NCBI GenBank assembly: GCA_017463225.1
Contig: JAFTPO010000036.1
Location: forward strand, 1 to 51,580
Source: Lachnospiraceae bacterium
Lineage (GTDB): Bacteria; Bacillota; Clostridia; Lachnospirales; Lachnospiraceae
Direction: 5' to 3'
DNA length: 51,580 nucleotides
Shown: piece after piece, positions 1-51,580 of the stretch
Numbering within the stretch: position 1 is the stretch's first letter
Layout: the number at the start of each line of letters is the position of its first letter
The notes under the pieces: model-generated
The model's database searches: none
Told to the model about the DNA's origin: nothing
What the model saw: the letters and a program-made list of their open reading frames with translations, nothing else
Translations under genes and position numbers: made by a program

Positions 1-158
1 GCTTATTAGTCATGTTTAGAAATCGCGCAAAACAATAGCTTTCGACTTCATTATACACCTTTTTAGCTCGAATTTGACCTCAATTTAAGATTTAAAATTA
101 ATCTTGTCAATATCATCTAGCAATTATATTTTCATTTAAAGGCACTAAACAACGTCAA
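1..158. other. gene-free left edge
   Basis: AT-rich sequence with no convincing reading frame. On the minus strand a possible promoter (TTGACA about position 117, with a weak TAAATT 17 bp downstream) would serve a gene beyond the left edge. Nothing else is supported here. Confidence 0.4.
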
Positions 159-187
159 AGCCAGAACAATATTCCACTGTCCTGGCT
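159..187 (-). terminator. probable intrinsic terminator of the 203-901 gene
   Basis: Arms AGCCAGAACA (159-168) and TGTCCTGGCT (178-187) pair over ten positions with one mismatch. The hairpin lies just downstream of the stop codon on the minus strand. The following T-tract is short and interrupted, so termination strength is uncertain. Confidence 0.5.
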
Positions 188-202
188 ATAATTTACCCAT
201 TT

Positions 203-901
203 CTACCACTCTATAGTTTCTTCTCTATTCTCCGATTTCTTCCTCATGACAATTTCAGTTACATTCTTACGCTCCTCATCACATCGAATTACTATCCAAT
301 CATCAAAATACGAAAATATATTCCTATATTTCTTCCAAAAATCATAGACAGGGTGGTCACTTTCTACCAAGGCCTGATACTCCGTATCTATATCTCTTCC
401 CTCTAATAAGGCCTTGAATTCCTCATCCTTCTGAGTATATTCATAATATATATAATGCAGAATGTCCCTCTGAAGCTGGCGTAAAAAGTCAAATTCATAA
501 TATCTTTCATCCAAATTATTATGAATCAACTCTAGTGGTATCTTAATTCTAAATGGACCTGGTTCAACATAATACCATTCCTGATCCAAATCATAAAAAT
601 ACCCGTAATCTATAAATGCAATTCTAGAGAATATCTCTCGTTCAGTTGTTCCCAAATGATGTGATGTTCCTGCTAACTCATGAGTATTTATCCAGGTTTC
701 TCCACCCTTTTCACTTCCCGGCTTACCCAGATGTCTTAACTCGCCTAATCCGAATAAATATTCTATTAAGTTATCATCCTTTTCATCATACCAACAGTAT
801 AGTCTATTACCTACTGACTGGTAATATCCACCATTTCCACTCCATCCGTATTGCACATGCCCATCCTTTAATCGTCTTGCGATTATACTTACGTCTCCCA
901 T
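203..901 (-). CDS. hypothetical protein, about 232 aa, under a palindrome-type promoter
   Basis: I do not recognise the family. The reading frame opens upstream, but the ATG at 901 has a textbook AAGGAGG six bases before it, so I start there. The protein is soluble-looking, rich in aromatic and acidic residues (many Y, W, D, E), with no signal peptide, membrane segment or obvious catalytic motif. The first residues (MGDVSIIARRLKDGHVQYGW) are followed by a Gly/Tyr-rich stretch. It is transcribed alone, from a promoter at 963-1007 that carries the same palindrome as three other promoters in this window. That shared control suggests it works with those genes, but its job is unknown. An immunity or defence-associated role is possible but not shown. 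Confidence 0.75.
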   Translation of the reverse strand: MGDVSIIARRLKDGHVQYGWSGNGGYYQSVGNRLYCWYDEKDDNLIEYLFGLGELRHLGKPGSEKGGETWINTHELAGTSHHLGTTEREIFSRIAFIDYGYFYDLDQEWYYVEPGPFRIKIPLELIHNNLDERYYEFDFLRQLQRDILHYIYYEYTQKDEEFKALLEGRDIDTEYQALVESDHPVYDFWKKYRNIFSYFDDWIVIRCDEERKNVTEIVMRKKSENREETIEW

Positions 902-962
902 ACTGTTCCTCCTTAGTATGTATTTCCAAAACAAACAACATGAATTAGAATAATATAAATCT

Positions 963-1007
963 ATTCTAATTTATGTCTTAATTATTGTCATTTAACCTGT
1001 AGTTAAA
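963..1007 (-). promoter_or_regulatory. palindrome-type promoter A (for 203-901)
   Basis: Minus strand: TTTAACTACAGGTTAAA, whose last A begins the -35 box ATGACA (986-991). A 17-bp spacer and the -10 box TAGAAT (963-968) follow. The inverted arms are TTTAAC and GTTAAA around TACAG. The site overlaps the stop codon of the gene at 1003. The same layout recurs at 3082-3127, 7545-7590 and 12221-12266. Confidence 0.7.
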
Positions 1008-1287
1008 TATTTACATTTTTCAATAATTCCACAAGCTCCTCATACTCATCTTCTGTTAACGACCTTTTCAGTCTATATTCATACCTAGGAGCACTTTCCA
1101 CATAGCGGTAATACCCATCACACAATTTCTTGTCGCAATAAAACACTTTATCTCCTCGATTAAAAGCTTCTATGGATAATCTGCATAATTCTCTTTCCTT
1201 GTACAGTTGAGGTTTTCCTGGATTTGCACTTACTGCTATGTATCCATTTGCAATGCATTTACAAAATATGTCACTTAGTTTTAACAT
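1003..1287 (-). CDS. hypothetical protein, 94 aa
   Basis: Small soluble protein of unknown family. The start ATG is preceded by AAAGGAG. It contains several cysteines (residues near 9, 11, 35, 51 and 56), including two near the N-terminus, but no clean zinc-ribbon spacing. The C-terminus is a charged helix (SLTEDEYEELVELLKN). It is the last gene of a run of minus-strand unknown genes starting at 3029, and its start overlaps the end of a possible 27-codon frame. Its stop codon lies inside the promoter palindrome of the next gene. Confidence 0.65.
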   Translation of the reverse strand: MLKLSDIFCKCIANGYIAVSANPGKPQLYKERELCRLSIEAFNRGDKVFYCDKKLCDGYYRYVESAPRYEYRLKRSLTEDEYEELVELLKNVNI

Positions 1288-1354
1288 TTTTAGCTCCTTT
1301 CTTATGCAAAGCTTGAATATATACTTTTTCTTTATAATCAGGTTTAGCTGTCAT
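1271..1354 (-). CDS. possible 27-aa small ORF, translationally coupled
   Basis: An AGGAGG precedes ATG-ACA-GCT at 1354 by 11 bases. The 27-codon frame reads MTAKPDYKEKVYIQALHKKG and a further seven residues before its stop. It overlaps the first 17 bases of the gene starting at 1287 in another frame. The basic, unstructured sequence has no recognised relatives. It could be a coupling peptide that loads ribosomes for the next gene, or a remnant. It rests only on the ribosome binding site and overlap. Confidence 0.35.
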   Translation of the reverse strand: MTAKPDYKEKVYIQALHKKGAKNVKTK

Positions 1355-1381
1355 AGCATCACATACCTCCTCTCGTGTTTT

Positions 1382-1837
1382 TTAATCCCAATATCCAACA
1401 ACCTTCCACTCAGACATCTGCCCACACTTACCACAAGGAACCTTTCTGAGATTCTCCATAGGCTTTGTCTCTTTATTACACTTGGGACAAAGTATAGTCT
1501 CCTCTTCCAACACTTCAAAATAATCTCCTATCAAGTGTGGAGGAACCATATCTGACTCGTCATACTCAAATTTAGACCCTTCCTTTGGAATATAAAATGA
1601 TTTCCTTGATTCTGTGCAATATTCCTTACACTCTTGGCAGTAACATAATGCCCTCTCAACAACTCCTGTTCCATCAGGATATTGCTCTATCAATGCTTTC
1701 CATCTTTCCCCCCACTGTCTGGCTCTCATTTGCTTTCTGGAGTCACAAGTTCTGGAAAAATCCTTAAAACCAGCTCCCTCCTTAAAATCATAGCTAAAGC
1801 TACAACCTTTATGACGGTATCTAATTATTCTTCCCAT
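1382..1837 (-). CDS. zinc-ribbon-containing hypothetical protein, 151 aa
   Basis: The C-terminal third has two CxxC pairs (CPKC and CGKC, about residues 117-138), the pattern of a zinc ribbon. A central CYCQEC and a further Cys about six residues on could form a second metal site. The N-terminus has no signal peptide or membrane segment. The start ATG is 14 bp downstream of the previous gene's stop and follows a GGGAGAGG-like site. The domain may bind nucleic acid or protein, but zinc ribbons are too general to give a function. It belongs to the four-gene unit read from the palindrome promoter at 3082-3127. Confidence 0.7.
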   Translation of the reverse strand: MGRIIRYRHKGCSFSYDFKEGAGFKDFSRTCDSRKQMRARQWGERWKALIEQYPDGTGVVERALCYCQECKEYCTESRKSFYIPKEGSKFEYDESDMVPPHLIGDYFEVLEEETILCPKCNKETKPMENLRKVPCGKCGQMSEWKVVGYWD

Positions 1838-1851
1838 ACTTACACCTCTCC

Positions 1852-2313
1852 CTACTTTAGTTCCTTTTCATATACCTCTTTAGTTACATCCATTAGCGTA
1901 TGTGTCTTTAAAAATTCTACCCACTTTCGCAGATTGAACTCCAACCTAGGTGGATTCAATGGATTGTATGGTTCAAAGTATTTCTCTGGAAATGGCATCT
2001 CTACATACATCTTCGGTATTCCATAATATTGTCTCTCTGACAACTCTTCATCCATTATGACAATGGTCGCAAAACCGTCACATTCCCTATCCAATGTCAC
2101 GAATAGATTACAGCTATAACGTTCTTGTATATCATCCATTTGCTTTAAATCATTAATATCTATAGTATATCTGATTTGCTTTTTTCCATGATAATCGGTT
2201 ATACTCTCCAAAGTTGCCTCATGACAAGGACTTGTACTTTCGTCATCCTCGTGTTTAATACCGTCCCTATCCCATCGATTTAACGTTGATGCTCTGGTTA
2301 TCAAACATTTCAT
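1852..2313 (-). CDS. hypothetical protein, 153 aa
   Basis: The frame extends upstream to a GTG at 2337, but the ATG at 2313 (MKCLITRASTLNRWDRDG) has an AGGAG 11 bases before it and is preferred. Either start overlaps or abuts the end of the gene at 2328, implying translational coupling. The protein is soluble and acidic, with alternating strand-like segments and a C-terminal segment containing KWVEFLKTHTLMDVTKEVYE. I do not recognise the family. It is the second gene of the unknown operon 3029-1003. Confidence 0.7.
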   Translation of the reverse strand: MKCLITRASTLNRWDRDGIKHEDDESTSPCHEATLESITDYHGKKQIRYTIDINDLKQMDDIQERYSCNLFVTLDRECDGFATIVIMDEELSERQYYGIPKMYVEMPFPEKYFEPYNPLNPPRLEFNLRKWVEFLKTHTLMDVTKEVYEKELK

Positions 2314-2327
2314 AATTCTCACAACTC

Positions 2328-3029
2328 CTAATCCCACAAATCCATAAAGTGCTCCTTCATCATATCGAAGAATTCATCCTTGCACTGATTTCTATACTCG
2401 CTAAGCTTCATATCCTCTTCCATATATCGTTTCTCAATCTCCGCATATTCCGGTGCATCCCTCATGGTATGCATCGTTGTATATCCGGATTTATTATCGC
2501 TTTCAATCTCCTCAGGAGTTCGAAGATTCACACCTAAGAATCCATACTTCTCCTCAAACTCTTTATGAGCCTCCAAATGTTCTTCTTCATATGGATTCTT
2601 TTTAGAACAACTATCCTCGTCCATCTCCTTAAGGAGAAATATCATATGATCAAGAACCTTATCCCATTCGGAGTGGCAGGTTTCATTCACCAATATGCCT
2701 CTCTCATCCACATAATCCTTCCCCAGGCGACTAGGTGAACCTAGGCGGTTGCCTCGATGATCCTGTAGCATCTCTAACATCAAACTTCGAAGATATTCGT
2801 GCATACGCCAACGATCCATATCACAATATCCTCGCTCAACACGTTGCTTGCTGTAGCGCACATATCTAAAAAAACACTTCACATAAGCAAATGGTTTGAA
2901 TTTACTACCTAAAGCAAACCAACCGAAGTTTTCCTTAGTCCACAATGCATTAACTGAATCCTCCTTAGTTTTTGCCTTTTTAATTCTTTTAATATTTTTC
3001 AAACTCTGAACATTACTATTCCCACTCAT
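2328..3029 (-). CDS. hypothetical protein, 233 aa, first gene of an unknown operon
   Basis: The open frame extends to 3110 but crosses the terminator of the gene before it. The ATG at 3029 (MSGNSNVQSLKNIKRIKKAK) has AAAGGAG eight bases upstream and is the real start. The protein begins with a lysine-rich tail, then has an aromatic/basic stretch (FKPFAYVKCFFRYVRYSKQR) and a long acidic helical C-terminus with many E/K residues. No signal peptide or family match is recognised. It heads the unit that continues with the genes at 2313, 1837 and 1287, driven by palindrome promoter B. Confidence 0.7.
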   Translation of the reverse strand: MSGNSNVQSLKNIKRIKKAKTKEDSVNALWTKENFGWFALGSKFKPFAYVKCFFRYVRYSKQRVERGYCDMDRWRMHEYLRSLMLEMLQDHRGNRLGSPSRLGKDYVDERGILVNETCHSEWDKVLDHMIFLLKEMDEDSCSKKNPYEEEHLEAHKEFEEKYGFLGVNLRTPEEIESDNKSGYTTMHTMRDAPEYAEIEKRYMEEDMKLSEYRNQCKDEFFDMMKEHFMDLWD

Positions 3030-3046
3030 CACAATTACTCCTTTAC

Positions 3047-3103
3047 ATACAAAAAACTTCCCTAGAACTAAATATACTTTAATTCTAGAGAAGTTTTTTG
3101 TAT
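3047..3103 (-). terminator. strong hairpin terminator after the flavodiiron gene
   Basis: Arms 3047-3067 and 3083-3103 pair over 21 positions with one mismatch around a 15-nt loop. On the minus strand the 3' arm ends in a T-run, so the hairpin terminates transcription arriving from 3132. A-rich and T-rich flanks make it symmetrical. The right arm also contains the -10 box of promoter B. Confidence 0.85.
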
Positions 3104-3127
3104 TTGTCATTTAACGTGTGGTTTAAA
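3082..3127 (-). promoter_or_regulatory. palindrome-type promoter B (for the 3029-1003 operon)
   Basis: Minus strand: TTTAAACCACACGTTAAA abuts the -35 box ATGACA (3105-3110). A 17-bp spacer and TAGAAT (3082-3087) follow. The palindrome sits 5 bp from the flavodiiron stop codon. The centre (CCACACG) differs from CTACAGG in the other copies, but the arms, -35 box and spacing are kept. Confidence 0.65.
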
Positions 3128-3131
3128 ACTA

Positions 3132-4283
3132 CTAAGCCAGCTCCTTAGCAAGTGCCTCAAGCTGCGCTTTACTATCCTCATTAAGGGCAGACATAATCTT
3201 AACCTCTGACTCAGCATAAGTCAGATTTTTACTCTTTTCCAACATACCCTTCATCACTTTAGTAGCAGTTGGCGCCCAGCTGCCATTTTCTATAAAACCA
3301 ACTGTTCTGTTGCTGTAATTCCTCTCGGTGATAGCATCTATAAAGTGTCTCATAAATGGGAAGATATCTCCGTTATAAGTAGTTGTTGCAAGCACCAGTT
3401 TACTGTAGCGGAATGCATCCTCTACTACCTCAGCCATATCCTCTCTGGCAAGGTCATTGACCACAACCTTTGGACAACCATTTGCCTTTAACATATCAGC
3501 CAATTCCATAACAGCCTTTTTAGTATTTCCATAAACTGAGGTGTAGGCAATCATAACACCCTCCTCCTCAGGTCTATAGCTTGACCAAGTGTCATAAAGG
3601 TTGATGTAATAGCCAAGATTCTCAGTTAAAATAGGTCCGTGAAGAGGACAGATAAACTGAATATCAAGGGCTGCTGCCTTCTTCAAAAGTGTCTGTACAG
3701 GAAGTCCATACTTTCCAACGATTCCGATATAATATCTTCTAGCTTCACAAGCCCAATCCTCCTCTACATCCAGAGCACCAAACTTACCGAAGCCGTCTGC
3801 TGAGAATAAAACCTTGTCAGTACTGTCATAGGTAACTATAACCTCTGGCCAGTGCACCATAGGTGCTGCCACGAAGTTAAGCTCATGCTTTCCAAGGGAA
3901 AGCTTGTCTCCCTCACCTACAACCACCTGCTTGTCTGCAAAATCATCTCCGAAGAAATTCTTCATCATAACAAATGCCTTTGCAGAGGATACAACTTTAG
4001 CCTCAGGATAAGCATTGACAAAGCTTACTATATTTGCAGAATGGTCTGGCTCCATATGCTGAACTACTAAGTAATCCGGCTTTCTGTCACCTAAAGCATT
4101 CTTAATATTTCCAAGCCACTCATCTCCAAATGCAGCATCTACAGAATCCATAATGGCAATCTTCTCATCCACTATGGCATATGAATTGTAGGCCATACCA
4201 TTTGGCACGATGTACTGGCCCTCAAACAGGTCGATATTATGGTCATTAACTCCAACGTATAAAATATCTTGTGTAATAGTCAT
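3132..4283 (-). CDS. fprA: A-type flavodiiron protein (oxygen/NO reductase)
   Basis: Flavodiiron proteins reduce O2 to water, or NO to N2O, in the cytoplasm of anaerobes, protecting oxygen-sensitive enzymes. The N-terminal metallo-beta-lactamase-like domain carries the diiron ligands H76-x-E78-x-D80-H81, H144, D163 and H215. From about residue 245 a flavodoxin domain has the FMN phosphate loop TSVYGNT (248-254). The length of 383 aa is normal for a two-domain FprA without fused rubredoxin. The start has AAAGGAAG upstream. It has its own promoter region and a strong terminator. The electron donor (rubredoxin or NADH oxidoreductase) is not in the window. The family assignment is firm; preference for O2 or NO cannot be read from sequence. 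Confidence 0.93.
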   Translation of the reverse strand: MTITQDILYVGVNDHNIDLFEGQYIVPNGMAYNSYAIVDEKIAIMDSVDAAFGDEWLGNIKNALGDRKPDYLVVQHMEPDHSANIVSFVNAYPEAKVVSSAKAFVMMKNFFGDDFADKQVVVGEGDKLSLGKHELNFVAAPMVHWPEVIVTYDSTDKVLFSADGFGKFGALDVEEDWACEARRYYIGIVGKYGLPVQTLLKKAAALDIQFICPLHGPILTENLGYYINLYDTWSSYRPEEEGVMIAYTSVYGNTKKAVMELADMLKANGCPKVVVNDLAREDMAEVVEDAFRYSKLVLATTTYNGDIFPFMRHFIDAITERNYSNRTVGFIENGSWAPTATKVMKGMLEKSKNLTYAESEVKIMSALNEDSKAQLEALAKELA

Positions 4284-4308
4284 GTGTAAAAACTTCCTTT
4301 CTATGTAT

Positions 4309-4342
4309 TCTCATAGGTAGTTATATTATAACACTCTATGAG
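4309..4342 (-). promoter_or_regulatory. possible fprA promoter inside an inverted repeat
   Basis: A minus-strand TATAAT lies between the arms CTCATAG and CTATGAG, upstream of the fprA start. No good -35 box is seen, which would fit an activator-dependent promoter, or the arms could be a repressor operator. Support is only the symmetry and position. Confidence 0.35.
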
Positions 4343-4361
4343 CTAAATTAGCTCTGGTATA

Positions 4362-4778
4362 TTATGACATCTGCTTAAGCTTAGCACTTATAATCCCATA
4401 AGCCGTCTCTGCATCATCTGTCTCAAGAGTAGCTGCCTCAAATGGACACATACCATCGCCCTTTCGATTAATAATATATTCAGCTATCTGGCCATACTCT
4501 ACAGCTATATCATACTTCTTAAAAACTGCCAACGCAGCCTGACTTATAACCTTGGCATAGACCGCTTTAACGCCCATCAGCACATATAGGAATGCTGTAG
4601 CCTTTCCAACTACCTTGTCCGCCGCATAGTAGCCTTTAAAATCCTGACCTGACTCCAGCCAGTTTACCAAAGGTCGTACTCCACGCTGCTCAGACACCTG
4701 CACATCCTGCTCCTTGCACAATACACAGGTGTATCCACCAGCTAGCAAATGCTCCTTCGCCTTCTCTAACTCAATCAT
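4362..4778 (-). CDS. DUF1893 domain protein
   Basis: The 138-aa protein matches the DUF1893 family in length and in its typical start (a helix followed by a TCVLCK strand) and its KATAFLYVLMGVKAVYAKV segment. Structures of the family have a cytidine-deaminase-like fold, but no enzyme activity is known to me. Its ATG overlaps the stop of the aldo/keto reductase by one base (TAATG), so the two are translationally coupled. Family members often sit beside ferredoxin-type aldo/keto reductases, which suggests a redox-linked role. Family confident, function unknown. Confidence 0.85.
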   Translation of the reverse strand: MIELEKAKEHLLAGGYTCVLCKEQDVQVSEQRGVRPLVNWLESGQDFKGYYAADKVVGKATAFLYVLMGVKAVYAKVISQAALAVFKKYDIAVEYGQIAEYIINRKGDGMCPFEAATLETDDAETAYGIISAKLKQMS

Positions 4779-5908
4779 TACTTTAACCTCTCCACGAAAT
4801 CACTCATCATCTCGCTGATTTTAATATTCTGTGGACATACTGCCTCGCAGGCTCTACATCCGATGCAAGCTGACGGCTTCTTATCCTCAGGAAGTGCGCC
4901 AATAGCCATAGGAGCCAGGAATCCTCCACCTGAATATACATGCTCATTGTACAGGTCTATAAGATCTGGAATATTTAACTCCATAGGGCAGTGAGTGGTA
5001 CAATATCTACAGGCTGTACAAGGAAGTGTATCCTTGGAAGTCATAGCTGTAGCAACCTGAAGAAGCGTATCTTTCTCCTCGTTATTTAAAGCATTTTCAG
5101 CCTCGTATGTAGCTATATTTTCCTTTAACTGCTCAAGGTTAGACATACCTGAGAGAGTCATCTTAACCTCCGGAATGGACTGCACAAATCTAAATGCCCA
5201 CTCTACCACTGTGGCATCAGGGCGAGCCGCCTTAAGTCTCTCCTCATACTCAGGCTCAAGTCCTGCCAGCTTTCCGCCACGAACAGGCTCCATAACCCAC
5301 ACAGGAAGACCATATTCCTTAAGAAGCTCAACCTTACCCTTTGCATTCTGCATCTTCCAGTCAAGCCAATTAAGCTGTATCATACAAAACTCCATGTGCT
5401 CACCATAGGCATCCAAAAAGCGCTTCATAGTGGCCAATGTGCCATGCGAAGAAAAACCAAGATGACGAATACGTCCATTCCTCTTTTGCTCCAACAGATA
5501 CTCCAATATGCAATACTGTGGCTCCAAATATCCATCTATATTTAACTCGCACACATTGTGGAACAGATAAAAATCAAAATAATCCACCTGACACTTCTTA
5601 AGCTGCTCTTCAAATATCTCCTCCACCTTACCCATATTCGCAAGGTCATAGCCCGGAAATTTTGTAGCCAGATAAAAGCTGTCACGAGGATAGCTCTTCA
5701 ATATCTCACCTATAACTGTCTCTGAATTACCATCGTGATAACCCCATGCAGTATCAAAATAGTTAATACCCTTCTCAAATGCATAGTCTATCATCTCTCT
5801 GGTAGCCTCAACATCTATCTGATTAAAATCATCTCCCTGCACCGGCAAGCGCATACACCCTAAACCAAGAGCTGAAAGCTTTATGTCTTGAAAGTTATTG
5901 TAAATCAT
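4778..5908 (-). CDS. aldo/keto reductase with C-terminal 4Fe-4S ferredoxin domain
   Basis: The N-terminal 280 residues form the aldo/keto reductase barrel, with the catalytic tetrad D52, Y57, K83 and H117 visible in FDTAWGYHDG, ATKFPG and YLFHN. The C-terminal part has two cysteine clusters (CTACRYCTTHCP and CIGCRACEAVCP), enough for two iron-sulfur clusters. Such fusions are common in anaerobic Firmicutes and probably pass electrons between a carbonyl substrate or NAD(P)H and ferredoxin-like partners. The substrate is not known. GGGAGG precedes the ATG. It forms an operon with the DUF1893 gene downstream. Confidence 0.92.
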   Translation of the reverse strand: MIYNNFQDIKLSALGLGCMRLPVQGDDFNQIDVEATREMIDYAFEKGINYFDTAWGYHDGNSETVIGEILKSYPRDSFYLATKFPGYDLANMGKVEEIFEEQLKKCQVDYFDFYLFHNVCELNIDGYLEPQYCILEYLLEQKRNGRIRHLGFSSHGTLATMKRFLDAYGEHMEFCMIQLNWLDWKMQNAKGKVELLKEYGLPVWVMEPVRGGKLAGLEPEYEERLKAARPDATVVEWAFRFVQSIPEVKMTLSGMSNLEQLKENIATYEAENALNNEEKDTLLQVATAMTSKDTLPCTACRYCTTHCPMELNIPDLIDLYNEHVYSGGGFLAPMAIGALPEDKKPSACIGCRACEAVCPQNIKISEMMSDFVERLK

Positions 5909-5997
5909 ACTGTAGCCTCCCTTCTGTGGGATATTTTATCAGTTTTTGAGGTGGATTGAAAGAGGGAGCGAAGTTGTACACTCCAAAGTATCATTTA

Positions 5998-6594
5998 TTA
6001 TCTTCCTCTATACTCCTCTATCTCCTGTCTGATGGTAGTGTAGTCTCTATCCATAAGCTCTTCATAATAGCAGCTCCACAGTACCTCCTCAGGCAGCTTC
6101 TCTATAAGCTTCTTTCTTACAAAGTCCTTGGACTTATCCTTATACTTAGGAAGCTTATTTCTCTCCTGTATGCGGGCTAGCTCCGGTCTCCACAGAAGAC
6201 TTAGCTTTTTATTAGCCTTGACCTTAGGATTTGGTTGTGGCTTTCTAAGATAATAAAAATCCAGTGTGCCTGCTATTTCCTCAATGGTTATGATTCCCCA
6301 CCACTCAGGCACGTGTTCACTGATGTGAGCAGCATGAGTGCTTCCTACCGCCACTATATTGTAATCAAAGAAGCGGTTGTACACCTTTACCTGATTAGCC
6401 AGCCTGGTATAGGTATCATTATCGCTTTTTATCTCTATGCCGTAGATGCTATCCGGTCTCACCATAACCACATCAGCTCTAGCCCTGTCTATGGTCAGCT
6501 CCTCAATAATTCGATTTATGGGATATATCTCATCCAGGTATTCAAATAACGCCTCTCTTATATCACTGTCGTGGGATGCTAATGTTTGTCCCAT
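5998..6594 (-). CDS. sce7726 family protein (PD-(D/E)xK nuclease-like)
   Basis: The 198-aa sequence has the hallmark order of the sce7726 family: DIREALFEYL near the N-terminus, RARADVVMV, GIEIKSDNDTYTRL, and HVPEWWGIIT. The D in ADVVMV and the E-x-K in GIEIKSD fit a PD-(D/E)xK nuclease core, so a DNA-directed function is plausible though not demonstrated. A GGAG site lies before the ATG. It follows the unknown gene 6614-7477 by 19 bp and shares its palindrome-type promoter. This makes it the only regulon member here with a recognisable enzymatic fold. Confidence 0.85.
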   Translation of the reverse strand: MGQTLASHDSDIREALFEYLDEIYPINRIIEELTIDRARADVVMVRPDSIYGIEIKSDNDTYTRLANQVKVYNRFFDYNIVAVGSTHAAHISEHVPEWWGIITIEEIAGTLDFYYLRKPQPNPKVKANKKLSLLWRPELARIQERNKLPKYKDKSKDFVRKKLIEKLPEEVLWSCYYEELMDRDYTTIRQEIEEYRGR

Positions 6595-6613
6595 ATCCTT
6601 TCTCCTTACATTC

Positions 6614-7477
6614 TTAATCTAAACCATATTTGCGTGAAATCTCATCTAAGACCTCATCGAAATCTTCACATTCACTTACATCATACTGATAGATACGAAC
6701 CTGAGCGCCATCCCAAGGAAGCGTAAAAGTCTCTCCAGGTTTTATCTTATTGTTATTTATAGAAATATCCCATTCCGTAATATTCTTGATGACAGCCTGG
6801 GTAGTATTATCGCTCCACATATAGGTCTCGTAACAACGGAACATGCTATCATGATATCTAAAATCAATATACAATTCATCCTGTTCCCCACGATATTTTG
6901 TGTAATGTACACTATCACTGTAGGTACCTACAGAAAGCTTAGGCTCAATAATTCCCACCTTATCCCCTATATGATAAGCCATCAAGTTATCATTGCCTAT
7001 GTTCTGCCATTCAATATACAATGAATTCTCATACTTCATAGCCTCTTCCATAAGGTGATTTCTGTATAATTTACCCATGGTATCAAGCTCCTTTTGGCCC
7101 TCCTCCTGAAGCTTAAGTATTCGTTTTGCCAGCTGTCCTTTCCATCTGCCTATTGTAAGCTGGGCTGAAGCAGATATTACGGCATCCACCTTGCTATCAC
7201 TTTTCTTAGACAGCTTAGAAAGTTTCTTAGCATACTTCTTGTCCATTCCTTCATAGGGATTAATACACATGTATTTCAAGGGACACACATAGCGATTCTC
7301 CTCTGTTTCACAGATAAGTATATCATCCGAGATGGTATCTGTCGACATTCTAAATCTAACTTCAACACCTGCATTTCTTCCTATATATGGTGCATATTCA
7401 GCGGTTCCCTTCAGTATATATTCTCCCTCGTAGACAGATAATGTCCAGCTTCTCATATTTATATTATTCTTGCTCAT
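6614..7477 (-). CDS. hypothetical protein, 287 aa, partner of the sce7726 gene
   Basis: No family is recognised. The N-terminal half is strand-rich (RSWTLSVYEGEYILKGTAEY), the middle is a lysine-rich helical stretch (about residues 75-140, with KKYAKKLSKLSKKS) and the C-terminal half is again strand-rich and ends with a helix (FDEVLDEISRKYGLD). There is no signal peptide or membrane segment. It lies 19 bp upstream of the sce7726 gene and is preceded by palindrome promoter C, so the pair forms one transcription unit. Confidence 0.72.
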   Translation of the reverse strand: MSKNNINMRSWTLSVYEGEYILKGTAEYAPYIGRNAGVEVRFRMSTDTISDDILICETEENRYVCPLKYMCINPYEGMDKKYAKKLSKLSKKSDSKVDAVISASAQLTIGRWKGQLAKRILKLQEEGQKELDTMGKLYRNHLMEEAMKYENSLYIEWQNIGNDNLMAYHIGDKVGIIEPKLSVGTYSDSVHYTKYRGEQDELYIDFRYHDSMFRCYETYMWSDNTTQAVIKNITEWDISINNNKIKPGETFTLPWDGAQVRIYQYDVSECEDFDEVLDEISRKYGLD

Positions 7478-7544
7478 AATCCTTCTCCTTATATAATATA
7501 TTTCACCATCTAAAATCCAACTAATATTTTAATCTCATACTATT

Positions 7545-7590
7545 ATTGTAATCCATCTCGTCACAGCAGGCACTAAACCTGTAGTTGAAA
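7545..7590 (-). promoter_or_regulatory. palindrome-type promoter C (for 7477-5998)
   Basis: Minus strand: TTTCAACTACAGGTTTA runs into the -35 box GTGCCT (7568-7573). Exactly 17 bp follow before the -10 box TACAAT (7545-7550). The ACTACAGGTTTA core is identical to that of promoter D. The poor -35 box suggests that the palindrome-binding protein activates here. Confidence 0.65.
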
Positions 7591-7632
7591 AAACAAAAAA
7601 ATATACCCGCCGGCCCCATACCGACGAGTATA
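7590..7632 (-). terminator. terminator of the SDR gene
   Basis: Arms 7602-7613 and 7621-7632 form a 12-bp stem on the minus-strand RNA (two G-U pairs), followed by a T-rich run (7590-7601 read on minus). It lies downstream of the SDR stop at 7723 and upstream of promoter C. Confidence 0.85.
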
Positions 7633-7722
7633 CCTTTCTCCTTTGTAACCTCTCCCTTATATAAAACATATGTCATTAGACACCTAAAGGCATCTCCCAC
7701 AAAATGACATTATGCATATATA

Positions 7723-8472
7723 CTAATTATAAATACTTCCCTTCTTGCTCTCCACCATATCAACAGCCTGCTCTAAAGTCATGCCGTGATAATCTCCTGC
7801 TGAGAACAATCTTCCTGAACGCTTATCATCTGCAAATACACCAAGCACAACTCCAGGCAATGCACTCTCAGGAGCATTTGGTGCCTTGTCTCCACCTAAG
7901 TCTGTTCTACACCAGCCTGGGTCAGCTAAGTTAATCATAACATCTGTTCCCTCTACTGTAGAGCCAAGATCTATGGTTATCTTATCAAGTGCAGCCTTGC
8001 TGGCAGAATATCCGGCCTGCTGTGGCTCAAGTCTTATACCACTGGTTGTATTCACTATTCTTCCAAAGCCACGCTTAATCATCTGTGGCATAAAATGATA
8101 GCATATCATAGCCGGTGCTATGGTATTTATCTTGAAGCTCTCTGTATAGTCTGATACAGGTGTATCAAAGTACTCTGTTCTATATGCAATCTGCATTCCC
8201 GCGTTGTTAAGAACAAAATCAATCTGAGTTCCTATAGCTTCTATCTCGTCTAACATAGACTTTACACTATCCAAATCTGAAAGCTCTGCAGCTACTCCAT
8301 AGGCCTCAACATTGTTCTCCTTGGCAACCTTCATTATACCATCCAAATGCTCTATACTTCTGCTTTGCAACACAAGGTTACATCCCTGCTTAGCAAGAAG
8401 CTCTGCTACCAAATATCCGATTCCTCTGGATGCACCTGTTACAAACGCCCATTTTCCTCTAACCTCAGTCAT
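7723..8472 (-). CDS. short-chain dehydrogenase/reductase
   Basis: A 249-aa cytosolic NAD(P)-dependent oxidoreductase. The glycine motif TGASRGIG (residues 12-19), NNAG, the catalytic serine in NTTSGI and YSASK (Tyr and Lys) are all present, so it should be active. The frame opens at 8508, but the ATG at 8472 has CAGGAGG close upstream and gives the usual SDR N-terminus. It is monocistronic, with a terminator downstream. The substrate cannot be predicted; family members act on sugars, alcohols, steroids or acyl carriers. Confidence 0.92.
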   Translation of the reverse strand: MTEVRGKWAFVTGASRGIGYLVAELLAKQGCNLVLQSRSIEHLDGIMKVAKENNVEAYGVAAELSDLDSVKSMLDEIEAIGTQIDFVLNNAGMQIAYRTEYFDTPVSDYTESFKINTIAPAMICYHFMPQMIKRGFGRIVNTTSGIRLEPQQAGYSASKAALDKITIDLGSTVEGTDVMINLADPGWCRTDLGGDKAPNAPESALPGVVLGVFADDKRSGRLFSAGDYHGMTLEQAVDMVESKKGSIYN

Positions 8473-8625
8473 ATAATATCCTCCTGAATATCTTACACAT
8501 CTACACAATAAGTTGAATTTTAAACTTATATCTTATATATTATATTACAATTTTATCAAAAAAAATATAACAAATCTAGCTTTCAACATTATTCGATAGT
8601 ATAAATCTATTTTATTGAGGATATT

Positions 8626-8640
8626 GTCATAGCTTATGAC
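8626..8640. repeat. perfect 15-bp palindrome GTCATAGCTTATGAC
   Basis: GTCATA and TATGAC flank a GCT centre. The site is 154 bp upstream of the SDR start and downstream of the coiled-coil gene. It could be an operator for the SDR gene; nothing else supports that. Confidence 0.3.
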
Positions 8641-8699
8641 TATATACATACATCTAGAATCTACTGATTACGCCCAATAATATCCGGTTATTTCTCTAC

Positions 8700-9092
8700 C
8701 TACGCAACATCTGATGCAATTCTTTCCTGTACCACCGGTGTCTCAAACACCTTACTATAGCTATGTTCCAGTATCTTTGCCAATCTGTCACAATCTATCT
8801 TTCTGGTCATCTCAATGCAGCAGTTAAGCTCATGTTCCTTAGACTTCTTAATATTTCTAAGCATCTTAAGCTCTTTGAACACCTTATAGCTATCCACCTG
8901 CTTATAGCTCTCTGACTCAATCCTATAAAGGATATCCTCTATATCTGCTCCAATCTCTGCTATATCTATCTTAAGATTGTATATATGCTGCTTCACATCT
9001 CTGTAAAACTCCATCTGCTGCTTAGCAAATCGCTTAATATCGATATCCTCTCTGTCAAATGTTGTGGTAATTCTCTCTACGCTTGTACTCAT
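8700..9092 (-). CDS. coiled-coil hypothetical protein, 130 aa
   Basis: The upstream in-frame ATG at 9101 has no room for a ribosome binding site, so I place the start at 9092 (MSTSVERITTTFDREDIDIK), with AAAGGA upstream. The protein is almost wholly helical with heptad-like spacing of I/L/V (about residues 20-115), suggesting a coiled coil. There is no signal peptide or membrane helix. No family is recognised. Its upstream region contains the 62-bp repeat array. Confidence 0.65.
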   Translation of the reverse strand: MSTSVERITTTFDREDIDIKRFAKQQMEFYRDVKQHIYNLKIDIAEIGADIEDILYRIESESYKQVDSYKVFKELKMLRNIKKSKEHELNCCIEMTRKIDCDRLAKILEHSYSKVFETPVVQERIASDVA

Positions 9093-9231
9093 AATAATCA
9101 TCCTTTCTTGTGCCTGTGTCTTCTTGGTTAACCATGTCTTCTTCTGTATTATCTCGCAGGACCAGTCCTATAAAACGTACTTTATAATATGGTTTTTACA
9201 TCAAAACGACCACCAATCCCCTTATTTTAGT

Positions 9232-9534
9232 CGCAAACGCCTACTTTTTGGGCATAGACTGTTGTTTTCATCCATCCACGCCCAAATTCTCCCTCAAATC
9301 CGTCATTTCCTGGGCATAGATTGTTCTTTTTCCTCATCCACGCCCAAATTATGCAACAAAAACTTCGTTTTTTGGGCATAGATTCCTCTTTTCATCCATC
9401 CACGCCCAAATTCCACCACAAATCCGTCATTTTTTGGGCATAGACCGCTCTTTTCACTCATCCACGCCCAAATTCCACCACAAATCCGTCATTTTTTGGG
9501 CATAGATTGCACTTTTCACTCATCCACGCCCAAA
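9232..9534. repeat. five-copy 62-bp tandem repeat array, non-coding
   Basis: The core GGGCATAG begins at 9250, 9312, 9374, 9436 and 9498, an exact 62-bp period. Each unit has TTTGGGC and GCCCAAA arms about 26 bp apart, joined by a T-rich segment (CTCTTTTCACTCATCCAC type). Linkers such as CCACCACAAATCCGTCAT are nearly identical in the last copies and diverge in the first. A period not divisible by three and stops in each frame argue against coding. The array fills most of the gap between 9092 and 9635. Confidence 0.92.
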
Positions 9535-9573
9535 AGGGCAAGCGTTCAAGAAAGAAATCCCTGTAGCAAACGC

Positions 9574-9607
9574 AAAAAGGGATAGAATCCATATAGGATT
9601 CTATCCC
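9574..9607 (-). terminator. terminator of the EF-G-like gene
   Basis: Perfect arms GGGATAGAATCC (9579-9590) and GGATTCTATCCC (9596-9607) with a 5-nt loop. On the minus strand the stem is followed by TTTTTGCGTTTG. It is 28 bp beyond the stop codon. Confidence 0.9.
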
Positions 9608-9634
9608 GCTATATATTACTTATTATATGAAGCT

Positions 9635-11725
9635 CTAGTCTTCCTTATCCTCAGCTACCTTGTTAGCTCTAGCCTCAACCTCAGCCTTCTGGATATCGCT
9701 AGGAGCCTGCTCATATCTTGAGAACTCGTAGGAGTAATCACCTCTACCACCTGTCATGGCTCTAAGGATTGTACAGTATCCTGTAAGCTCCATAAGAGGT
9801 ATATCTGCCTCTATCATCTGCTTACCCTTACCATTTGGATTCATACCGAGAACTCTACCTCTACGCTTATTTAAGTCACCCATAATATCTCCGGTATACT
9901 GCTCTGGAACTACAACCTTTAAGCTAACGATTGGCTCAAGGAGAATAGGTCCTGCTTCCATGATACCCTTCTTTAATGCCTGAGAGGCTGCCTTCTTGAA
10001 TGCCATCTCAGAAGAATCAACTGCGTGGTAAGAACCATCATAAAGTACCGCATTGATACCTACTACAGGATATGCTGCTAAAGGTCCTCTCTCACAAGCC
10101 TCCTGAATACCCTTCTCAACTGCCGGGAAGAAGTTCTTAGGAACTGCTCCACCTACAACCTCCTGGCTAAACTCGTAAGCCTTATCAGTATCACCAAGTG
10201 GTGCAAATCTCATCTTTACGTGACCATACTGTCCGTGTCCACCTGACTGCTTCTTATACTTATACTCTACATCAGAATTCTTCTTTATAGTCTCCTTAAA
10301 TGCAATCTTTGGCTTGCTTAGTTCTATCTCACACTTGTACTCATTCTCTAATCTGCTTTGAACTATCTCAAGCTGCTTCTCACCTATTCCGTAAAGGAGG
10401 AGCTGCTTATTCTCAGCATCATTTACCACCTTAAGTGTCTGGTCCTCATGAGTCATCTTCTGAAGTGACTGAGCTACCTTGTCGATGTTGTTCTTGTTAG
10501 GAACCTTATATCTCATAAATGTATATGGCTTAGATATCTCAAACTTACCATACTCGATGACACAAGCCTTAGTTGAAAGTGTATTACCGGTTCTGGCTGC
10601 AGTGAGCTTTGCTATAGCTCCGATATCTCCTGCATGAAGCTCCGGAACTTCGATAGACTTGCCACCCTGAAGAACATAGAGCTTACTAACCTTCTCCTCT
10701 ATATCCTTATCCTTGTTGTAAATCATATCATCTGACTTAAATACACCTGAGCAAACCTTAATCAATGAGTACTTACCGATAAATGGATCTACAATAGTCT
10801 TAAATACATATGCTGACTTAGGCTTAGCAAAATCATAATTCGCCTCAAACACCTCGTTAGTCTTCATATTAAATCCTGCAATCTCCTTGTTCTCAGGACT
10901 TGGAAGATACTTAACGATATCATCTATAAGTGTGAATGTACCCTGATTCAAAAGGTTTGAACCCATAGAAATAGGTACGATACTACCATCTATAACGTTA
11001 GTTCTAAGAGCTGCACGAATCTCCATCTCTGAGAAGGTATCTCCACTGAAATATCTATCCATAAACTCTTCACTTGTCTCAGCTACAGCCTCCATAAGGG
11101 TTTCCTTATAAAGGTCTAAGTTCTCTCTACTGTATTCCGGAATATCACACTCGCTAACCTCGCTGCCATTCCAACGATTACCTGTCTCACTGATAACATT
11201 TATGTATCCTACAAACTTCTCATTCTCTCTAATAGGGAAATGGAAAGGTGCAATCTTCTTGCCATACATCTCTGTAAGCTTCTCTACTACGTTCTTAAAT
11301 GATGCGTTATCTGCATCCATACCTGTAACGTATATCATGCGAGGAAGCTTATACTTCTCACAAAGCTCCCATGCTCTCTCAGTTCCAGCCTCAACACCGG
11401 CCTTACCTGATACTACTATAATAGCTGCATCTGCTGCACTTATAGCCTGCTCAACCTCTCCGATAAAATCAAAATATCCAGGAGTGTCCAGTATATTAAT
11501 CTTTACACCGTTCCACTCGATAGGAACAACTGATGTACTTATGGATATCTGTCTCTTCTGCTCTTCCTTACCGAAGTCACTTACGGTGTTACCGTCGTCG
11601 ACCTTGCCCGGTCTCTTGGTAATGCCTGCCAGATAAGCCATTGACTCAACCAAACTGGTTTTTCCTGAGCCACTATGACCTAATAAAACTACGTTTCTAA
11701 TCTTGTCCGTTGTGTAAACATTCAT
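9635..11725 (-). CDS. elongation factor G-like translational GTPase (EF-G paralogue)
   Basis: The 696-aa protein has full EF-G architecture: a GTPase domain with P-loop GHSGSGKTS, switch/G3 DTPGYFDF, beta-barrel domain 2, and domains III-V including the conserved GQYGHVKMR region. The start at 11725 (MNVYTTDKIRNVVLLG) has AGGAGG eight bases upstream. The usual G4 motif NKxD is replaced by TGMD (in MIYVTGMDADN), so nucleotide handling may differ from canonical EF-G. Ribosomal proteins and EF-Tu are absent nearby, which also marks it as a paralogue rather than housekeeping fusA. Likely roles are ribosome recycling, rescue or stress translation. It is monocistronic with a terminator. Confidence 0.9.
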   Translation of the reverse strand: MNVYTTDKIRNVVLLGHSGSGKTSLVESMAYLAGITKRPGKVDDGNTVSDFGKEEQKRQISISTSVVPIEWNGVKINILDTPGYFDFIGEVEQAISAADAAIIVVSGKAGVEAGTERAWELCEKYKLPRMIYVTGMDADNASFKNVVEKLTEMYGKKIAPFHFPIRENEKFVGYINVISETGNRWNGSEVSECDIPEYSRENLDLYKETLMEAVAETSEEFMDRYFSGDTFSEMEIRAALRTNVIDGSIVPISMGSNLLNQGTFTLIDDIVKYLPSPENKEIAGFNMKTNEVFEANYDFAKPKSAYVFKTIVDPFIGKYSLIKVCSGVFKSDDMIYNKDKDIEEKVSKLYVLQGGKSIEVPELHAGDIGAIAKLTAARTGNTLSTKACVIEYGKFEISKPYTFMRYKVPNKNNIDKVAQSLQKMTHEDQTLKVVNDAENKQLLLYGIGEKQLEIVQSRLENEYKCEIELSKPKIAFKETIKKNSDVEYKYKKQSGGHGQYGHVKMRFAPLGDTDKAYEFSQEVVGGAVPKNFFPAVEKGIQEACERGPLAAYPVVGINAVLYDGSYHAVDSSEMAFKKAASQALKKGIMEAGPILLEPIVSLKVVVPEQYTGDIMGDLNKRRGRVLGMNPNGKGKQMIEADIPLMELTGYCTILRAMTGGRGDYSYEFSRYEQAPSDIQKAEVEARANKVAEDKED

Positions 11726-11775
11726 GCTAGCTACCTCCTGATACATTATATTTAGTTATAAACTACTGTATATAA

Positions 11776-11804
11776 TTTTACTTCATATAACCTATATATT
11801 CAAG
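11776..11804 (-). promoter_or_regulatory. probable promoter of the EF-G-like gene
   Basis: On the minus strand TTGAAT is followed after 17 bp by TAAAAT, about 50-80 bp upstream of the ATG at 11725. The boxes match the consensus moderately; the flank is very AT-rich, so chance matches are possible. Confidence 0.4.
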
Positions 11805-11900
11805 GAAAATTATACAAAAATCACATATTTTTTTGTTGATTTTAGATTTTTGTATACAAAATAACGAATTTTATGGTATGAGGCTAAATTGCTACTCTTA

Positions 11901-12173
11901 TCATCTGTTTATAAAAATAGGAGAAGCGGATGCCCCTCTACGGTCATCCGCTCCTTTTATAATATCATCAATTGGAGTATTGAGTAATCTGCTTAAAGCA
12001 TAGAGATTATCGATGGAAGGAATGGACTCCCCTCTCATCCACTTGTATATGGCCTGTGGATTCTCAAATCCCATAAATTCTCTAACCTCATTAACTGAGA
12101 TTCGATTACTTCTACATAGTTCCTTGATTCGTCTGCCGGTTGCTAAAGTGTCAATGACTGGATACTCTGTCAT
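11901..12173 (-). CDS. small XRE-family helix-turn-helix regulator
   Basis: A 90-aa DNA-binding protein. Residues about 14-70 form an XRE/Cro-type helix-turn-helix (GRRIKELCRSNRISVNEVRE, then a recognition segment NPQAIYKWMRGESIPSIDNL and LLNTPIDDII). There is no sensor or effector domain. The ATG has AAAGGAGG upstream. It is monocistronic, between the terminator of the DMT gene and its own terminator, which lies partly inside its last codons. Its promoter carries the palindrome shared by three unknown transcription units here, so it is the best candidate for the protein that binds that palindrome, with autoregulation. That link is inferred from position only. Confidence 0.88.
   Translation of the reverse strand: MTEYPVIDTLATGRRIKELCRSNRISVNEVREFMGFENPQAIYKWMRGESIPSIDNLYALSRLLNTPIDDIIKGADDRRGASASPIFINR
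11915..11954 (-). terminator. terminator embedded in the 3' end of the XRE gene
   Basis: GGAGCGGATG (minus strand, 11945-11954) pairs with CATCCGCTTCTCC (11920-11932) around a 12-nt loop, with a two-base bulge. TATTTTTAT follows. The stem encodes the last residues of the regulator, before its stop at 11901. Confidence 0.8.
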
Positions 12174-12220
12174 GCAAAATGCCTCCTTTGTTGAACAAAT
12201 AAACTACACCAACATATACG

Positions 12221-12266
12221 ATGATATCATTATTACAAAATTTTGTCATTAAACCTGTAGTTTAAA
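12221..12266 (-). promoter_or_regulatory. palindrome-type promoter D (for the XRE gene)
   Basis: Minus strand: TTTAAACTACAGGTTTAA abuts the -35 box ATGACA (12244-12249). A 17-bp spacer and TATCAT (12221-12226) follow. This is the best-preserved copy of the palindrome and lies in front of the regulator gene itself. Confidence 0.72.
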
Positions 12267-12269
12267 ATC

Positions 12270-12298
12270 AAAAAATGCTCAGGCATCCCTGAGCATTT
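12270..12298 (-). terminator. terminator of the DMT transporter gene
   Basis: Arms AAATGCTCAGG (12273-12283) and CCTGAGCATTT (12288-12298) with a 4-nt loop form a perfect 11-bp stem. On the minus strand it ends in a T-run. It separates the nhaC-DMT unit from the XRE promoter. Confidence 0.9.
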
Positions 12299-12316
12299 CT
12301 AATTTATTTTTATAAT

Positions 12317-13261
12317 TTACTCTTCTTGAGTTTTTTTACTTCCTCTAGTTGGAAGCTGTGCTAAGCACACTGCCACGAATATTAAAACACATCCCATAAG
12401 CTCCTTAGTGCTAAGCTTCTCCTTCAGAAGAACCCAACCTGCAAGAACTGAGAAAACTGATTCTAAACTCATAAGAAGTGATGCAACTGTAGGATTAAGA
12501 CCCTTCTGACCTATAATCTGTAAAGTGTATCCCACGGCACAGGAGAATATTGCTGCATAAAGAAGTGGTATCCAAGCATCCAGATTTGCAAATCCGCCAA
12601 GCCAAGCTGACATATCTCCCTTTATCTCAAATATGCACATAGGAACTGCAGTTATCACACCTGTTACCATAAACTGTATGCAGCTCATTCTAAGACCATC
12701 TACCTTAGGTGAAAAATGGTCTATAACCATTATGTGGACTGAAAAGCATAAGGCACACAGCATTAACAGTATGTCAGGAGTCTTTATCACAAATTCTCCA
12801 TCTATGCAAAGCAGATATAATCCCACTATTGCTATTACTACCCCTATCCATACATTTAGTCCACATTTTCTCTTGAGAAAGATTCCAAGTATTGGAACTA
12901 ATAATATGTAGCAGGCAGTCAAGAATCCCGCCTTGCCCACAGGCGAACCTAAGTTTATGGCAAGCTGCTGAAGATTTGTGGCTATGCAAAGTACAAAACC
13001 ACAGAGAACTCCTCCTAATAGAAGAGTTCTCTGTTGCTCCTTTGTCACCGGCTTTTTAGTAATTATTCCAACCCTATCAAGAATGGCGATAACAACCATC
13101 AAAACCAACGAACCTATTATGGAACGGATGCTGTTAAAGGATAGTGGTCCTATAGCGTCTCCGCCCTCACTTTGTGCCACAAATGATATACCCCATACAA
13201 AGGATGTAAATATAAGTATGCATGAATTGCGTCTTTGTAGTGATTTATCTGTGGTTTTCAT
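12317..13261 (-). CDS. DMT-superfamily (EamA) transporter
   Basis: The 314-aa protein has about ten hydrophobic helices arranged as two repeated EamA halves (first half about residues 12-150, second half 165-305). The second half ends with ASLLMSLESVFSVLAGWVLLKE, the typical EamA signature. It is an inner-membrane exporter or importer of metabolites, commonly amino acids or their derivatives. It starts 18 bp after the NhaC stop, with only a weak AAAGGA site, so the two genes are probably cotranscribed. Cargo is unknown. Confidence 0.9.
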   Translation of the reverse strand: MKTTDKSLQRRNSCILIFTSFVWGISFVAQSEGGDAIGPLSFNSIRSIIGSLVLMVVIAILDRVGIITKKPVTKEQQRTLLLGGVLCGFVLCIATNLQQLAINLGSPVGKAGFLTACYILLVPILGIFLKRKCGLNVWIGVVIAIVGLYLLCIDGEFVIKTPDILLMLCALCFSVHIMVIDHFSPKVDGLRMSCIQFMVTGVITAVPMCIFEIKGDMSAWLGGFANLDAWIPLLYAAIFSCAVGYTLQIIGQKGLNPTVASLLMSLESVFSVLAGWVLLKEKLSTKELMGCVLIFVAVCLAQLPTRGSKKTQEE

Positions 13262-13279
13262 ATTTATTCAAGTCCTTTA

Positions 13280-14965
13280 TTAATTGTCCTCGAGACGAAC
13301 CTCATCAAGCATATCCTTCTTAGTAACTGTCTTAATTATGAAAATTACTCCCACCATAACAAAGAGTACTATAGGAAGTGATACAAGGGCCATCTTACTA
13401 TTATTTAAGTATCCAATAACGCCCGCTACAAGGAATCCAACAAATGCTACGAAAGCAGATAACAATGCATATGGAAGCTGTGTAGACACGTGATTTACAT
13501 GGTCTGACTGTGCTCCTGCAGATGCCATTATTGTAGTATCAGATATAGGTGAACAATGGTCACCACAAACTGCTCCTGAAAGACATGCTGCTATAGATAT
13601 AATAAGCATCTCCTTAGTATCTGCTGTTGCAAACAACGGACAAACTATAGGTATAAGGATACCAAAGGTTCCCCAGCTTGTTCCTGTTGAAAACGCAAGG
13701 AAAATTGCCACAAGGAAGATGATACATGGAAGGAACATCTTAAGGGCTCCTGCTGAGTTTGCAACCAATCCCTCTACATAAATATCAGCACCTAAAAGTC
13801 CTGTCATACCAGAAAGTGTCCAAGCCATTGTAAGGATAAGGATTGGTGCAACCATAGCCTTAAAGCCCTCTGGAATACACTCTGTAAAATCCTTAAAGGT
13901 CATAACTCCACGAATCATATAGAAGCAGAAAGTAATAACAAGTGTAACCATACTTCCAAATACAAGTCCCATAGAAGCATCAGCATTTGCAAATGCATCA
14001 ATAAAGCTTTCTCCATCAAAGAAACCACCTGTATAAATCATACCAATTATACAGCAAATGATAAGTATAATTACAGGGAATACAAGATCAATAACCTTTC
14101 CTACCTGTACAGAATTATCATCCTCAGCATCTCCATATGGTCTTGCTGCTGTGGTAAACAGATCACCATTTGCCATAGCATTTCTCTCGTGAAGCTTCAT
14201 AGGTCCAAAATCAACCTTCATAGTTGTAATAAGTATAATCATAAGCAATGTTCCAATAGCGTAGAAGTTATAAGGAATTGTCTGAAGGAACATGGAAAAA
14301 CCGTTAATCTCTGAACCATCCGGTACAGAAGATGTTACAGCTGCTGCCCAGCTTGATACAGGTGCGATAATACACACAGGAGCTGCAGTAGCATCGATAA
14401 GATATGCAAGCTTTGCACGTGACACCTTATGTCTGTCAGTTACCGGCCTCATAACTGAACCAACAGTAAGACAGTTGAAATAATCATCCACGAAAATAAG
14501 TACACCTAAAACCATAGTTGCAAGCTGCGCTCCAACTCTAGTCTTAATATGTGTTGAAGCCCACTGACCAAATGCAGCCGAGCCACCAACCTTATTCATA
14601 AGCGCTACCATGATTCCAAGAATTACGAGGAACACCAGGATACCTACATTCCAGCTATCAGCCAGCTTGTATATCATACCGCCATCACCATTGTAAAGCA
14701 TGGTGTTAAGCATAAGCTCCAGGTTACCATTTGCGTAAAGAAGTGCACCTGCTACAATACCTACAAAAAGTGATGAGTACACTTCCTTGGTAATAAGCGC
14801 AAGCACAATTGCTAAAACAGGTGGCAAAAGAGCACCTATAGTTGAATACACCTTCGGTGAATAGGTCTCAGGATCCACACTACCTGGTGTGTTAAGTGTA
14901 AGAGCAACAAATATAGCAGCTATTACAATTGTTGAAATAAGAAATATAATACTTTTCTTTTTCAT
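13280..14965 (-). CDS. nhaC: NhaC-family Na+/H+ antiporter
   Basis: The 561-aa protein has about 12 transmembrane helices and the NhaC family signature region GDHCSPISDTTIMASAGA, plus FVDDYFNCLTVGSVM. Members exchange Na+ for H+ or, in some subgroups, transport organic ions such as malate/lactate or amino acids coupled to Na+. The N-terminal helix starts with MKKKSIIFLISTIV after a GAGGAG site. It has a good promoter at 14999-15028, diverges from the dihydrouridine synthase gene, and is followed by the DMT gene, so a joint ion/metabolite transport role is possible. The Na+/H+ assignment is by family. Confidence 0.88.
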   Translation of the reverse strand: MKKKSIIFLISTIVIAAIFVALTLNTPGSVDPETYSPKVYSTIGALLPPVLAIVLALITKEVYSSLFVGIVAGALLYANGNLELMLNTMLYNGDGGMIYKLADSWNVGILVFLVILGIMVALMNKVGGSAAFGQWASTHIKTRVGAQLATMVLGVLIFVDDYFNCLTVGSVMRPVTDRHKVSRAKLAYLIDATAAPVCIIAPVSSWAAAVTSSVPDGSEINGFSMFLQTIPYNFYAIGTLLMIILITTMKVDFGPMKLHERNAMANGDLFTTAARPYGDAEDDNSVQVGKVIDLVFPVIILIICCIIGMIYTGGFFDGESFIDAFANADASMGLVFGSMVTLVITFCFYMIRGVMTFKDFTECIPEGFKAMVAPILILTMAWTLSGMTGLLGADIYVEGLVANSAGALKMFLPCIIFLVAIFLAFSTGTSWGTFGILIPIVCPLFATADTKEMLIISIAACLSGAVCGDHCSPISDTTIMASAGAQSDHVNHVSTQLPYALLSAFVAFVGFLVAGVIGYLNNSKMALVSLPIVLFVMVGVIFIIKTVTKKDMLDEVRLEDN

Positions 14966-14998
14966 TAGTAATCTCCTCTCTCAATATAATCTGTGTCA

Positions 14999-15028
14999 AT
15001 TATAGTCGATAAACCTCATATTAGGCAA
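14999..15028 (-). promoter_or_regulatory. promoter of the nhaC-DMT unit
   Basis: Minus strand TTGCCT (15023-15028), an 18-bp spacer and a perfect TATAAT (14999-15004), 35 bp upstream of the nhaC start. Confidence 0.6.
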
Positions 15029-15113
15029 GAAGGATTTTTATATGTGCATATTATGTGACAGTGTGTTATTATAATTGGGATTTATTATTGAGTGTTTTAT
15101 GCAAGGAGATGCT

Positions 15114-16076
15114 ATGAATTATTATTTCGCCCCTATGGACGGTATTACAGATTTTCTCTATAGGCAGATAGTGTGGCGCCACTTTCCTTACGCTGATAAG
15201 CTTTATGCACCATTTATCCAGCCAAACGAAAAGCCTGTTATCGTACCTAAGGAATATAAAGAAACATGTCCGGAAAATAACAAAGGTATTCCCACTGTTC
15301 CACAGATTTTGACCCGTGATGCAGAGGGCTTTATCCGCCTGGGAGAAATCCTAGAGGATATGGGCTACGATGAAATTAATCTTAATCTTGGCTGTCCTGC
15401 CAAGCTTATAGTAGCCAAGGGAAAAGGCTCAGGTATGCTCAGTGACTTATACTATCTTGAAGAATTTCTGGATATTATATTTACACACAGCTGGAAAGCT
15501 AAGATTACAGTGAAAACCCGTCTGGGTCTAACTGATAATTCAGAATTTGCGGAGCTACTTAAGGTATATAGCAAATTCCCTATTTACGAGCTTACTATTC
15601 ACCCTCGTTTTAAGAGCGATTACTATAGTGGCACTCCAAGATTAGATGAGTTTTCAAAATTGAGTAGTATGATATCTGACGGAAAATGCTTTGGTTTACA
15701 TAACACTTCAATCTGTTATAACGGAGATATCAACGCTTCTGATGATAGAGACCGTGTTGTAGATGAATTCCCATTTATCTCCAGCGTAATGTGCGGACGT
15801 GGAGCTCTGGCAAATCCTGCACTGTTTAGAGAACTAAAGGGAGGTCAAAAGCTCACCAAGGATGAATTTATCAGCTTTCATAACGACGTGTATGACACAT
15901 ATAAGGAAACCGTGGCAAAGGAAAGATATTTTCTTCACAGAATGCAGGAGATGTGGACTTTCTGGAACCAGTATTTTAAGTTTGACCAGGAGCTTGTCAC
16001 TACACTCCGACGTGTTTCCAACATAGCTGAGTATTTGGAAGCTATAAACAATCTAATAGACACTATCCCTGATTAA
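15114..16076 (+). CDS. dus: tRNA-dihydrouridine synthase
   Basis: The 320-aa flavoenzyme reduces uridine in the D-loop of tRNAs with FMN and NADPH. The start is at 15114, with CAAGGAGATG upstream, giving the usual opening MNYYFAPMDGITD. The conserved NLNLGCPAKLIVAKGKGSGM carries the catalytic cysteine, and ITVKTRLG and CGRGALANPALF match the FMN-binding barrel. It is the sole plus-strand gene in the first 31 kb and is monocistronic, ending in a shared hairpin terminator. Family firm; the target uridine position is not predictable. Confidence 0.92.
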   Translation: MNYYFAPMDGITDFLYRQIVWRHFPYADKLYAPFIQPNEKPVIVPKEYKETCPENNKGIPTVPQILTRDAEGFIRLGEILEDMGYDEINLNLGCPAKLIVAKGKGSGMLSDLYYLEEFLDIIFTHSWKAKITVKTRLGLTDNSEFAELLKVYSKFPIYELTIHPRFKSDYYSGTPRLDEFSKLSSMISDGKCFGLHNTSICYNGDINASDDRDRVVDEFPFISSVMCGRGALANPALFRELKGGQKLTKDEFISFHNDVYDTYKETVAKERYFLHRMQEMWTFWNQYFKFDQELVTTLRRVSNIAEYLEAINNLIDTIPD

Positions 16077-16096
16077 CGCAAGTACAGCAACAAATA

Positions 16097-16157
16097 AAAA
16101 CAGGAGTTATACCTTCTTTGCCTACCTAGGGCGAGTTATGTGTATAGCTCCTGTTTT
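16097..16157. terminator. bidirectional terminator between dus and a lipoprotein gene
   Basis: Arms AAAACAGGAG plus TATA (16097-16111) and TATA plus GCTCCTGTTTT (16143-16157) form a long stem with A/T tracts on both sides. The loop of about 31 nt contains CCTAGGG, a motif also seen in the large structured repeats, but is otherwise unlike them. Confidence 0.75.
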
Positions 16158-16166
16158 ATATTAATC

Positions 16167-16916
16167 TTAATCTGCTAATCCGTATTCATAATAAAAGTCT
16201 TCAACCACACATCCTGACAGCATCTGCTGTGCAGTCTCATCATTAAAATTGTCTGTGGTTATAATAGCTGTTCCTGCTTCATCGAATTTTGCATAGCAAT
16301 ACATATATTCAACCTGAAGATTGATGATAGGTATAGAATGAAGCTCTCCCATATCTCTAATCTTCTTGAATTCTTCCTGCTTGTACTGCTCGAATATCTG
16401 CTCACTTCCTACCAATTCGAAGTTCATATATACAGATCCGGAATTAAGTGTAAAGAGATACTTATCTCCGTTAGGCTTATATCCGAGACCAACGTTATTG
16501 TTCTTGATAAGAATCTTTGCTATGTTAGAGCCCTGAAGCTCATAGAATTCCTGCTTAATCTCCGGCTCAATATCATACATCACATACTGAACCACATAAT
16601 CTCCATCTCTACCTGAGATTCCTACATACTCATAGCCTGCATTGTTAATCTCCTTACCTGTACCCCCTATGTACTTGTCGATGCGAATCTTATCTCCCGT
16701 ATCAACCTTCACATCTGTGTCCGCTTCAACATCCCCAGTCTCAACTTCCACATCTGTGTCCACATCAATATCTCCGGTTTCTACAACTACATCCGTATCA
16801 ATATCCCCTGTGTCCACCTTAACATCGGTGGATTCATCCTTTCCACATCCTATTAATGTGACAAGTAATGTCAGCAGCGTTACCCCTAACGCCAGCCTTT
16901 TCTTAAGTCTTCTCAT
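16167..16916 (-). CDS. lipoprotein with acidic tandem repeats, unknown function
   Basis: A 249-aa secreted lipoprotein. The start at 16916 (MRRLKKRLALGVTLLTLLVT) has AAAGGAG upstream and gives a classic signal peptide ending in the lipobox LIGC. Directly after the cysteine come four or five short acidic repeats of the type DTDVxVxTGD (about residues 28-75), probably a flexible spacer from the membrane. A globular C-terminal domain of about 170 residues follows, with no recognised family. It has DegV downstream-terminator sequence just upstream, so it is its own transcription unit. Confidence 0.8.
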   Translation of the reverse strand: MRRLKKRLALGVTLLTLLVTLIGCGKDESTDVKVDTGDIDTDVVVETGDIDVDTDVEVETGDVEADTDVKVDTGDKIRIDKYIGGTGKEINNAGYEYVGISGRDGDYVVQYVMYDIEPEIKQEFYELQGSNIAKILIKNNNVGLGYKPNGDKYLFTLNSGSVYMNFELVGSEQIFEQYKQEEFKKIRDMGELHSIPIINLQVEYMYCYAKFDEAGTAIITTDNFNDETAQQMLSGCVVEDFYYEYGLAD

Positions 16917-16940
16917 GTTACATTTCTCCTTTTTTGTGTC

Positions 16941-16973
16941 AAAAAATCTAGGTACTATATTTAGCACCTAGAT
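16941..16973 (-). terminator. terminator of the first degV gene
   Basis: Arms TCTAGGTACT (16947-16956) and AGCACCTAGA (16963-16972) form a stem with one mismatch. On the minus strand TTTTTTGAC follows. Confidence 0.85.
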
Positions 16974-17048
16974 TATAATATGACTATTTCACTATTTATT
17001 CAAGTATGATTTTTAAACTTAAAATAATCTTAAAGATTACAGACTGAA

Positions 17049-17900
17049 CTAATTACCTTCGATAAACAATACTCCAAGAGTTCCCGGACCACAGTGTGAG
17101 GATATTACTCCACCTGCTCTGGTTACTATTACCTCCTCAAAGTAATCCAGCTTTACCAGATAGTTGTATACCTGACTGACGACACTTGATGGGCAACCTG
17201 AATGAGTGATAAATATTCTGTCCTTCTTAGCAGTCTTTATACTCTCCTCCAAATCCTTCACATACTCCATGATTACGTGTTCCATCTTGCCTCTGTACTT
17301 CTTTCCTGCAGACATAGCTCCATGTTCCACAACTATCATAGGGTGTAGCTTTAGAACACCTCCTGCCACAGCAGCCAAACCTGTACATCTTCCTCCCCTA
17401 TGAAGATAAGTAAGAGTATCAACCACAAAGCTTGCTCGAACCTTCGATTTTATCTCATCAATGTGTGCCAAAATAGCCTTTTTTGACTTCCCCTGTCTGG
17501 CCATAACGGCAGCCTCCATAACCAAAAGACCTATACCTGTGGACAAATTCTCAGAATCAACAACTGTTACCTGGGACTCCAACCCTGTCTCCTCTACCGC
17601 AATTCTAAAAGCATTTGCAGTTACAGACATTTTCTCTGATATGGTAAATATTATTAATTCATCGTTGGTATCCTTAATCACTTCTATAGCTTCAATAGCC
17701 TCTCTTAAGCCAACTGCAGAGGTCTTTGGTGTATCATTGTGCTCATCAGACCATCTGTAAATTTTGTCAGGAGTTATATCAACTCCGTCTAAGTATTCCT
17801 TTTCCCCAAGAACAATATGTAGTGGAACAATAGTAATTCCGTAGTCCTGCACCATACCATAGGATAAATCACAGGTGCTATCCGCCATAATTTTAACCAT
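17049..17900 (-). CDS. DegV family fatty-acid-binding protein
   Basis: DegV/FakB proteins bind a fatty acid and present it to a FakA kinase to make acyl phosphate for phospholipid synthesis. The 283-aa sequence shows the N-terminal strand and loop KIMADSTCDLS, the ligand-loop TPKTSAVGLREA, and the C-terminal SSHCGPGTLGVLF typical of the family. AGGAGA precedes the ATG; a start four codons later (MADS) is also possible. No fakA is in the window. A TCAATTCTTGTTGA site about 70 bp upstream resembles palindromes before other lipid genes here. Confidence 0.92.
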   Translation of the reverse strand: MVKIMADSTCDLSYGMVQDYGITIVPLHIVLGEKEYLDGVDITPDKIYRWSDEHNDTPKTSAVGLREAIEAIEVIKDTNDELIIFTISEKMSVTANAFRIAVEETGLESQVTVVDSENLSTGIGLLVMEAAVMARQGKSKKAILAHIDEIKSKVRASFVVDTLTYLHRGGRCTGLAAVAGGVLKLHPMIVVEHGAMSAGKKYRGKMEHVIMEYVKDLEESIKTAKKDRIFITHSGCPSSVVSQVYNYLVKLDYFEEVIVTRAGGVISSHCGPGTLGVLFIEGN

Positions 17901-17969
17901 AATTTCACTTCTCTCCTTTTGTTTATATAAACAAAATGCATTATAGCATATTTTTCTTGCAAATATTAA

Positions 17970-17983
17970 TCAATTCTTGTTGA
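17970..17983 (-). promoter_or_regulatory. candidate lipid-gene operator 4 (weaker match)
   Basis: TCAATTCTTGTTGA matches the perfect palindrome TCAACAATTGTTGA at 11 of 14 positions. It lies about 70 bp upstream of the degV start at 17900. A TATAAT with an extended TGC is between site and gene. Confidence 0.35.
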
Positions 17984-18007
17984 ATTTTATTAAAATGAAC
18001 TGTTTTT

Positions 18008-19798
18008 TTATTCATCACACAGATATGTAAGAGGCTTGTTATAGAACCCCTCATATATCTCCTTCCACACTCTTGAATTTTCAGCCATCATCAGATCTAT
18101 GTTCTCTGATTTTTTCTTGTTCTTATCCGGATATATTGCTTCCCCAATATGTACGGTATAAGCCTGCACCGGGAACCCATCTCCATCCATAATCTCTGTG
18201 TCTTCCATGGTTATAAAGCATGGAACTATAGGCACCTTATTGCTTACAGCAAAGGTAAATGCCCCTCTCTTAAGAGGCTTAGGCTTGCGATAATTCCACC
18301 ACATACTCTGCTCAGCATAAACCAATACAAAATGACCCTTCTTAAGAATAAGTCCTAAAGACATCAGAAACTTCTTCATAGTGAAGCCATTGGAGCTAAG
18401 AGGAAGGGTATTGCAATTTCTCATAAGAAAGCCATAAAAGCCAGGAAATGCAGTATAGTTTGCCTCACTTATAACCCTAAAAAGCTTCTTACCTCTAAGC
18501 TTTGCCCTATCGAAAGCCAGCTGCATAGCAAAGCTGTCAAAGGCATTAAAATGATTGCAGGTAAGAATGGCTCCGGTCTCCAACTCTCTAAGATTCTCTA
18601 AGCCCTTAATCTCCTTGATAACCAGCTGCTTTTTCTTCATCAGATTACCAACAAACCAATATGCCATCTTAAATGCATATTTTGTACTAAGCTTACTTCG
18701 CATCTTTCTTCGAAGATAATCAACCTCCTCCGGCTTTAGCTCTCGCCCCGGTGGGTCATCCTCCACATCCTGGTCAAATATACCCTTTCGCTCTAAGCTC
18801 TCTATACGCCTAAGTACCTCAACTCTGGTTAGCTTAGGAGTCTTATGATCTCCAAAGCGATTAAAATAGTTATCTATATTATCTATTTCAGCTTTTGCAA
18901 GATTCTCCAGATTTGCCCCATATTGCCTTATTTTGTTAGCCTCCACTTCATCAAAGCTATCCCTTATGGCTTTAAGCTCCTTCACCATAGGAGTTCTTTC
19001 TGCCACCTGCCAGAAATAACTTCCCATACGGCAATCCTGAGACTGCCATGGTTTTACTGACAGATTGTAATGAATTAGCTTGGCCTTCTCCTCCTGACAT
19101 GGTAGTTCTCCAACCATCTGTACATTCCATCTTGGGTCCAGCCACATTACTTTTTCCTTACACAATATGTTGAGATAATCCTGATCCTGTGCTACCACAA
19201 AGGTATATGTATTTAGAAGCTGAATAAACTCATCTAACATGTTATTTGCTCTAAATCTCTCACAGTTAATTAGAACAACACCTGCATTGAAGTAAGCACC
19301 TCTTGATATTCCTAGAACTTTCTCAACATAATCTCCATATACATCTGTCTGCACCACCAGCTGGTCTCTAACAGCACCTATGTAATGATTCCCCAAATCT
19401 GCATCATAAAGATTTGCAATATCCTCTCTTACAATGGTGTCACTGTCTATATATATTACCTTGTCATATTCCTTAAACATGTCCGCAATAAATATTCTGT
19501 AATAGGTGGTGGCAGTATAATAATCTCTTACAGCTATCTTCTTCTGGATACCCTTTAATTCATTGCTTACATCCACGAAACATATCCTGCAGTTAGGTTT
19601 CTCCAGCTTCTTCACCATCCTTTGATTCTCTAAGCTAATATCAGTGTGCAGAATATGCAACATATAATATCTGGAAGGATTCATATTATCAATCATAGAC
19701 TGCATAGTAACCAACATAAATTTCACATACTTGTCATCTGCTGCAAAAAATACAGGAACAGACCTTCTTCGTCTCATAATTCTTAGTGATTTACTCAT
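18008..19798 (-). CDS. fusion: GT8 glycosyltransferase plus PlsC-type acyltransferase
   Basis: The 596-aa protein joins two domains normally encoded separately. Residues about 12-280 are a family-8 glycosyltransferase (PVFFAADDKYVKFMLVTMQS, the metal-binding YIDSDT, and QDQDYLN and HYNLSVKPW near the end of the domain). After a charged linker (about 300-380) a lysophospholipid acyltransferase domain follows, with NHFNAFD (H416, D421) and an EQSMW motif near 496, the equivalent of the PEG motif. No signal peptide is present; a cytoplasmic face-of-membrane role in a glycolipid or cell-surface polymer is likely. It is the last gene of an operon with a GT8 and an acyltransferase. AAAGGAG precedes the ATG. 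Confidence 0.88.
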   Translation of the reverse strand: MSKSLRIMRRRRSVPVFFAADDKYVKFMLVTMQSMIDNMNPSRYYMLHILHTDISLENQRMVKKLEKPNCRICFVDVSNELKGIQKKIAVRDYYTATTYYRIFIADMFKEYDKVIYIDSDTIVREDIANLYDADLGNHYIGAVRDQLVVQTDVYGDYVEKVLGISRGAYFNAGVVLINCERFRANNMLDEFIQLLNTYTFVVAQDQDYLNILCKEKVMWLDPRWNVQMVGELPCQEEKAKLIHYNLSVKPWQSQDCRMGSYFWQVAERTPMVKELKAIRDSFDEVEANKIRQYGANLENLAKAEIDNIDNYFNRFGDHKTPKLTRVEVLRRIESLERKGIFDQDVEDDPPGRELKPEEVDYLRRKMRSKLSTKYAFKMAYWFVGNLMKKKQLVIKEIKGLENLRELETGAILTCNHFNAFDSFAMQLAFDRAKLRGKKLFRVISEANYTAFPGFYGFLMRNCNTLPLSSNGFTMKKFLMSLGLILKKGHFVLVYAEQSMWWNYRKPKPLKRGAFTFAVSNKVPIVPCFITMEDTEIMDGDGFPVQAYTVHIGEAIYPDKNKKKSENIDLMMAENSRVWKEIYEGFYNKPLTYLCDE

Positions 19799-19816
19799 AT
19801 TCTTCTCCTTTACACC

Positions 19817-20653
19817 TTAGCTACCAGACTCTTGGCGCTGGAATTTCTTCTTAAGAAATATATATTCATACAACACATCATCAAATTCGTAATATTTAAA
19901 TACTCCGTACATTTTGCTAACATGCCATTGTTTAATGTTGTCAGTATGGGGATATGGGAGCCAAAACAACCTTCTAGAAAAGTGTCTTAGCACAGTTTTC
20001 TTGTTCAAAAACTTCTGGTCGTTATACTTCTGAGGAAGCATCTTTTTCCTGGTGGTACTCCTATATATCGCACTCTGGTCAGCAAAAGGAAGCTTCTTAG
20101 TTTTAATCAGCTCTCTTGCCTTTTCGAAAAGCAAGGTACGTCTACACTCATTCATATTAAATAATAGCATCCCGGCATTAATATAATTGGGATTTACCAA
20201 ATATTTGCCATAGTGATCTCTGGCTGCAGCATACTCATAGCCTGTCACGTCCTGGTTATAAAGAATCTGTATATCTCGGTTAAACAGCATATCCACATCC
20301 AGATATAACACCTTATCCGGTATGCCCGGAATCATATCCATAAACAATCTAAGCAAAGTGTATGGCGAGCAATAGCACTGCTCATTAGGGCAGTTTGAAA
20401 ACTCCCTCATATAGATGTCTGTAACATCCACCTTTATTATCTCATTTTTAGGATTGTACTCTCTGGCAACCTGTTGAAGAAATTCTATACTTTTGTCATC
20501 TATAGCCTTATATTCCGGCTTTATATGAGACACATCCATAGTGAGCACATATACCTTAAAGGGCTCCCTACTTTCTGTCCTCATAAACACAGAAAGTAGA
20601 CATGTAAGCACCCCATCGAAAACCTTATCATTTCCAGAAAAAAGAATGTTCAT
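19817..20653 (-). CDS. family-8 glycosyltransferase
   Basis: The 278-aa protein is a GT-A-fold sugar transferase: MNILFSGNDKVFDGVLTCLL at the N-terminus, DxD motif in VLYLDVDMLF, NAGMLLFN, ADQSAI and a C-terminal HFSRRLFWLP. These enzymes use UDP-sugars and Mn2+. It is soluble, without membrane helices. It lies 3 bp downstream of the acyltransferase and 18 bp upstream of the GT8-PlsC fusion, so the three are cotranscribed. The acceptor is probably a lipid or surface glycan but is not known. Confidence 0.9.
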   Translation of the reverse strand: MNILFSGNDKVFDGVLTCLLSVFMRTESREPFKVYVLTMDVSHIKPEYKAIDDKSIEFLQQVAREYNPKNEIIKVDVTDIYMREFSNCPNEQCYCSPYTLLRLFMDMIPGIPDKVLYLDVDMLFNRDIQILYNQDVTGYEYAAARDHYGKYLVNPNYINAGMLLFNMNECRRTLLFEKARELIKTKKLPFADQSAIYRSTTRKKMLPQKYNDQKFLNKKTVLRHFSRRLFWLPYPHTDNIKQWHVSKMYGVFKYYEFDDVLYEYIFLKKKFQRQESGS

Positions 20654-20656
20654 ATT

Positions 20657-21436
20657 CTAGTCCTCTCTTTTCACATACTTTATTATATCTATGTTGCTTT
20701 TCCTGCTGTTCATCTTCATTGATTCTATAGCCTGCCTGTGTAGCCTAAGTCTTTGCTCCTTCACCGAAAGGCTTTGTTCCGGATAAAATGGCCCGTCAAC
20801 ATAGGTCACTATCCTAGGAGTTTTTCTATATATTCTCCTTTGATATGTATTAGTAAATGTATAAACCGGAGCCTTATATTTCACAGGATATCTAAATGAT
20901 GCATCACCAAAATTTCTTATTCCCGTATAGTAAGGCCAGATATGAGCCTCTGGGTATATAGCTATATTGCTGCCTCTTCTCATTAGCTTATCCATGGCAA
21001 AATTAAAATTTCTCCCCGCCTCCTTATCGTCAGGAAGAGGTAATGCACCAAGACATGGTGTTATCCTACCCAAAACAGGCATAGATACATTATTGGAATG
21101 TACGATTACATAAGCACCCTTAGGATGAGTCAGCATAGTTGGTATCAAGGCATCCGCTATGGCATTGGTGTGATTACCATACATAAAGCATCCTCTTTTC
21201 TTGGCCTCCTTCATACATTCTTTATTTACTATCTTATGTCCATATTTAAGCTTAAGAAAAGCATATGCCAATGGCTTTGCAACCACATAATACAGAAGGC
21301 CTCTTCCCAATCCCCTTAAGGGACCACCCAGGTATTTGTAGCTACCGTCGATTCTCCGAGGTGTAATCTCTGCTTGGGAGAATTCGTCCTCCAGTTCATT
21401 ATCATAATATATAATTTTTTTGTTATCCTTTTTCAT
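20657..21436 (-). CDS. divergent PlsC-like acyltransferase
   Basis: The 259-aa protein has a lysophospholipid acyltransferase core: YGNHTNAIAD at residues 86-95 and AIYPEAHIWPYY later, the equivalent of FPEG. The His-Asp pair is H-x5-D instead of the usual H-x4-D, and PEG is PEA, so it is a diverged member; activity is uncertain. A GAGGG lies five bases before the ATG at 21436, preferred over an upstream ATG or TTG that falls in the terminator of the preceding gene. It starts the operon acyltransferase - GT8 - GT8-PlsC, which may glycosylate or acylate a cell-envelope lipid. Confidence 0.85.
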   Translation of the reverse strand: MKKDNKKIIYYDNELEDEFSQAEITPRRIDGSYKYLGGPLRGLGRGLLYYVVAKPLAYAFLKLKYGHKIVNKECMKEAKKRGCFMYGNHTNAIADALIPTMLTHPKGAYVIVHSNNVSMPVLGRITPCLGALPLPDDKEAGRNFNFAMDKLMRRGSNIAIYPEAHIWPYYTGIRNFGDASFRYPVKYKAPVYTFTNTYQRRIYRKTPRIVTYVDGPFYPEQSLSVKEQRLRLHRQAIESMKMNSRKSNIDIIKYVKRED

Positions 21437-21450
21437 GGCAACCCTCATAG

Positions 21451-21487
21451 AAAACAAAATCCCCTACTGAACTATATAGTAGGGGAT
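21451..21487 (-). terminator. terminator between the second degV gene and the GT operon
   Basis: Perfect 10-bp arms ATCCCCTACT (21459-21468) and AGTAGGGGAT (21478-21487), followed on the minus strand by ATTTTGTTTT. It ends 15 bp before the next start codon, so the following operon either relies on readthrough or has a promoter inside this short region. Confidence 0.85.
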
Positions 21488-21526
21488 AAAACTATCTGTT
21501 TGTTACTAAAGCTGCAAAATACGTTC

Positions 21527-22408
21527 CTACTTGTCTAACATAGGCTTACAGGAACATCCAATTCCCAAGGCACCCTGTCCTGTATGACAGCATACACCCA
21601 AGGATAGGTTATCACACATAACCTCCATATCAGGAAATTCTGCCTGAATCTCCTTAATCCACTGATCGGTCTCCTCCTTAGTACCAGCTGAAGCTGCAAG
21701 TAAGTAAACCTCTCCTTTTTCATACCAATCCTTAAAGCGATTCTCCAAATCATGCCTGATGGCTTCAAGCATTATCGTCTTAGCCTTTGCAAATCCACGA
21801 CATTTCTTGTAGGAATCTAGCTTACCAATATCCAGCTTAAGTACAGGGGAAATATTTAGAGCTGTACCAATAAGTGCAACAGCTGGGGATATTCTTCCAC
21901 CCTTTTTCAAATATTCTAATGTCTTTACAGCCAGATAAATTGTCTCCTTGTCCTTGTACTCTTCTAAGGTAGTCTTTATCTCTTCAGCAGAATAACCTTT
22001 ATCAATCATATTAAGTGCATCTATGATAGCACAGTGAGAAGGTGTAGATACACGTCCATTATCCACTACTAACACCTTATCCTTAAACTCACTGTCGCAA
22101 GCCAGACCCTGTGCGGTTTCACATCCACCACTAAGTCCACTGCTTATAGGAATATAGAGTATCTTCTCATACTCCTTAAGACCTTCTCTCCAGGCATTCA
22201 TAACATCCTCCGGAGATGGCTGTGAGGTTGAAACAGTTTTGCCTTCCTCCAAATACTTGAAGAAATCGTCTCTTGTTAATGTTACATCCTCAAAGTAGCA
22301 CTCATCACCGATATAAAATGGCATAGGAAGAACTGTCACTCCAAGTCTTGCCGCCTCTTCTTTAGTTATACTACTGTGACTGTCTGTAATAATTCCAATT
22401 TTCTTCAT
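21527..22408 (-). CDS. DegV family fatty-acid-binding protein (second copy)
   Basis: The 293-aa protein starts at 22408 (MKKIGIITDSHSSITKEEAA) with GGGAGA upstream; two upstream codons open on TTG are less likely. Family features are ITDSHSSI, STSQPSPEDV (fatty-acid contact loop), SSGLSGGCET and C-terminal HTGQGALGIG. It should bind a fatty acid for a FakA-type kinase. The two DegV copies here may prefer different acyl chains, as seen in other Firmicutes, but that is an inference. A perfect TCAACAATTGTTGA palindrome lies 130 bp upstream. Unusually, this copy is cysteine-rich at the C-terminus (VCCHTGQ, GCSCKP). Confidence 0.92.
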   Translation of the reverse strand: MKKIGIITDSHSSITKEEAARLGVTVLPMPFYIGDECYFEDVTLTRDDFFKYLEEGKTVSTSQPSPEDVMNAWREGLKEYEKILYIPISSGLSGGCETAQGLACDSEFKDKVLVVDNGRVSTPSHCAIIDALNMIDKGYSAEEIKTTLEEYKDKETIYLAVKTLEYLKKGGRISPAVALIGTALNISPVLKLDIGKLDSYKKCRGFAKAKTIMLEAIRHDLENRFKDWYEKGEVYLLAASAGTKEETDQWIKEIQAEFPDMEVMCDNLSLGVCCHTGQGALGIGCSCKPMLDK

Positions 22409-22540
22409 TGTCAATATCTCCCGAATATATATAACGATTATTTCCTTTTTTATATCACACTATACATTATTACAAAAAATTCCAATACGCATTATATCAT
22501 AATCATATTAACAATGTGTTATAATTTTTTATCTAAAACT

Positions 22541-22554
22541 TCAACAATTGTTGA
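22541..22554 (-). promoter_or_regulatory. candidate lipid-gene operator 1 (perfect palindrome)
   Basis: TCAACAATTGTTGA is a perfect 14-bp palindrome. On the minus strand TTGAAG overlaps it as a possible -35, with TAACAC 17 bp on. It sits between the flavodoxin stop (22584) and the degV start (22408). Similar sites are at 25838, 38931 and, weaker, 17970. Confidence 0.5.
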
Positions 22555-22583
22555 TATTTTCATCTTGTAAAACATAAAACAAA

Positions 22584-23294
22584 TTACAGGATTGAGTTCC
22601 AATAATTATTAACTAATGTCTCAAATGCCTTCTGAGGTAAAATAGGCTCCGACGCCTTATTTATAAGCTCAACCGAAACATTTTCTCCTCTGCCCAGCAA
22701 TCTTCCGATTTCTCTGTATCTGTTAAGATATGCTTCTATCTGAGGCTTAAGGGGTGGTATAGCAAACATCTCTCCCTGTGGACATAACAAAGGTATATAT
22801 TTACCCTTACCACAGATAAAATTATATTCCTTAATCAATGCATCATATATCTCCTCAGTTCGTGCGTATCCACATGTAGAAACAAGCACAAGCTTCTTGC
22901 CGGACATATCGAATCTTGGGGCATGAAATGCATTGTCCCCTATAGACATACATTCGCCCTTATATGTTTCCATAAGAGGCATCATTCGATCTGTAAATGT
23001 TTTCATAGGGCCAGGCATTCCAAAGAAATACAGAGGAAAGCTTTCTATTACCAGGTCAGCCTGCATTATATCTTCATAAACTTGGGTCATAACATCATCT
23101 ATTACACATTTACCTGCAGTTTTTCCCCAACAACTCATACAGCCTAAGCATGGAGTAATATCCATATCCTTAACAGTTAGCTGTTTTATAATATTATCTT
23201 TATTCTCTGCAATACCCTCTAACAATGCATTAGTAAGCTTCATCGTATTGCTAGCTTTCCCCTTGGGACTTCCATTTATTACAAGTACATTCAT
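22584..23294 (-). CDS. flavodoxin-like NAD(P)H:FMN oxidoreductase
   Basis: The 236-aa protein is an FMN reductase/flavodoxin-fold enzyme: VINGSPKGKASNT phosphate-binding loop at the N-terminus, a cysteine cluster CLGCMSCWGKTAGKC typical of iron-sulfur flavoprotein-like reductases, and SFPLYFFGMPGPMKTFTDR. It is cytosolic. AGGAGG precedes the ATG. It is the last gene of the PlsC - ligase - ACP - flavodoxin run, suggesting it reduces or supplies electrons for a carrier-bound acyl product; the substrate is unknown. Confidence 0.88.
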   Translation of the reverse strand: MNVLVINGSPKGKASNTMKLTNALLEGIAENKDNIIKQLTVKDMDITPCLGCMSCWGKTAGKCVIDDVMTQVYEDIMQADLVIESFPLYFFGMPGPMKTFTDRMMPLMETYKGECMSIGDNAFHAPRFDMSGKKLVLVSTCGYARTEEIYDALIKEYNFICGKGKYIPLLCPQGEMFAIPPLKPQIEAYLNRYREIGRLLGRGENVSVELINKASEPILPQKAFETLVNNYWNSIL

Positions 23295-23354
23295 AATTAT
23301 CTATATCCTCCTGACGCGACTACATCTATACCTAATAATTCTATATAATAAATG

Positions 23355-23582
23355 CTACGCCAGCTGTCCCTCTACGTAATCGCAGATATCCTTTACAGTA
23401 TCTATCTTAGCGGAAGGCTCAAAATTAATTCCAAACTCCTCTTCCACAGACACTGCGAGAAGTAGCATATTCAAAGAATCAACTCCTAAGTCTGATGTAA
23501 GCACAGTCTCTGGCTTTATATCTGCTGTATCAACCTGTGGCATAACTCTTTCAAATATATTCTTAAGCTTATCAAATATCAT
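23355..23582 (-). CDS. acyl carrier protein
   Basis: A 75-aa acidic four-helix carrier. The phosphopantetheine site is DSL with Ser36 (GVDSLNMLLL). GGAAG precedes the ATG. Lying directly after an adenylate-forming ligase and near an acyltransferase, it is probably a dedicated carrier for that ligase and not the housekeeping fatty-acid-synthesis ACP, since no fab genes are adjacent. Confidence 0.92.
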   Translation of the reverse strand: MIFDKLKNIFERVMPQVDTADIKPETVLTSDLGVDSLNMLLLAVSVEEEFGINFEPSAKIDTVKDICDYVEGQLA

Positions 23583-23607
23583 AATATCTTCCTCCTTAGC
23601 CTTACGC

Positions 23608-25095
23608 TTAATTTTGATTTCTATCTATCTTAAGTGCACCGGTTTTCTTAAAGTCCTCTGTTCTAACAACAAGCTTTAGCACTCTTTTATATGGTGGCAG
23701 ATTAGTATTAACCTCATCTACTATAGTCTGAAGCTTAGTTCTAATCTCCTCTTCTGACATCCCTGCTGCCTCCGGAGCATATGGAAGTATCTCTATTCCT
23801 ATAACGCCCTGACCATTTTTATCCATCTCACTTACCAAGCAGTCCTTAACAAAGGAATTCTTGTAGAACAGTTCCTCTATCTCCTCTGGAGATACATTTT
23901 CACCATTGCCAAGAATAATCAGATTCTTAATTCTTCCTGTTATGTAAATATATCCATTTTCATCAAACTCCACCAGGTCTCCTGTCTTAAACCAGCCATC
24001 TTCGAATACCTTGGCATTAAGTTCTGGTTCGTTATAGTAACCAAGCATAAGATTATCGCCCTTAAGCCAAAGCTCTCCGTCCACAACCTTGTATTCCTGC
24101 TCTGGGTATGGCTTACCCATAGATTCAGGATATTTATCAGTTTCTGCATTGGCAAAGGACAGATTAGCAGTCTCAGTCAGACCATAGCCTGCACAAAGAC
24201 GTATTCCCATATCTTCTGCAATCTTCATAAGACGAGGTGGAACAGGTGCCGCACCTACAACCAACGTTTCTAAGTCCCCTAAAAACTCCTTGCCCTTCAG
24301 CTTAGCTATACTGAATATGATATCCACAAGTCCCGGAACAAGCACTAATACATGTGGTCTTACAACCGGTATGTCCCCCACCGCAGCCTTCATATCTGTA
24401 CACCCATACACCAGCGAACCAGTGTAAAGACAAGCTAAAAAGCTCTTTATGGAGCCAAATATATGTGATAGAGGCAGCATGAGCAGATATCTCTTATGCA
24501 TAACCTTTCCTGGCTGGAATACTCCATTAAATGCACCTCTCATCATAGCTCCGTGAGTCATGACCGCTCCCTTTGGAGCTCCTGTGGTACCACCTGTAAA
24601 ATATATTGCAGCCACTGTATCCTTGGTAACCTGAGCGTAATCCGCCTCATTATCACCTATGGATTTTGTTGGCCAAACCTTGCACTTAAGTCCCTCTGCA
24701 AGAGGCATAAATTCCTCAGCTACAAATATTCCCTCTAATTCAAACTTCATGGATATTCCCATAATAGCCTGAGCATTGAGTGCATTTGGCAGCATAATGT
24801 ATGTATAGCCTGCGGTTGCTATGGCAAGAAGCAGCTCCATGGCATCCAAATCATTCCTAGCCATAACTGCAATCTTTGCACCTGGTGTAAGTCCCTGACT
24901 ATAGATAAAATCTCTTCTTCTGGCTACTCTTTTAACAAGCTCCTTATATGTATAGGTTGTTATCTTATCACTAATAGCAGGATAGTCCGAATAGTCCCTT
25001 TCACACTTTTTAAGAAGCTCCACATAGGTAGGCAAATACTCAAAGGTTGCCATCTCCACCGGGTCAACCATATTGTAAAAATAATTGTCCTTCAT
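23608..25095 (-). CDS. adenylate-forming acyl-CoA/acyl-ACP ligase
   Basis: The 495-aa ANL-superfamily enzyme activates a carboxylic acid as an acyl-adenylate and passes it to a thiol. Motifs in order: IYFTGGTTGAPKGAVMTH (P-loop), GYGLTETANL, WFKTGDLVEFDENGYIYITG, and the hinge/lysine segment GRIKNLIILGNGENVSPEEI. The terminal TGALKIDR carries the catalytic lysine. The adjacent ACP gene 25 bp downstream suggests acyl-ACP synthesis. The partner PlsC gene lies 25 bp upstream. Together they could scavenge fatty acids into phospholipid or build a special lipid; the acid is unknown. Confidence 0.9.
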   Translation of the reverse strand: MKDNYFYNMVDPVEMATFEYLPTYVELLKKCERDYSDYPAISDKITTYTYKELVKRVARRRDFIYSQGLTPGAKIAVMARNDLDAMELLLAIATAGYTYIMLPNALNAQAIMGISMKFELEGIFVAEEFMPLAEGLKCKVWPTKSIGDNEADYAQVTKDTVAAIYFTGGTTGAPKGAVMTHGAMMRGAFNGVFQPGKVMHKRYLLMLPLSHIFGSIKSFLACLYTGSLVYGCTDMKAAVGDIPVVRPHVLVLVPGLVDIIFSIAKLKGKEFLGDLETLVVGAAPVPPRLMKIAEDMGIRLCAGYGLTETANLSFANAETDKYPESMGKPYPEQEYKVVDGELWLKGDNLMLGYYNEPELNAKVFEDGWFKTGDLVEFDENGYIYITGRIKNLIILGNGENVSPEEIEELFYKNSFVKDCLVSEMDKNGQGVIGIEILPYAPEAAGMSEEEIRTKLQTIVDEVNTNLPPYKRVLKLVVRTEDFKKTGALKIDRNQN

Positions 25096-25120
25096 TCTTT
25101 CCTTCGTTCCTTTCTTATGT

Positions 25121-25771
25121 CTATTCTTCGTATTTATTCTTCATAGAAATCACAATATTTTTAAATCGCTCACACTCTCCGTTAAGATATACTGAGTTCA
25201 TACCCTTACCTTCCGGACTTAGCTCCCTAGGCTCTCCAACATAAATCCTTAATCTTTTACCTATCACCGAATTATACTCCCCATTAATATACATAGGCAC
25301 TACCGGTGCACCGGTCATAACAGAAAGCATTGCAAAGCCTGCCTTAAACTCATCTATCTCTCCGGTTTTATTGGTATGTCCTTCCGGGAAGATAAACACA
25401 TTCTTTCCCGCTTTTATCATGGCAACCGCATCTCTAAGCCATGCCGTATCAAGATTATGTCTGTCCAGTGGAATAGCAGGTCTGCTATAGGTTGCAAATC
25501 GAATCCATTTCTTCTCATACCAATCCTTGGCTACCATAAGTGCGCTGTTTGGAAACAGAAAATAACACACCGGTCCGTCCTGGGCACTTACATGATTAGG
25601 AATAAATATTACCGGATTATGTCTTATATATTTCTTAGTTTCTTTATTCTCATATATAACCTTTGGTCTATAAGCTACATACACATATAAACGCAATATG
25701 CCTCGCAGTATACCAGAAAGTAAAATAATCACAGGATTGTTATCTTTTTTAATCTTTCTATCCTTAGCCAA
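25121..25771 (-). CDS. 1-acyl-glycerol-3-phosphate acyltransferase-like (PlsC)
   Basis: The 216-aa membrane-associated acyltransferase has a hydrophobic N-terminal helix (about residues 13-34), NHVSAQD (H60, D65) and FPEGHTNKTG, the canonical PlsC motifs. It uses a TTG start after GGAGGGG; no ATG fits. It is the first gene of the ligase/ACP/flavodoxin operon, so it may transfer the acyl group from that ACP. The acceptor is uncertain. A palindromic operator candidate lies 67 bp upstream. Confidence 0.9.
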   Translation of the reverse strand: MAKDRKIKKDNNPVIILLSGILRGILRLYVYVAYRPKVIYENKETKKYIRHNPVIFIPNHVSAQDGPVCYFLFPNSALMVAKDWYEKKWIRFATYSRPAIPLDRHNLDTAWLRDAVAMIKAGKNVFIFPEGHTNKTGEIDEFKAGFAMLSVMTGAPVVPMYINGEYNSVIGKRLRIYVGEPRELSPEGKGMNSVYLNGECERFKNIVISMKNKYEE

Positions 25772-25837
25772 AATATCCCCTCCATTATAATTTCCCTGAT
25801 TTTATATGAAAATTTACAACTAAACTTCAACCTTACT

Positions 25838-25851
25838 TCAACAATTGTTTA
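25838..25851 (-). promoter_or_regulatory. candidate lipid-gene operator 2
   Basis: TCAACAATTGTTTA matches the perfect palindrome at 22541 at 12 of 14 positions. On the minus strand a second TTGAAG lies closer to the gene, with TATAAA 18 bp on, upstream of the plsC TTG start. Confidence 0.45.
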
Positions 25852-25885
25852 TAATTGCAACTACATTGCTTAATTCTTACAAAGT

Positions 25886-26209
25886 TTAAACCTTGCAGCC
25901 AAAAGGTAGTATATCTAGCAAATCTGCACTTCCATAAACCTTTATCATCCCCTGAGCATATGCTACTCTTGGCTTCAATCCTCCTTCCAGCATTTCAAGA
26001 ATTACATATGCAGTTGATTCAATAATTACATTTCTATCATAGTACTCATAGGGTTCCACATATATTTTTCCATCGTATAACTCAACATAAAAAATCCCAT
26101 TCCCTTCACCCTCCACGTTGAACTGAAATGCAATATGTCCCACAGTTTTACTTATTCTCACACCACTTAATTTATCTCTAACTCTTTCTACCAATTCCTC
26201 ATAACTCAT
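25886..26209 (-). CDS. SCP2-like lipid-binding domain protein
   Basis: The 107-aa protein has the length and pattern of a stand-alone SCP2 sterol-carrier domain (FQFNVEGEGNGIFYVELYDG, then a helix and MIKVYGSADLLDIL). Such proteins bind lipids or CoA esters in a hydrophobic tunnel; bacteria lack sterols, so the ligand is probably an acyl lipid. It lies 29 bp after the TetR gene, so the two are likely cotranscribed. Family call moderate. Confidence 0.75.
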   Translation of the reverse strand: MSYEELVERVRDKLSGVRISKTVGHIAFQFNVEGEGNGIFYVELYDGKIYVEPYEYYDRNVIIESTAYVILEMLEGGLKPRVAYAQGMIKVYGSADLLDILPFGCKV

Positions 26210-26238
26210 ACTTATCAGCTCTCTTTCATCATATTGTT

Positions 26239-26769
26239 TTACACATTTAACTCCATGTATCTGACAGCGATATACTTTATGCTCAACTTTATCTGACTTA
26301 CAAACTCGTCTGGTGTAAGTTTATCATTGTCTATAAGCCACCTTTGAATAGCCATAACAACAGCATCACCAATAAACCCGACCTGGAAATCTATATCTTC
26401 ATCCTTTAAAACATTCATTATCCTATCTGCTATTATAGGCAACAGTCTTTCACGGAAATGCTCAGAAAAAGAATTCTGTCCTCTAATTTGAAGCGCCTTG
26501 CGATAAAAAGCTTTATTTTCAAAAAAATACCTGCACAATTTTGTCAACATCTTCCACACATCATCATTACTTTCATAATTAATGTCTACACTGATTTCCG
26601 TATCAAAAATCCAATTAACCAAATCATACTTATCCTTAAAATGATAATAGAAGCTTTTACGGTTCATATCGCAACCATTACATATTTCCTCAACACTTAT
26701 CTTTTCAAATGTTTTATTATTCATCAGTTCCTTTAAAGACTTTGCCAAAGCTAATTTTGTTTTATTCAT
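26239..26769 (-). CDS. TetR/AcrR family transcriptional regulator
   Basis: A 176-aa regulator: an N-terminal helix-turn-helix (about residues 8-50, ending MNRKSFYYHFKDKYDLV) and an all-helical ligand-binding C-terminal domain. The ATG at 26769 has GAGGTGAG upstream, 16 bp after the mntP stop; a GTG at 26796 would overlap mntP and is less likely. The ligand is unknown. Its neighbour is an SCP2-like lipid-binding gene, so it could regulate lipid genes; that is inference. Confidence 0.88.
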   Translation of the reverse strand: MNKTKLALAKSLKELMNNKTFEKISVEEICNGCDMNRKSFYYHFKDKYDLVNWIFDTEISVDINYESNDDVWKMLTKLCRYFFENKAFYRKALQIRGQNSFSEHFRERLLPIIADRIMNVLKDEDIDFQVGFIGDAVVMAIQRWLIDNDKLTPDEFVSQIKLSIKYIAVRYMELNV

Positions 26770-26785
26770 AGCACCTATACTCACC

Positions 26786-27343
26786 TCACAAACCACCCAA
26801 ATCCTTAATCAGCATCAACGCACCCATAGCAATCAAAATCGCTCCACCAAGTACCTCCGCCTTTGACTTATATTTCTCTCCGAATTTGCTACCAAGCTTT
26901 ACACCTGCAGCAGCAAAAACAAATGTAGTTATTCCAATAATCAATATCACAATTGCTATATTAACCTCTGTGAATGCAAAGGTTACACCTGCAGCAAGTG
27001 CGTCAATACTATCAGCTAATGCAAGCGGGAGCATCACTCTAGGTGCAAAAGACGCATCCAATTTCTTAATCTCTTCTTTTGATTCCTGTATCATATGAAA
27101 TCCTATAATACTGAGTAATATAAAGCCTATCCAGTGGTCTATTTTCTCCACAAATTCTCGAAAGCTACTTCCTAGCCAATATCCAAGCAACGGCATAAAC
27201 GCCTGAAATCCGCCTGACCAAAGACCTGTTATTGCCATGTGCTTTACCTCAATTTTCTCAACAGAAAGGCCCTTGCATATGGATATTGCAAATGCATCCA
27301 TAGCTAAACCTATTGCTAAAATCAACATTTCCAAAAAGCTCAT
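26786..27343 (-). CDS. mntP: manganese efflux pump MntP
   Basis: The 185-aa inner-membrane protein has six hydrophobic helices. Helix 1 has the family signature GLAMDAFAISICKG, repeated in the second half as LALADSIDALAAGVTF, with aspartates that coordinate Mn2+. The start at 27343 (MSFLEMLILAIGL) has GGGGAGGA upstream; the longer frame runs into the riboswitch. It exports excess manganese. A yybP-ykoY manganese riboswitch with its own terminator precedes it, so expression should rise with Mn2+. TetR and SCP2-like genes follow within 30 bp each. Confidence 0.95.
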   Translation of the reverse strand: MSFLEMLILAIGLAMDAFAISICKGLSVEKIEVKHMAITGLWSGGFQAFMPLLGYWLGSSFREFVEKIDHWIGFILLSIIGFHMIQESKEEIKKLDASFAPRVMLPLALADSIDALAAGVTFAFTEVNIAIVILIIGITTFVFAAAGVKLGSKFGEKYKSKAEVLGGAILIAMGALMLIKDLGGL

Positions 27344-27380
27344 ATCTCTTCCTCCCCATCTTCTTAGTAAACTATTTATA

Positions 27381-27503
27381 AAAAAACGAGACCTACCTGC
27401 ATATTGCAGATAAGTCTCGTCATTTAAGTCTGGACCAGGAAATATCTCTTGATATCCCATGATGTTGAATCCAGTCACACAAGCTGTGCTGACTACTCCC
27501 TTA
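27381..27503 (-). promoter_or_regulatory. yybP-ykoY manganese riboswitch with terminator
   Basis: On the minus strand the aptamer begins AAGGGAGTAG (27493-27502), followed by TTCAACATCATG and the conserved ATGACGAGACTTATC near its 3' end (27409-27423). The terminator stem ACGAGAC...GTCTCGT (27386-27420), ending in seven Ts, uses the aptamer's 3' strand, so Mn2+ binding would favour readthrough. It lies between a good promoter and mntP, as this riboswitch class usually does. Confidence 0.88.
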
Positions 27504-27512
27504 TTTATAATA

Positions 27513-27541
27513 ATTATATCATTCTATTTTTTTATCCTCAA
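27513..27541 (-). promoter_or_regulatory. promoter of the mntP riboswitch leader
   Basis: Minus strand TTGAGG (27536-27541), a 17-bp spacer and TATAAT (27513-27518). The predicted start lies at about 27505, at the first bases of the riboswitch. Confidence 0.75.
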
Positions 27542-27590
27542 CGAAAATTCGACATACTTTGTTGGACAATTTTACCCATGTGTCCAAAAT

Positions 27591-28640
27591 TTATTCCTGC
27601 ATTGCCGGAAGCTCAACTGTAAATCTGCAGCCTGCACCATCCATATTTTCTACCTTAATCTCACCCTCGTACAAATCCACTATCCTCTTAACAAGAGCAA
27701 GTCCTAATCCGTTACCTTCCTGTCTGTGAGAACTGTCTGCCTGATAAAACTTGTCAAATATATGCTTTATTGCTTCCTCACTTACGCCCGGTCCGTTATC
27801 TTCTATAGTAAATACAATACTGTCAACATCGCTAGCCAATCTAAGCCTTACTGTTCCTCCTTGGTTATTAAACTTAATAGCATTATTAATCAGGTTATCC
27901 CAAACGTGTATGAGTAGCGTTGCATTACCTATAAATTCTGTACGTTCAAGCTCCACATCTAGCTCTATATCCTTCTCTGTCCACTTAGTTTCAAGCTGCA
28001 TGATGGACTGTCTTATCTGCTCATCTAATCTGAACTTCTTCTCGTTCTTAGGTATGGCCTGATTATCAATCTTTGAAAGCAACAGCACATTTCCCACAAG
28101 CTCAGATAATCTTTTGGTGTTAAATAATATCTTCTCCACATATTCCTGCTGCTCCTCAGGTGTAATCTCTTCACTTTCAAGAAGCATAGCATAGCCCTCT
28201 ATAGCATTAACAGGTGTTTTTATCTCGTGCGATACATTGGACATAAAATCACTCTGTAAAATCTCTGTTGCCGAAAGCTCCTTCACCATAAGGTCAAAGC
28301 TTTCATATAGCTCCTTTACCTCATTGATAGGACTGTTGGTATCTATCTTTACGGAAAAGTCTCCATCCGACACATCATTCATACCGTCCTTCAGCTTTTG
28401 AATAGGTTCAAAGAATACTCTATTAACCAAGAATGCTATGGCACTACCCATGAATGCACCAACCAAAAGCAGGAATAATGTAGTCGGAATAGTTATCTGT
28501 AAAACGCTCTCTAATATCCACTGAACAAAGGATGCAAATGCTATGGTAAATATAAACTCAACCAACACAAGTATGGTGAAAAAAATATTAATATTAGATA
28601 GTATAAATCCTTTTTTCCTCTTACGTCTAATTAACTTCAT
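27591..28640 (-). CDS. HAMP sensor histidine kinase
   Basis: The 349-aa membrane kinase has two N-terminal helices (about residues 14-38 and 48-72) with almost no extracellular loop, then HAMP, a dimerisation box SHEIKTPVNA (phospho-acceptor His), and the ATPase domain with N, G1 (DNGPGV) and G2 (GNGLGLALVKRIV) boxes. The very short sensory loop suggests it senses within the membrane, or needs a partner, as bacitracin-type kinases do. It lies 10 bp after its response regulator. No transporter is adjacent, so the stimulus is open. Confidence 0.92.
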   Translation of the reverse strand: MKLIRRKRKKGFILSNINIFFTILVLVEFIFTIAFASFVQWILESVLQITIPTTLFLLLVGAFMGSAIAFLVNRVFFEPIQKLKDGMNDVSDGDFSVKIDTNSPINEVKELYESFDLMVKELSATEILQSDFMSNVSHEIKTPVNAIEGYAMLLESEEITPEEQQEYVEKILFNTKRLSELVGNVLLLSKIDNQAIPKNEKKFRLDEQIRQSIMQLETKWTEKDIELDVELERTEFIGNATLLIHVWDNLINNAIKFNNQGGTVRLRLASDVDSIVFTIEDNGPGVSEEAIKHIFDKFYQADSSHRQEGNGLGLALVKRIVDLYEGEIKVENMDGAGCRFTVELPAMQE

Positions 28641-28650
28641 ACAAAATCAC

Positions 28651-29322
28651 CTATAGCTTAACCACCTTATAACCTACTCCTCTTATGGTAACGATTTTAA
28701 AGTCCTTATTATCCCCGTATTTGTCTCTAAGTCTTCCAATATGAACATCTATAGTATGAGTATCCGTATCTGACTCATATCCCCATATATCATCCATAAG
28801 CTGCTGTCTGGTAAATATTTTCCCTGGGAAGGATGCCATCTTGTAAAGTAGCATAAACTCCTTCTGTGGCAAGATAGTCTTCTCTCCATTGCAGGTAACA
28901 GTAAGGGAATCACATTCAAGGACTGTATCACCTATAACCTGTCTTCTCTCGTTTATCATCTGGGCACGTCTAAGAAGTGCCCCAACTCGAAGCACCATCT
29001 CATTCACATTTACAGGCTTAACCATATAGTCATCTGTTCCCGATAAAAAGCCTTGTCTCATATCATCAAACTCACCCTTGGCTGTAATCATAAGAACCGG
29101 GGTCATATTTCCCGCCTCTCTTAGGGCGCTAACCATCTCATATCCATCCATAACAGGCATCATAATATCGGATATGATCATATCATAATAGCCTTTATCC
29201 AAAGCCTCTAAGGCCTCCTTACCATTAGCAACACCTGTTACGGTATATCCATTCTTAGTAAGAACTCTGGAGAAAAGCTGTCTTAACTCACCATCATCCT
29301 CCACTATTAATATCTGAAACAT
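28651..29322 (-). CDS. OmpR-family response regulator
   Basis: The 223-aa protein has a receiver domain (ILIVEDDGELR, phospho-acceptor Asp in DMIISDIMMP) and a C-terminal winged-helix DNA-binding domain (KEFMLLYKMAS, IDVHIGRLRDKY, TIRGVGYK). The ATG at 29322 has GGGGGTG nine bases before it; a GTG at 29334 is possible but lacks spacing. It pairs with the kinase immediately downstream. Target genes are not identifiable. Confidence 0.92.
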   Translation of the reverse strand: MFQILIVEDDGELRQLFSRVLTKNGYTVTGVANGKEALEALDKGYYDMIISDIMMPVMDGYEMVSALREAGNMTPVLMITAKGEFDDMRQGFLSGTDDYMVKPVNVNEMVLRVGALLRRAQMINERRQVIGDTVLECDSLTVTCNGEKTILPQKEFMLLYKMASFPGKIFTRQQLMDDIWGYESDTDTHTIDVHIGRLRDKYGDNKDFKIVTIRGVGYKVVKL

Positions 29323-29446
29323 AATCCATTTCACCCCCCGAATTAAGTATCTATATATATCTATCTATAATACAAAATCTAATACATATAATATTCCAAA
29401 TCCAAGGCATAATCAACTAAACATATGTTGAAATTAAATTTATCTA

Positions 29447-29482
29447 AAGAAGAACCAGGAGAAAAATATCTCCTGGTCTTCT
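29447..29482 (-). terminator. terminator after the small membrane protein
   Basis: Arms AGAAGAACCAGGAG (29448-29461) and CTCCTGGTCTTCT (29470-29482) pair over 13 positions with one bulge. On the minus strand TTTAGATAAATTT follows. It ends the KdpDE-like operon. Confidence 0.85.
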
Positions 29483-29494
29483 AATGTAATACTA

Positions 29495-29602
29495 TTACTT
29501 AATCTGCTTGTCATCGTGATCCCTAACCCCTTCAAGAAAGCACATTGCACCTACTCCAAAGGCTAAAACTGCCATAATTCCAACTGCTATGTCCATCCAC
29601 AT
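29495..29602 (-). CDS. 35-aa single-helix membrane peptide after the KdpDE-like pair
   Basis: ATG-TGG-ATG at 29602 follows AAGGAGATGG by nine bases. The peptide is MWMDIAVGIMAVLAFGVGAM then a 15-residue tail (starting CFLEGVRDH) that is charged and cytosolic-looking. Residues about 4-24 form one transmembrane helix. It lies 52 bp downstream of the response regulator and just before a terminator, so it is probably the operon's last gene. KdpF is a similar-sized single-helix subunit, but I cannot show homology and no kdpABC is here. It could tune the sensor kinase or a potassium transporter elsewhere. Confidence 0.65.
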   Translation of the reverse strand: MWMDIAVGIMAVLAFGVGAMCFLEGVRDHDDKQIK

Positions 29603-29653
29603 ATTTACCATCTCCTTAATTTCCAGCTAATTCTGTTAGAAGTTGTAATATAT

Positions 29654-30361
29654 TTAATCGTCGTCACTATTCATTCTATAGCCTACGCCCAGCTCATTAG
29701 TTATGTATCTGTTCTCCCCCGGTTTCTCACTAAGCTTCTTACGAATATTTGCCATATTAACCTGAAGCTTCTTTATACTTCCGGAGTCTGAGAATCCCCA
29801 TATCTTCTTCACTATGTCAGAGTAGGTTAATACTCGTCCGGAATGAATACTTAAATATTCAACTATGTTGTATTCGGTCTGAGTAAGATGTATCTCTGTA
29901 CCATCGATTAAAACTCTTCTCTTATCATAATCTATGGTAAGATTATCAACAGTAAACTTAACCCCCTTAAATTCTCCGCCTGACTCCTTTATCAGATTAT
30001 TTCTTAAGGTTGCGCGAACCCTGGCAAGAAGCTCCTCCATGCCAAATGGCTTGGTAACGTAATCGTTTGCGCCAAGGTCTAAGGCACTAACCTTATCCCC
30101 TTCCTTGTGTCTTGCCGAAAGTACAATAATGGGTGTCTGTGATTCCATTCTAATCTCTTTAATAAAATCTATACCATCCACATCCGGAAGTCCTAAATCT
30201 AGAATAATTAAATCCGGGCAATGGGAATTAAACATTATAATTCCGGTGCTACCATTCGTAGCATCAAAAACCTGATAACCATTAGCTTTTAAAATGGTCT
30301 TTACCAAATTTCTAATATTCTTTTCATCTTCTACTATCAATATCTTATGCTTAGCACTCAT
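29654..30361 (-). CDS. KdpE-like response regulator
   Basis: A 235-aa OmpR-type regulator with receiver domain (ILIVEDEKNIR; phospho-acceptor in DLIILDLGLP; conserved Thr/Ser and Lys in VTKPFG) and winged helix (QTEYNIVEYLS, VNMANIRKKL, GVGYRM). The start codons at 30367 and 30361 both lie inside the 3' end of the kinase gene; GGAGG gives nine bases to the second, which I prefer. Partner is the KdpD-like kinase upstream. By family it would control potassium or osmotic-response genes; those genes are not in this window. Confidence 0.88.
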   Translation of the reverse strand: MSAKHKILIVEDEKNIRNLVKTILKANGYQVFDATNGSTGIIMFNSHCPDLIILDLGLPDVDGIDFIKEIRMESQTPIIVLSARHKEGDKVSALDLGANDYVTKPFGMEELLARVRATLRNNLIKESGGEFKGVKFTVDNLTIDYDKRRVLIDGTEIHLTQTEYNIVEYLSIHSGRVLTYSDIVKKIWGFSDSGSIKKLQVNMANIRKKLSEKPGENRYITNELGVGYRMNSDDD

Positions 30362-31412
30362 CCTCATTTGCCTCCAAACTTAACCAAAATCTAAAGCAGC
30401 ATCCCTTAGGCTTAAGGTTCTCTGCACTAATATCTCCTCCATGTGCTTTTATGATGGAATGACACACCGAAAGACCTATACCCATACCCTCTCTAGAGTC
30501 CACCGGCTTGTCCTTTTTCTCATAATATCCTGTAAATATCTTGTCAATTATATCCTTCGGAATTCCATTTCCATTGTTTGATATCTCAAACACCGCTCTG
30601 TCACCTATACTCCTTACCTTAATTACTATTCGGGTGGTGCCTCCTCCATGGCGAATTGCATTTTCTAAAATATTCATAATTACCTGTCCTATTAGCATAG
30701 CATCCATAGGAATAAACATAAATTCATCAGGAATATCAATCTCAACTTCAACATCGCTGTGCTTTGACTTGAATTTTACCAAAGTAGTATCTATAAGCTC
30801 CTCCAGCATAATAGGAGTCTTCTTTATGGAAACTCCCTGTCCATTTATTTTTGTTACAGACAGCAGATTCTCAACCATAGTGATAAGCCACTGTGAATCC
30901 TCCTTAATACCCTGAGCAAGCTCTATAATTGCATCCTTATCCAAGCTATCAAAATTATCTGCTATACCTGCACTGGAGCCATAGATTGTTGTGAGAGGAG
31001 TTCTAAGGTCATGTGATACTGCTCTAAGAAGATTGGCCCTAAGCTTTTCTTTCTCAGACTCAACCTTTAACACCTCTGCCCTTCTAACCTTAGTTATAAG
31101 CGTACTGGATATGGAAGTTATAATAAGCATAACAACTGCTGACACCAGATTCTCAGGAATGGTAAAATTAAACTTAAAATACGGAAAAGTAAACGCATAA
31201 TTCAGTGCCAAAACACTAATCATAGATGCCACAATACCATACACATATCCCTTTGTTATAATGGAAACAACAAACACCCCCAACGTAAGGATAGCAGGAA
31301 TTGGAACGTATGTATTAAAGTATTTTTCTACCAATATACTTACACCGAAAAATAATATAACTACAAGTACTGTTATGGCAATATTTTTAAAGGTTTTGTC
31401 ACGAAATTTCAT
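30351..31412 (-). CDS. KdpD-like sensor kinase (DUF4118), lacking the N-terminal KdpD domains
   Basis: The 353-aa kinase starts with four close hydrophobic helices (about residues 8-105), matching the KdpD membrane domain DUF4118 (TLGVFVVSIITKGYVYGIVA). HisKA (SHDLRTPLTTIYG) and HATPase (NAIRHGGG, GMGIGLSVCHSII) follow. Full-length KdpD is around 900 aa and carries an N-terminal KdpD/UspA region that is missing here, so regulation by that part is absent. The start at 31412 (MKFRDKTFKN) has GGGGG upstream. Its 3' end overlaps the regulator gene. It likely responds to K+ or osmolarity, from family only. Confidence 0.9.
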   Translation of the reverse strand: MKFRDKTFKNIAITVLVVILFFGVSILVEKYFNTYVPIPAILTLGVFVVSIITKGYVYGIVASMISVLALNYAFTFPYFKFNFTIPENLVSAVVMLIITSISSTLITKVRRAEVLKVESEKEKLRANLLRAVSHDLRTPLTTIYGSSAGIADNFDSLDKDAIIELAQGIKEDSQWLITMVENLLSVTKINGQGVSIKKTPIMLEELIDTTLVKFKSKHSDVEVEIDIPDEFMFIPMDAMLIGQVIMNILENAIRHGGGTTRIVIKVRSIGDRAVFEISNNGNGIPKDIIDKIFTGYYEKKDKPVDSREGMGIGLSVCHSIIKAHGGDISAENLKPKGCCFRFWLSLEANEDEC

Positions 31413-31429
31413 ATTATCCCCCATTTCGA

Positions 31430-31464
31430 GCTGATTATAACACCCTATATGGTAAAGAATCAGC
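31430..31464 (-). promoter_or_regulatory. inverted repeat around the -10 of the KdpD-like operon
   Basis: GCTGATT (31430-31436) and AATCAGC (31458-31464) flank a minus-strand TATAAT. The position fits an operator controlling the sensor operon. Only symmetry and position support it. Confidence 0.35.
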
Positions 31465-31511
31465 TAAGATGATTTAGTAAGATTTATAACATAAATTTTC
31501 ACTTTTTGCAC

Positions 31512-31540
31512 TTGAAATATATTAGGTTAAATGTTATGTT
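31512..31540 (+). promoter_or_regulatory. promoter of the ZTP riboswitch-purine operon
   Basis: TTGAAA (31512-31517), a 17-bp spacer, then TATGTT (31535-31540). The predicted start is at about 31547, the first bases of the riboswitch P1 stem. Confidence 0.6.
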
Positions 31541-31544
31541 TAAA

Positions 31545-31682
31545 AAGGTGTATGACTGACGGATAAGTGGAATGAACCACGTGGAGTACACCAATCATAT
31601 TTTCTATGATTTTCAGCCGACCGCCTGGGCAAATTCAAGCTGTGCTTTTAGCGCGGTTGTTTGTCTGTGGGTTGGCTTTTTT
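31545..31682 (+). promoter_or_regulatory. ZTP (pfl) riboswitch with terminator
   Basis: The 5' half GGTGTA-TGACTGACGG ... GTGGAGTACACC (31546-31592) closes its own stem, with an inner GTGG/CCAC hairpin. The 3' half ends in the class signature GCCGACCGCCTGGGCA (31616-31631). A terminator pairs AGCCGACC (31615-31622) with GGTTGGCT (31670-31677), followed by a T-run; it consumes the aptamer's 3' signature. Binding of ZTP (made from AICAR when folate is short) would prevent the terminator and turn on the two genes that consume AICAR. Confidence 0.9.
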
Positions 31683-31693
31683 GCGCGTTACAA

Positions 31694-31826
31694 TGAGCTA
31701 TGCACAGATGAGCGGAATATGATTGCTGGGAGCTTGCTCGCGTGCAAGCATATTCCCGCGAAGAGGTATACGGCGAATGTCGCGACAGTGAGCAAGCTCT
31801 GCTTGCGAACCTGTCGGCATAGCTCA
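31694..31826 (+). other. GC-rich structured segment between the riboswitch and the start codon
   Basis: TGAGCTATGC (31694-31703) pairs with GCATAGCTCA (31817-31826) and encloses three hairpins: GGAATATG/CATATTCC (31714-31756), CGCGA/TCGCG (31757-31784) and CGACAG/CTGTCG (31783-31816), the last capped by GCAAGC-tct-GCTTGC. This makes a junction-like fold of about 130 nt. It is GC-richer than its surroundings. It may be a mobile hairpin repeat inserted in the leader, or a second regulatory RNA. No known class is recognised. Confidence 0.6.
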
Positions 31827-31859
31827 ACAAAAAATAAAACGAGAAAAGAGGTACAAACC

Positions 31860-32573
31860 ATGGAGATGAAGAATCTAGCAACTGAGTTAAGTAGCAATGC
31901 ATACCCAGGACGTGGTATCGTAATCGGTAAGTCTAAGGATGGCAAGAAGGCCGTTACCGGATACTTTATCATGGGTAGAAGTGAGAACAGCCGTAACAGA
32001 GTATTCGTAGAGGATGGTGAGGGAATCCGTACACAGGCATTTGATCCTTCAAAGCTTGTTGACCCATCACTTATTATCTACGCACCTGTTAGAGTACTTG
32101 GTAACAAGACCATCGTAACTAACGGTGACCAGACTGATACTATCTACGACGGTATGGATAAGCAGCTTACATTTGAGCAGAGCTTAAGAGTTAGAGAGTT
32201 TGAGCCGGATGGTCCTAACTACACTCCTAGAATCTCAGGTGTTATGCACATCGAGAATGGTACATATAACTACGCTATGTCTATCTTAAAGAGCAACAAC
32301 GGTAATCCTGATGCTTGCAACAGATATACATTTGCTTACGAGAATCCGGTAGCCGGCGAGGGACATTTCATCCACACATATATGCATGATGGAAATCCAC
32401 TTCCAAGCTTCGAGGGAGAGCCAAAGTGGGTTGAGATTTGTGATGATATCGACGAGTTCACAAATATGCTTTGGACTAACTTAAACGAGGAGAACAAGGT
32501 ATCACTCTTCGTAAGATTCATCGATATTGCAACAGGTGAGTACGAGACAAGAATTATAAATAAAAACAACTAA
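31860..32573 (+). CDS. purO: IMP cyclohydrolase, PurO type
   Basis: The 237-aa enzyme closes FAICAR to IMP, the last step of purine synthesis. The conserved block SNAYPGRGIVIGKS and MGRSENSRNRVF match the PurO/IMP_cyclohyd family first known from archaea and also found in Clostridia. The start at 31860 has AGAGGT upstream; the open frame before it is riboswitch leader read through by chance. The next gene, 60 bp on, is AICAR formyltransferase. So the pair replaces bifunctional PurH, under one ZTP riboswitch. Confidence 0.88.
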   Translation: MEMKNLATELSSNAYPGRGIVIGKSKDGKKAVTGYFIMGRSENSRNRVFVEDGEGIRTQAFDPSKLVDPSLIIYAPVRVLGNKTIVTNGDQTDTIYDGMDKQLTFEQSLRVREFEPDGPNYTPRISGVMHIENGTYNYAMSILKSNNGNPDACNRYTFAYENPVAGEGHFIHTYMHDGNPLPSFEGEPKWVEICDDIDEFTNMLWTNLNEENKVSLFVRFIDIATGEYETRIINKNN

Positions 32574-32633
32574 TTAATTATGATTAGAAAAATGTGTTTT
32601 TTGTAAATATATTTGAAAGGAATAGGTATAACA

Positions 32634-33812
32634 ATGAACGAATTAGAATTAAAGTATGGTTGTAACCCAAATCAGAAGCCATCCAGAATATATATGGCTA
32701 ACGGACAGGACCTTCCTATCCAGGTATTATCAGGTAAGCCAGGCTACATCAACTTCCTCGATGCATTTAACGGCTGGCAGTTAGTTAAGGAGTTAAAGGA
32801 GGCAACCGGTCTTCCTGCTGCTACTTCATTTAAACACGTATCACCAGCAGGTGCTGCTGTAGGTCTTCCACTTGATGAAACTCTTGCAAAGATTTACTGG
32901 GTAGATGATTTAGGTGAATTATCACCACTTGCGTCTGCTTACGCTAGAGCAAGAGGTGCTGACAGAATGTCATCATTCGGAGACTTCATCGCTCTTTCAG
33001 ATGTATGTGATGTATCAACAGCTAAGATTATTAAGAGAGAGGTATCAGACGGTGTTATCGCTCCAGGCTATGAGCCAGAGGCACTTGAGATTCTTAAGCA
33101 GAAGAAAAAGGGCAACTACAATATCATTCAGATAGATGAAAATTATGTACCAGAACCAATCGAGACTAAGCAGGTATATGGAATCAGCTTTGAGCAGGGA
33201 AGAAATGAGCTTCCTATCAACAATGAGCTTCTTGCAAATGTTGTTACAGCTAACAAGGATATCCCTGAGTCAGCTAAGATTGACCTTATCATCGCACTTA
33301 TCACTCTTAAGTATACTCAGTCAAACTCAGTATGCTACGCTAAGGGTGGACAGGCAATCGGTATTGGTGCAGGTCAGCAGTCAAGAGTACACTGTACAAG
33401 ACTTGCAGGTCAGAAGGCAGACAACTGGTTACTTCGTCAGTGTCCAAAGGTTCTCAACCTTCCATTCCTTGACACTATCGGACGTGCAGACAGAGATAAC
33501 GCTATAGATAACTACATCGGTGATGAGTACATGGATGTTCTCGCTGAGGGTGCTTGGCAGAGAGTATTCAAGGAGAAGCCAGAGATATTCACTGCTGAGG
33601 AGAAGCGTGCTTGGTTAGACCAGATGGAGGATGTAGCTCTTGGTTCAGATGCATTCTTCCCATTCTCAGATAACATTGAAAGAGCTAAGAAGAGCGGCGT
33701 TAAGTACATCGCTCAGCCAGGTGGCTCTATAAGAGATGACGCTGTTATCGAGTGCTGTGACAAGTACGGAATGGCTATGGCGTTTACAGGAATCAGATTG
33801 TTCCATCACTAA
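32634..33812 (+). CDS. purH: AICAR formyltransferase (stand-alone PurH-type domain)
   Basis: The 392-aa protein transfers a formyl group from 10-formyl-THF to AICAR. It corresponds to the C-terminal domain of PurH, with [10 protein letters not shown] at the start, [13 protein letters not shown] (catalytic Lys/His region), [14 protein letters not shown] and [12 protein letters not shown], and lacks the N-terminal cyclohydrolase domain. That activity is supplied by the gene before it. AAAGGA lies upstream of the ATG at 32634. A structured terminator-repeat follows 16 bp after the stop. Confidence 0.93.
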
Positions 33813-33827
33813 GATAAAAGTAAAGAT

Positions 33828-33952
33828 AAAGGGCTGTGCAACGAAACATACCGGCCGACCTGCCTAGGGATAAAGCTCCGCTGACACTAACACGGTCAGC
33901 TTCGCTTTACCCTGGCGCGGTCGGAATGTAGGTTATGGCACAGCCCTTTTTT
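33828..33952 (+). repeat. long structured repeat, copy 1 (terminator-associated)
   Basis: Outer arms AAAGGGCTGTGC (33828-33839) and GCACAGCCCTTTT (33938-33950). Inside are ACAT/ATGT, CCGACC/GGTCGG, GCC-AGGG-TAAAGC/GCTTTACCCTGGC and GCTGAC/GTCAGC around loop ACTAACACG. A T-run follows on the plus strand, so it also ends transcription after purH, and it faces the HAD gene on the other side. Copies 2 and 3 are at 41401 and 43709. Confidence 0.85.
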
Positions 33953-33969
33953 ATTATTGTTCTTAAAAT

Positions 33970-34620
33970 CTAACCTTGTAAGTAATCTATGACAGATTTT
34001 AGATCTTCTATTATCCCCACTGACAACTCTTCCATCTCCTCATCAGGCTCCATCATATCGGGAACCATGATGGGCATAAGCCCTGCAGCGTGGGCTGAAC
34101 GGATTCCATTGTAAGAATCTTCTATGGCATAGGCTTCACTTGGGCTTACACCTAAGACTTGGCACGCCTTAATATAGATATCCGGTGCAGGTTTGCTACG
34201 CTCTACCATATCTCCACAGATGATGGCATCAAAGTAATCTATAAGGCCTGCCCAGGTAAGACCACTTTCCACGGTCACCTGTCTGGTGGATGTAGCCAGC
34301 GCAATCTTCTTTCCACAAGCCTTTAGGTAATCCATTATCTCCACAACTCCCGGCTTTAGAGGCAGCTTGCCATTATCATATCTCTCATGAAACAAATCTG
34401 ACATCTCCTTCTTGTACTCCACATAAGGAAAATCAGCTCCATATCTCTTGAGAAAACGCTCCTTGGCTTCTACCTGATTGCAGCCAAAACACTCTCTAAC
34501 TGCATCATCTATATCCGGAATGCCATACTTGTCCGCGATTACTCTCCAGCACTCCACTACCTTAATCTCTGAGTCAAATATAACTCCGTCCATATCAAAT
34601 ACAACTGCTTTGTAATTCAT
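33970..34620 (-). CDS. HAD-family phosphatase (beta-phosphoglucomutase-like)
   Basis: The 216-aa protein has the HAD motif I FDMDGVIFDSE (nucleophile Asp), a cap domain of the beta-phosphoglucomutase/phosphatase subclass, motif II ATSTRQ, motif III Lys in RSKPAPDIY, and IEDSYNGIRSA (motif IV). AAAGGAG precedes the ATG. It ends the minus-strand operon with DHHW and MBOAT genes, starting 20 bp after DHHW. The substrate is likely a small sugar phosphate but unproven. Confidence 0.9.
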   Translation of the reverse strand: MNYKAVVFDMDGVIFDSEIKVVECWRVIADKYGIPDIDDAVRECFGCNQVEAKERFLKRYGADFPYVEYKKEMSDLFHERYDNGKLPLKPGVVEIMDYLKACGKKIALATSTRQVTVESGLTWAGLIDYFDAIICGDMVERSKPAPDIYIKACQVLGVSPSEAYAIEDSYNGIRSAHAAGLMPIMVPDMMEPDEEMEELSVGIIEDLKSVIDYLQG

Positions 34621-34640
34621 AGGATACTCCTTTGTATAAT

Positions 34641-35747
34641 CTACTTCAACGTCTCACTATTATTTAGCACTCCCGTGCTATACAGGAACAGCACATCCTG
34701 ATTCTCGAACTCTATAAACTGTCCCAGTCTGTTGCTTGGCAGGTATCTTATGTCAACCAACGTCACCTTCCTATATCCTGTGGCAAGAAGTGGGGCTATA
34801 TTGCTTCCAAAGGAGTCTCTGAATATTACCAATTCTTTTACTGTAGATACGTTAGGGTTTTCTATAGTTATCAGTGATAATGGTCCGTGGAGGTAGAACT
34901 CGTATGGGTCATTTCCCTCTAAGGCCTCCATATCATACATTGATATCTGTCGGTTGTTCTCGTGGTCATATATTATCATATCCTCCAGATTAGAGTTGGT
35001 CAGATAGTACATCTCCTCTCCCCTCATAGGGAATCCGAACTGACTGTAATATACTCCCTTAAAGTCATCTGTAACCTTTATCTCATCATATATGGTGTCT
35101 ACACTTACATTCATCTCTCTGCCCATAAAATCTGCCACGCCAGCCAGTCTCTCCTGTCTTAGATGAGTATCAGTCTTGTAGTAATCCTCCATAGAGAGGG
35201 TATTCATAATGCTTATATATTGGGCGTATTCCATGCCTTCTCTGGTTCTGACCACCAGCTCATTGTAATCGTATGCAGGATATAACAGCTTCTCATTAAA
35301 ATAGTTCTTATCAGGTATTATGGACATATATATGCTTACATCCTTGTCTGCCAGATAGGTATCGTATATATATCTGAATCTCTCCGTAGCATTATCTATG
35401 GACTCTGTGTCCAGAGGATAATCAAGCCTTGATATATACCCATTTGTAAGGTAATATCCCTGATGGTCCAGCTTTCTCATAATAACACTTTGGTACACTG
35501 ACTTTGCAGTTCTAAGCTCATCTCTAAAGGCTGCCTGATCCAAGGCATATTCCTCGAAGTCATCACTGTATTCTCCAGATGCCAGGGCTTCGACTTTAAG
35601 CTCCGGTCTTTGCTTTAGAGGTCTTCTCTCTGACAGAGACATATCCTGACTTGGCTTAATCAGGCACAGCAAGCTGTAGCCATAGAATAACACTCCTATG
35701 ACTATTACCGTAAGTATTCCCTTTGTCCTTCTCTCTTTTTCAGACAT
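34641..35747 (-). CDS. DHHW-family protein (SGNH-like, AlgX-related)
   Basis: The 368-aa protein has an N-terminal membrane anchor (about residues 11-30) and an extracellular domain. Features of the DHHW/AlgX-type acetyltransferase are LSERRPLKQRPEL, FRDELRTAKSV, IIPDKNYFN, TDTHLRQER and the C-terminal FRDSFGSNIAPLLATGYRKV, a SGNH-like serine region. It lies 18 bp after the MBOAT gene. The usual division of labour is that MBOAT brings an acyl group across the membrane and the DHHW partner adds it to an exopolysaccharide or wall polymer. Confidence 0.88.
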   Translation of the reverse strand: MSEKERRTKGILTVIVIGVLFYGYSLLCLIKPSQDMSLSERRPLKQRPELKVEALASGEYSDDFEEYALDQAAFRDELRTAKSVYQSVIMRKLDHQGYYLTNGYISRLDYPLDTESIDNATERFRYIYDTYLADKDVSIYMSIIPDKNYFNEKLLYPAYDYNELVVRTREGMEYAQYISIMNTLSMEDYYKTDTHLRQERLAGVADFMGREMNVSVDTIYDEIKVTDDFKGVYYSQFGFPMRGEEMYYLTNSNLEDMIIYDHENNRQISMYDMEALEGNDPYEFYLHGPLSLITIENPNVSTVKELVIFRDSFGSNIAPLLATGYRKVTLVDIRYLPSNRLGQFIEFENQDVLFLYSTGVLNNSETLK

Positions 35748-35765
35748 ACCGTTTCCTCTATCCTA

Positions 35766-37202
35766 CTAGAATCTAAAATATAAAAATGGGTTAAATGAAC
35801 CGTCCACTATGTGAGCTGTTGACAGTATTAGTATAAGTGCCAGTACAACAGATTCAAGCACTGTATCAAGCTTGTACTTTTCAGCAGCCGCCATAGCTCT
35901 TTGGGCTATCTTCTTCACCAAAGGTGTAGCGCCAATTATGGCTACGAATAAGGTGAATCCGTAGCTTGCCACATGATAAAGTGACTCCTTAGTCATAAGT
36001 GACAATCCCCCCATGCCAAACATATTTTTAAGCATAGCTCCAGCCTGTCCCAATGTATCACAGCTAAATATTACAAAGCTTATAACTGTAGCCATTAAAA
36101 CATATATGTGGTTTATGCCCTTTGCCTTCTGGAGGTAGCTTAAGATAAACAGCTTCTCTATAATAAGCAGCACTCCGAAAAACAGGCCCCACACCACGAA
36201 GTTCATAGTGGCACCATGCCACAAACCGGTCAGTGACCACACCACCAACAGGTTAAAGATGAGTCTGCCCTTTCCCACTCTGCTGCCTCCCATAGGGATG
36301 TACACATAGTCTCTAAACCATCCACCTAAGGTCATATGCCAGCGTCTCCAAAACTCTGTAATACTTTTTGACACATATGGATAATCAAAATTCTCAGGGA
36401 ATCTAAAGCCCAGTATCCTACCTAATCCGATAGCCATATCACTGTAGCCGGAGAAATCAAAATATATCTGAAGGGCAGCTGCTATGGCACATACCCAGGA
36501 AAGTGTTACCGAGTTTTCCTGAACACTCTTTGCCACATCAACCAGGGCTCCCAGCTGGTTAGCTATAAGCACTTTTTTGCCTAAGCCTATAACGAACCTT
36601 ACTATTCCCTCTCTCACCATAGGTATACTGTGGGTTCTATGTGAAAGCTCCTGCTCCACGTCACTGTATCTTACTATAGGTCCCGCTATAAGCTGAGGGA
36701 ACATAATAACGTAGGTATATAGGGTAATAGGATTCCTAATAGCCTTAACCTGTCCTCTATACACGTCCACTACATAACTGATTAGCTGGAAGGTATAAAA
36801 GCTTATTCCTATAGGCAAAGCTATGTCCAAAAGCCTTGGTGTAACGCCAATTATGCCTGCTACAATCTCTATAAAGAAATTAGCATATTTGAAGAATCCT
36901 AAGCCCAGCAGACAACAAAAAAGAGCTATAATAAGTGTTATTCTTCCAGTCACCTTATCCTTATATTTTTCTATAACAAGGGCAGACAGATAACCCACCA
37001 ATATGGTTAACAGCATAAATAGCACATAACCATACAGCACCGGATGCCCTGCTATGTTAATGGCTCTGGACTCTCCCCAGCCGTAGAAGATAAGGCTTGA
37101 GATTAACAAAACCACATTCTTCCCCTTAGCCGGCACCACAAAATATATAAGCAGCACGGCAGGAAGAAAATAATATAAAAATGTCATGCTAGAAAATACC
37201 AT
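35766..37202 (-). CDS. MBOAT-family O-acyltransferase (AlgI/DltB-like)
   Basis: The 478-aa membrane protein has about ten to twelve helices and the conserved SITEFWRRWHMTLGGWFRDY block with WHGATMNFVVWG, which carries the catalytic histidine. AGGAG lies ten bases before the ATG. It is followed by the DHHW gene, its usual partner for O-acetylating secreted polysaccharide. The lipoprotein gene 42 bp upstream may be part of the same unit. The glycan is not identified; no glycan synthesis genes are adjacent. Confidence 0.93.
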   Translation of the reverse strand: MVFSSMTFLYYFLPAVLLIYFVVPAKGKNVVLLISSLIFYGWGESRAINIAGHPVLYGYVLFMLLTILVGYLSALVIEKYKDKVTGRITLIIALFCCLLGLGFFKYANFFIEIVAGIIGVTPRLLDIALPIGISFYTFQLISYVVDVYRGQVKAIRNPITLYTYVIMFPQLIAGPIVRYSDVEQELSHRTHSIPMVREGIVRFVIGLGKKVLIANQLGALVDVAKSVQENSVTLSWVCAIAAALQIYFDFSGYSDMAIGLGRILGFRFPENFDYPYVSKSITEFWRRWHMTLGGWFRDYVYIPMGGSRVGKGRLIFNLLVVWSLTGLWHGATMNFVVWGLFFGVLLIIEKLFILSYLQKAKGINHIYVLMATVISFVIFSCDTLGQAGAMLKNMFGMGGLSLMTKESLYHVASYGFTLFVAIIGATPLVKKIAQRAMAAAEKYKLDTVLESVVLALILILSTAHIVDGSFNPFLYFRF

Positions 37203-37244
37203 TTATTATTAGCTCCTAAATGAGTTTACATAATATCTTGTTCT

Positions 37245-37847
37245 TTACTGTACCAAGCTCTCCTCATAGACTATCTTTGACATAGGATACTCTGCTGTAA
37301 GCTTAGTCTTAAATGTGTCTATAATCTCTGCATTTCCAAAGGCTGACACCACATAGTTGTCTCCTATGGATACTATGATAAGTGTGTCAGGGAAGCCACA
37401 CATCCACTGTCTGTTCATAATATTGTCCTTAAGCTTGTCACAGAAATCCTGCTGATTAGCTGCATCTGTAACACGATAAGCACCTGCTGTAAAAGTATTT
37501 GCATTCATCATATGCATCATAGAAGCTGCATCATCTACATATGAAGCTGCATCTGCAGGTACACCAAGCATAGCATCTAAGCTCTCCACATCTGATACAT
37601 TAAATGCTCCCGGAGCATCCATAACTGAGTTATTGTAATCTCCACCTGCTATGGCAAACTTCTCCTCATCTCCGTAGGTTCCCCAAACTGTATTGAATAT
37701 CTCCAGAGAATCTGTAATCTCTACTGCCGCCTCTGTGGTAGCCTCTGTAGTTGCTACTGTTGTAGCATCCTTATCCTCACCACAGCCTGCCACTGCAAGC
37801 ATGGTCATCATAGCAAGTCCTATTATTCCTAATCTTTTCTTCATCAT
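37245..37847 (-). CDS. DUF4358-like lipoprotein
   Basis: The 200-aa protein starts at 37847 (two consecutive Met codons, CGGAGGAATT upstream) with a signal peptide MMKKRLGIIGLAMMTMLAVA and lipobox AVAGC. A threonine/alanine-rich linker (TTVATTEATTEAA) leads to a domain resembling DUF4358 lipoproteins, about residues 55-195. It is anchored outside the membrane. Cotranscription with MBOAT/DHHW is likely, so it may assist that surface modification. Family call moderate. Confidence 0.8.
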   Translation of the reverse strand: MMKKRLGIIGLAMMTMLAVAGCGEDKDATTVATTEATTEAAVEITDSLEIFNTVWGTYGDEEKFAIAGGDYNNSVMDAPGAFNVSDVESLDAMLGVPADAASYVDDAASMMHMMNANTFTAGAYRVTDAANQQDFCDKLKDNIMNRQWMCGFPDTLIIVSIGDNYVVSAFGNAEIIDTFKTKLTAEYPMSKIVYEESLVQ

Positions 37848-37970
37848 AATTCCTCCGTAATAATTTATTCTTATTATATCCAATCCAGGTAATATAATAC
37901 ATTCTTTGTGAAGTCATAGCTTCTCTGACTTTTCTCTCATATCATAGCATAGTAAAAGGTTTTTGCCCAC

Positions 37971-38020
37971 CAAAAAACACAGTTTCAGATATTTTCATAA
38001 TTAATACTGTAAACTGTGTT
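37971..38020 (-). terminator. terminator of the 38080 acyltransferase gene
   Basis: Arms AACACAGTTT (37976-37985) and AAACTGTGTT (38011-38020) with a 25-nt loop. The minus-strand 3' arm is followed by TTTTGG. The large loop makes it less compact than the others. Confidence 0.7.
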
Positions 38021-38079
38021 CTTTGCCTTATGTTTTATACTAAATTATAGCTTATCCAACATATTTACTGCATATTATA

Positions 38080-38841
38080 TTACGCAGCAATACGAATCCT
38101 CTTGTCATAAAAGCCTCTTCTCTTCTTGCACTTAAGCTGCTCCTGAACCTTTTGCTCTATGACATCCCTAACCATAAGAGCTATCTCCTCAGTGGTCATA
38201 TCCTTGTACTCATGGTACTCTATAGGCTTAAGGTAATGTACCTGAGTGGTAACTTTTCTAAGAGAGTTATAGGAATATGGTACATACGAGTCTATTATAG
38301 CAACAGGAACTATAGGTGTTTTGCTCCTGACTGATATCTTAAAGGAGCCTGCCTTAAATTCCTGAAGATTATTTCCATTGTGGTCATATCCACCCTCAGG
38401 GAATATAACGTATCTTCTGCCCTCATTTACCTCATTTATCAGCTTCTTTATGGTTTTGGCCTGACTTCTCATATCATCTTTGTCAAGGGTACTTCCCTTT
38501 AACACATTGAGAAATGGCTTCATAACAGGCAGATTGGATCTAACCTCGTCCATAACAACGGTACATGGATTATCGTGTCCATATATAATTCCTACCATAT
38601 CGTATTTGCCCTGGTGGTTAGAGTACATTACATACCCTCCCTCCTTGGGAAGGTTTTCCTTACCATAAACCTCAGTTTCTATAAATGAATGCTGCTTTAT
38701 CTTATCAACTATTAGTCTGGCGAATTTGTATCTGTCTTCCTCTGTAAACATATCATCATGCTTATCCATATAGGACGCCTTCACATATAAAAGTATGATA
38801 TAAGGAACAGAAACAGCGATTACAAAATAAAATCTTAACAT
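38080..38841 (-). CDS. 1-acyl-glycerol-3-phosphate acyltransferase-like (PlsC)
   Basis: The 253-aa protein has an N-terminal membrane helix (about residues 3-20), YSNHQGKYD (H76, D81) and FPEGGYDHNG, plus TPIVPVAI, the PlsC blocks. The ATG at 38841 has GGAGG upstream; the longer frame runs back through the promoter. It is a stand-alone gene with its own terminator. Fourth PlsC-type domain in the window. A palindrome related to those before other lipid genes lies 90 bp upstream. Confidence 0.9.
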   Translation of the reverse strand: MLRFYFVIAVSVPYIILLYVKASYMDKHDDMFTEEDRYKFARLIVDKIKQHSFIETEVYGKENLPKEGGYVMYSNHQGKYDMVGIIYGHDNPCTVVMDEVRSNLPVMKPFLNVLKGSTLDKDDMRSQAKTIKKLINEVNEGRRYVIFPEGGYDHNGNNLQEFKAGSFKISVRSKTPIVPVAIIDSYVPYSYNSLRKVTTQVHYLKPIEYHEYKDMTTEEIALMVRDVIEQKVQEQLKCKKRRGFYDKRIRIAA

Positions 38842-38930
38842 TTTCAGCCTCCATACTTCGACTTTATTCCACAGAATACATAATATCACAGGATGTTTTA
38901 AAAATAAAAGTATTTTTTTAAACTATTTCC

Positions 38931-38944
38931 TCAACTATTGTTAA
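38931..38944 (-). promoter_or_regulatory. candidate lipid-gene operator 3
   Basis: TCAACTATTGTTAA matches the perfect palindrome at 22541 at 12 of 14 positions. It lies 90 bp upstream of the plsC start at 38841 and between divergent genes. On the minus strand TTGAGG then TACTTT (16 bp spacer) could be the promoter. Confidence 0.4.
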
Positions 38945-38980
38945 TTTTTCTCTCAAAGCCCTTGAAAACAAAGGATTTCA

Positions 38981-39009
38981 TTGCATTTTACTCACTTTCG
39001 TGGTATATT
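38981..39009 (+). promoter_or_regulatory. promoter of the first amino-acid ABC operon
   Basis: TTGCAT (38981-38986), a 17-bp spacer and TATATT (39004-39009), 39 bp before the ATG at 39048. Confidence 0.65.
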
Positions 39010-39047
39010 ATGCAAATGATTATTCACATTTAGGAGGAAATTTTATA

Positions 39048-39902
39048 ATGAAGAAATTTGTAGTTTTCATGCTTACTCTGGTTATGGCATTCACTTGTCT
39101 TACCGGATGTGGCGAGAAGAAGGATTCAACACCAGTAACTGCTAAGGTTATCGAGATTGACCTTACCAGCGAGGAGTATGCATTCGGAGTTGATAAAACT
39201 CAGCCTGAGCTCTTAGAGAAGGCTAATGCATTTATCGCACAGATTAAGTCAGATGGAACCTTCGATGAGATATGTAACAATTATTTCGGAGATGGCACTC
39301 CTGTTGCAGTTAAGTCAGCTGCATATGACGCAAACAAGGATCAGCTTGTAGTTGCTACTAACGCTGCTTTCGAGCCATTTGAGTACACTCAGGGCGAGGA
39401 TTACTATGGTATCGATATGGAGATTGCTGCAAAGTTTGCTGAATACCTTGGAGTAGAGCTTGTTATCCAGAATATGGATTTCGATGCAGTATGTCTTTCA
39501 GTAGGTCAGCAGAAGTGTGATATCGCAATGGCTGGTCTCACTATCAAGGAGGACAGATTAGAGTATGTTAACTTTACAGATCCTTACTACAGCGCTTCTC
39601 AGAAGCTTATCGTAAGATCTGATAACACTGAGTTTGATGCCTGCACAGATGTGGCTTCAGTAGAGGCTATCTTAAATGGCAAGGACAGCAGTGTAAAGAT
39701 TGGTGTTCAGACAGGTACTACAGGTCAGTTCTACTGTGAGGGTGATGCTGACTGGGGCTTCACAGGCTTTAAGTGTGAAACTGTTGGATACAAGAATGGT
39801 GCGTTAGCAGTTCAGGATCTCCTTAACAAGAACATTGATATGGTTATCATCGATTCTGCACCTGCTAAGTGTATTACAGAGTCAATCAACGAGATGCAGT
39901 AG
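39048..39902 (+). CDS. amino-acid ABC transporter binding lipoprotein, circularly permuted
   Basis: The 284-aa lipoprotein (signal peptide, lipobox CLTGC with Cys21) belongs to SBP family 3. Residues 36-81 (LTSEEYAFGVDKTQPELLEK, then the helix up to NNYFG) look like the piece that normally ends this family, after which the canonical N-terminal strand begins at about 98 (QLVVATNAAFEPFEY). The protein stops at residue 284 after IIDSAPAK..., without a C-terminal copy of that piece. The order is therefore permuted, not duplicated. AGGAGG precedes the ATG. Permease and ATPase genes follow. Family indicates polar amino acids; exact ligand unknown. Confidence 0.9.
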   Translation: MKKFVVFMLTLVMAFTCLTGCGEKKDSTPVTAKVIEIDLTSEEYAFGVDKTQPELLEKANAFIAQIKSDGTFDEICNNYFGDGTPVAVKSAAYDANKDQLVVATNAAFEPFEYTQGEDYYGIDMEIAAKFAEYLGVELVIQNMDFDAVCLSVGQQKCDIAMAGLTIKEDRLEYVNFTDPYYSASQKLIVRSDNTEFDACTDVASVEAILNGKDSSVKIGVQTGTTGQFYCEGDADWGFTGFKCETVGYKNGALAVQDLLNKNIDMVIIDSAPAKCITESINEMQ

Positions 39903-39910
39903 AGGTTATT

Positions 39911-40621
39911 ATGGGTAATTTTGAGCAGAAGGTTGAAAAGTTTATAGAGATATTTATAGAGCAAAATGGCTATGTAAAGGTTCTTGAAGGTCTTAAGAAT
40001 ACACTGATTATAGCTGTGTTAGGTCTCCTAATCGGTATAGTTATCGGTACTCTGATAGCTACTGTAAGGGTTATCCCTAAGTATAAGATTTTACCAAGAA
40101 TCTTAAATGGTTTCTGTAGCTTCTACGTTGGTCTCTTTAGAGGTACTCCTATCGTAGTTCAGCTCCTTGTATTTTACTATGTTATGCTTCCCCTTATGGG
40201 AGTTCACATGACAGGTGTACAGGTTGCCATCTGGGTATTCGGTCTTAATTCCGGAGCCTACATCTCGGAGATTATGAGAAGTGGTATCCTCTCCGTTGAC
40301 CCGGGTCAAATGGAGGCAGGCCGTGCAGTAGGCTTAAGCTTCGGCACTACTATGATGAAGATAGTTATCCCTCAGGCAGTGAAGAATATTCTTCCTACTC
40401 TTGGTAATGAGTTCATCGCTCTTATTAAGGAAACCTCAGTTGTTAGCTTTGTAGGTGCAGCAGACCTTTACGTTGCATTTAACTACATCGGAAGCAACAG
40501 CTACGAGTTCATGGTGCCTTACCTGGTTATGGCGATGATTTACATCGTACTTGTATTATTAATTAGCTTAGGTATTAAGCTTATGGAAAGGAGCCTGAGA
40601 AAAAGTGATAGACGTAATTAA
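39911..40621 (+). CDS. amino-acid ABC transporter permease
   Basis: The 236-aa inner-membrane permease of the His/Glu/Gln type has about five helices, with [15 protein letters not shown] near the N-terminal third and the EAA loop [20 protein letters not shown]. The ATG at 39911 has AGAGG seven bases upstream; the longer frame is inside the binding-protein gene. It starts 8 bp after the binding protein stop, and the ATPase start lies within its last codons. Confidence 0.93.
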
Positions 40622-41393
40622 TCTTACCAAGAAATTCAATGACTTAAATGTCTTAAATGGCATTAGCGTTAAGATTGAAAAGGGAGATATCATATGCGTA
40701 ATCGGACCTTCCGGCTCAGGCAAAAGTACCTTCCTTAGATGCTTAAATTGTATGGAGGACCCTACCGGTGGTCAGATTATCTTCAATAATGTTGATATAG
40801 CTGACACTAAGGTAGACATCAATATCCACCGTCGTAAGATGGGTATGGTTTTCCAGCATTTTAACTTATTTAATAATAAGACTGTTATACAAAATATTAT
40901 GCTTGCCCCTGTTCACGTTCAGGTTAAGGATATGAAGAAAGCTAAGAGAAAAAAGCTTAAAGATGACCCTGCCTATAATACTACAAAGGCTGAAATTATT
41001 AAGAACGCTAGAGAGAATGCTATAAAGCTTCTAGAGCGTATAGGCCTGGCTGATAAGGCAGATGTTTATCCTTCTACCCTTTCTGGTGGTCAGAAGCAAA
41101 GAGTTGCAATAGTTCGTGCTCTTGCCATGAACCCAGATGTTATTCTCTTCGATGAGCCAACAAGCGCTCTTGACCCTGAGATGGTTGGTGAGGTTTTAGA
41201 CCTTATGAAGTCCTTAGCTGAGGACTTTATGACTATGATTATAGTTACCCACGAGATGGGCTTTGCCAGAGAGGTTGCCAACAAGATTCTATTCATCGAC
41301 GAGGGTAAGATTCTTGAGAGTGGCACTCCTGAGGAATTCTTCGGAAATCCTAAGCATCCAAGACTTAAGGAGTTTTTGTCTAAAGTTTTATAA
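40605..41393 (+). CDS. amino-acid ABC transporter ATPase
   Basis: The 262-aa ATPase uses a GTG start after AGGAG, overlapping the permease by 17 bp. Walker A is GPSGSGKST, Walker [13 protein letters not shown], and the signature LSGGQKQR. A short insertion around residues 100-125 ([16 protein letters not shown]) lies between the Q-loop and the signature, which is lysine-rich and unusual but seen in some Clostridia. It completes the ABC operon before a structured repeat. Confidence 0.93.
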
Positions 41394-41400
41394 ATGAATT

Positions 41401-41530
41401 TAAAGGGCTGTGTGCAATTTACTTTACCGGCCGACCTGCCTAGGGATAATGCTTCGCTGACACTAACACGGTCAGCTGCGCATTACCCTGGCACGGTCGG
41501 AAGGTAATATATAGGCACACAGCCCTTATT
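41401..41530 (+). repeat. long structured repeat, copy 2 (terminator-associated)
   Basis: Outer arms TAAAGGGCTGTGTGC (41401-41415) and GCACACAGCCCTTA (41515-41528). Inside, TTTACC/GGTAA, CCGACC/GGTCGG, AATGC/GCATT (AAAGC/GCTTT in copy 1: paired change) and GCTGAC/GTCAGC with loop ACTAACACG. It lies between converging ABC and ptsG genes and is likely to end both transcripts. Confidence 0.85.
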
Positions 41531-41547
41531 AGTTAATATGCTTTCTT

Positions 41548-43665
41548 TTAATTAATCTTCAGCAGTGGTTCTCCTGCTTTTATATCACCATATTTTAAGA
41601 CGTTTATCTTCTGGTTTTCGGTAAGGCTTGTACATATGACCGGTGTGGACATAGCCTTGGCAGTTGCTCGAATTCCTTCTAAATCGAAGTTCATTATTAC
41701 ATCTCCCTTTTTCAGGTGCTGGCCTTCATTTGCCATCATACTAAAGCCCTTACCTTTTAGGTTTACGGTATCTATTCCCACGTGAATTAGCATCTCTACG
41801 CCTGTGTCAGTCTCAAAGCCCACTGCATGATTTGTGTCAAATATCATGGTTATGGTTCCATCCTCAGGTGCATATACTGTTCCATCCACAGGCTCTATAA
41901 TTACACCATCTCCCATCATCTTCTGGGCAAATGCCTCATCCGGCGCTTCCTCAATTCCTCTTACTAATCCGTTCATAGGGGATGAAATAGTCACTATATT
42001 ATGTGTTTTGTCACCCTTATGACTTTCTATATCATCTGAGATATTTCTATCCATATAGTCCTCAAGATTTGACTTTATAACCGATACTCTAGGTCCGTAG
42101 ATTATCTGTACACCCTGACCCTTTTTTATAACTCCCGATGCTCCTGTAGCACTTAATCTTTCCTGATTTACAAGATCAGGATTAAATACTGTACACCTAA
42201 GTCTAGTGGCGCAGCAATCGATGTCAGAGATGTTATCTCGTCCACCTAAGCCTATTAAAATTCCGGCTGATATTCGGTCAGCTTCTGACATCTGTTCACT
42301 TTCGGTTGTAGCATCACCGTCTGTCTGATTACCATTTGCATTTTTCCTTGCATCCACGTCCCTTCTGGTATATAGCTTAACCTCTTCTTCCTCACCTCTT
42401 CCCGGAGTCTTGTAATTGAATCTTTTTATAAGGAATGAGAATAACAGGTAGTAAACTATGAAGTAGAATACACCTACTATTACAACCCATATCCAGTTAG
42501 TCTTATCATTTCCCTGAAGTATTCCGAAGAGGAACAAATCTATAAGTCCTCCTGAAAACGTCATACCAACACCTACATTAAACATGTGCATAAGCATATA
42601 GGCAAGACCGGCAAACACACAGTGAATCACATATAGAAGTGGTGCCACGAACAGGAATGTAAACTCAATAGGTTCAGTTATACCTGTCAGCATAGAGGTT
42701 AATGCTGCAGATAAAAGCAGTCCGCCTACCTTCTTTCTATTTTCAGGTCTGGCACATCTGTACATGGCGTAAGCGGCTCCCGGAAGACCGAATATCATAA
42801 GAGGGAATTTACCGGACATAAATCTTGTTGCTGATACTGAAAACTGCTCTGTATTAGGGTCAGCCAGCTGTGCAAAGAAGATGTTCTGTGCACCCTCGAT
42901 TATCTGTCCTCCAACCTCTAGGGTTCCACCAACTGCCGTCTGCCAGAACGGTAGATAGAACACATGATGAAGACCAAATGGGATGAGTGCTCTCTCCATA
43001 AGTCCGTACACCCATGTTCCGGCGTATCCTGAACGTAAAACAATGTCTCCCACTGCATATATTCCCGCCTGTATAGGAGGCCAGATAAAGTACATCAAGA
43101 TTCCTACAAATGTAAATACCAGTGCGCTTATTATAGGCACAAATCTGGTTCCTCCGAAGAAGGATAACACCTGAGGAAGCTCAATCTTATAGAATCTGTT
43201 GTGAAGTGCAGCCACTCCAAGACCTACGATAATACCACCGAATACACCCATCTGAAGTGACTCGATTCCTACCACTGAGGTTACTGCTCCTTCAAGCAGA
43301 TTGTCAGAGCCACCGTTGATAGCTATAAGCGCACTTATGGATGCATGCATTATAAGAAATGCGATTACAGCAGCTAAAGCTGCAACCTCCTTTTCCTTCT
43401 TAGCCATACCAATAGCAACACCTATAGCGAATATTATAGGAAGGTTGGCAAATACTATATCCCCAGCCTTACTCATAACCTGGAACACTGCGTTAAGAGC
43501 TGTTCCAGGGCCCATAATTCCCATCAGACCGTAGGTTTCAAGCATTGTAAGGTTGGTGAGAGAGCCACCTATACCCAAAAGCAGTCCAGCTACGGGGAGG
43601 ATGGCTATAGGAAGCATAAAACTCCTTCCCACACGCTGTAGAACACCAAAAATTTTATCTTTCAT
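41548..43665 (-). CDS. ptsG: glucose-type PTS permease, IICBA
   Basis: The 705-aa protein imports and phosphorylates a glucose-type sugar at the membrane. The N-terminal IIC domain (about residues 1-410) has some ten helices; IIB (about 460-545) has the active Cys in DIDCCATRLRC; IIA (about 560-700) has the histidine in MLIHVGIDT and the second in NHAVG. This order (IIC-IIB-IIA) is the glucose/N-acetylglucosamine class. AAAGGAG precedes the ATG. Sugar specificity (glucose or GlcNAc) is uncertain. A structured repeat lies 44 bp upstream in its leader. Confidence 0.93.
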   Translation of the reverse strand: MKDKIFGVLQRVGRSFMLPIAILPVAGLLLGIGGSLTNLTMLETYGLMGIMGPGTALNAVFQVMSKAGDIVFANLPIIFAIGVAIGMAKKEKEVAALAAVIAFLIMHASISALIAINGGSDNLLEGAVTSVVGIESLQMGVFGGIIVGLGVAALHNRFYKIELPQVLSFFGGTRFVPIISALVFTFVGILMYFIWPPIQAGIYAVGDIVLRSGYAGTWVYGLMERALIPFGLHHVFYLPFWQTAVGGTLEVGGQIIEGAQNIFFAQLADPNTEQFSVSATRFMSGKFPLMIFGLPGAAYAMYRCARPENRKKVGGLLLSAALTSMLTGITEPIEFTFLFVAPLLYVIHCVFAGLAYMLMHMFNVGVGMTFSGGLIDLFLFGILQGNDKTNWIWVVIVGVFYFIVYYLLFSFLIKRFNYKTPGRGEEEEVKLYTRRDVDARKNANGNQTDGDATTESEQMSEADRISAGILIGLGGRDNISDIDCCATRLRCTVFNPDLVNQERLSATGASGVIKKGQGVQIIYGPRVSVIKSNLEDYMDRNISDDIESHKGDKTHNIVTISSPMNGLVRGIEEAPDEAFAQKMMGDGVIIEPVDGTVYAPEDGTITMIFDTNHAVGFETDTGVEMLIHVGIDTVNLKGKGFSMMANEGQHLKKGDVIMNFDLEGIRATAKAMSTPVICTSLTENQKINVLKYGDIKAGEPLLKIN

Positions 43666-43708
43666 ATTATTCTCCTTTTTTACAAGTATGATTTAAACCA
43701 TATACAAC

Positions 43709-43827
43709 AGGCTGCGCAAATACACTGTATCGGCCGGCCTGCCTAGGGTGGGTCCACGCTGACACTAAAACGGTCAGCTTAGTCCCCACCACTGTCGCGG
43801 CCGGAATGAAATTTACTGGCGCAGCCT
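43709..43827 (+). repeat. long structured repeat, copy 3 (ptsG leader)
   Basis: Outer arms AGGCTGCGC (43709-43717) and GCGCAGCCT (43819-43827). Inside, CCGGCC/GGCCGG replaces CCGACC/GGTCGG by a paired A-T to G-C change; GGTGGG/CCCACC replaces the middle stem; GCTGAC/GTCAGC is kept with loop ACTAAAACG. No T-run follows on either strand. It sits in the same orientation as copies 1 and 2 although its neighbours are on the minus strand. Confidence 0.82.
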
Positions 43828-43843
43828 TATCACATATAAATTT

Positions 43844-43898
43844 AAAGGCATTAATCACACACATATTCTCTGGAATATTTTGTGCAATTAATGCCTTT
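43844..43898 (-). terminator. terminator of the alanine/glycine symporter gene
   Basis: Arms AAAGGCATTAAT (43844-43855) and ATTAATGCCTTT (43887-43898) form a perfect 12-bp stem, 65 bp after the stop codon. The minus-strand tail (AAATTTATA) is weak, so strength is uncertain. Confidence 0.65.
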
Positions 43899-43962
43899 TA
43901 ATACATCTTATAAAATTTTTGTGCTCTACAGATGTTGTAGATAGCCTTAGCTTACGGAAAAC

Positions 43963-45381
43963 TTACTCTTCTATCTCTCCTGCCTTACGTCTTGCGAAGA
44001 AGTCCTTTGTCTCCTTGGCAACTACTCCGCTAAGTGCGAAGAGGGCTATCATGTTAGGGAATGCCATCATACCATTGAAGATATCTGCGATGGTCCAAAC
44101 TGCTGATACTGTCATGTAAGGTCCGATGAATACTGCAAGGATGTATAATATTCTGAATACCATAAGTCCCTTCTTGTTTCCGCCATTTAAGTACTCAAGA
44201 CATCTCTCTGAGTAATAATCCCATCCAAGGATTGTAGTAAATGCAAAGAATACAAGACAAAGCATAAGGATGAAGGATGATACCTTAGCTGGGAATGGAA
44301 GTCCATTCTCAAATGCGAAGATTGTTACTGCAACACCCTCAAGTCCCTGCTCATGAGCACCTGTAAGTACTACTGAAATACCTGTCATAGAACAGATAAT
44401 GATTGTATCAATAAATGTACCTGTCATAGATACAAGACCCTGACGTACTGGCTCCTTAGTCTGAGCTGCTGCAGCTGCGATAGGTGCAGAACCAAGTCCT
44501 GACTCGTTAGAAAAGATACCTCTTGCAACACCCTTCTGCATAGCTACGATGAAGCTACCGATGGCACCACCTGTTACTGCTGCCGGATTAAATGCTCCCT
44601 TTACGATAGTAACAATTGCATCCGGTACCTCAGTAATATTTGTGATTACCAAAGTAAGTGCAGAAACAACATATATTATAGCCATAAATGGAACAACTAT
44701 CTCAGAAACCTTTGCAATACTCTTAATTCCACCTATAAGAACAAGTGCAACAACTATTGCCAAAACAAATGATGCAATAACTACTGACCATGAGTACTCA
44801 CCAATTCCAGGAATCTTAACTGTTGATGCATTCTTAGGATCAAAGAATGTATTAACTGCTGATGAGATACCATTTACCTGAGTAAATGTACCTATACCAA
44901 GAAGTCCGGCACACACTCCAAAGAATGCGAACAGCTTTGCAAGCCATTTCCACTTAGAGCCCATACCCTTTTCTATGTAATAGAAAGGTCCACCTAATGA
45001 GTGACCATCCTCATCAACCACACGATACTTAACTGCAAGAAGTCCCTCTGAATATTTTGTAGCCATTCCAAGGAATGCTGCCACTACCATCCAGAAAAGT
45101 GCTCCCGGACCACCTGCTACGATTGCTGTAGCAACACCTACGATGTTACCTGTACCTATAGTAGCTGATAACGCTGTACACAGAGCTCCGAATGAAGATA
45201 CCTCTCCCTCTGCTCCTTCCTCATTCTTAACCATCCACTTAAGAGCTAACGGAAGCTTTCTTACCTGAAGTAATCCCACTCTTATAGTGAGTAAAAGTCC
45301 ACCAGCCATAATAAGCACTATGAGAGGTATACCCCACACCGCGTCATCGATGGTTGTCAAGATTTCATTAAACTTTTCCAT
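43963..45381 (-). CDS. alanine/glycine:cation symporter (AGCS family)
   Basis: The 472-aa inner-membrane protein has about ten or eleven helices and the AGCS signatures GLLLTIRVGLLQVRKLPLAL region, TALSATIGTGNIVGVATA (N-terminal substrate site) and GIFSNESGLGSAPIAAAAAQ. It imports alanine or glycine with Na+. GGAAGAGAG is before the ATG. It is a single-gene unit; the neighbouring amino-acid ABC operon is divergent. Confidence 0.93.
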   Translation of the reverse strand: MEKFNEILTTIDDAVWGIPLIVLIMAGGLLLTIRVGLLQVRKLPLALKWMVKNEEGAEGEVSSFGALCTALSATIGTGNIVGVATAIVAGGPGALFWMVVAAFLGMATKYSEGLLAVKYRVVDEDGHSLGGPFYYIEKGMGSKWKWLAKLFAFFGVCAGLLGIGTFTQVNGISSAVNTFFDPKNASTVKIPGIGEYSWSVVIASFVLAIVVALVLIGGIKSIAKVSEIVVPFMAIIYVVSALTLVITNITEVPDAIVTIVKGAFNPAAVTGGAIGSFIVAMQKGVARGIFSNESGLGSAPIAAAAAQTKEPVRQGLVSMTGTFIDTIIICSMTGISVVLTGAHEQGLEGVAVTIFAFENGLPFPAKVSSFILMLCLVFFAFTTILGWDYYSERCLEYLNGGNKKGLMVFRILYILAVFIGPYMTVSAVWTIADIFNGMMAFPNMIALFALSGVVAKETKDFFARRKAGEIEE

Positions 45382-45555
45382 AATTAAATCTCTCTTCCTT
45401 TCTTTTGTTGTGATTGTTATAATTTAAACCTTTATTAGTTTAACACATTAAATTGACATATACAAACAGATTTTTGTTTTTTCTTAACTAAATCTTTACT
45501 AATCGGTTGTTTACTATAAAATATGCTCCAAAGCCTTTATTTATACCAGCTTACA

Positions 45556-45628
45556 TTGACTAAAACTATCGAATATGGTACTATATCAAAGGTTTAAGCG
45601 CTTTAGTATGCTAGCATATTACTAAAGC
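45556..45628 (+). promoter_or_regulatory. promoter and leader hairpin of the second amino-acid ABC operon
   Basis: TTGACT (45556-45561), 17-bp spacer, TACTAT (45579-45584). Just downstream, GCTTTAGTA (45600-45608) and TACTAAAGC (45620-45628) form a 9-bp hairpin in the 5' leader, 31 bp before the start codon. It has no T-run; it may protect the mRNA or be an operator. Confidence 0.55.
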
Positions 45629-45659
45629 AACACACATTTTTACATAAAGGAGATTTTTA

Positions 45660-46466
45660 ATGATGAAATTCAAGAAATTTGTTAAGAAGCTTAGCGTAGG
45701 TCTTGTTGCTGTAGCTATGATGGCAACTACACTTACAGGCTGTGGCGAGAAGAAGAAGGATACATTTACAGTAGGCTTTGACGCTGAGTATCCACCATAT
45801 GGTTATATGGATGAAAATGGTGAGTACACTGGTTTTGACCTTGAGCTTGCTGAGGAGGTTTGTAAGATTAACGGTTGGGAGCTTGTAAAGCAGCCTATCG
45901 CTTGGGAAAACAAGGACAATGAGCTTAATTCAGGCTCTATCGACTGTATCTGGAATGGATTCACTATCAACGGTCGTGAGGATGAGTACGAGTGGTCTCG
46001 TCCATATGTAGATAACAGTCAGGTTATCGTGGTTAAGGCTGATGCAGGTATCAACGGCTTCGGTGATTTGGCAGGAAAGAAGGTTGGTGTTCAGACTGCT
46101 TCTGCTGCTCTTGATGTTCTTCAGGACCCTGAGGCTCAAAAGGAGCTTGCTGATACATTTGCAGAATTAAATGAGTTCAGTGATTACAACACTGCATTTC
46201 TTGAGCTTGAGGCTGGTTCAGTTGATGCTATCGCTATGGATATCGGTGTTGCTCAGTACCAGATTGATAGCCGTGATGCAGGTAAGTTTATCATCCTTGA
46301 TGAGCACCTTAACGCAGAGCAGTATGGTATCGGTTTTAAGCTTGGTAACACTGAGTTAAAGGACGATGTTGAGGCTGCACTTAAGACACTTAAGGAGAAT
46401 GGTAAGTTCGACGAGCTTGCTGCAAAGTACGGCTTAGAGGATATGACTTGTCTTTCATTTGAGTAA
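45660..46466 (+). CDS. amino-acid ABC transporter binding lipoprotein
   Basis: The 268-aa lipoprotein starts with two Met codons, after AAAGGAG; signal peptide and lipobox TLTGC. SBP family 3 order is canonical: TVGFDAEYPPYGYMDENGEY at the N-terminus and the terminal helix TLKENGKFDELAAKYG at the C-terminus, in contrast to the permuted protein at 39048. It should bind a polar amino acid. Permease and ATPase genes follow on the same strand. Confidence 0.93.
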   Translation: MMKFKKFVKKLSVGLVAVAMMATTLTGCGEKKKDTFTVGFDAEYPPYGYMDENGEYTGFDLELAEEVCKINGWELVKQPIAWENKDNELNSGSIDCIWNGFTINGREDEYEWSRPYVDNSQVIVVKADAGINGFGDLAGKKVGVQTASAALDVLQDPEAQKELADTFAELNEFSDYNTAFLELEAGSVDAIAMDIGVAQYQIDSRDAGKFIILDEHLNAEQYGIGFKLGNTELKDDVEAALKTLKENGKFDELAAKYGLEDMTCLSFE

Positions 46467-46477
46467 TAAATATTTAC

Positions 46478-46510
46478 AATCAATCAACTGGGGATTATAT
46501 CTCCAGTTGA
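46478..46510 (+). promoter_or_regulatory. intergenic hairpin inside the ABC operon
   Basis: CAACTGGGGA and TCTCCAGTTG form a near-perfect stem with a short loop between the binding protein and permease genes. There is only a weak T-tract. Such hairpins often stabilise the binding-protein message or partly terminate. Confidence 0.5.
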
Positions 46511-46562
46511 TTTAATAATACGAATGGTTTTGCTTATTAGAATTATAGGAGTTACATAGGAT

Positions 46563-47210
46563 ATGAGTTTTCAGGTTATGCTACAGCAGCTTTCCTCCGG
46601 AATGCTAAGTACTATGGGAATATTTTTTCTTACATTACTTTTTTCCCTGCCTCTCGGCTTGGTGATAGCTTTCGGTAGAATGTCAAAGAACAAGTTAATA
46701 AGTGGTTTTATAAGTCTCTTGATATCTATACTTAGAGGTACCCCTCTCATGCTCCAGCTTATGGTATGGTATTTCTTCCCATTTTACCTTTTCGGATGGT
46801 CCATAAGTGGATGGAGATTCCCTGCAGTTATAGTTGGATTTTCCATTAACTATGCCGCATACTTTGCAGAGATTTACCGTTCCGGTATAGAGGCTATTCC
46901 TAAGGGACAGTACGAGGCAGGTCAGATTCTTGGATATTCCAAGTCTCAGAGCTTCTTTAAGATTATTCTTCCACAGGTTATTAAGATTATCCTTCCATCT
47001 ATAACCAATGAGGTTATTACACTGGTTAAGGATACTTCTCTTGCATTCTCTATCACTTACATAGAGATGTTTACATTAGCAAAGCAGATTGCAGCTGCTG
47101 AAACAAGCATGATGCCATTTGTAATTGCCGCAGTATTCTACTACATCTTCAACGCTCTTGTAGCCTTTGTTATGGGGCGCTTAGAGAAGAAGATGAACTA
47201 CTACAGTTAG
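46563..47210 (+). CDS. amino-acid ABC transporter permease
   Basis: The 215-aa permease has about five helices, SILRGTPLMLQLMVWYFF, and the EAA loop EAGQILGYSKSQSFFKIILP. AGGAG lies 13 bases before the ATG, somewhat far. It lies 96 bp after the binding protein stop, the gap containing a CAACTGGGGA/TCTCCAGTTG hairpin (about 46478-46510) that may set the ratio of binding protein to permease. Confidence 0.92.
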   Translation: MSFQVMLQQLSSGMLSTMGIFFLTLLFSLPLGLVIAFGRMSKNKLISGFISLLISILRGTPLMLQLMVWYFFPFYLFGWSISGWRFPAVIVGFSINYAAYFAEIYRSGIEAIPKGQYEAGQILGYSKSQSFFKIILPQVIKIILPSITNEVITLVKDTSLAFSITYIEMFTLAKQIAAAETSMMPFVIAAVFYYIFNALVAFVMGRLEKKMNYYS

Positions 47211-47222
47211 GAGGGTTGTTAA

Positions 47223-48005
47223 ATGAGTTTGGATAATAGTATTCAAAAAAGAGTTTATTTTGAGATGAACAACATCAAGAAATCATTTGGTGACCTTCAG
47301 GTATTAAATGATATTTCAATCAGCGTTCAGGAGGGCGATGTGCTTTCCATAATCGGTCCTTCCGGTTCAGGAAAATCCACCCTACTTAGAATCGCTACTA
47401 TGCTTGAAACTATGGATTATGGCGATATGAGCTATATGGGTGAAAAGGCTGTCAGTGTTGTGGATGGAAAGTCTGTATACGCTAAGCCTGCCAGATTAAA
47501 AGAGATTAAGAAGAATTTCGGTCTGGTATTCCAGAACTTTAATCTATTCCCACATTACACTGTTTTGAAAAATATTACTGACGCTCCTATCTCAGTTCAA
47601 AAAAGAGATAAGACTGAGGTTGAGGCGGAGGCTATGGAGCTTCTTAGAAAGATGGGCTTAGAGGATAAAGCAGACGCTTATCCTTCACAGCTTTCCGGTG
47701 GTCAGCAGCAAAGAGTTGCCATCGCAAGAGCACTTGCCCTGAAGCCAAATGTTTTGTTCTTCGATGAACCAACCTCAGCCCTAGACCCAGAGCTTACAGG
47801 CGAGGTACTTAAGGTTATTAAGTCCTTAGCAGAGCAGCATATGACTATGGTTATCGTTACCCACGAGATGAACTTTGCAAAAAATATATCCGATAGGGTT
47901 GTATTTATGGACAAGGGTGTGGTAGCATTAAGTGGAAGTCCTGAGGAGGTATTCGGCTCTGATAATGAGCGTATGAGAGAATTCTTAGGAAAGGTATCAC
48001 ATTAA
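47223..48005 (+). CDS. amino-acid ABC transporter ATPase
   Basis: The 260-aa ATPase has Walker [10 protein letters not shown], signature LSGGQQQR, and Walker [19 protein letters not shown] lies before the ATG, 12 bp after the permease stop. It completes the second amino-acid ABC system. The two ATPases in the window are alike, but this one lacks the lysine-rich insertion seen in the first. Confidence 0.93.
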
Positions 48006-48054
48006 AAGCATAGACTGAATTAACAGTCTCTATATATTATATGGAGGTAGGCCT

Positions 48055-48513
48055 ATGGGAAGTAAAACAAAGGATAAAATAGAATTTACAGCTGAGATTG
48101 CATCAGGAGAGCCAAGAGAGCTTCCTGATAAGATGAAGCCAAAGCAGGCTTATGCCCACAATCAAAATGCATTAGCCGTAGAGCGAACCGAGCTTTCTAA
48201 GATTAGAACAGACCTTGCATTTACTAACAGCAAGCTGGCTGTAGAGCAAACACATCTCTCCTATCTTAGAACCATAGTTTCACTTATAGGTACAGGTGCT
48301 ACACTTATTAAGGCATTGCCACTGTTTGGAATATCTATGGCATTCACCATAGGAATATCAACCTTCCTGTTTATAGCTGCCATATATTTTATCTACAAGG
48401 ATGTAACCACATATCCTACTATGAAAAAGCACTTAACAGCTATGGAGCATGAGGCAAGCGAGCTTGCTAAGAAGGCTGAAAGCAGTACATTTAAGCTAAA
48501 TGGGGATATATAA
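48055..48513 (+). CDS. DUF202 membrane protein
   Basis: The 152-aa protein matches the DUF202 family: an N-terminal soluble stretch, then a conserved LAVERTELSKIRTDLAF segment, THLSYLRT, and two transmembrane helices (about residues 82-122). GGAGG lies before the ATG. It may be a small membrane-associated factor; function is unknown. It follows the ABC operon by 49 bp, so cotranscription is possible. Confidence 0.85.
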   Translation: MGSKTKDKIEFTAEIASGEPRELPDKMKPKQAYAHNQNALAVERTELSKIRTDLAFTNSKLAVEQTHLSYLRTIVSLIGTGATLIKALPLFGISMAFTIGISTFLFIAAIYFIYKDVTTYPTMKKHLTAMEHEASELAKKAESSTFKLNGDI

Positions 48514-48552
48514 ACAAATATGAAATATATGAATTAGAAAAGGATTATTTAA

Positions 48553-48933
48553 ATGAAACTTAAAAGATTATTATGTTTAACATCACTTATGGTGATGATA
48601 TTCTTAGTAGGTTGTAAAAAAGAATCTTCAGATTTCGATGATCTTTACCATGATTGGCAATTTGTAGAGATAGAAACTGCAGAAGAAGTAGTTCCACATA
48701 CCCCTGGCTTAGAGTCAAGGGAGCCTGTTGCAGCTTTTTCCGATGACACTATAACATTTTCTTTTAATGGAAAAACTAACTATGGCGTAGTTGAGGTAGC
48801 TGAGGATTACTACAACATCACCTTCCCTGATGGTTCCAGAAAACCAATGGTTGCTAAATTATCAGACGGTGGTAATACTTTAACTCTTAGCTTCGAAAGC
48901 CTTAATATACACATTAGATTTAAAAAACAATAA
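48553..48933 (+). CDS. small lipoprotein, unknown function
   Basis: The 126-aa protein has a signal peptide (KRLLCLTSLMVMIFLV) and lipobox VGC, and a small strand-rich domain with AFSDDTITFSFNGKTNYGVV and a C-terminal IRFKK. It resembles small lipocalin-like or beta-sandwich lipoproteins but I do not recognise the family. It lies 39 bp after the DUF202 gene and before a strong terminator. Confidence 0.78.
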   Translation: MKLKRLLCLTSLMVMIFLVGCKKESSDFDDLYHDWQFVEIETAEEVVPHTPGLESREPVAAFSDDTITFSFNGKTNYGVVEVAEDYYNITFPDGSRKPMVAKLSDGGNTLTLSFESLNIHIRFKKQ

Positions 48934-48976
48934 TCATTTTACATATTGCCATATACCAACATAAATGTATTTAATG

Positions 48977-49013
48977 AAAACGCGAAGTAGTCTCATAAAT
49001 CACTTCGCGTTTT
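48977..49013. terminator. bidirectional terminator
   Basis: Arms AAAACGCGAAGT (48977-48988) and ACTTCGCGTTTT (49002-49013) form a perfect 12-bp stem with A/T tracts both sides, between the plus-strand lipoprotein and the minus-strand ABC exporter. Confidence 0.9.
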
Positions 49014-49067
49014 ATTATTACTATAATATTTACTTAGCAAGCAGCAAAAAGCTAGCTGTTATATAAA

Positions 49068-50660
49068 TTATTCCAAGTTCTTCATATCAAACTTGTTGTT
49101 TTTTTCATTCAATAATATTGTGATTAATACAATTACAAGAAACTCCACACAGGACACCATTCCAAAATAGCTATCAGTCACAAATACAAGAGGTATAGCA
49201 GCTACAAGGGCTATCAAAAAACCACCTAATCCACCTATCATCCCCGACGCACTTTGCTTTACAACTTCCACCTCACTGTCCCACTTTAGCTTAGGGAATC
49301 TTAGGTTAACAGCAAGTCCTACTACAAGAATACACATAATAATAGCAACAGGAAGAGCTATCATCCATAATAGCTCTAGAACGGATGGTTTTAAAGCTAT
49401 TATCATAATTAACTCACCTACTAAGAAAAACGGTGCAATAAGTCCTATGTTAAACCTAAGCTTGCCTTTAAGATACTCTCTAGCTGATATAGGTAATGTT
49501 CTTATAATCCAAAACTCCTTACCCTCCATAGATATGGAAGTAGCAATTGGCATATTCATTCCTAATATACCTGCAAACAAAACCGGTATAGCAGCATTAA
49601 TGTTTATAGTAATGGGCAAGTCTTTAATGACATCACTCATGTCAACAAAGAATAGACTAACTGCAAATATCACAGCCATAACAGGACCTATTATGGTATT
49701 TGTAACATAGGTTCCTGATGAAAAATATCTCTTTGCTTCTCTGGAAACCAAAGCTCTCATAATAGTTTTATTTTCAAGCTCACCCAACCTATAATTATGC
49801 TTAGCGGTGTTGGTATGAAGTCCTCTATTTATCTTCTCAAAATTCATAACAGTGATTGATATTACTATAACCAAAATCACTATGGAAACAACCATCCCCA
49901 TTGCAAATCTTAGTAGACTTCCTTCAACCATTGCCTGTCCAAACCAAATGGTTGGCGGATAAATCTTATAAAGCATATCAATTAGTTTTCTTGCTATGCC
50001 TTCCATAGCCTGCAAATCAAAGCCTTCTAAATCCTCAGTTGGAATTAATGCACTGATGGAAAACACGGCTACAACTATTATCACCACAAAAATAGTCTCA
50101 AATAAAGCTTTATTCCTCATTCTAGATGATATACCTGTAATTATAACACCCAGTAATACTGACAAAGCGATTGGAATAATTGGTACCATAACCACTGATA
50201 TTATTCCTAGCATAGTGGCTGGCAATCCCGGCTTTACCATAATTCCATAGACAACTATACCAGGTATCATAATCAAGCAGGATACCACCAAGCCTTCCAT
50301 ATAAAGTCTAATATACCTACTTATTACCAGAGAGGTCTTTCTTATAGGCATAGATGTAAGTATATCATAACAGTTATCCTTAAATATAATCTTTCCTGCC
50401 TTAAATGCACAGAAAACAAGAGCAAATATACTACTCATAAACACAATATAGGCTGGCACTATTTCCCCGGCTCCAAGCTTTATATATCCATAACACAAAG
50501 CGCCCACGTAGGCTATAACCATAACCATCAAAAGTCCTATGATAATCCCAAGAGCAATCCCATTCTTTCTTGCCTTCTTATCCTTGGTGTGACGTAAAAC
50601 ATTTAAGGAGAACATATTTGCAAGCTCTAATTTGGTTAAAACCTTAATCTGCCACATCAT
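49068..50660 (-). CDS. ABC exporter membrane protein
   Basis: The 530-aa protein has about twelve hydrophobic helices in two halves and the pattern of ABC-2-type or putative ABC-exporter permeases (early RHTKDKKARKNGIALG and ISMEGKEFWIIRTLP in the centre). GGAGG precedes the first of two Met codons. Its start overlaps the ATPase gene by 17 bp, so the two are translationally coupled. Cargo is unknown; peptide, lipid or drug export are all possible. Confidence 0.88.
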   Translation of the reverse strand: MMWQIKVLTKLELANMFSLNVLRHTKDKKARKNGIALGIIIGLLMVMVIAYVGALCYGYIKLGAGEIVPAYIVFMSSIFALVFCAFKAGKIIFKDNCYDILTSMPIRKTSLVISRYIRLYMEGLVVSCLIMIPGIVVYGIMVKPGLPATMLGIISVVMVPIIPIALSVLLGVIITGISSRMRNKALFETIFVVIIVVAVFSISALIPTEDLEGFDLQAMEGIARKLIDMLYKIYPPTIWFGQAMVEGSLLRFAMGMVVSIVILVIVISITVMNFEKINRGLHTNTAKHNYRLGELENKTIMRALVSREAKRYFSSGTYVTNTIIGPVMAVIFAVSLFFVDMSDVIKDLPITININAAIPVLFAGILGMNMPIATSISMEGKEFWIIRTLPISAREYLKGKLRFNIGLIAPFFLVGELIMIIALKPSVLELLWMIALPVAIIMCILVVGLAVNLRFPKLKWDSEVEVVKQSASGMIGGLGGFLIALVAAIPLVFVTDSYFGMVSCVEFLVIVLITILLNEKNNKFDMKNLE

Positions 50661-51366
50661 CTATCGCCTCCATAAATATATCCTCTAAGGATTGTCCATT
50701 TTTTACTATATCTGCCATATTTCCACTGGCAAGAAGTCTACCATCCTTAATTATAGCCACCTTGTTACAAAGCTTTTCAGCCACATCAAGTACATGTGTG
50801 GAGAAGAACACTGCGCCTTTATTAGCACATATTTCTCTCATCATATCTTTAAGTATTACTGCAGCTTTAGGATCAAGGCCAACAAATGGCTCATCCAATA
50901 TAAGTAGCTTAGGTTCATGAACCAAGGCTGAAATTATAGCCAGCTTCTGCTTCATACCATGTGAGTAGGTTGAGATTAAATCTCCCAACGACTCAGTTAT
51001 CTCGAAAGCATCTGCATACTTTTCTATCTTATCTCTTCTCTCCTTAGCTCCCACCTGAAATATATCAGCTATAAAATTAAGATACTGTATACCGGTCAGA
51101 TACTCATACAAGTCCGGATTATCAGGGATGTAAGCAAAACGTCTCTTACACTCTAATGGATTCTCCCTAATGTTAATCCCGTCTATAATTATCTCACCCT
51201 CATCAAAGTCATGTATGCCGGTTACGCATTTTAGGGTTGTTGTTTTGCCCGCACCATTATGACCTATGAAGGCATAGATGTCACCTTTTTCAATATGCAT
51301 ATTTAATCGATGTACACCCTTGTCACTACCCTTGTAGCATTTTGTCAGATTAGTAATCTTAAGCAT
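50644..51366 (-). CDS. ABC exporter ATPase
   Basis: The 240-aa ATPase has Walker A GHNGAGKTTT, signature YSHGMKQK, and Walker B LLILDEPFVGLDP followed by the H-loop region STHVLD. It fits drug/lipid-type exporters of the CcmA class. GGGAGA precedes the ATG. It partners the permease at 49068-50660, which overlaps it. Confidence 0.92.
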   Translation of the reverse strand: MLKITNLTKCYKGSDKGVHRLNMHIEKGDIYAFIGHNGAGKTTTLKCVTGIHDFDEGEIIIDGINIRENPLECKRRFAYIPDNPDLYEYLTGIQYLNFIADIFQVGAKERRDKIEKYADAFEITESLGDLISTYSHGMKQKLAIISALVHEPKLLILDEPFVGLDPKAAVILKDMMREICANKGAVFFSTHVLDVAEKLCNKVAIIKDGRLLASGNMADIVKNGQSLEDIFMEAIDDVAD

Positions 51367-51444
51367 AGCATTTTCTCCCTTCAGATATTAAAATTCTATA
51401 TAATTTTCTCTTATAATACAATATAACCTAGGGTAACAAGTGAA

Positions 51445-51497
51445 CCGACCCCCAAAAGTTAGACCTAAAAATCTAACAATTGGGAGGTCGGTTTTTT
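51445..51497 (+). terminator. hairpin at the IS left end
   Basis: CCGACC pairs with GGTCGG, and CCCAA-AGTTAGA pairs with TCTAAC-TTGGG inside it, followed by TTTTTT. It would block transcription entering from outside, and contains the GGAGGT ribosome binding site of the transposase in its 3' arm, so outside readthrough transcripts would also be poorly translated. Confidence 0.75.
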
Positions 51498-51580
51498 ATG
51501 GCAAAATATTCATTTGAATTTAAAAAGCAAATGGTTCTTGAATATTTATCTCGTGGAGGAGGCTCTAACTTTTTAGCAAA
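51498..51580 (+). CDS. IS3-family transposase N-terminus (partial)
   Basis: Twenty-seven codons to the window edge: MAKYSFEFKKQMVLEYLSRG, then GGSNFLAK. This is the start of the helix-turn-helix OrfA-type protein of IS3-family elements. GGAGGT lies nine bases before the ATG, within the hairpin arm. The rest, including any frameshift to the catalytic DDE part, is outside the window. Confidence 0.8.
   Translation, partial: MAKYSFEFKKQMVLEYLSRGGGSNFLA

Follow-up and report, generated by a model that had tools for sequence, protein, structure and literature searches.

A palindrome adjoining the -35 region marks a recurrent promoter set and a candidate XRE regulator of RNA repair and proteostasis genes in Lachnospiraceae and other gut bacteria

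Four minus-strand promoters on one Lachnospiraceae contig carry the same palindrome, one of them ahead of a gene for a small XRE protein, which raises the question of what reads this palindrome and to what end. The window (the whole 51,580-nucleotide stretch of DNA analyzed here) was searched with the pattern TTTAAACTACAGGTTTAA, allowing up to three mismatches, with shuffled sequence as the control. Exactly four matches were found, all on the minus strand (991-1008, 3110-3127, 7573-7590, and 12249-12266), compared with 0.11 expected by shuffling and four or more in 0 of 100 shuffles. The layout described in the first-pass annotation was borne out at all four coordinates: by minus-strand reading and by script, the -35 slot directly adjoins the palindrome, and exactly 17 b separate it from the -10 box at 4/4 sites, with a start codon 70 to 90 b beyond the -35 slot. 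Site 1 (963..1008; palindrome TTTAACTACAGGTTAAA at 991-1007, -35 slot ATGACA, -10 box TAGAAT at 963-968) overlaps the stop codon of the open reading frame at 1003-1287. Site 2 (3082..3127) has the palindrome TTAAACCACACGTTAAA at 3110-3126, ATGACA, and TAGAAT at 3082-3087; site 3 (7545..7590) has TTCAACTACAGGTTTAG at 7573-7589, the poorer slot GTGCCT (3/6 match), and TACAAT at 7545-7550; and site 4 (12221..12266), the promoter of the XRE gene, has TTAAACTACAGGTTTAA at 12249-12265, ATGACA, and TATCAT at 12221-12226. A terminator or hairpin reading was set aside because the position of the palindrome relative to the -10 box is fixed, and LexA, Rex, CcpA, CIRCE, and CtsR sites were ruled out by comparison with their consensus sequences.

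The genes behind these sites lie on the minus strand and are largely uncharacterized. Other than the XRE protein, eight proteins tested between 203 and 9101 gave no Pfam family above the cut-off. Behind site 1 is a 232-aa protein (203..901), with a weak homologue in the XRE locus L068 of genome G022 (E 9.9e-13). Site 2 precedes an operon whose first gene (2328..3029, 233 aa) is followed by genes for proteins of 153 aa (1852-2313), 151 aa (1382-1837), and 94 aa (1003-1287), likewise without a Pfam family; among 61 genomes searched, the 233-aa protein occurs in its own genome only, yet three of the 63 stretches that were retrieved solely through the DNA motif contain homologues (one partial). 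Site 3 precedes a 287-aa protein (6614..7477), whose homologue in locus L083 of G013 has its nearest detected site ∼3.8 kb upstream, and a 198-aa protein (5998..6594) whose predicted sce7726 membership was confirmed by NCBIfam (165 bits; cut-off, 70) and which also matches the PADLOC model cll (E 3.3e-15), while having no Pfam family. No canonical site was found ahead of the homologues that window genes have in L143 and L068. The gene behind site 4 (11901..12173; operator at 12244-12266) encodes a 90-aa protein that is indeed of the XRE helix-turn-helix type (Pfam HTH_3, residues 16 to 71, 35.4 bits against a cut-off of 23, E 1.1e-8) and is likely both the regulator and a target of its own site; its neighbors encode an EF-G paralogue and an EamA transporter.

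A tally of four promoters proved far too low. The genome to which the window belongs was searched for the palindrome alone, with no -35 or -10 box required, and gave 41 rows at 35 distinct places, compared with 5 rows for the reversed control pattern. All 13 exact sites have a -10-like TA...T exactly 22 b downstream, and 9 of 22 one-mismatch sites (19 plus 3 places, from two scans) share this spacing. This amounts to 22 candidate promoters of the same geometry, counting one orientation per place (the reverse of C42:12512, which also has TA...T at the offset, was left out) and counting as two the places on C69 and C89, which look like one duplicated sequence. Their -35 slots match TTGACA at 5/6 positions in seven promoters, 4/6 in six, 3/6 in six, and 2/6 in three. 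Chance origin is ruled out by shuffling in the window and, genome-wide, by the control pattern and the fixed -10 geometry, and such recurrence supports the shared control proposed earlier, with binding of a common factor as the putative cause.

The architecture extends well beyond this genome. The full motif occurs in 63 GTDB stretches; 39 bear the name of Lachnospiraceae or of a member of that family in their titles, and six are from spirochaetes. In all, 65 sites had been collapsed to 63 with unique downstream sequences. TA...T stands at offset 17 in 49/63 unique sites (mean of other offsets, 2.0), and palindromic agreement at the two free arm positions is seen in 26/63 compared with 15.8 by permutation (p 0.0008). 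Allowing up to two mismatches in relatives, own genome excluded, the -10 box was at 17 in 16 of 20 sites (14/14 and 2/6 in two sets). The cases counted here are not independent of one another: near-duplicates occur among the stretches (L118, L127, and L133), helix and motif classes follow phylogeny, and the GTDB and relative sets overlap (L134 and G013:C10 share a contig). The palindrome apparently marks a large set of co-regulated promoters in gut bacteria that is new to the literature. Our literature searches turned up no description of this palindrome regulon, and a term search of the Clostridium phytofermentans start-site paper, in the portion of its text that was available, likewise found none of this motif.

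The constant spacing between operator and -10 box, along with -35 slots that vary in sequence, is suggestive of class II activation, and the lean toward activation in the first-pass annotation is supported by geometry as a prediction from sequence. The palindrome TTnAACyACnnGTTnAA would be the operator of a small XRE-family regulator, here the 90-aa protein, whose dimer would be centered near -43 (taking the -35 slot as -35 to -30), in reach of sigma region 4. Because a dimer so placed can touch sigma region 4, the protein would most likely be a class II activator, with its own gene and some 22 promoters of the genome under its control. Lambda CI at PRM is similar, being an XRE-fold protein that binds around -42 and activates by sigma contact, but it is a phage switch with multiple operators and a separate dimerization domain. 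As a whole, the explanation by an XRE operator, a class II activator, and an RNA repair and proteostasis response is in our judgment fairly probable. It is conceivable, if unlikely, that the same protein governs the same regulon as a repressor, covering the -35 region and being released under stress. Solved sequence relatives of the XRE protein (PDB) include the repressors P22 C2 and DdrOC, and some promoters could fire unaided, given the seven of 22 with a 5/6 -35 slot and an extended -10 TG in 25/63 GTDB sites. Repression, however, needs neither a fixed operator-to--10 distance nor poor -35 slots, which match at 3/6 or fewer in 9 of the 22.

Several lines of evidence connect the XRE family to the palindrome. 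First, the motif recurs in other genomes beside genes for relatives of the XRE protein: an XRE relative (E ≤ 1e-8) is present in 33 of the 63 GTDB motif stretches, a count that keeps all stretches, including three likely chance matches (L101, L110, and L132), where about 1 is expected (∼0.014 per 8 kb, from the density in the own genome). The XRE gene is downstream on the same strand in 14 of these, upstream on the same strand in 14 (in 10 of them it overlaps the site or comes within 60 b), and on the other strand in five. Second, of 61 genomes only three have at least four sites, and these (own, G013, and G031) are also the ones whose XRE orthologues are closest. Across 61 relatives, however, the overlap of motif and XRE gene is only moderate, with an XRE gene present in 6/13 motif genomes and 5/48 others (p 0.008), which counts against the link. 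Third, the recognition helix partly tracks the palindrome. The helix QS[IV]Y[HR]W pairs with TTTGAAC in 6/7 cases, compared with 1/29 other XRE proteins with a site within 1.5 kb (Fisher 2.4e-5; 36 rows sorted by hand, with the QSIYHW of L131 read by eye). A second palindrome, TTATACCACnnGTATAA, is exact in four of six loci with a TPQAIYKW XRE protein (L025, L083, L096, and L097), is a hybrid in L138, and is absent from L067; three times the order is site, RtcB, XRE. Where XRE relatives lack a canonical site nearby, the best match was in many cases no better than in shuffled sequence, and five such loci hold a TTATACC palindrome, a class with the -10 box at 17 in three loci and at 18 in three. 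Pairing is nevertheless not strict: QSIYHW stands beside TTTAAAC in L148 and with a TTATACC palindrome in L056, QAVYKY stands beside a G-type site in L102, and L083, L096, and L097 also hold an NPQAVYKW XRE protein near a TTATACC site. These helix and palindrome pairs form a set for studying DNA choice by XRE proteins.

Because of the linkage in 33/63 stretches and of a helix class that goes with a palindrome variant of its own, it is very probably the XRE family that binds the palindrome, and the proposed self-control of the XRE gene gains support as a putative trait from the same recurrence and partial covariation. That some other factor binds the palindrome, with XRE genes merely frequent targets, we hold to be improbable. 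The window XRE gene and many others do lie directly downstream of a site, and 5 of 24 motif genomes without an XRE gene in the stretch have none in the whole assembly at E 1e-15; the 19/24 that have one leave out three likely chance genomes (0/3) and come from 27 of the 30 XRE-less stretches, L100, L107, and L114 (XRE at 1.1e-8) being set apart, and can be compared with 10/28 control genomes of the family without the motif. Against a different binder, the XRE gene precedes the site or is on the other strand in 19 of 33 linked stretches, the palindrome changes, imperfectly, with the recognition helix, and no other regulator family with such linkage was seen among the downstream genes inspected.

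The own genome has eight XRE matches in all; a paralogue on C43 is also behind such a site, one on C67 has a different palindrome, and at least two paralogues are candidates for joint use of these sites. Next to the C43 sites is a gene for a T4SS coupling protein, and XRE relatives occur on Ligilactobacillus plasmids, on a Ruminococcus albus plasmid, and in phage records. A scattered control system of a mobile element or CI-like prophage is nonetheless very improbable, as one-mismatch sites stand at core genes such as tig-clpP-clpX and ftsH and only four exact matches occur in 2.9 million viral contigs (a simple repeat in L189, a bacterial-type XRE locus in L191, and the same short gene in L188 and L190). 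By eye, no phage genes of a prophage CI-type cluster were seen near the window XRE gene, and one quick scan of the regions near XRE relatives in the R. albus plasmid, an L. salivarius plasmid, and a phage record found no perfect palindrome with the expected -10 box.

If an XRE activator reads the palindrome, its targets indicate what it may serve. The regulon is not confined to genes without known function, as had been supposed: by Pfam and NCBIfam, targets in the own genome include tig-clpP-clpX (C1), a second clpP (C80), and ftsH (C86), each behind a one-mismatch site in the fixed geometry, as well as a RecQ-like helicase, a T4-type RNA ligase, and many uncharacterized operons. Targets in other genomes include RtcB, DUF2828 proteins, ClpB, ClpP, ArfB, and PARG, and a sigma70-type -10 box lies 17 to 18 b behind the palindrome before RtcB in L083, L096, L097, L117, L149, and L160. 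Many of the recognizable genes concern RNA repair and protein quality control, and the likely purpose would be an inducible RNA repair and proteostasis response. The same promoter layout would serve XRE relatives, some with a different specificity, in gut bacteria both closely and distantly related. More tentatively, XRE activator paralogues with partly different palindromes and one architecture (operator near -43) may run parallel stress regulons in one cell, joining RNA repair (RtcB, RNA ligase, DUF2828, and ArfB), Clp/FtsH proteostasis, and a large exchangeable pool of uncharacterized genes across Lachnospiraceae, Oscillospiraceae, and Treponema, with Clp-dependent turnover of the regulator as the sensor in many.

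The closest known logic is that of actinobacterial ClgR. PMC5352834 describes ClgR as a helix-turn-helix factor that turns on its own gene along with those for clp proteases; feedback comes from a Clp degron at its C terminus, which reads AA or VA (APVVSLAVA in mycobacteria). Here, similarly, sites precede the gene of a small XRE protein as well as clpP, tig-clpP-clpX, and ftsH, and 24 of 60 XRE relatives end in Ala, compared with 6 of 79 other genes; one plausible input would be the amount of free Clp protease, sensed through these C termini. Unlike ClgR, the window protein ends in ...SPIFINR, with no Ala-type degron, and the system belongs to Clostridia and spirochaetes, with several paralogues and with RNA repair and many accessory targets. 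The ClgR palindrome differs from the one here. Neither a ClgR-named model in NCBIfam nor a ClgR-named chain in PDB was among the matches of the XRE protein. DdrO is an XRE protein that controls itself. According to PMC5552922, the DdrO/IrrE regulon shares one conserved promoter motif, as here, but DdrO is a repressor removed through cleavage by IrrE. In the account of PMC7790460, RtcR governs RtcB together with, in some bacteria, a Ro60 orthologue encoded in the same operon. A similar order is found in G009, where a site precedes RtcB, an XRE gene, and a DUF2828/DUF7788 protein; RtcR, in contrast, is a sigma54 enhancer-binding protein with a CARF domain, whereas here the -10 boxes are of the sigma70 type and the linked regulator consists of an XRE domain alone.

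To our knowledge, little work has addressed how Lachnospiraceae and Treponema of rumen and gut regulate their stress responses. The specificity of the motif makes candidate regulons readable from a genome, would link RNA repair and proteolysis under one switch with a named candidate regulator, and offers a first functional handle on many genes without a Pfam family (families D1 and D2 and the window operons). D1, provisionally labeled DIP1984, has no family in NCBIfam. Of nine matches to D1 obtained independently of the motif, seven genes were judged (G060 and a second G012 fragment were left out), and no canonical site was found before two of these seven, in G012 and G032, which counts against the proposed regulon. 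The AlphaFold model of D1 (mean pLDDT 87.7) matches PDB 3kdq, an uncharacterized protein of Corynebacterium diphtheriae (TM 0.72/0.79, E 1.3e-4).

All four palindrome sites that the first-pass annotation had claimed for the window are present on the minus strand (963-1008, 3082-3127, 7545-7590, and 12221-12266), with 0.11 matches expected by chance, and each has the layout described: a palindrome, an adjoining -35 slot, and exactly 17 bases to a -10-like hexamer. The genes named behind them were all located; the 90-aa open reading frame (11901-12173) encodes an XRE protein, and 5998-6594 encodes an sce7726 family protein. The own genome (a 2.77-Mb draft in which the window is contig C30) contains eight places matching the full motif with ≤3 mismatches, and a reversed control gave none. 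A broader search for the palindrome TTnAACyACnnGTTnAA only, with no promoter element required, returned 41 rows, which correspond to 35 distinct places (control pattern, 5 rows). A TA...T hexamer begins exactly 22 bases past the palindrome at 13/13 exact places and at 9/22 one-mismatch places (examined in batches of 19 and 3). If the per-site rate is assumed to be 0.036, the chance of 13/13 is ∼2e-19; a rate of 0.08 gives 5e-15. An operator defined without promoter features therefore points to a promoter-like hexamer at a single spacing. The proposed regulon thus stands in its recurring palindrome and geometry, but its count of four promoters was too low, as there are 22 candidates genome-wide.

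The geometry of these promoters bears on the mode of control. Taking the -35 slot as -35 to -30, the palindrome would be centered at about -43. Across the 22 candidate promoters the distance from palindrome to -10 is fixed (for one-mismatch places this is the counting criterion itself), while agreement of the -35 slot with TTGACA varies, at 5/6 positions in seven, 4/6 in six, 3/6 in six, and 2/6 in three. Because the distance is fixed while the slot varies, the pattern fits class II activation. Repression of these promoters by the XRE protein is left some room by the seven good (5/6) -35 boxes, but it fits the fixed distance and variable slots less well, and we consider it the less likely mode. 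In the class of sites with TTATACC arms, the -10 lies at 17 bases in three loci and at 18 in three.

Sites with ≤2 mismatches occur in 13 genomes of a set of 61 that includes the own genome; among the 20 sites in the other genomes, 16 have a -10 at 17, and the remaining four are two-mismatch matches. A 294-genome sample of the order yielded 27 sites with ≤1 mismatch (control, two matches), 10 of them from the own genome, in 11 genomes, and the exact motif form is therefore patchy. Scanning the GTDB collection for the exact motif retrieved 63 stretches, including a few probable chance matches: by record title, 33 were Lachnospiraceae, four Pseudobutyrivibrio, one Agathobacter, and one Lachnoclostridium, with six spirochaetes (four Treponema or Treponemataceae), Oscillibacter, Pseudoflavonifractor, and further taxa among the others. 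TA...T stands at offset 17 in 49 of 63 unique downstream sequences (mean at other offsets, 2.0), and TG precedes the -10 in 25 sites. The Treponemataceae RUI404 stretch (L135) has the exact motif three times within 2 kb, two copies preceding uncharacterized 214- and 233-aa genes and the third near the stretch end. A variant motif, TTTATACTACAAGTTCAATGAC, forms four sites within 5 kb in another genome (G242:C6:127728-132432) and is also found in G203, G218, G302, and G322 and once in G182. Two IMG/VR contigs (L188 and L190) carry the exact motif ahead of the same short gene (MKECKALNFLIDVAYRN...), with no -10 seen by eye at the usual distance; this could be phage borrowing of a host site.

The target list of the own genome covers the genes downstream of all candidate promoters except C67:5313. 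It comprises the XRE gene of the window, behind its own site, and the three operons of the window; a further small XRE gene (117 aa), a T4SS coupling protein accompanied by a ClpP-like protein, and, behind a separate site, a 464-aa uncharacterized protein (all C43); clpP (C80); tig-clpP-clpX (C1); ftsH (C86); a DEAD helicase with a RecQ zinc domain scoring below cut-off, and an AAA protein behind a second site (C31); another AAA protein (C86) that looks like a protein downstream of a site in genome G031, as judged by eye and by the Pfam domains the two share; a T4-type RNA ligase whose site lies 303 bases away (C95); a calcineurin-like phosphatase and, after it, an AAA_33 protein (C48); a GHKL/HSP90-type ATPase, its Pfam scores below cut-off, and a member of uncharacterized family D1 (C42); a DUF1835/DUF3658 protein together with a MYG1 gene, and a Uma2 protein (C13); and uncharacterized genes (C62 and C67). 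Where a target could be identified, it tends to belong to protein quality control, RNA repair, or ribosome rescue, and many of the rest are uncharacterized.

Among the first to fourth genes downstream of the GTDB sites, small XRE genes and families D1 (first gene in six stretches) and D2 recur. Also found were RtcB (L149 by Pfam; L117 and L160 by eye), DUF2828/DUF7788 proteins, which we take to be Ro60-like (L149 and L120), ClpP (L141 by Pfam; L119 and L152 by phmmer), ClpB running off the stretch end (L103), PARG/TIGR02452 (L138; L140 by eye), ArfB as third gene (L140), SLFN_AlbA_2 (L118), PIN7 (L113), AAA_15 (L150), and calcineurin-like phosphatases as second or third genes (L114 and L108). 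D1, the commonest recognized non-XRE first gene (∼171 aa; L022:6730-7236 and homologues), has no Pfam or NCBIfam match, and its predicted model resembles PDB 3kdq, an uncharacterized C. diphtheriae protein. When D1 genes of the genus were sought independently of the motif, five of seven had a site and two did not. The first gene of the second window operon (2328-3029) has no homologue in the other genomes among the 61 searched and has homologues in three of the 63 motif-fetched stretches: one ∼1 kb behind another site (L153), one with no site with a -10 within 4 kb upstream (L143), and a 66-aa piece (L150).

Several lines of evidence make the XRE protein the likely binder of the palindrome. 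First, XRE relatives (E ≤1e-8) occur in 33/63 GTDB stretches, with ∼1 expected from own-genome density; on the same strand, 14 lie downstream of the site and 14 upstream of it (10 of the latter overlapping the site or ending within 60 bases of it), and 5 are on the other strand. Second, the genomes with the closest XRE orthologues (own, G013, and G031) are the three with at least four sites among the 61, and in both G013 and G031 the XRE gene lies behind a site. Third, of the motif genomes whose fetched stretch has no XRE gene, 19/24 have one elsewhere, versus 10/28 control family genomes with one (P = 0.002); the other 5/24 have none. The palindrome variants also appear to pair with recognition helices: QS[IV]Y[HR]W accompanies TTTGAAC sites in 6/7 cases versus 1/29 other XREs, although P values overstate independence because the classes follow phylogeny. 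A second palindrome, TTATACCACnnGTATAA, occurs in exact form at four of the six loci that contain a TPQAIYKW XRE, and in G013, G031, and G009 it is followed by RtcB and then that XRE (in G009, with a DUF2828/DUF7788 protein after it). The pairing is suggestive but short of proof, because an NPQAVYKW XRE also lies just upstream in the same three RtcB loci, one locus (L056) combines TTATACCACnnGTATAA with a QSIYHW XRE, and one TPQAIYKW locus (L067) has no such palindrome. An XRE paralogue in the own genome (C67:21770-21985; L025:5768-6019) has a TPQAIYKW helix, ends in ELSA, and has a TTATACCACTGGTATAA palindrome ∼400 bases upstream, which suggests a parallel regulon in the same cell. XRE relatives (∼50% identity among the matches listed) are also carried by plasmid NZ_CP102520.1 and by 32 other Ligilactobacillus plasmid records; in one of these, a quick scan found no matching palindrome.

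The last residue is Ala in 24/60 XRE relatives versus 6/79 other genes, the relatives not being independent. Actinobacterial ClgR, according to PMC5352834, ends in AA or VA; ClpP1P2 degrades it, and it activates both clpP1P2 and its own expression. Given these ends and this precedent, a Clp feedback loop is a fair guess for the Ala-ending relatives. The window XRE protein lacks the Ala end, and its input may therefore differ or act through a paralogue. The regulon would work in a ClgR-like way, with a DdrO-like layout. The motif and regulon are apparently undescribed: full-text searches, which leave subscription literature aside, gave no description in titles or abstract openings among the matches listed.

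An EF-G paralogue (9638-11725; NCBIfam NF009381, 851.7 bits) directly follows the XRE gene in the window, and the two may be functionally linked, since the order is shared with G013 (L082). An intergenic tandem array (9245-9534; 4.7 copies of a 62-base unit, or 2.3 of 124) sits between the EF-G paralogue and the open reading frame at 8700-9101.
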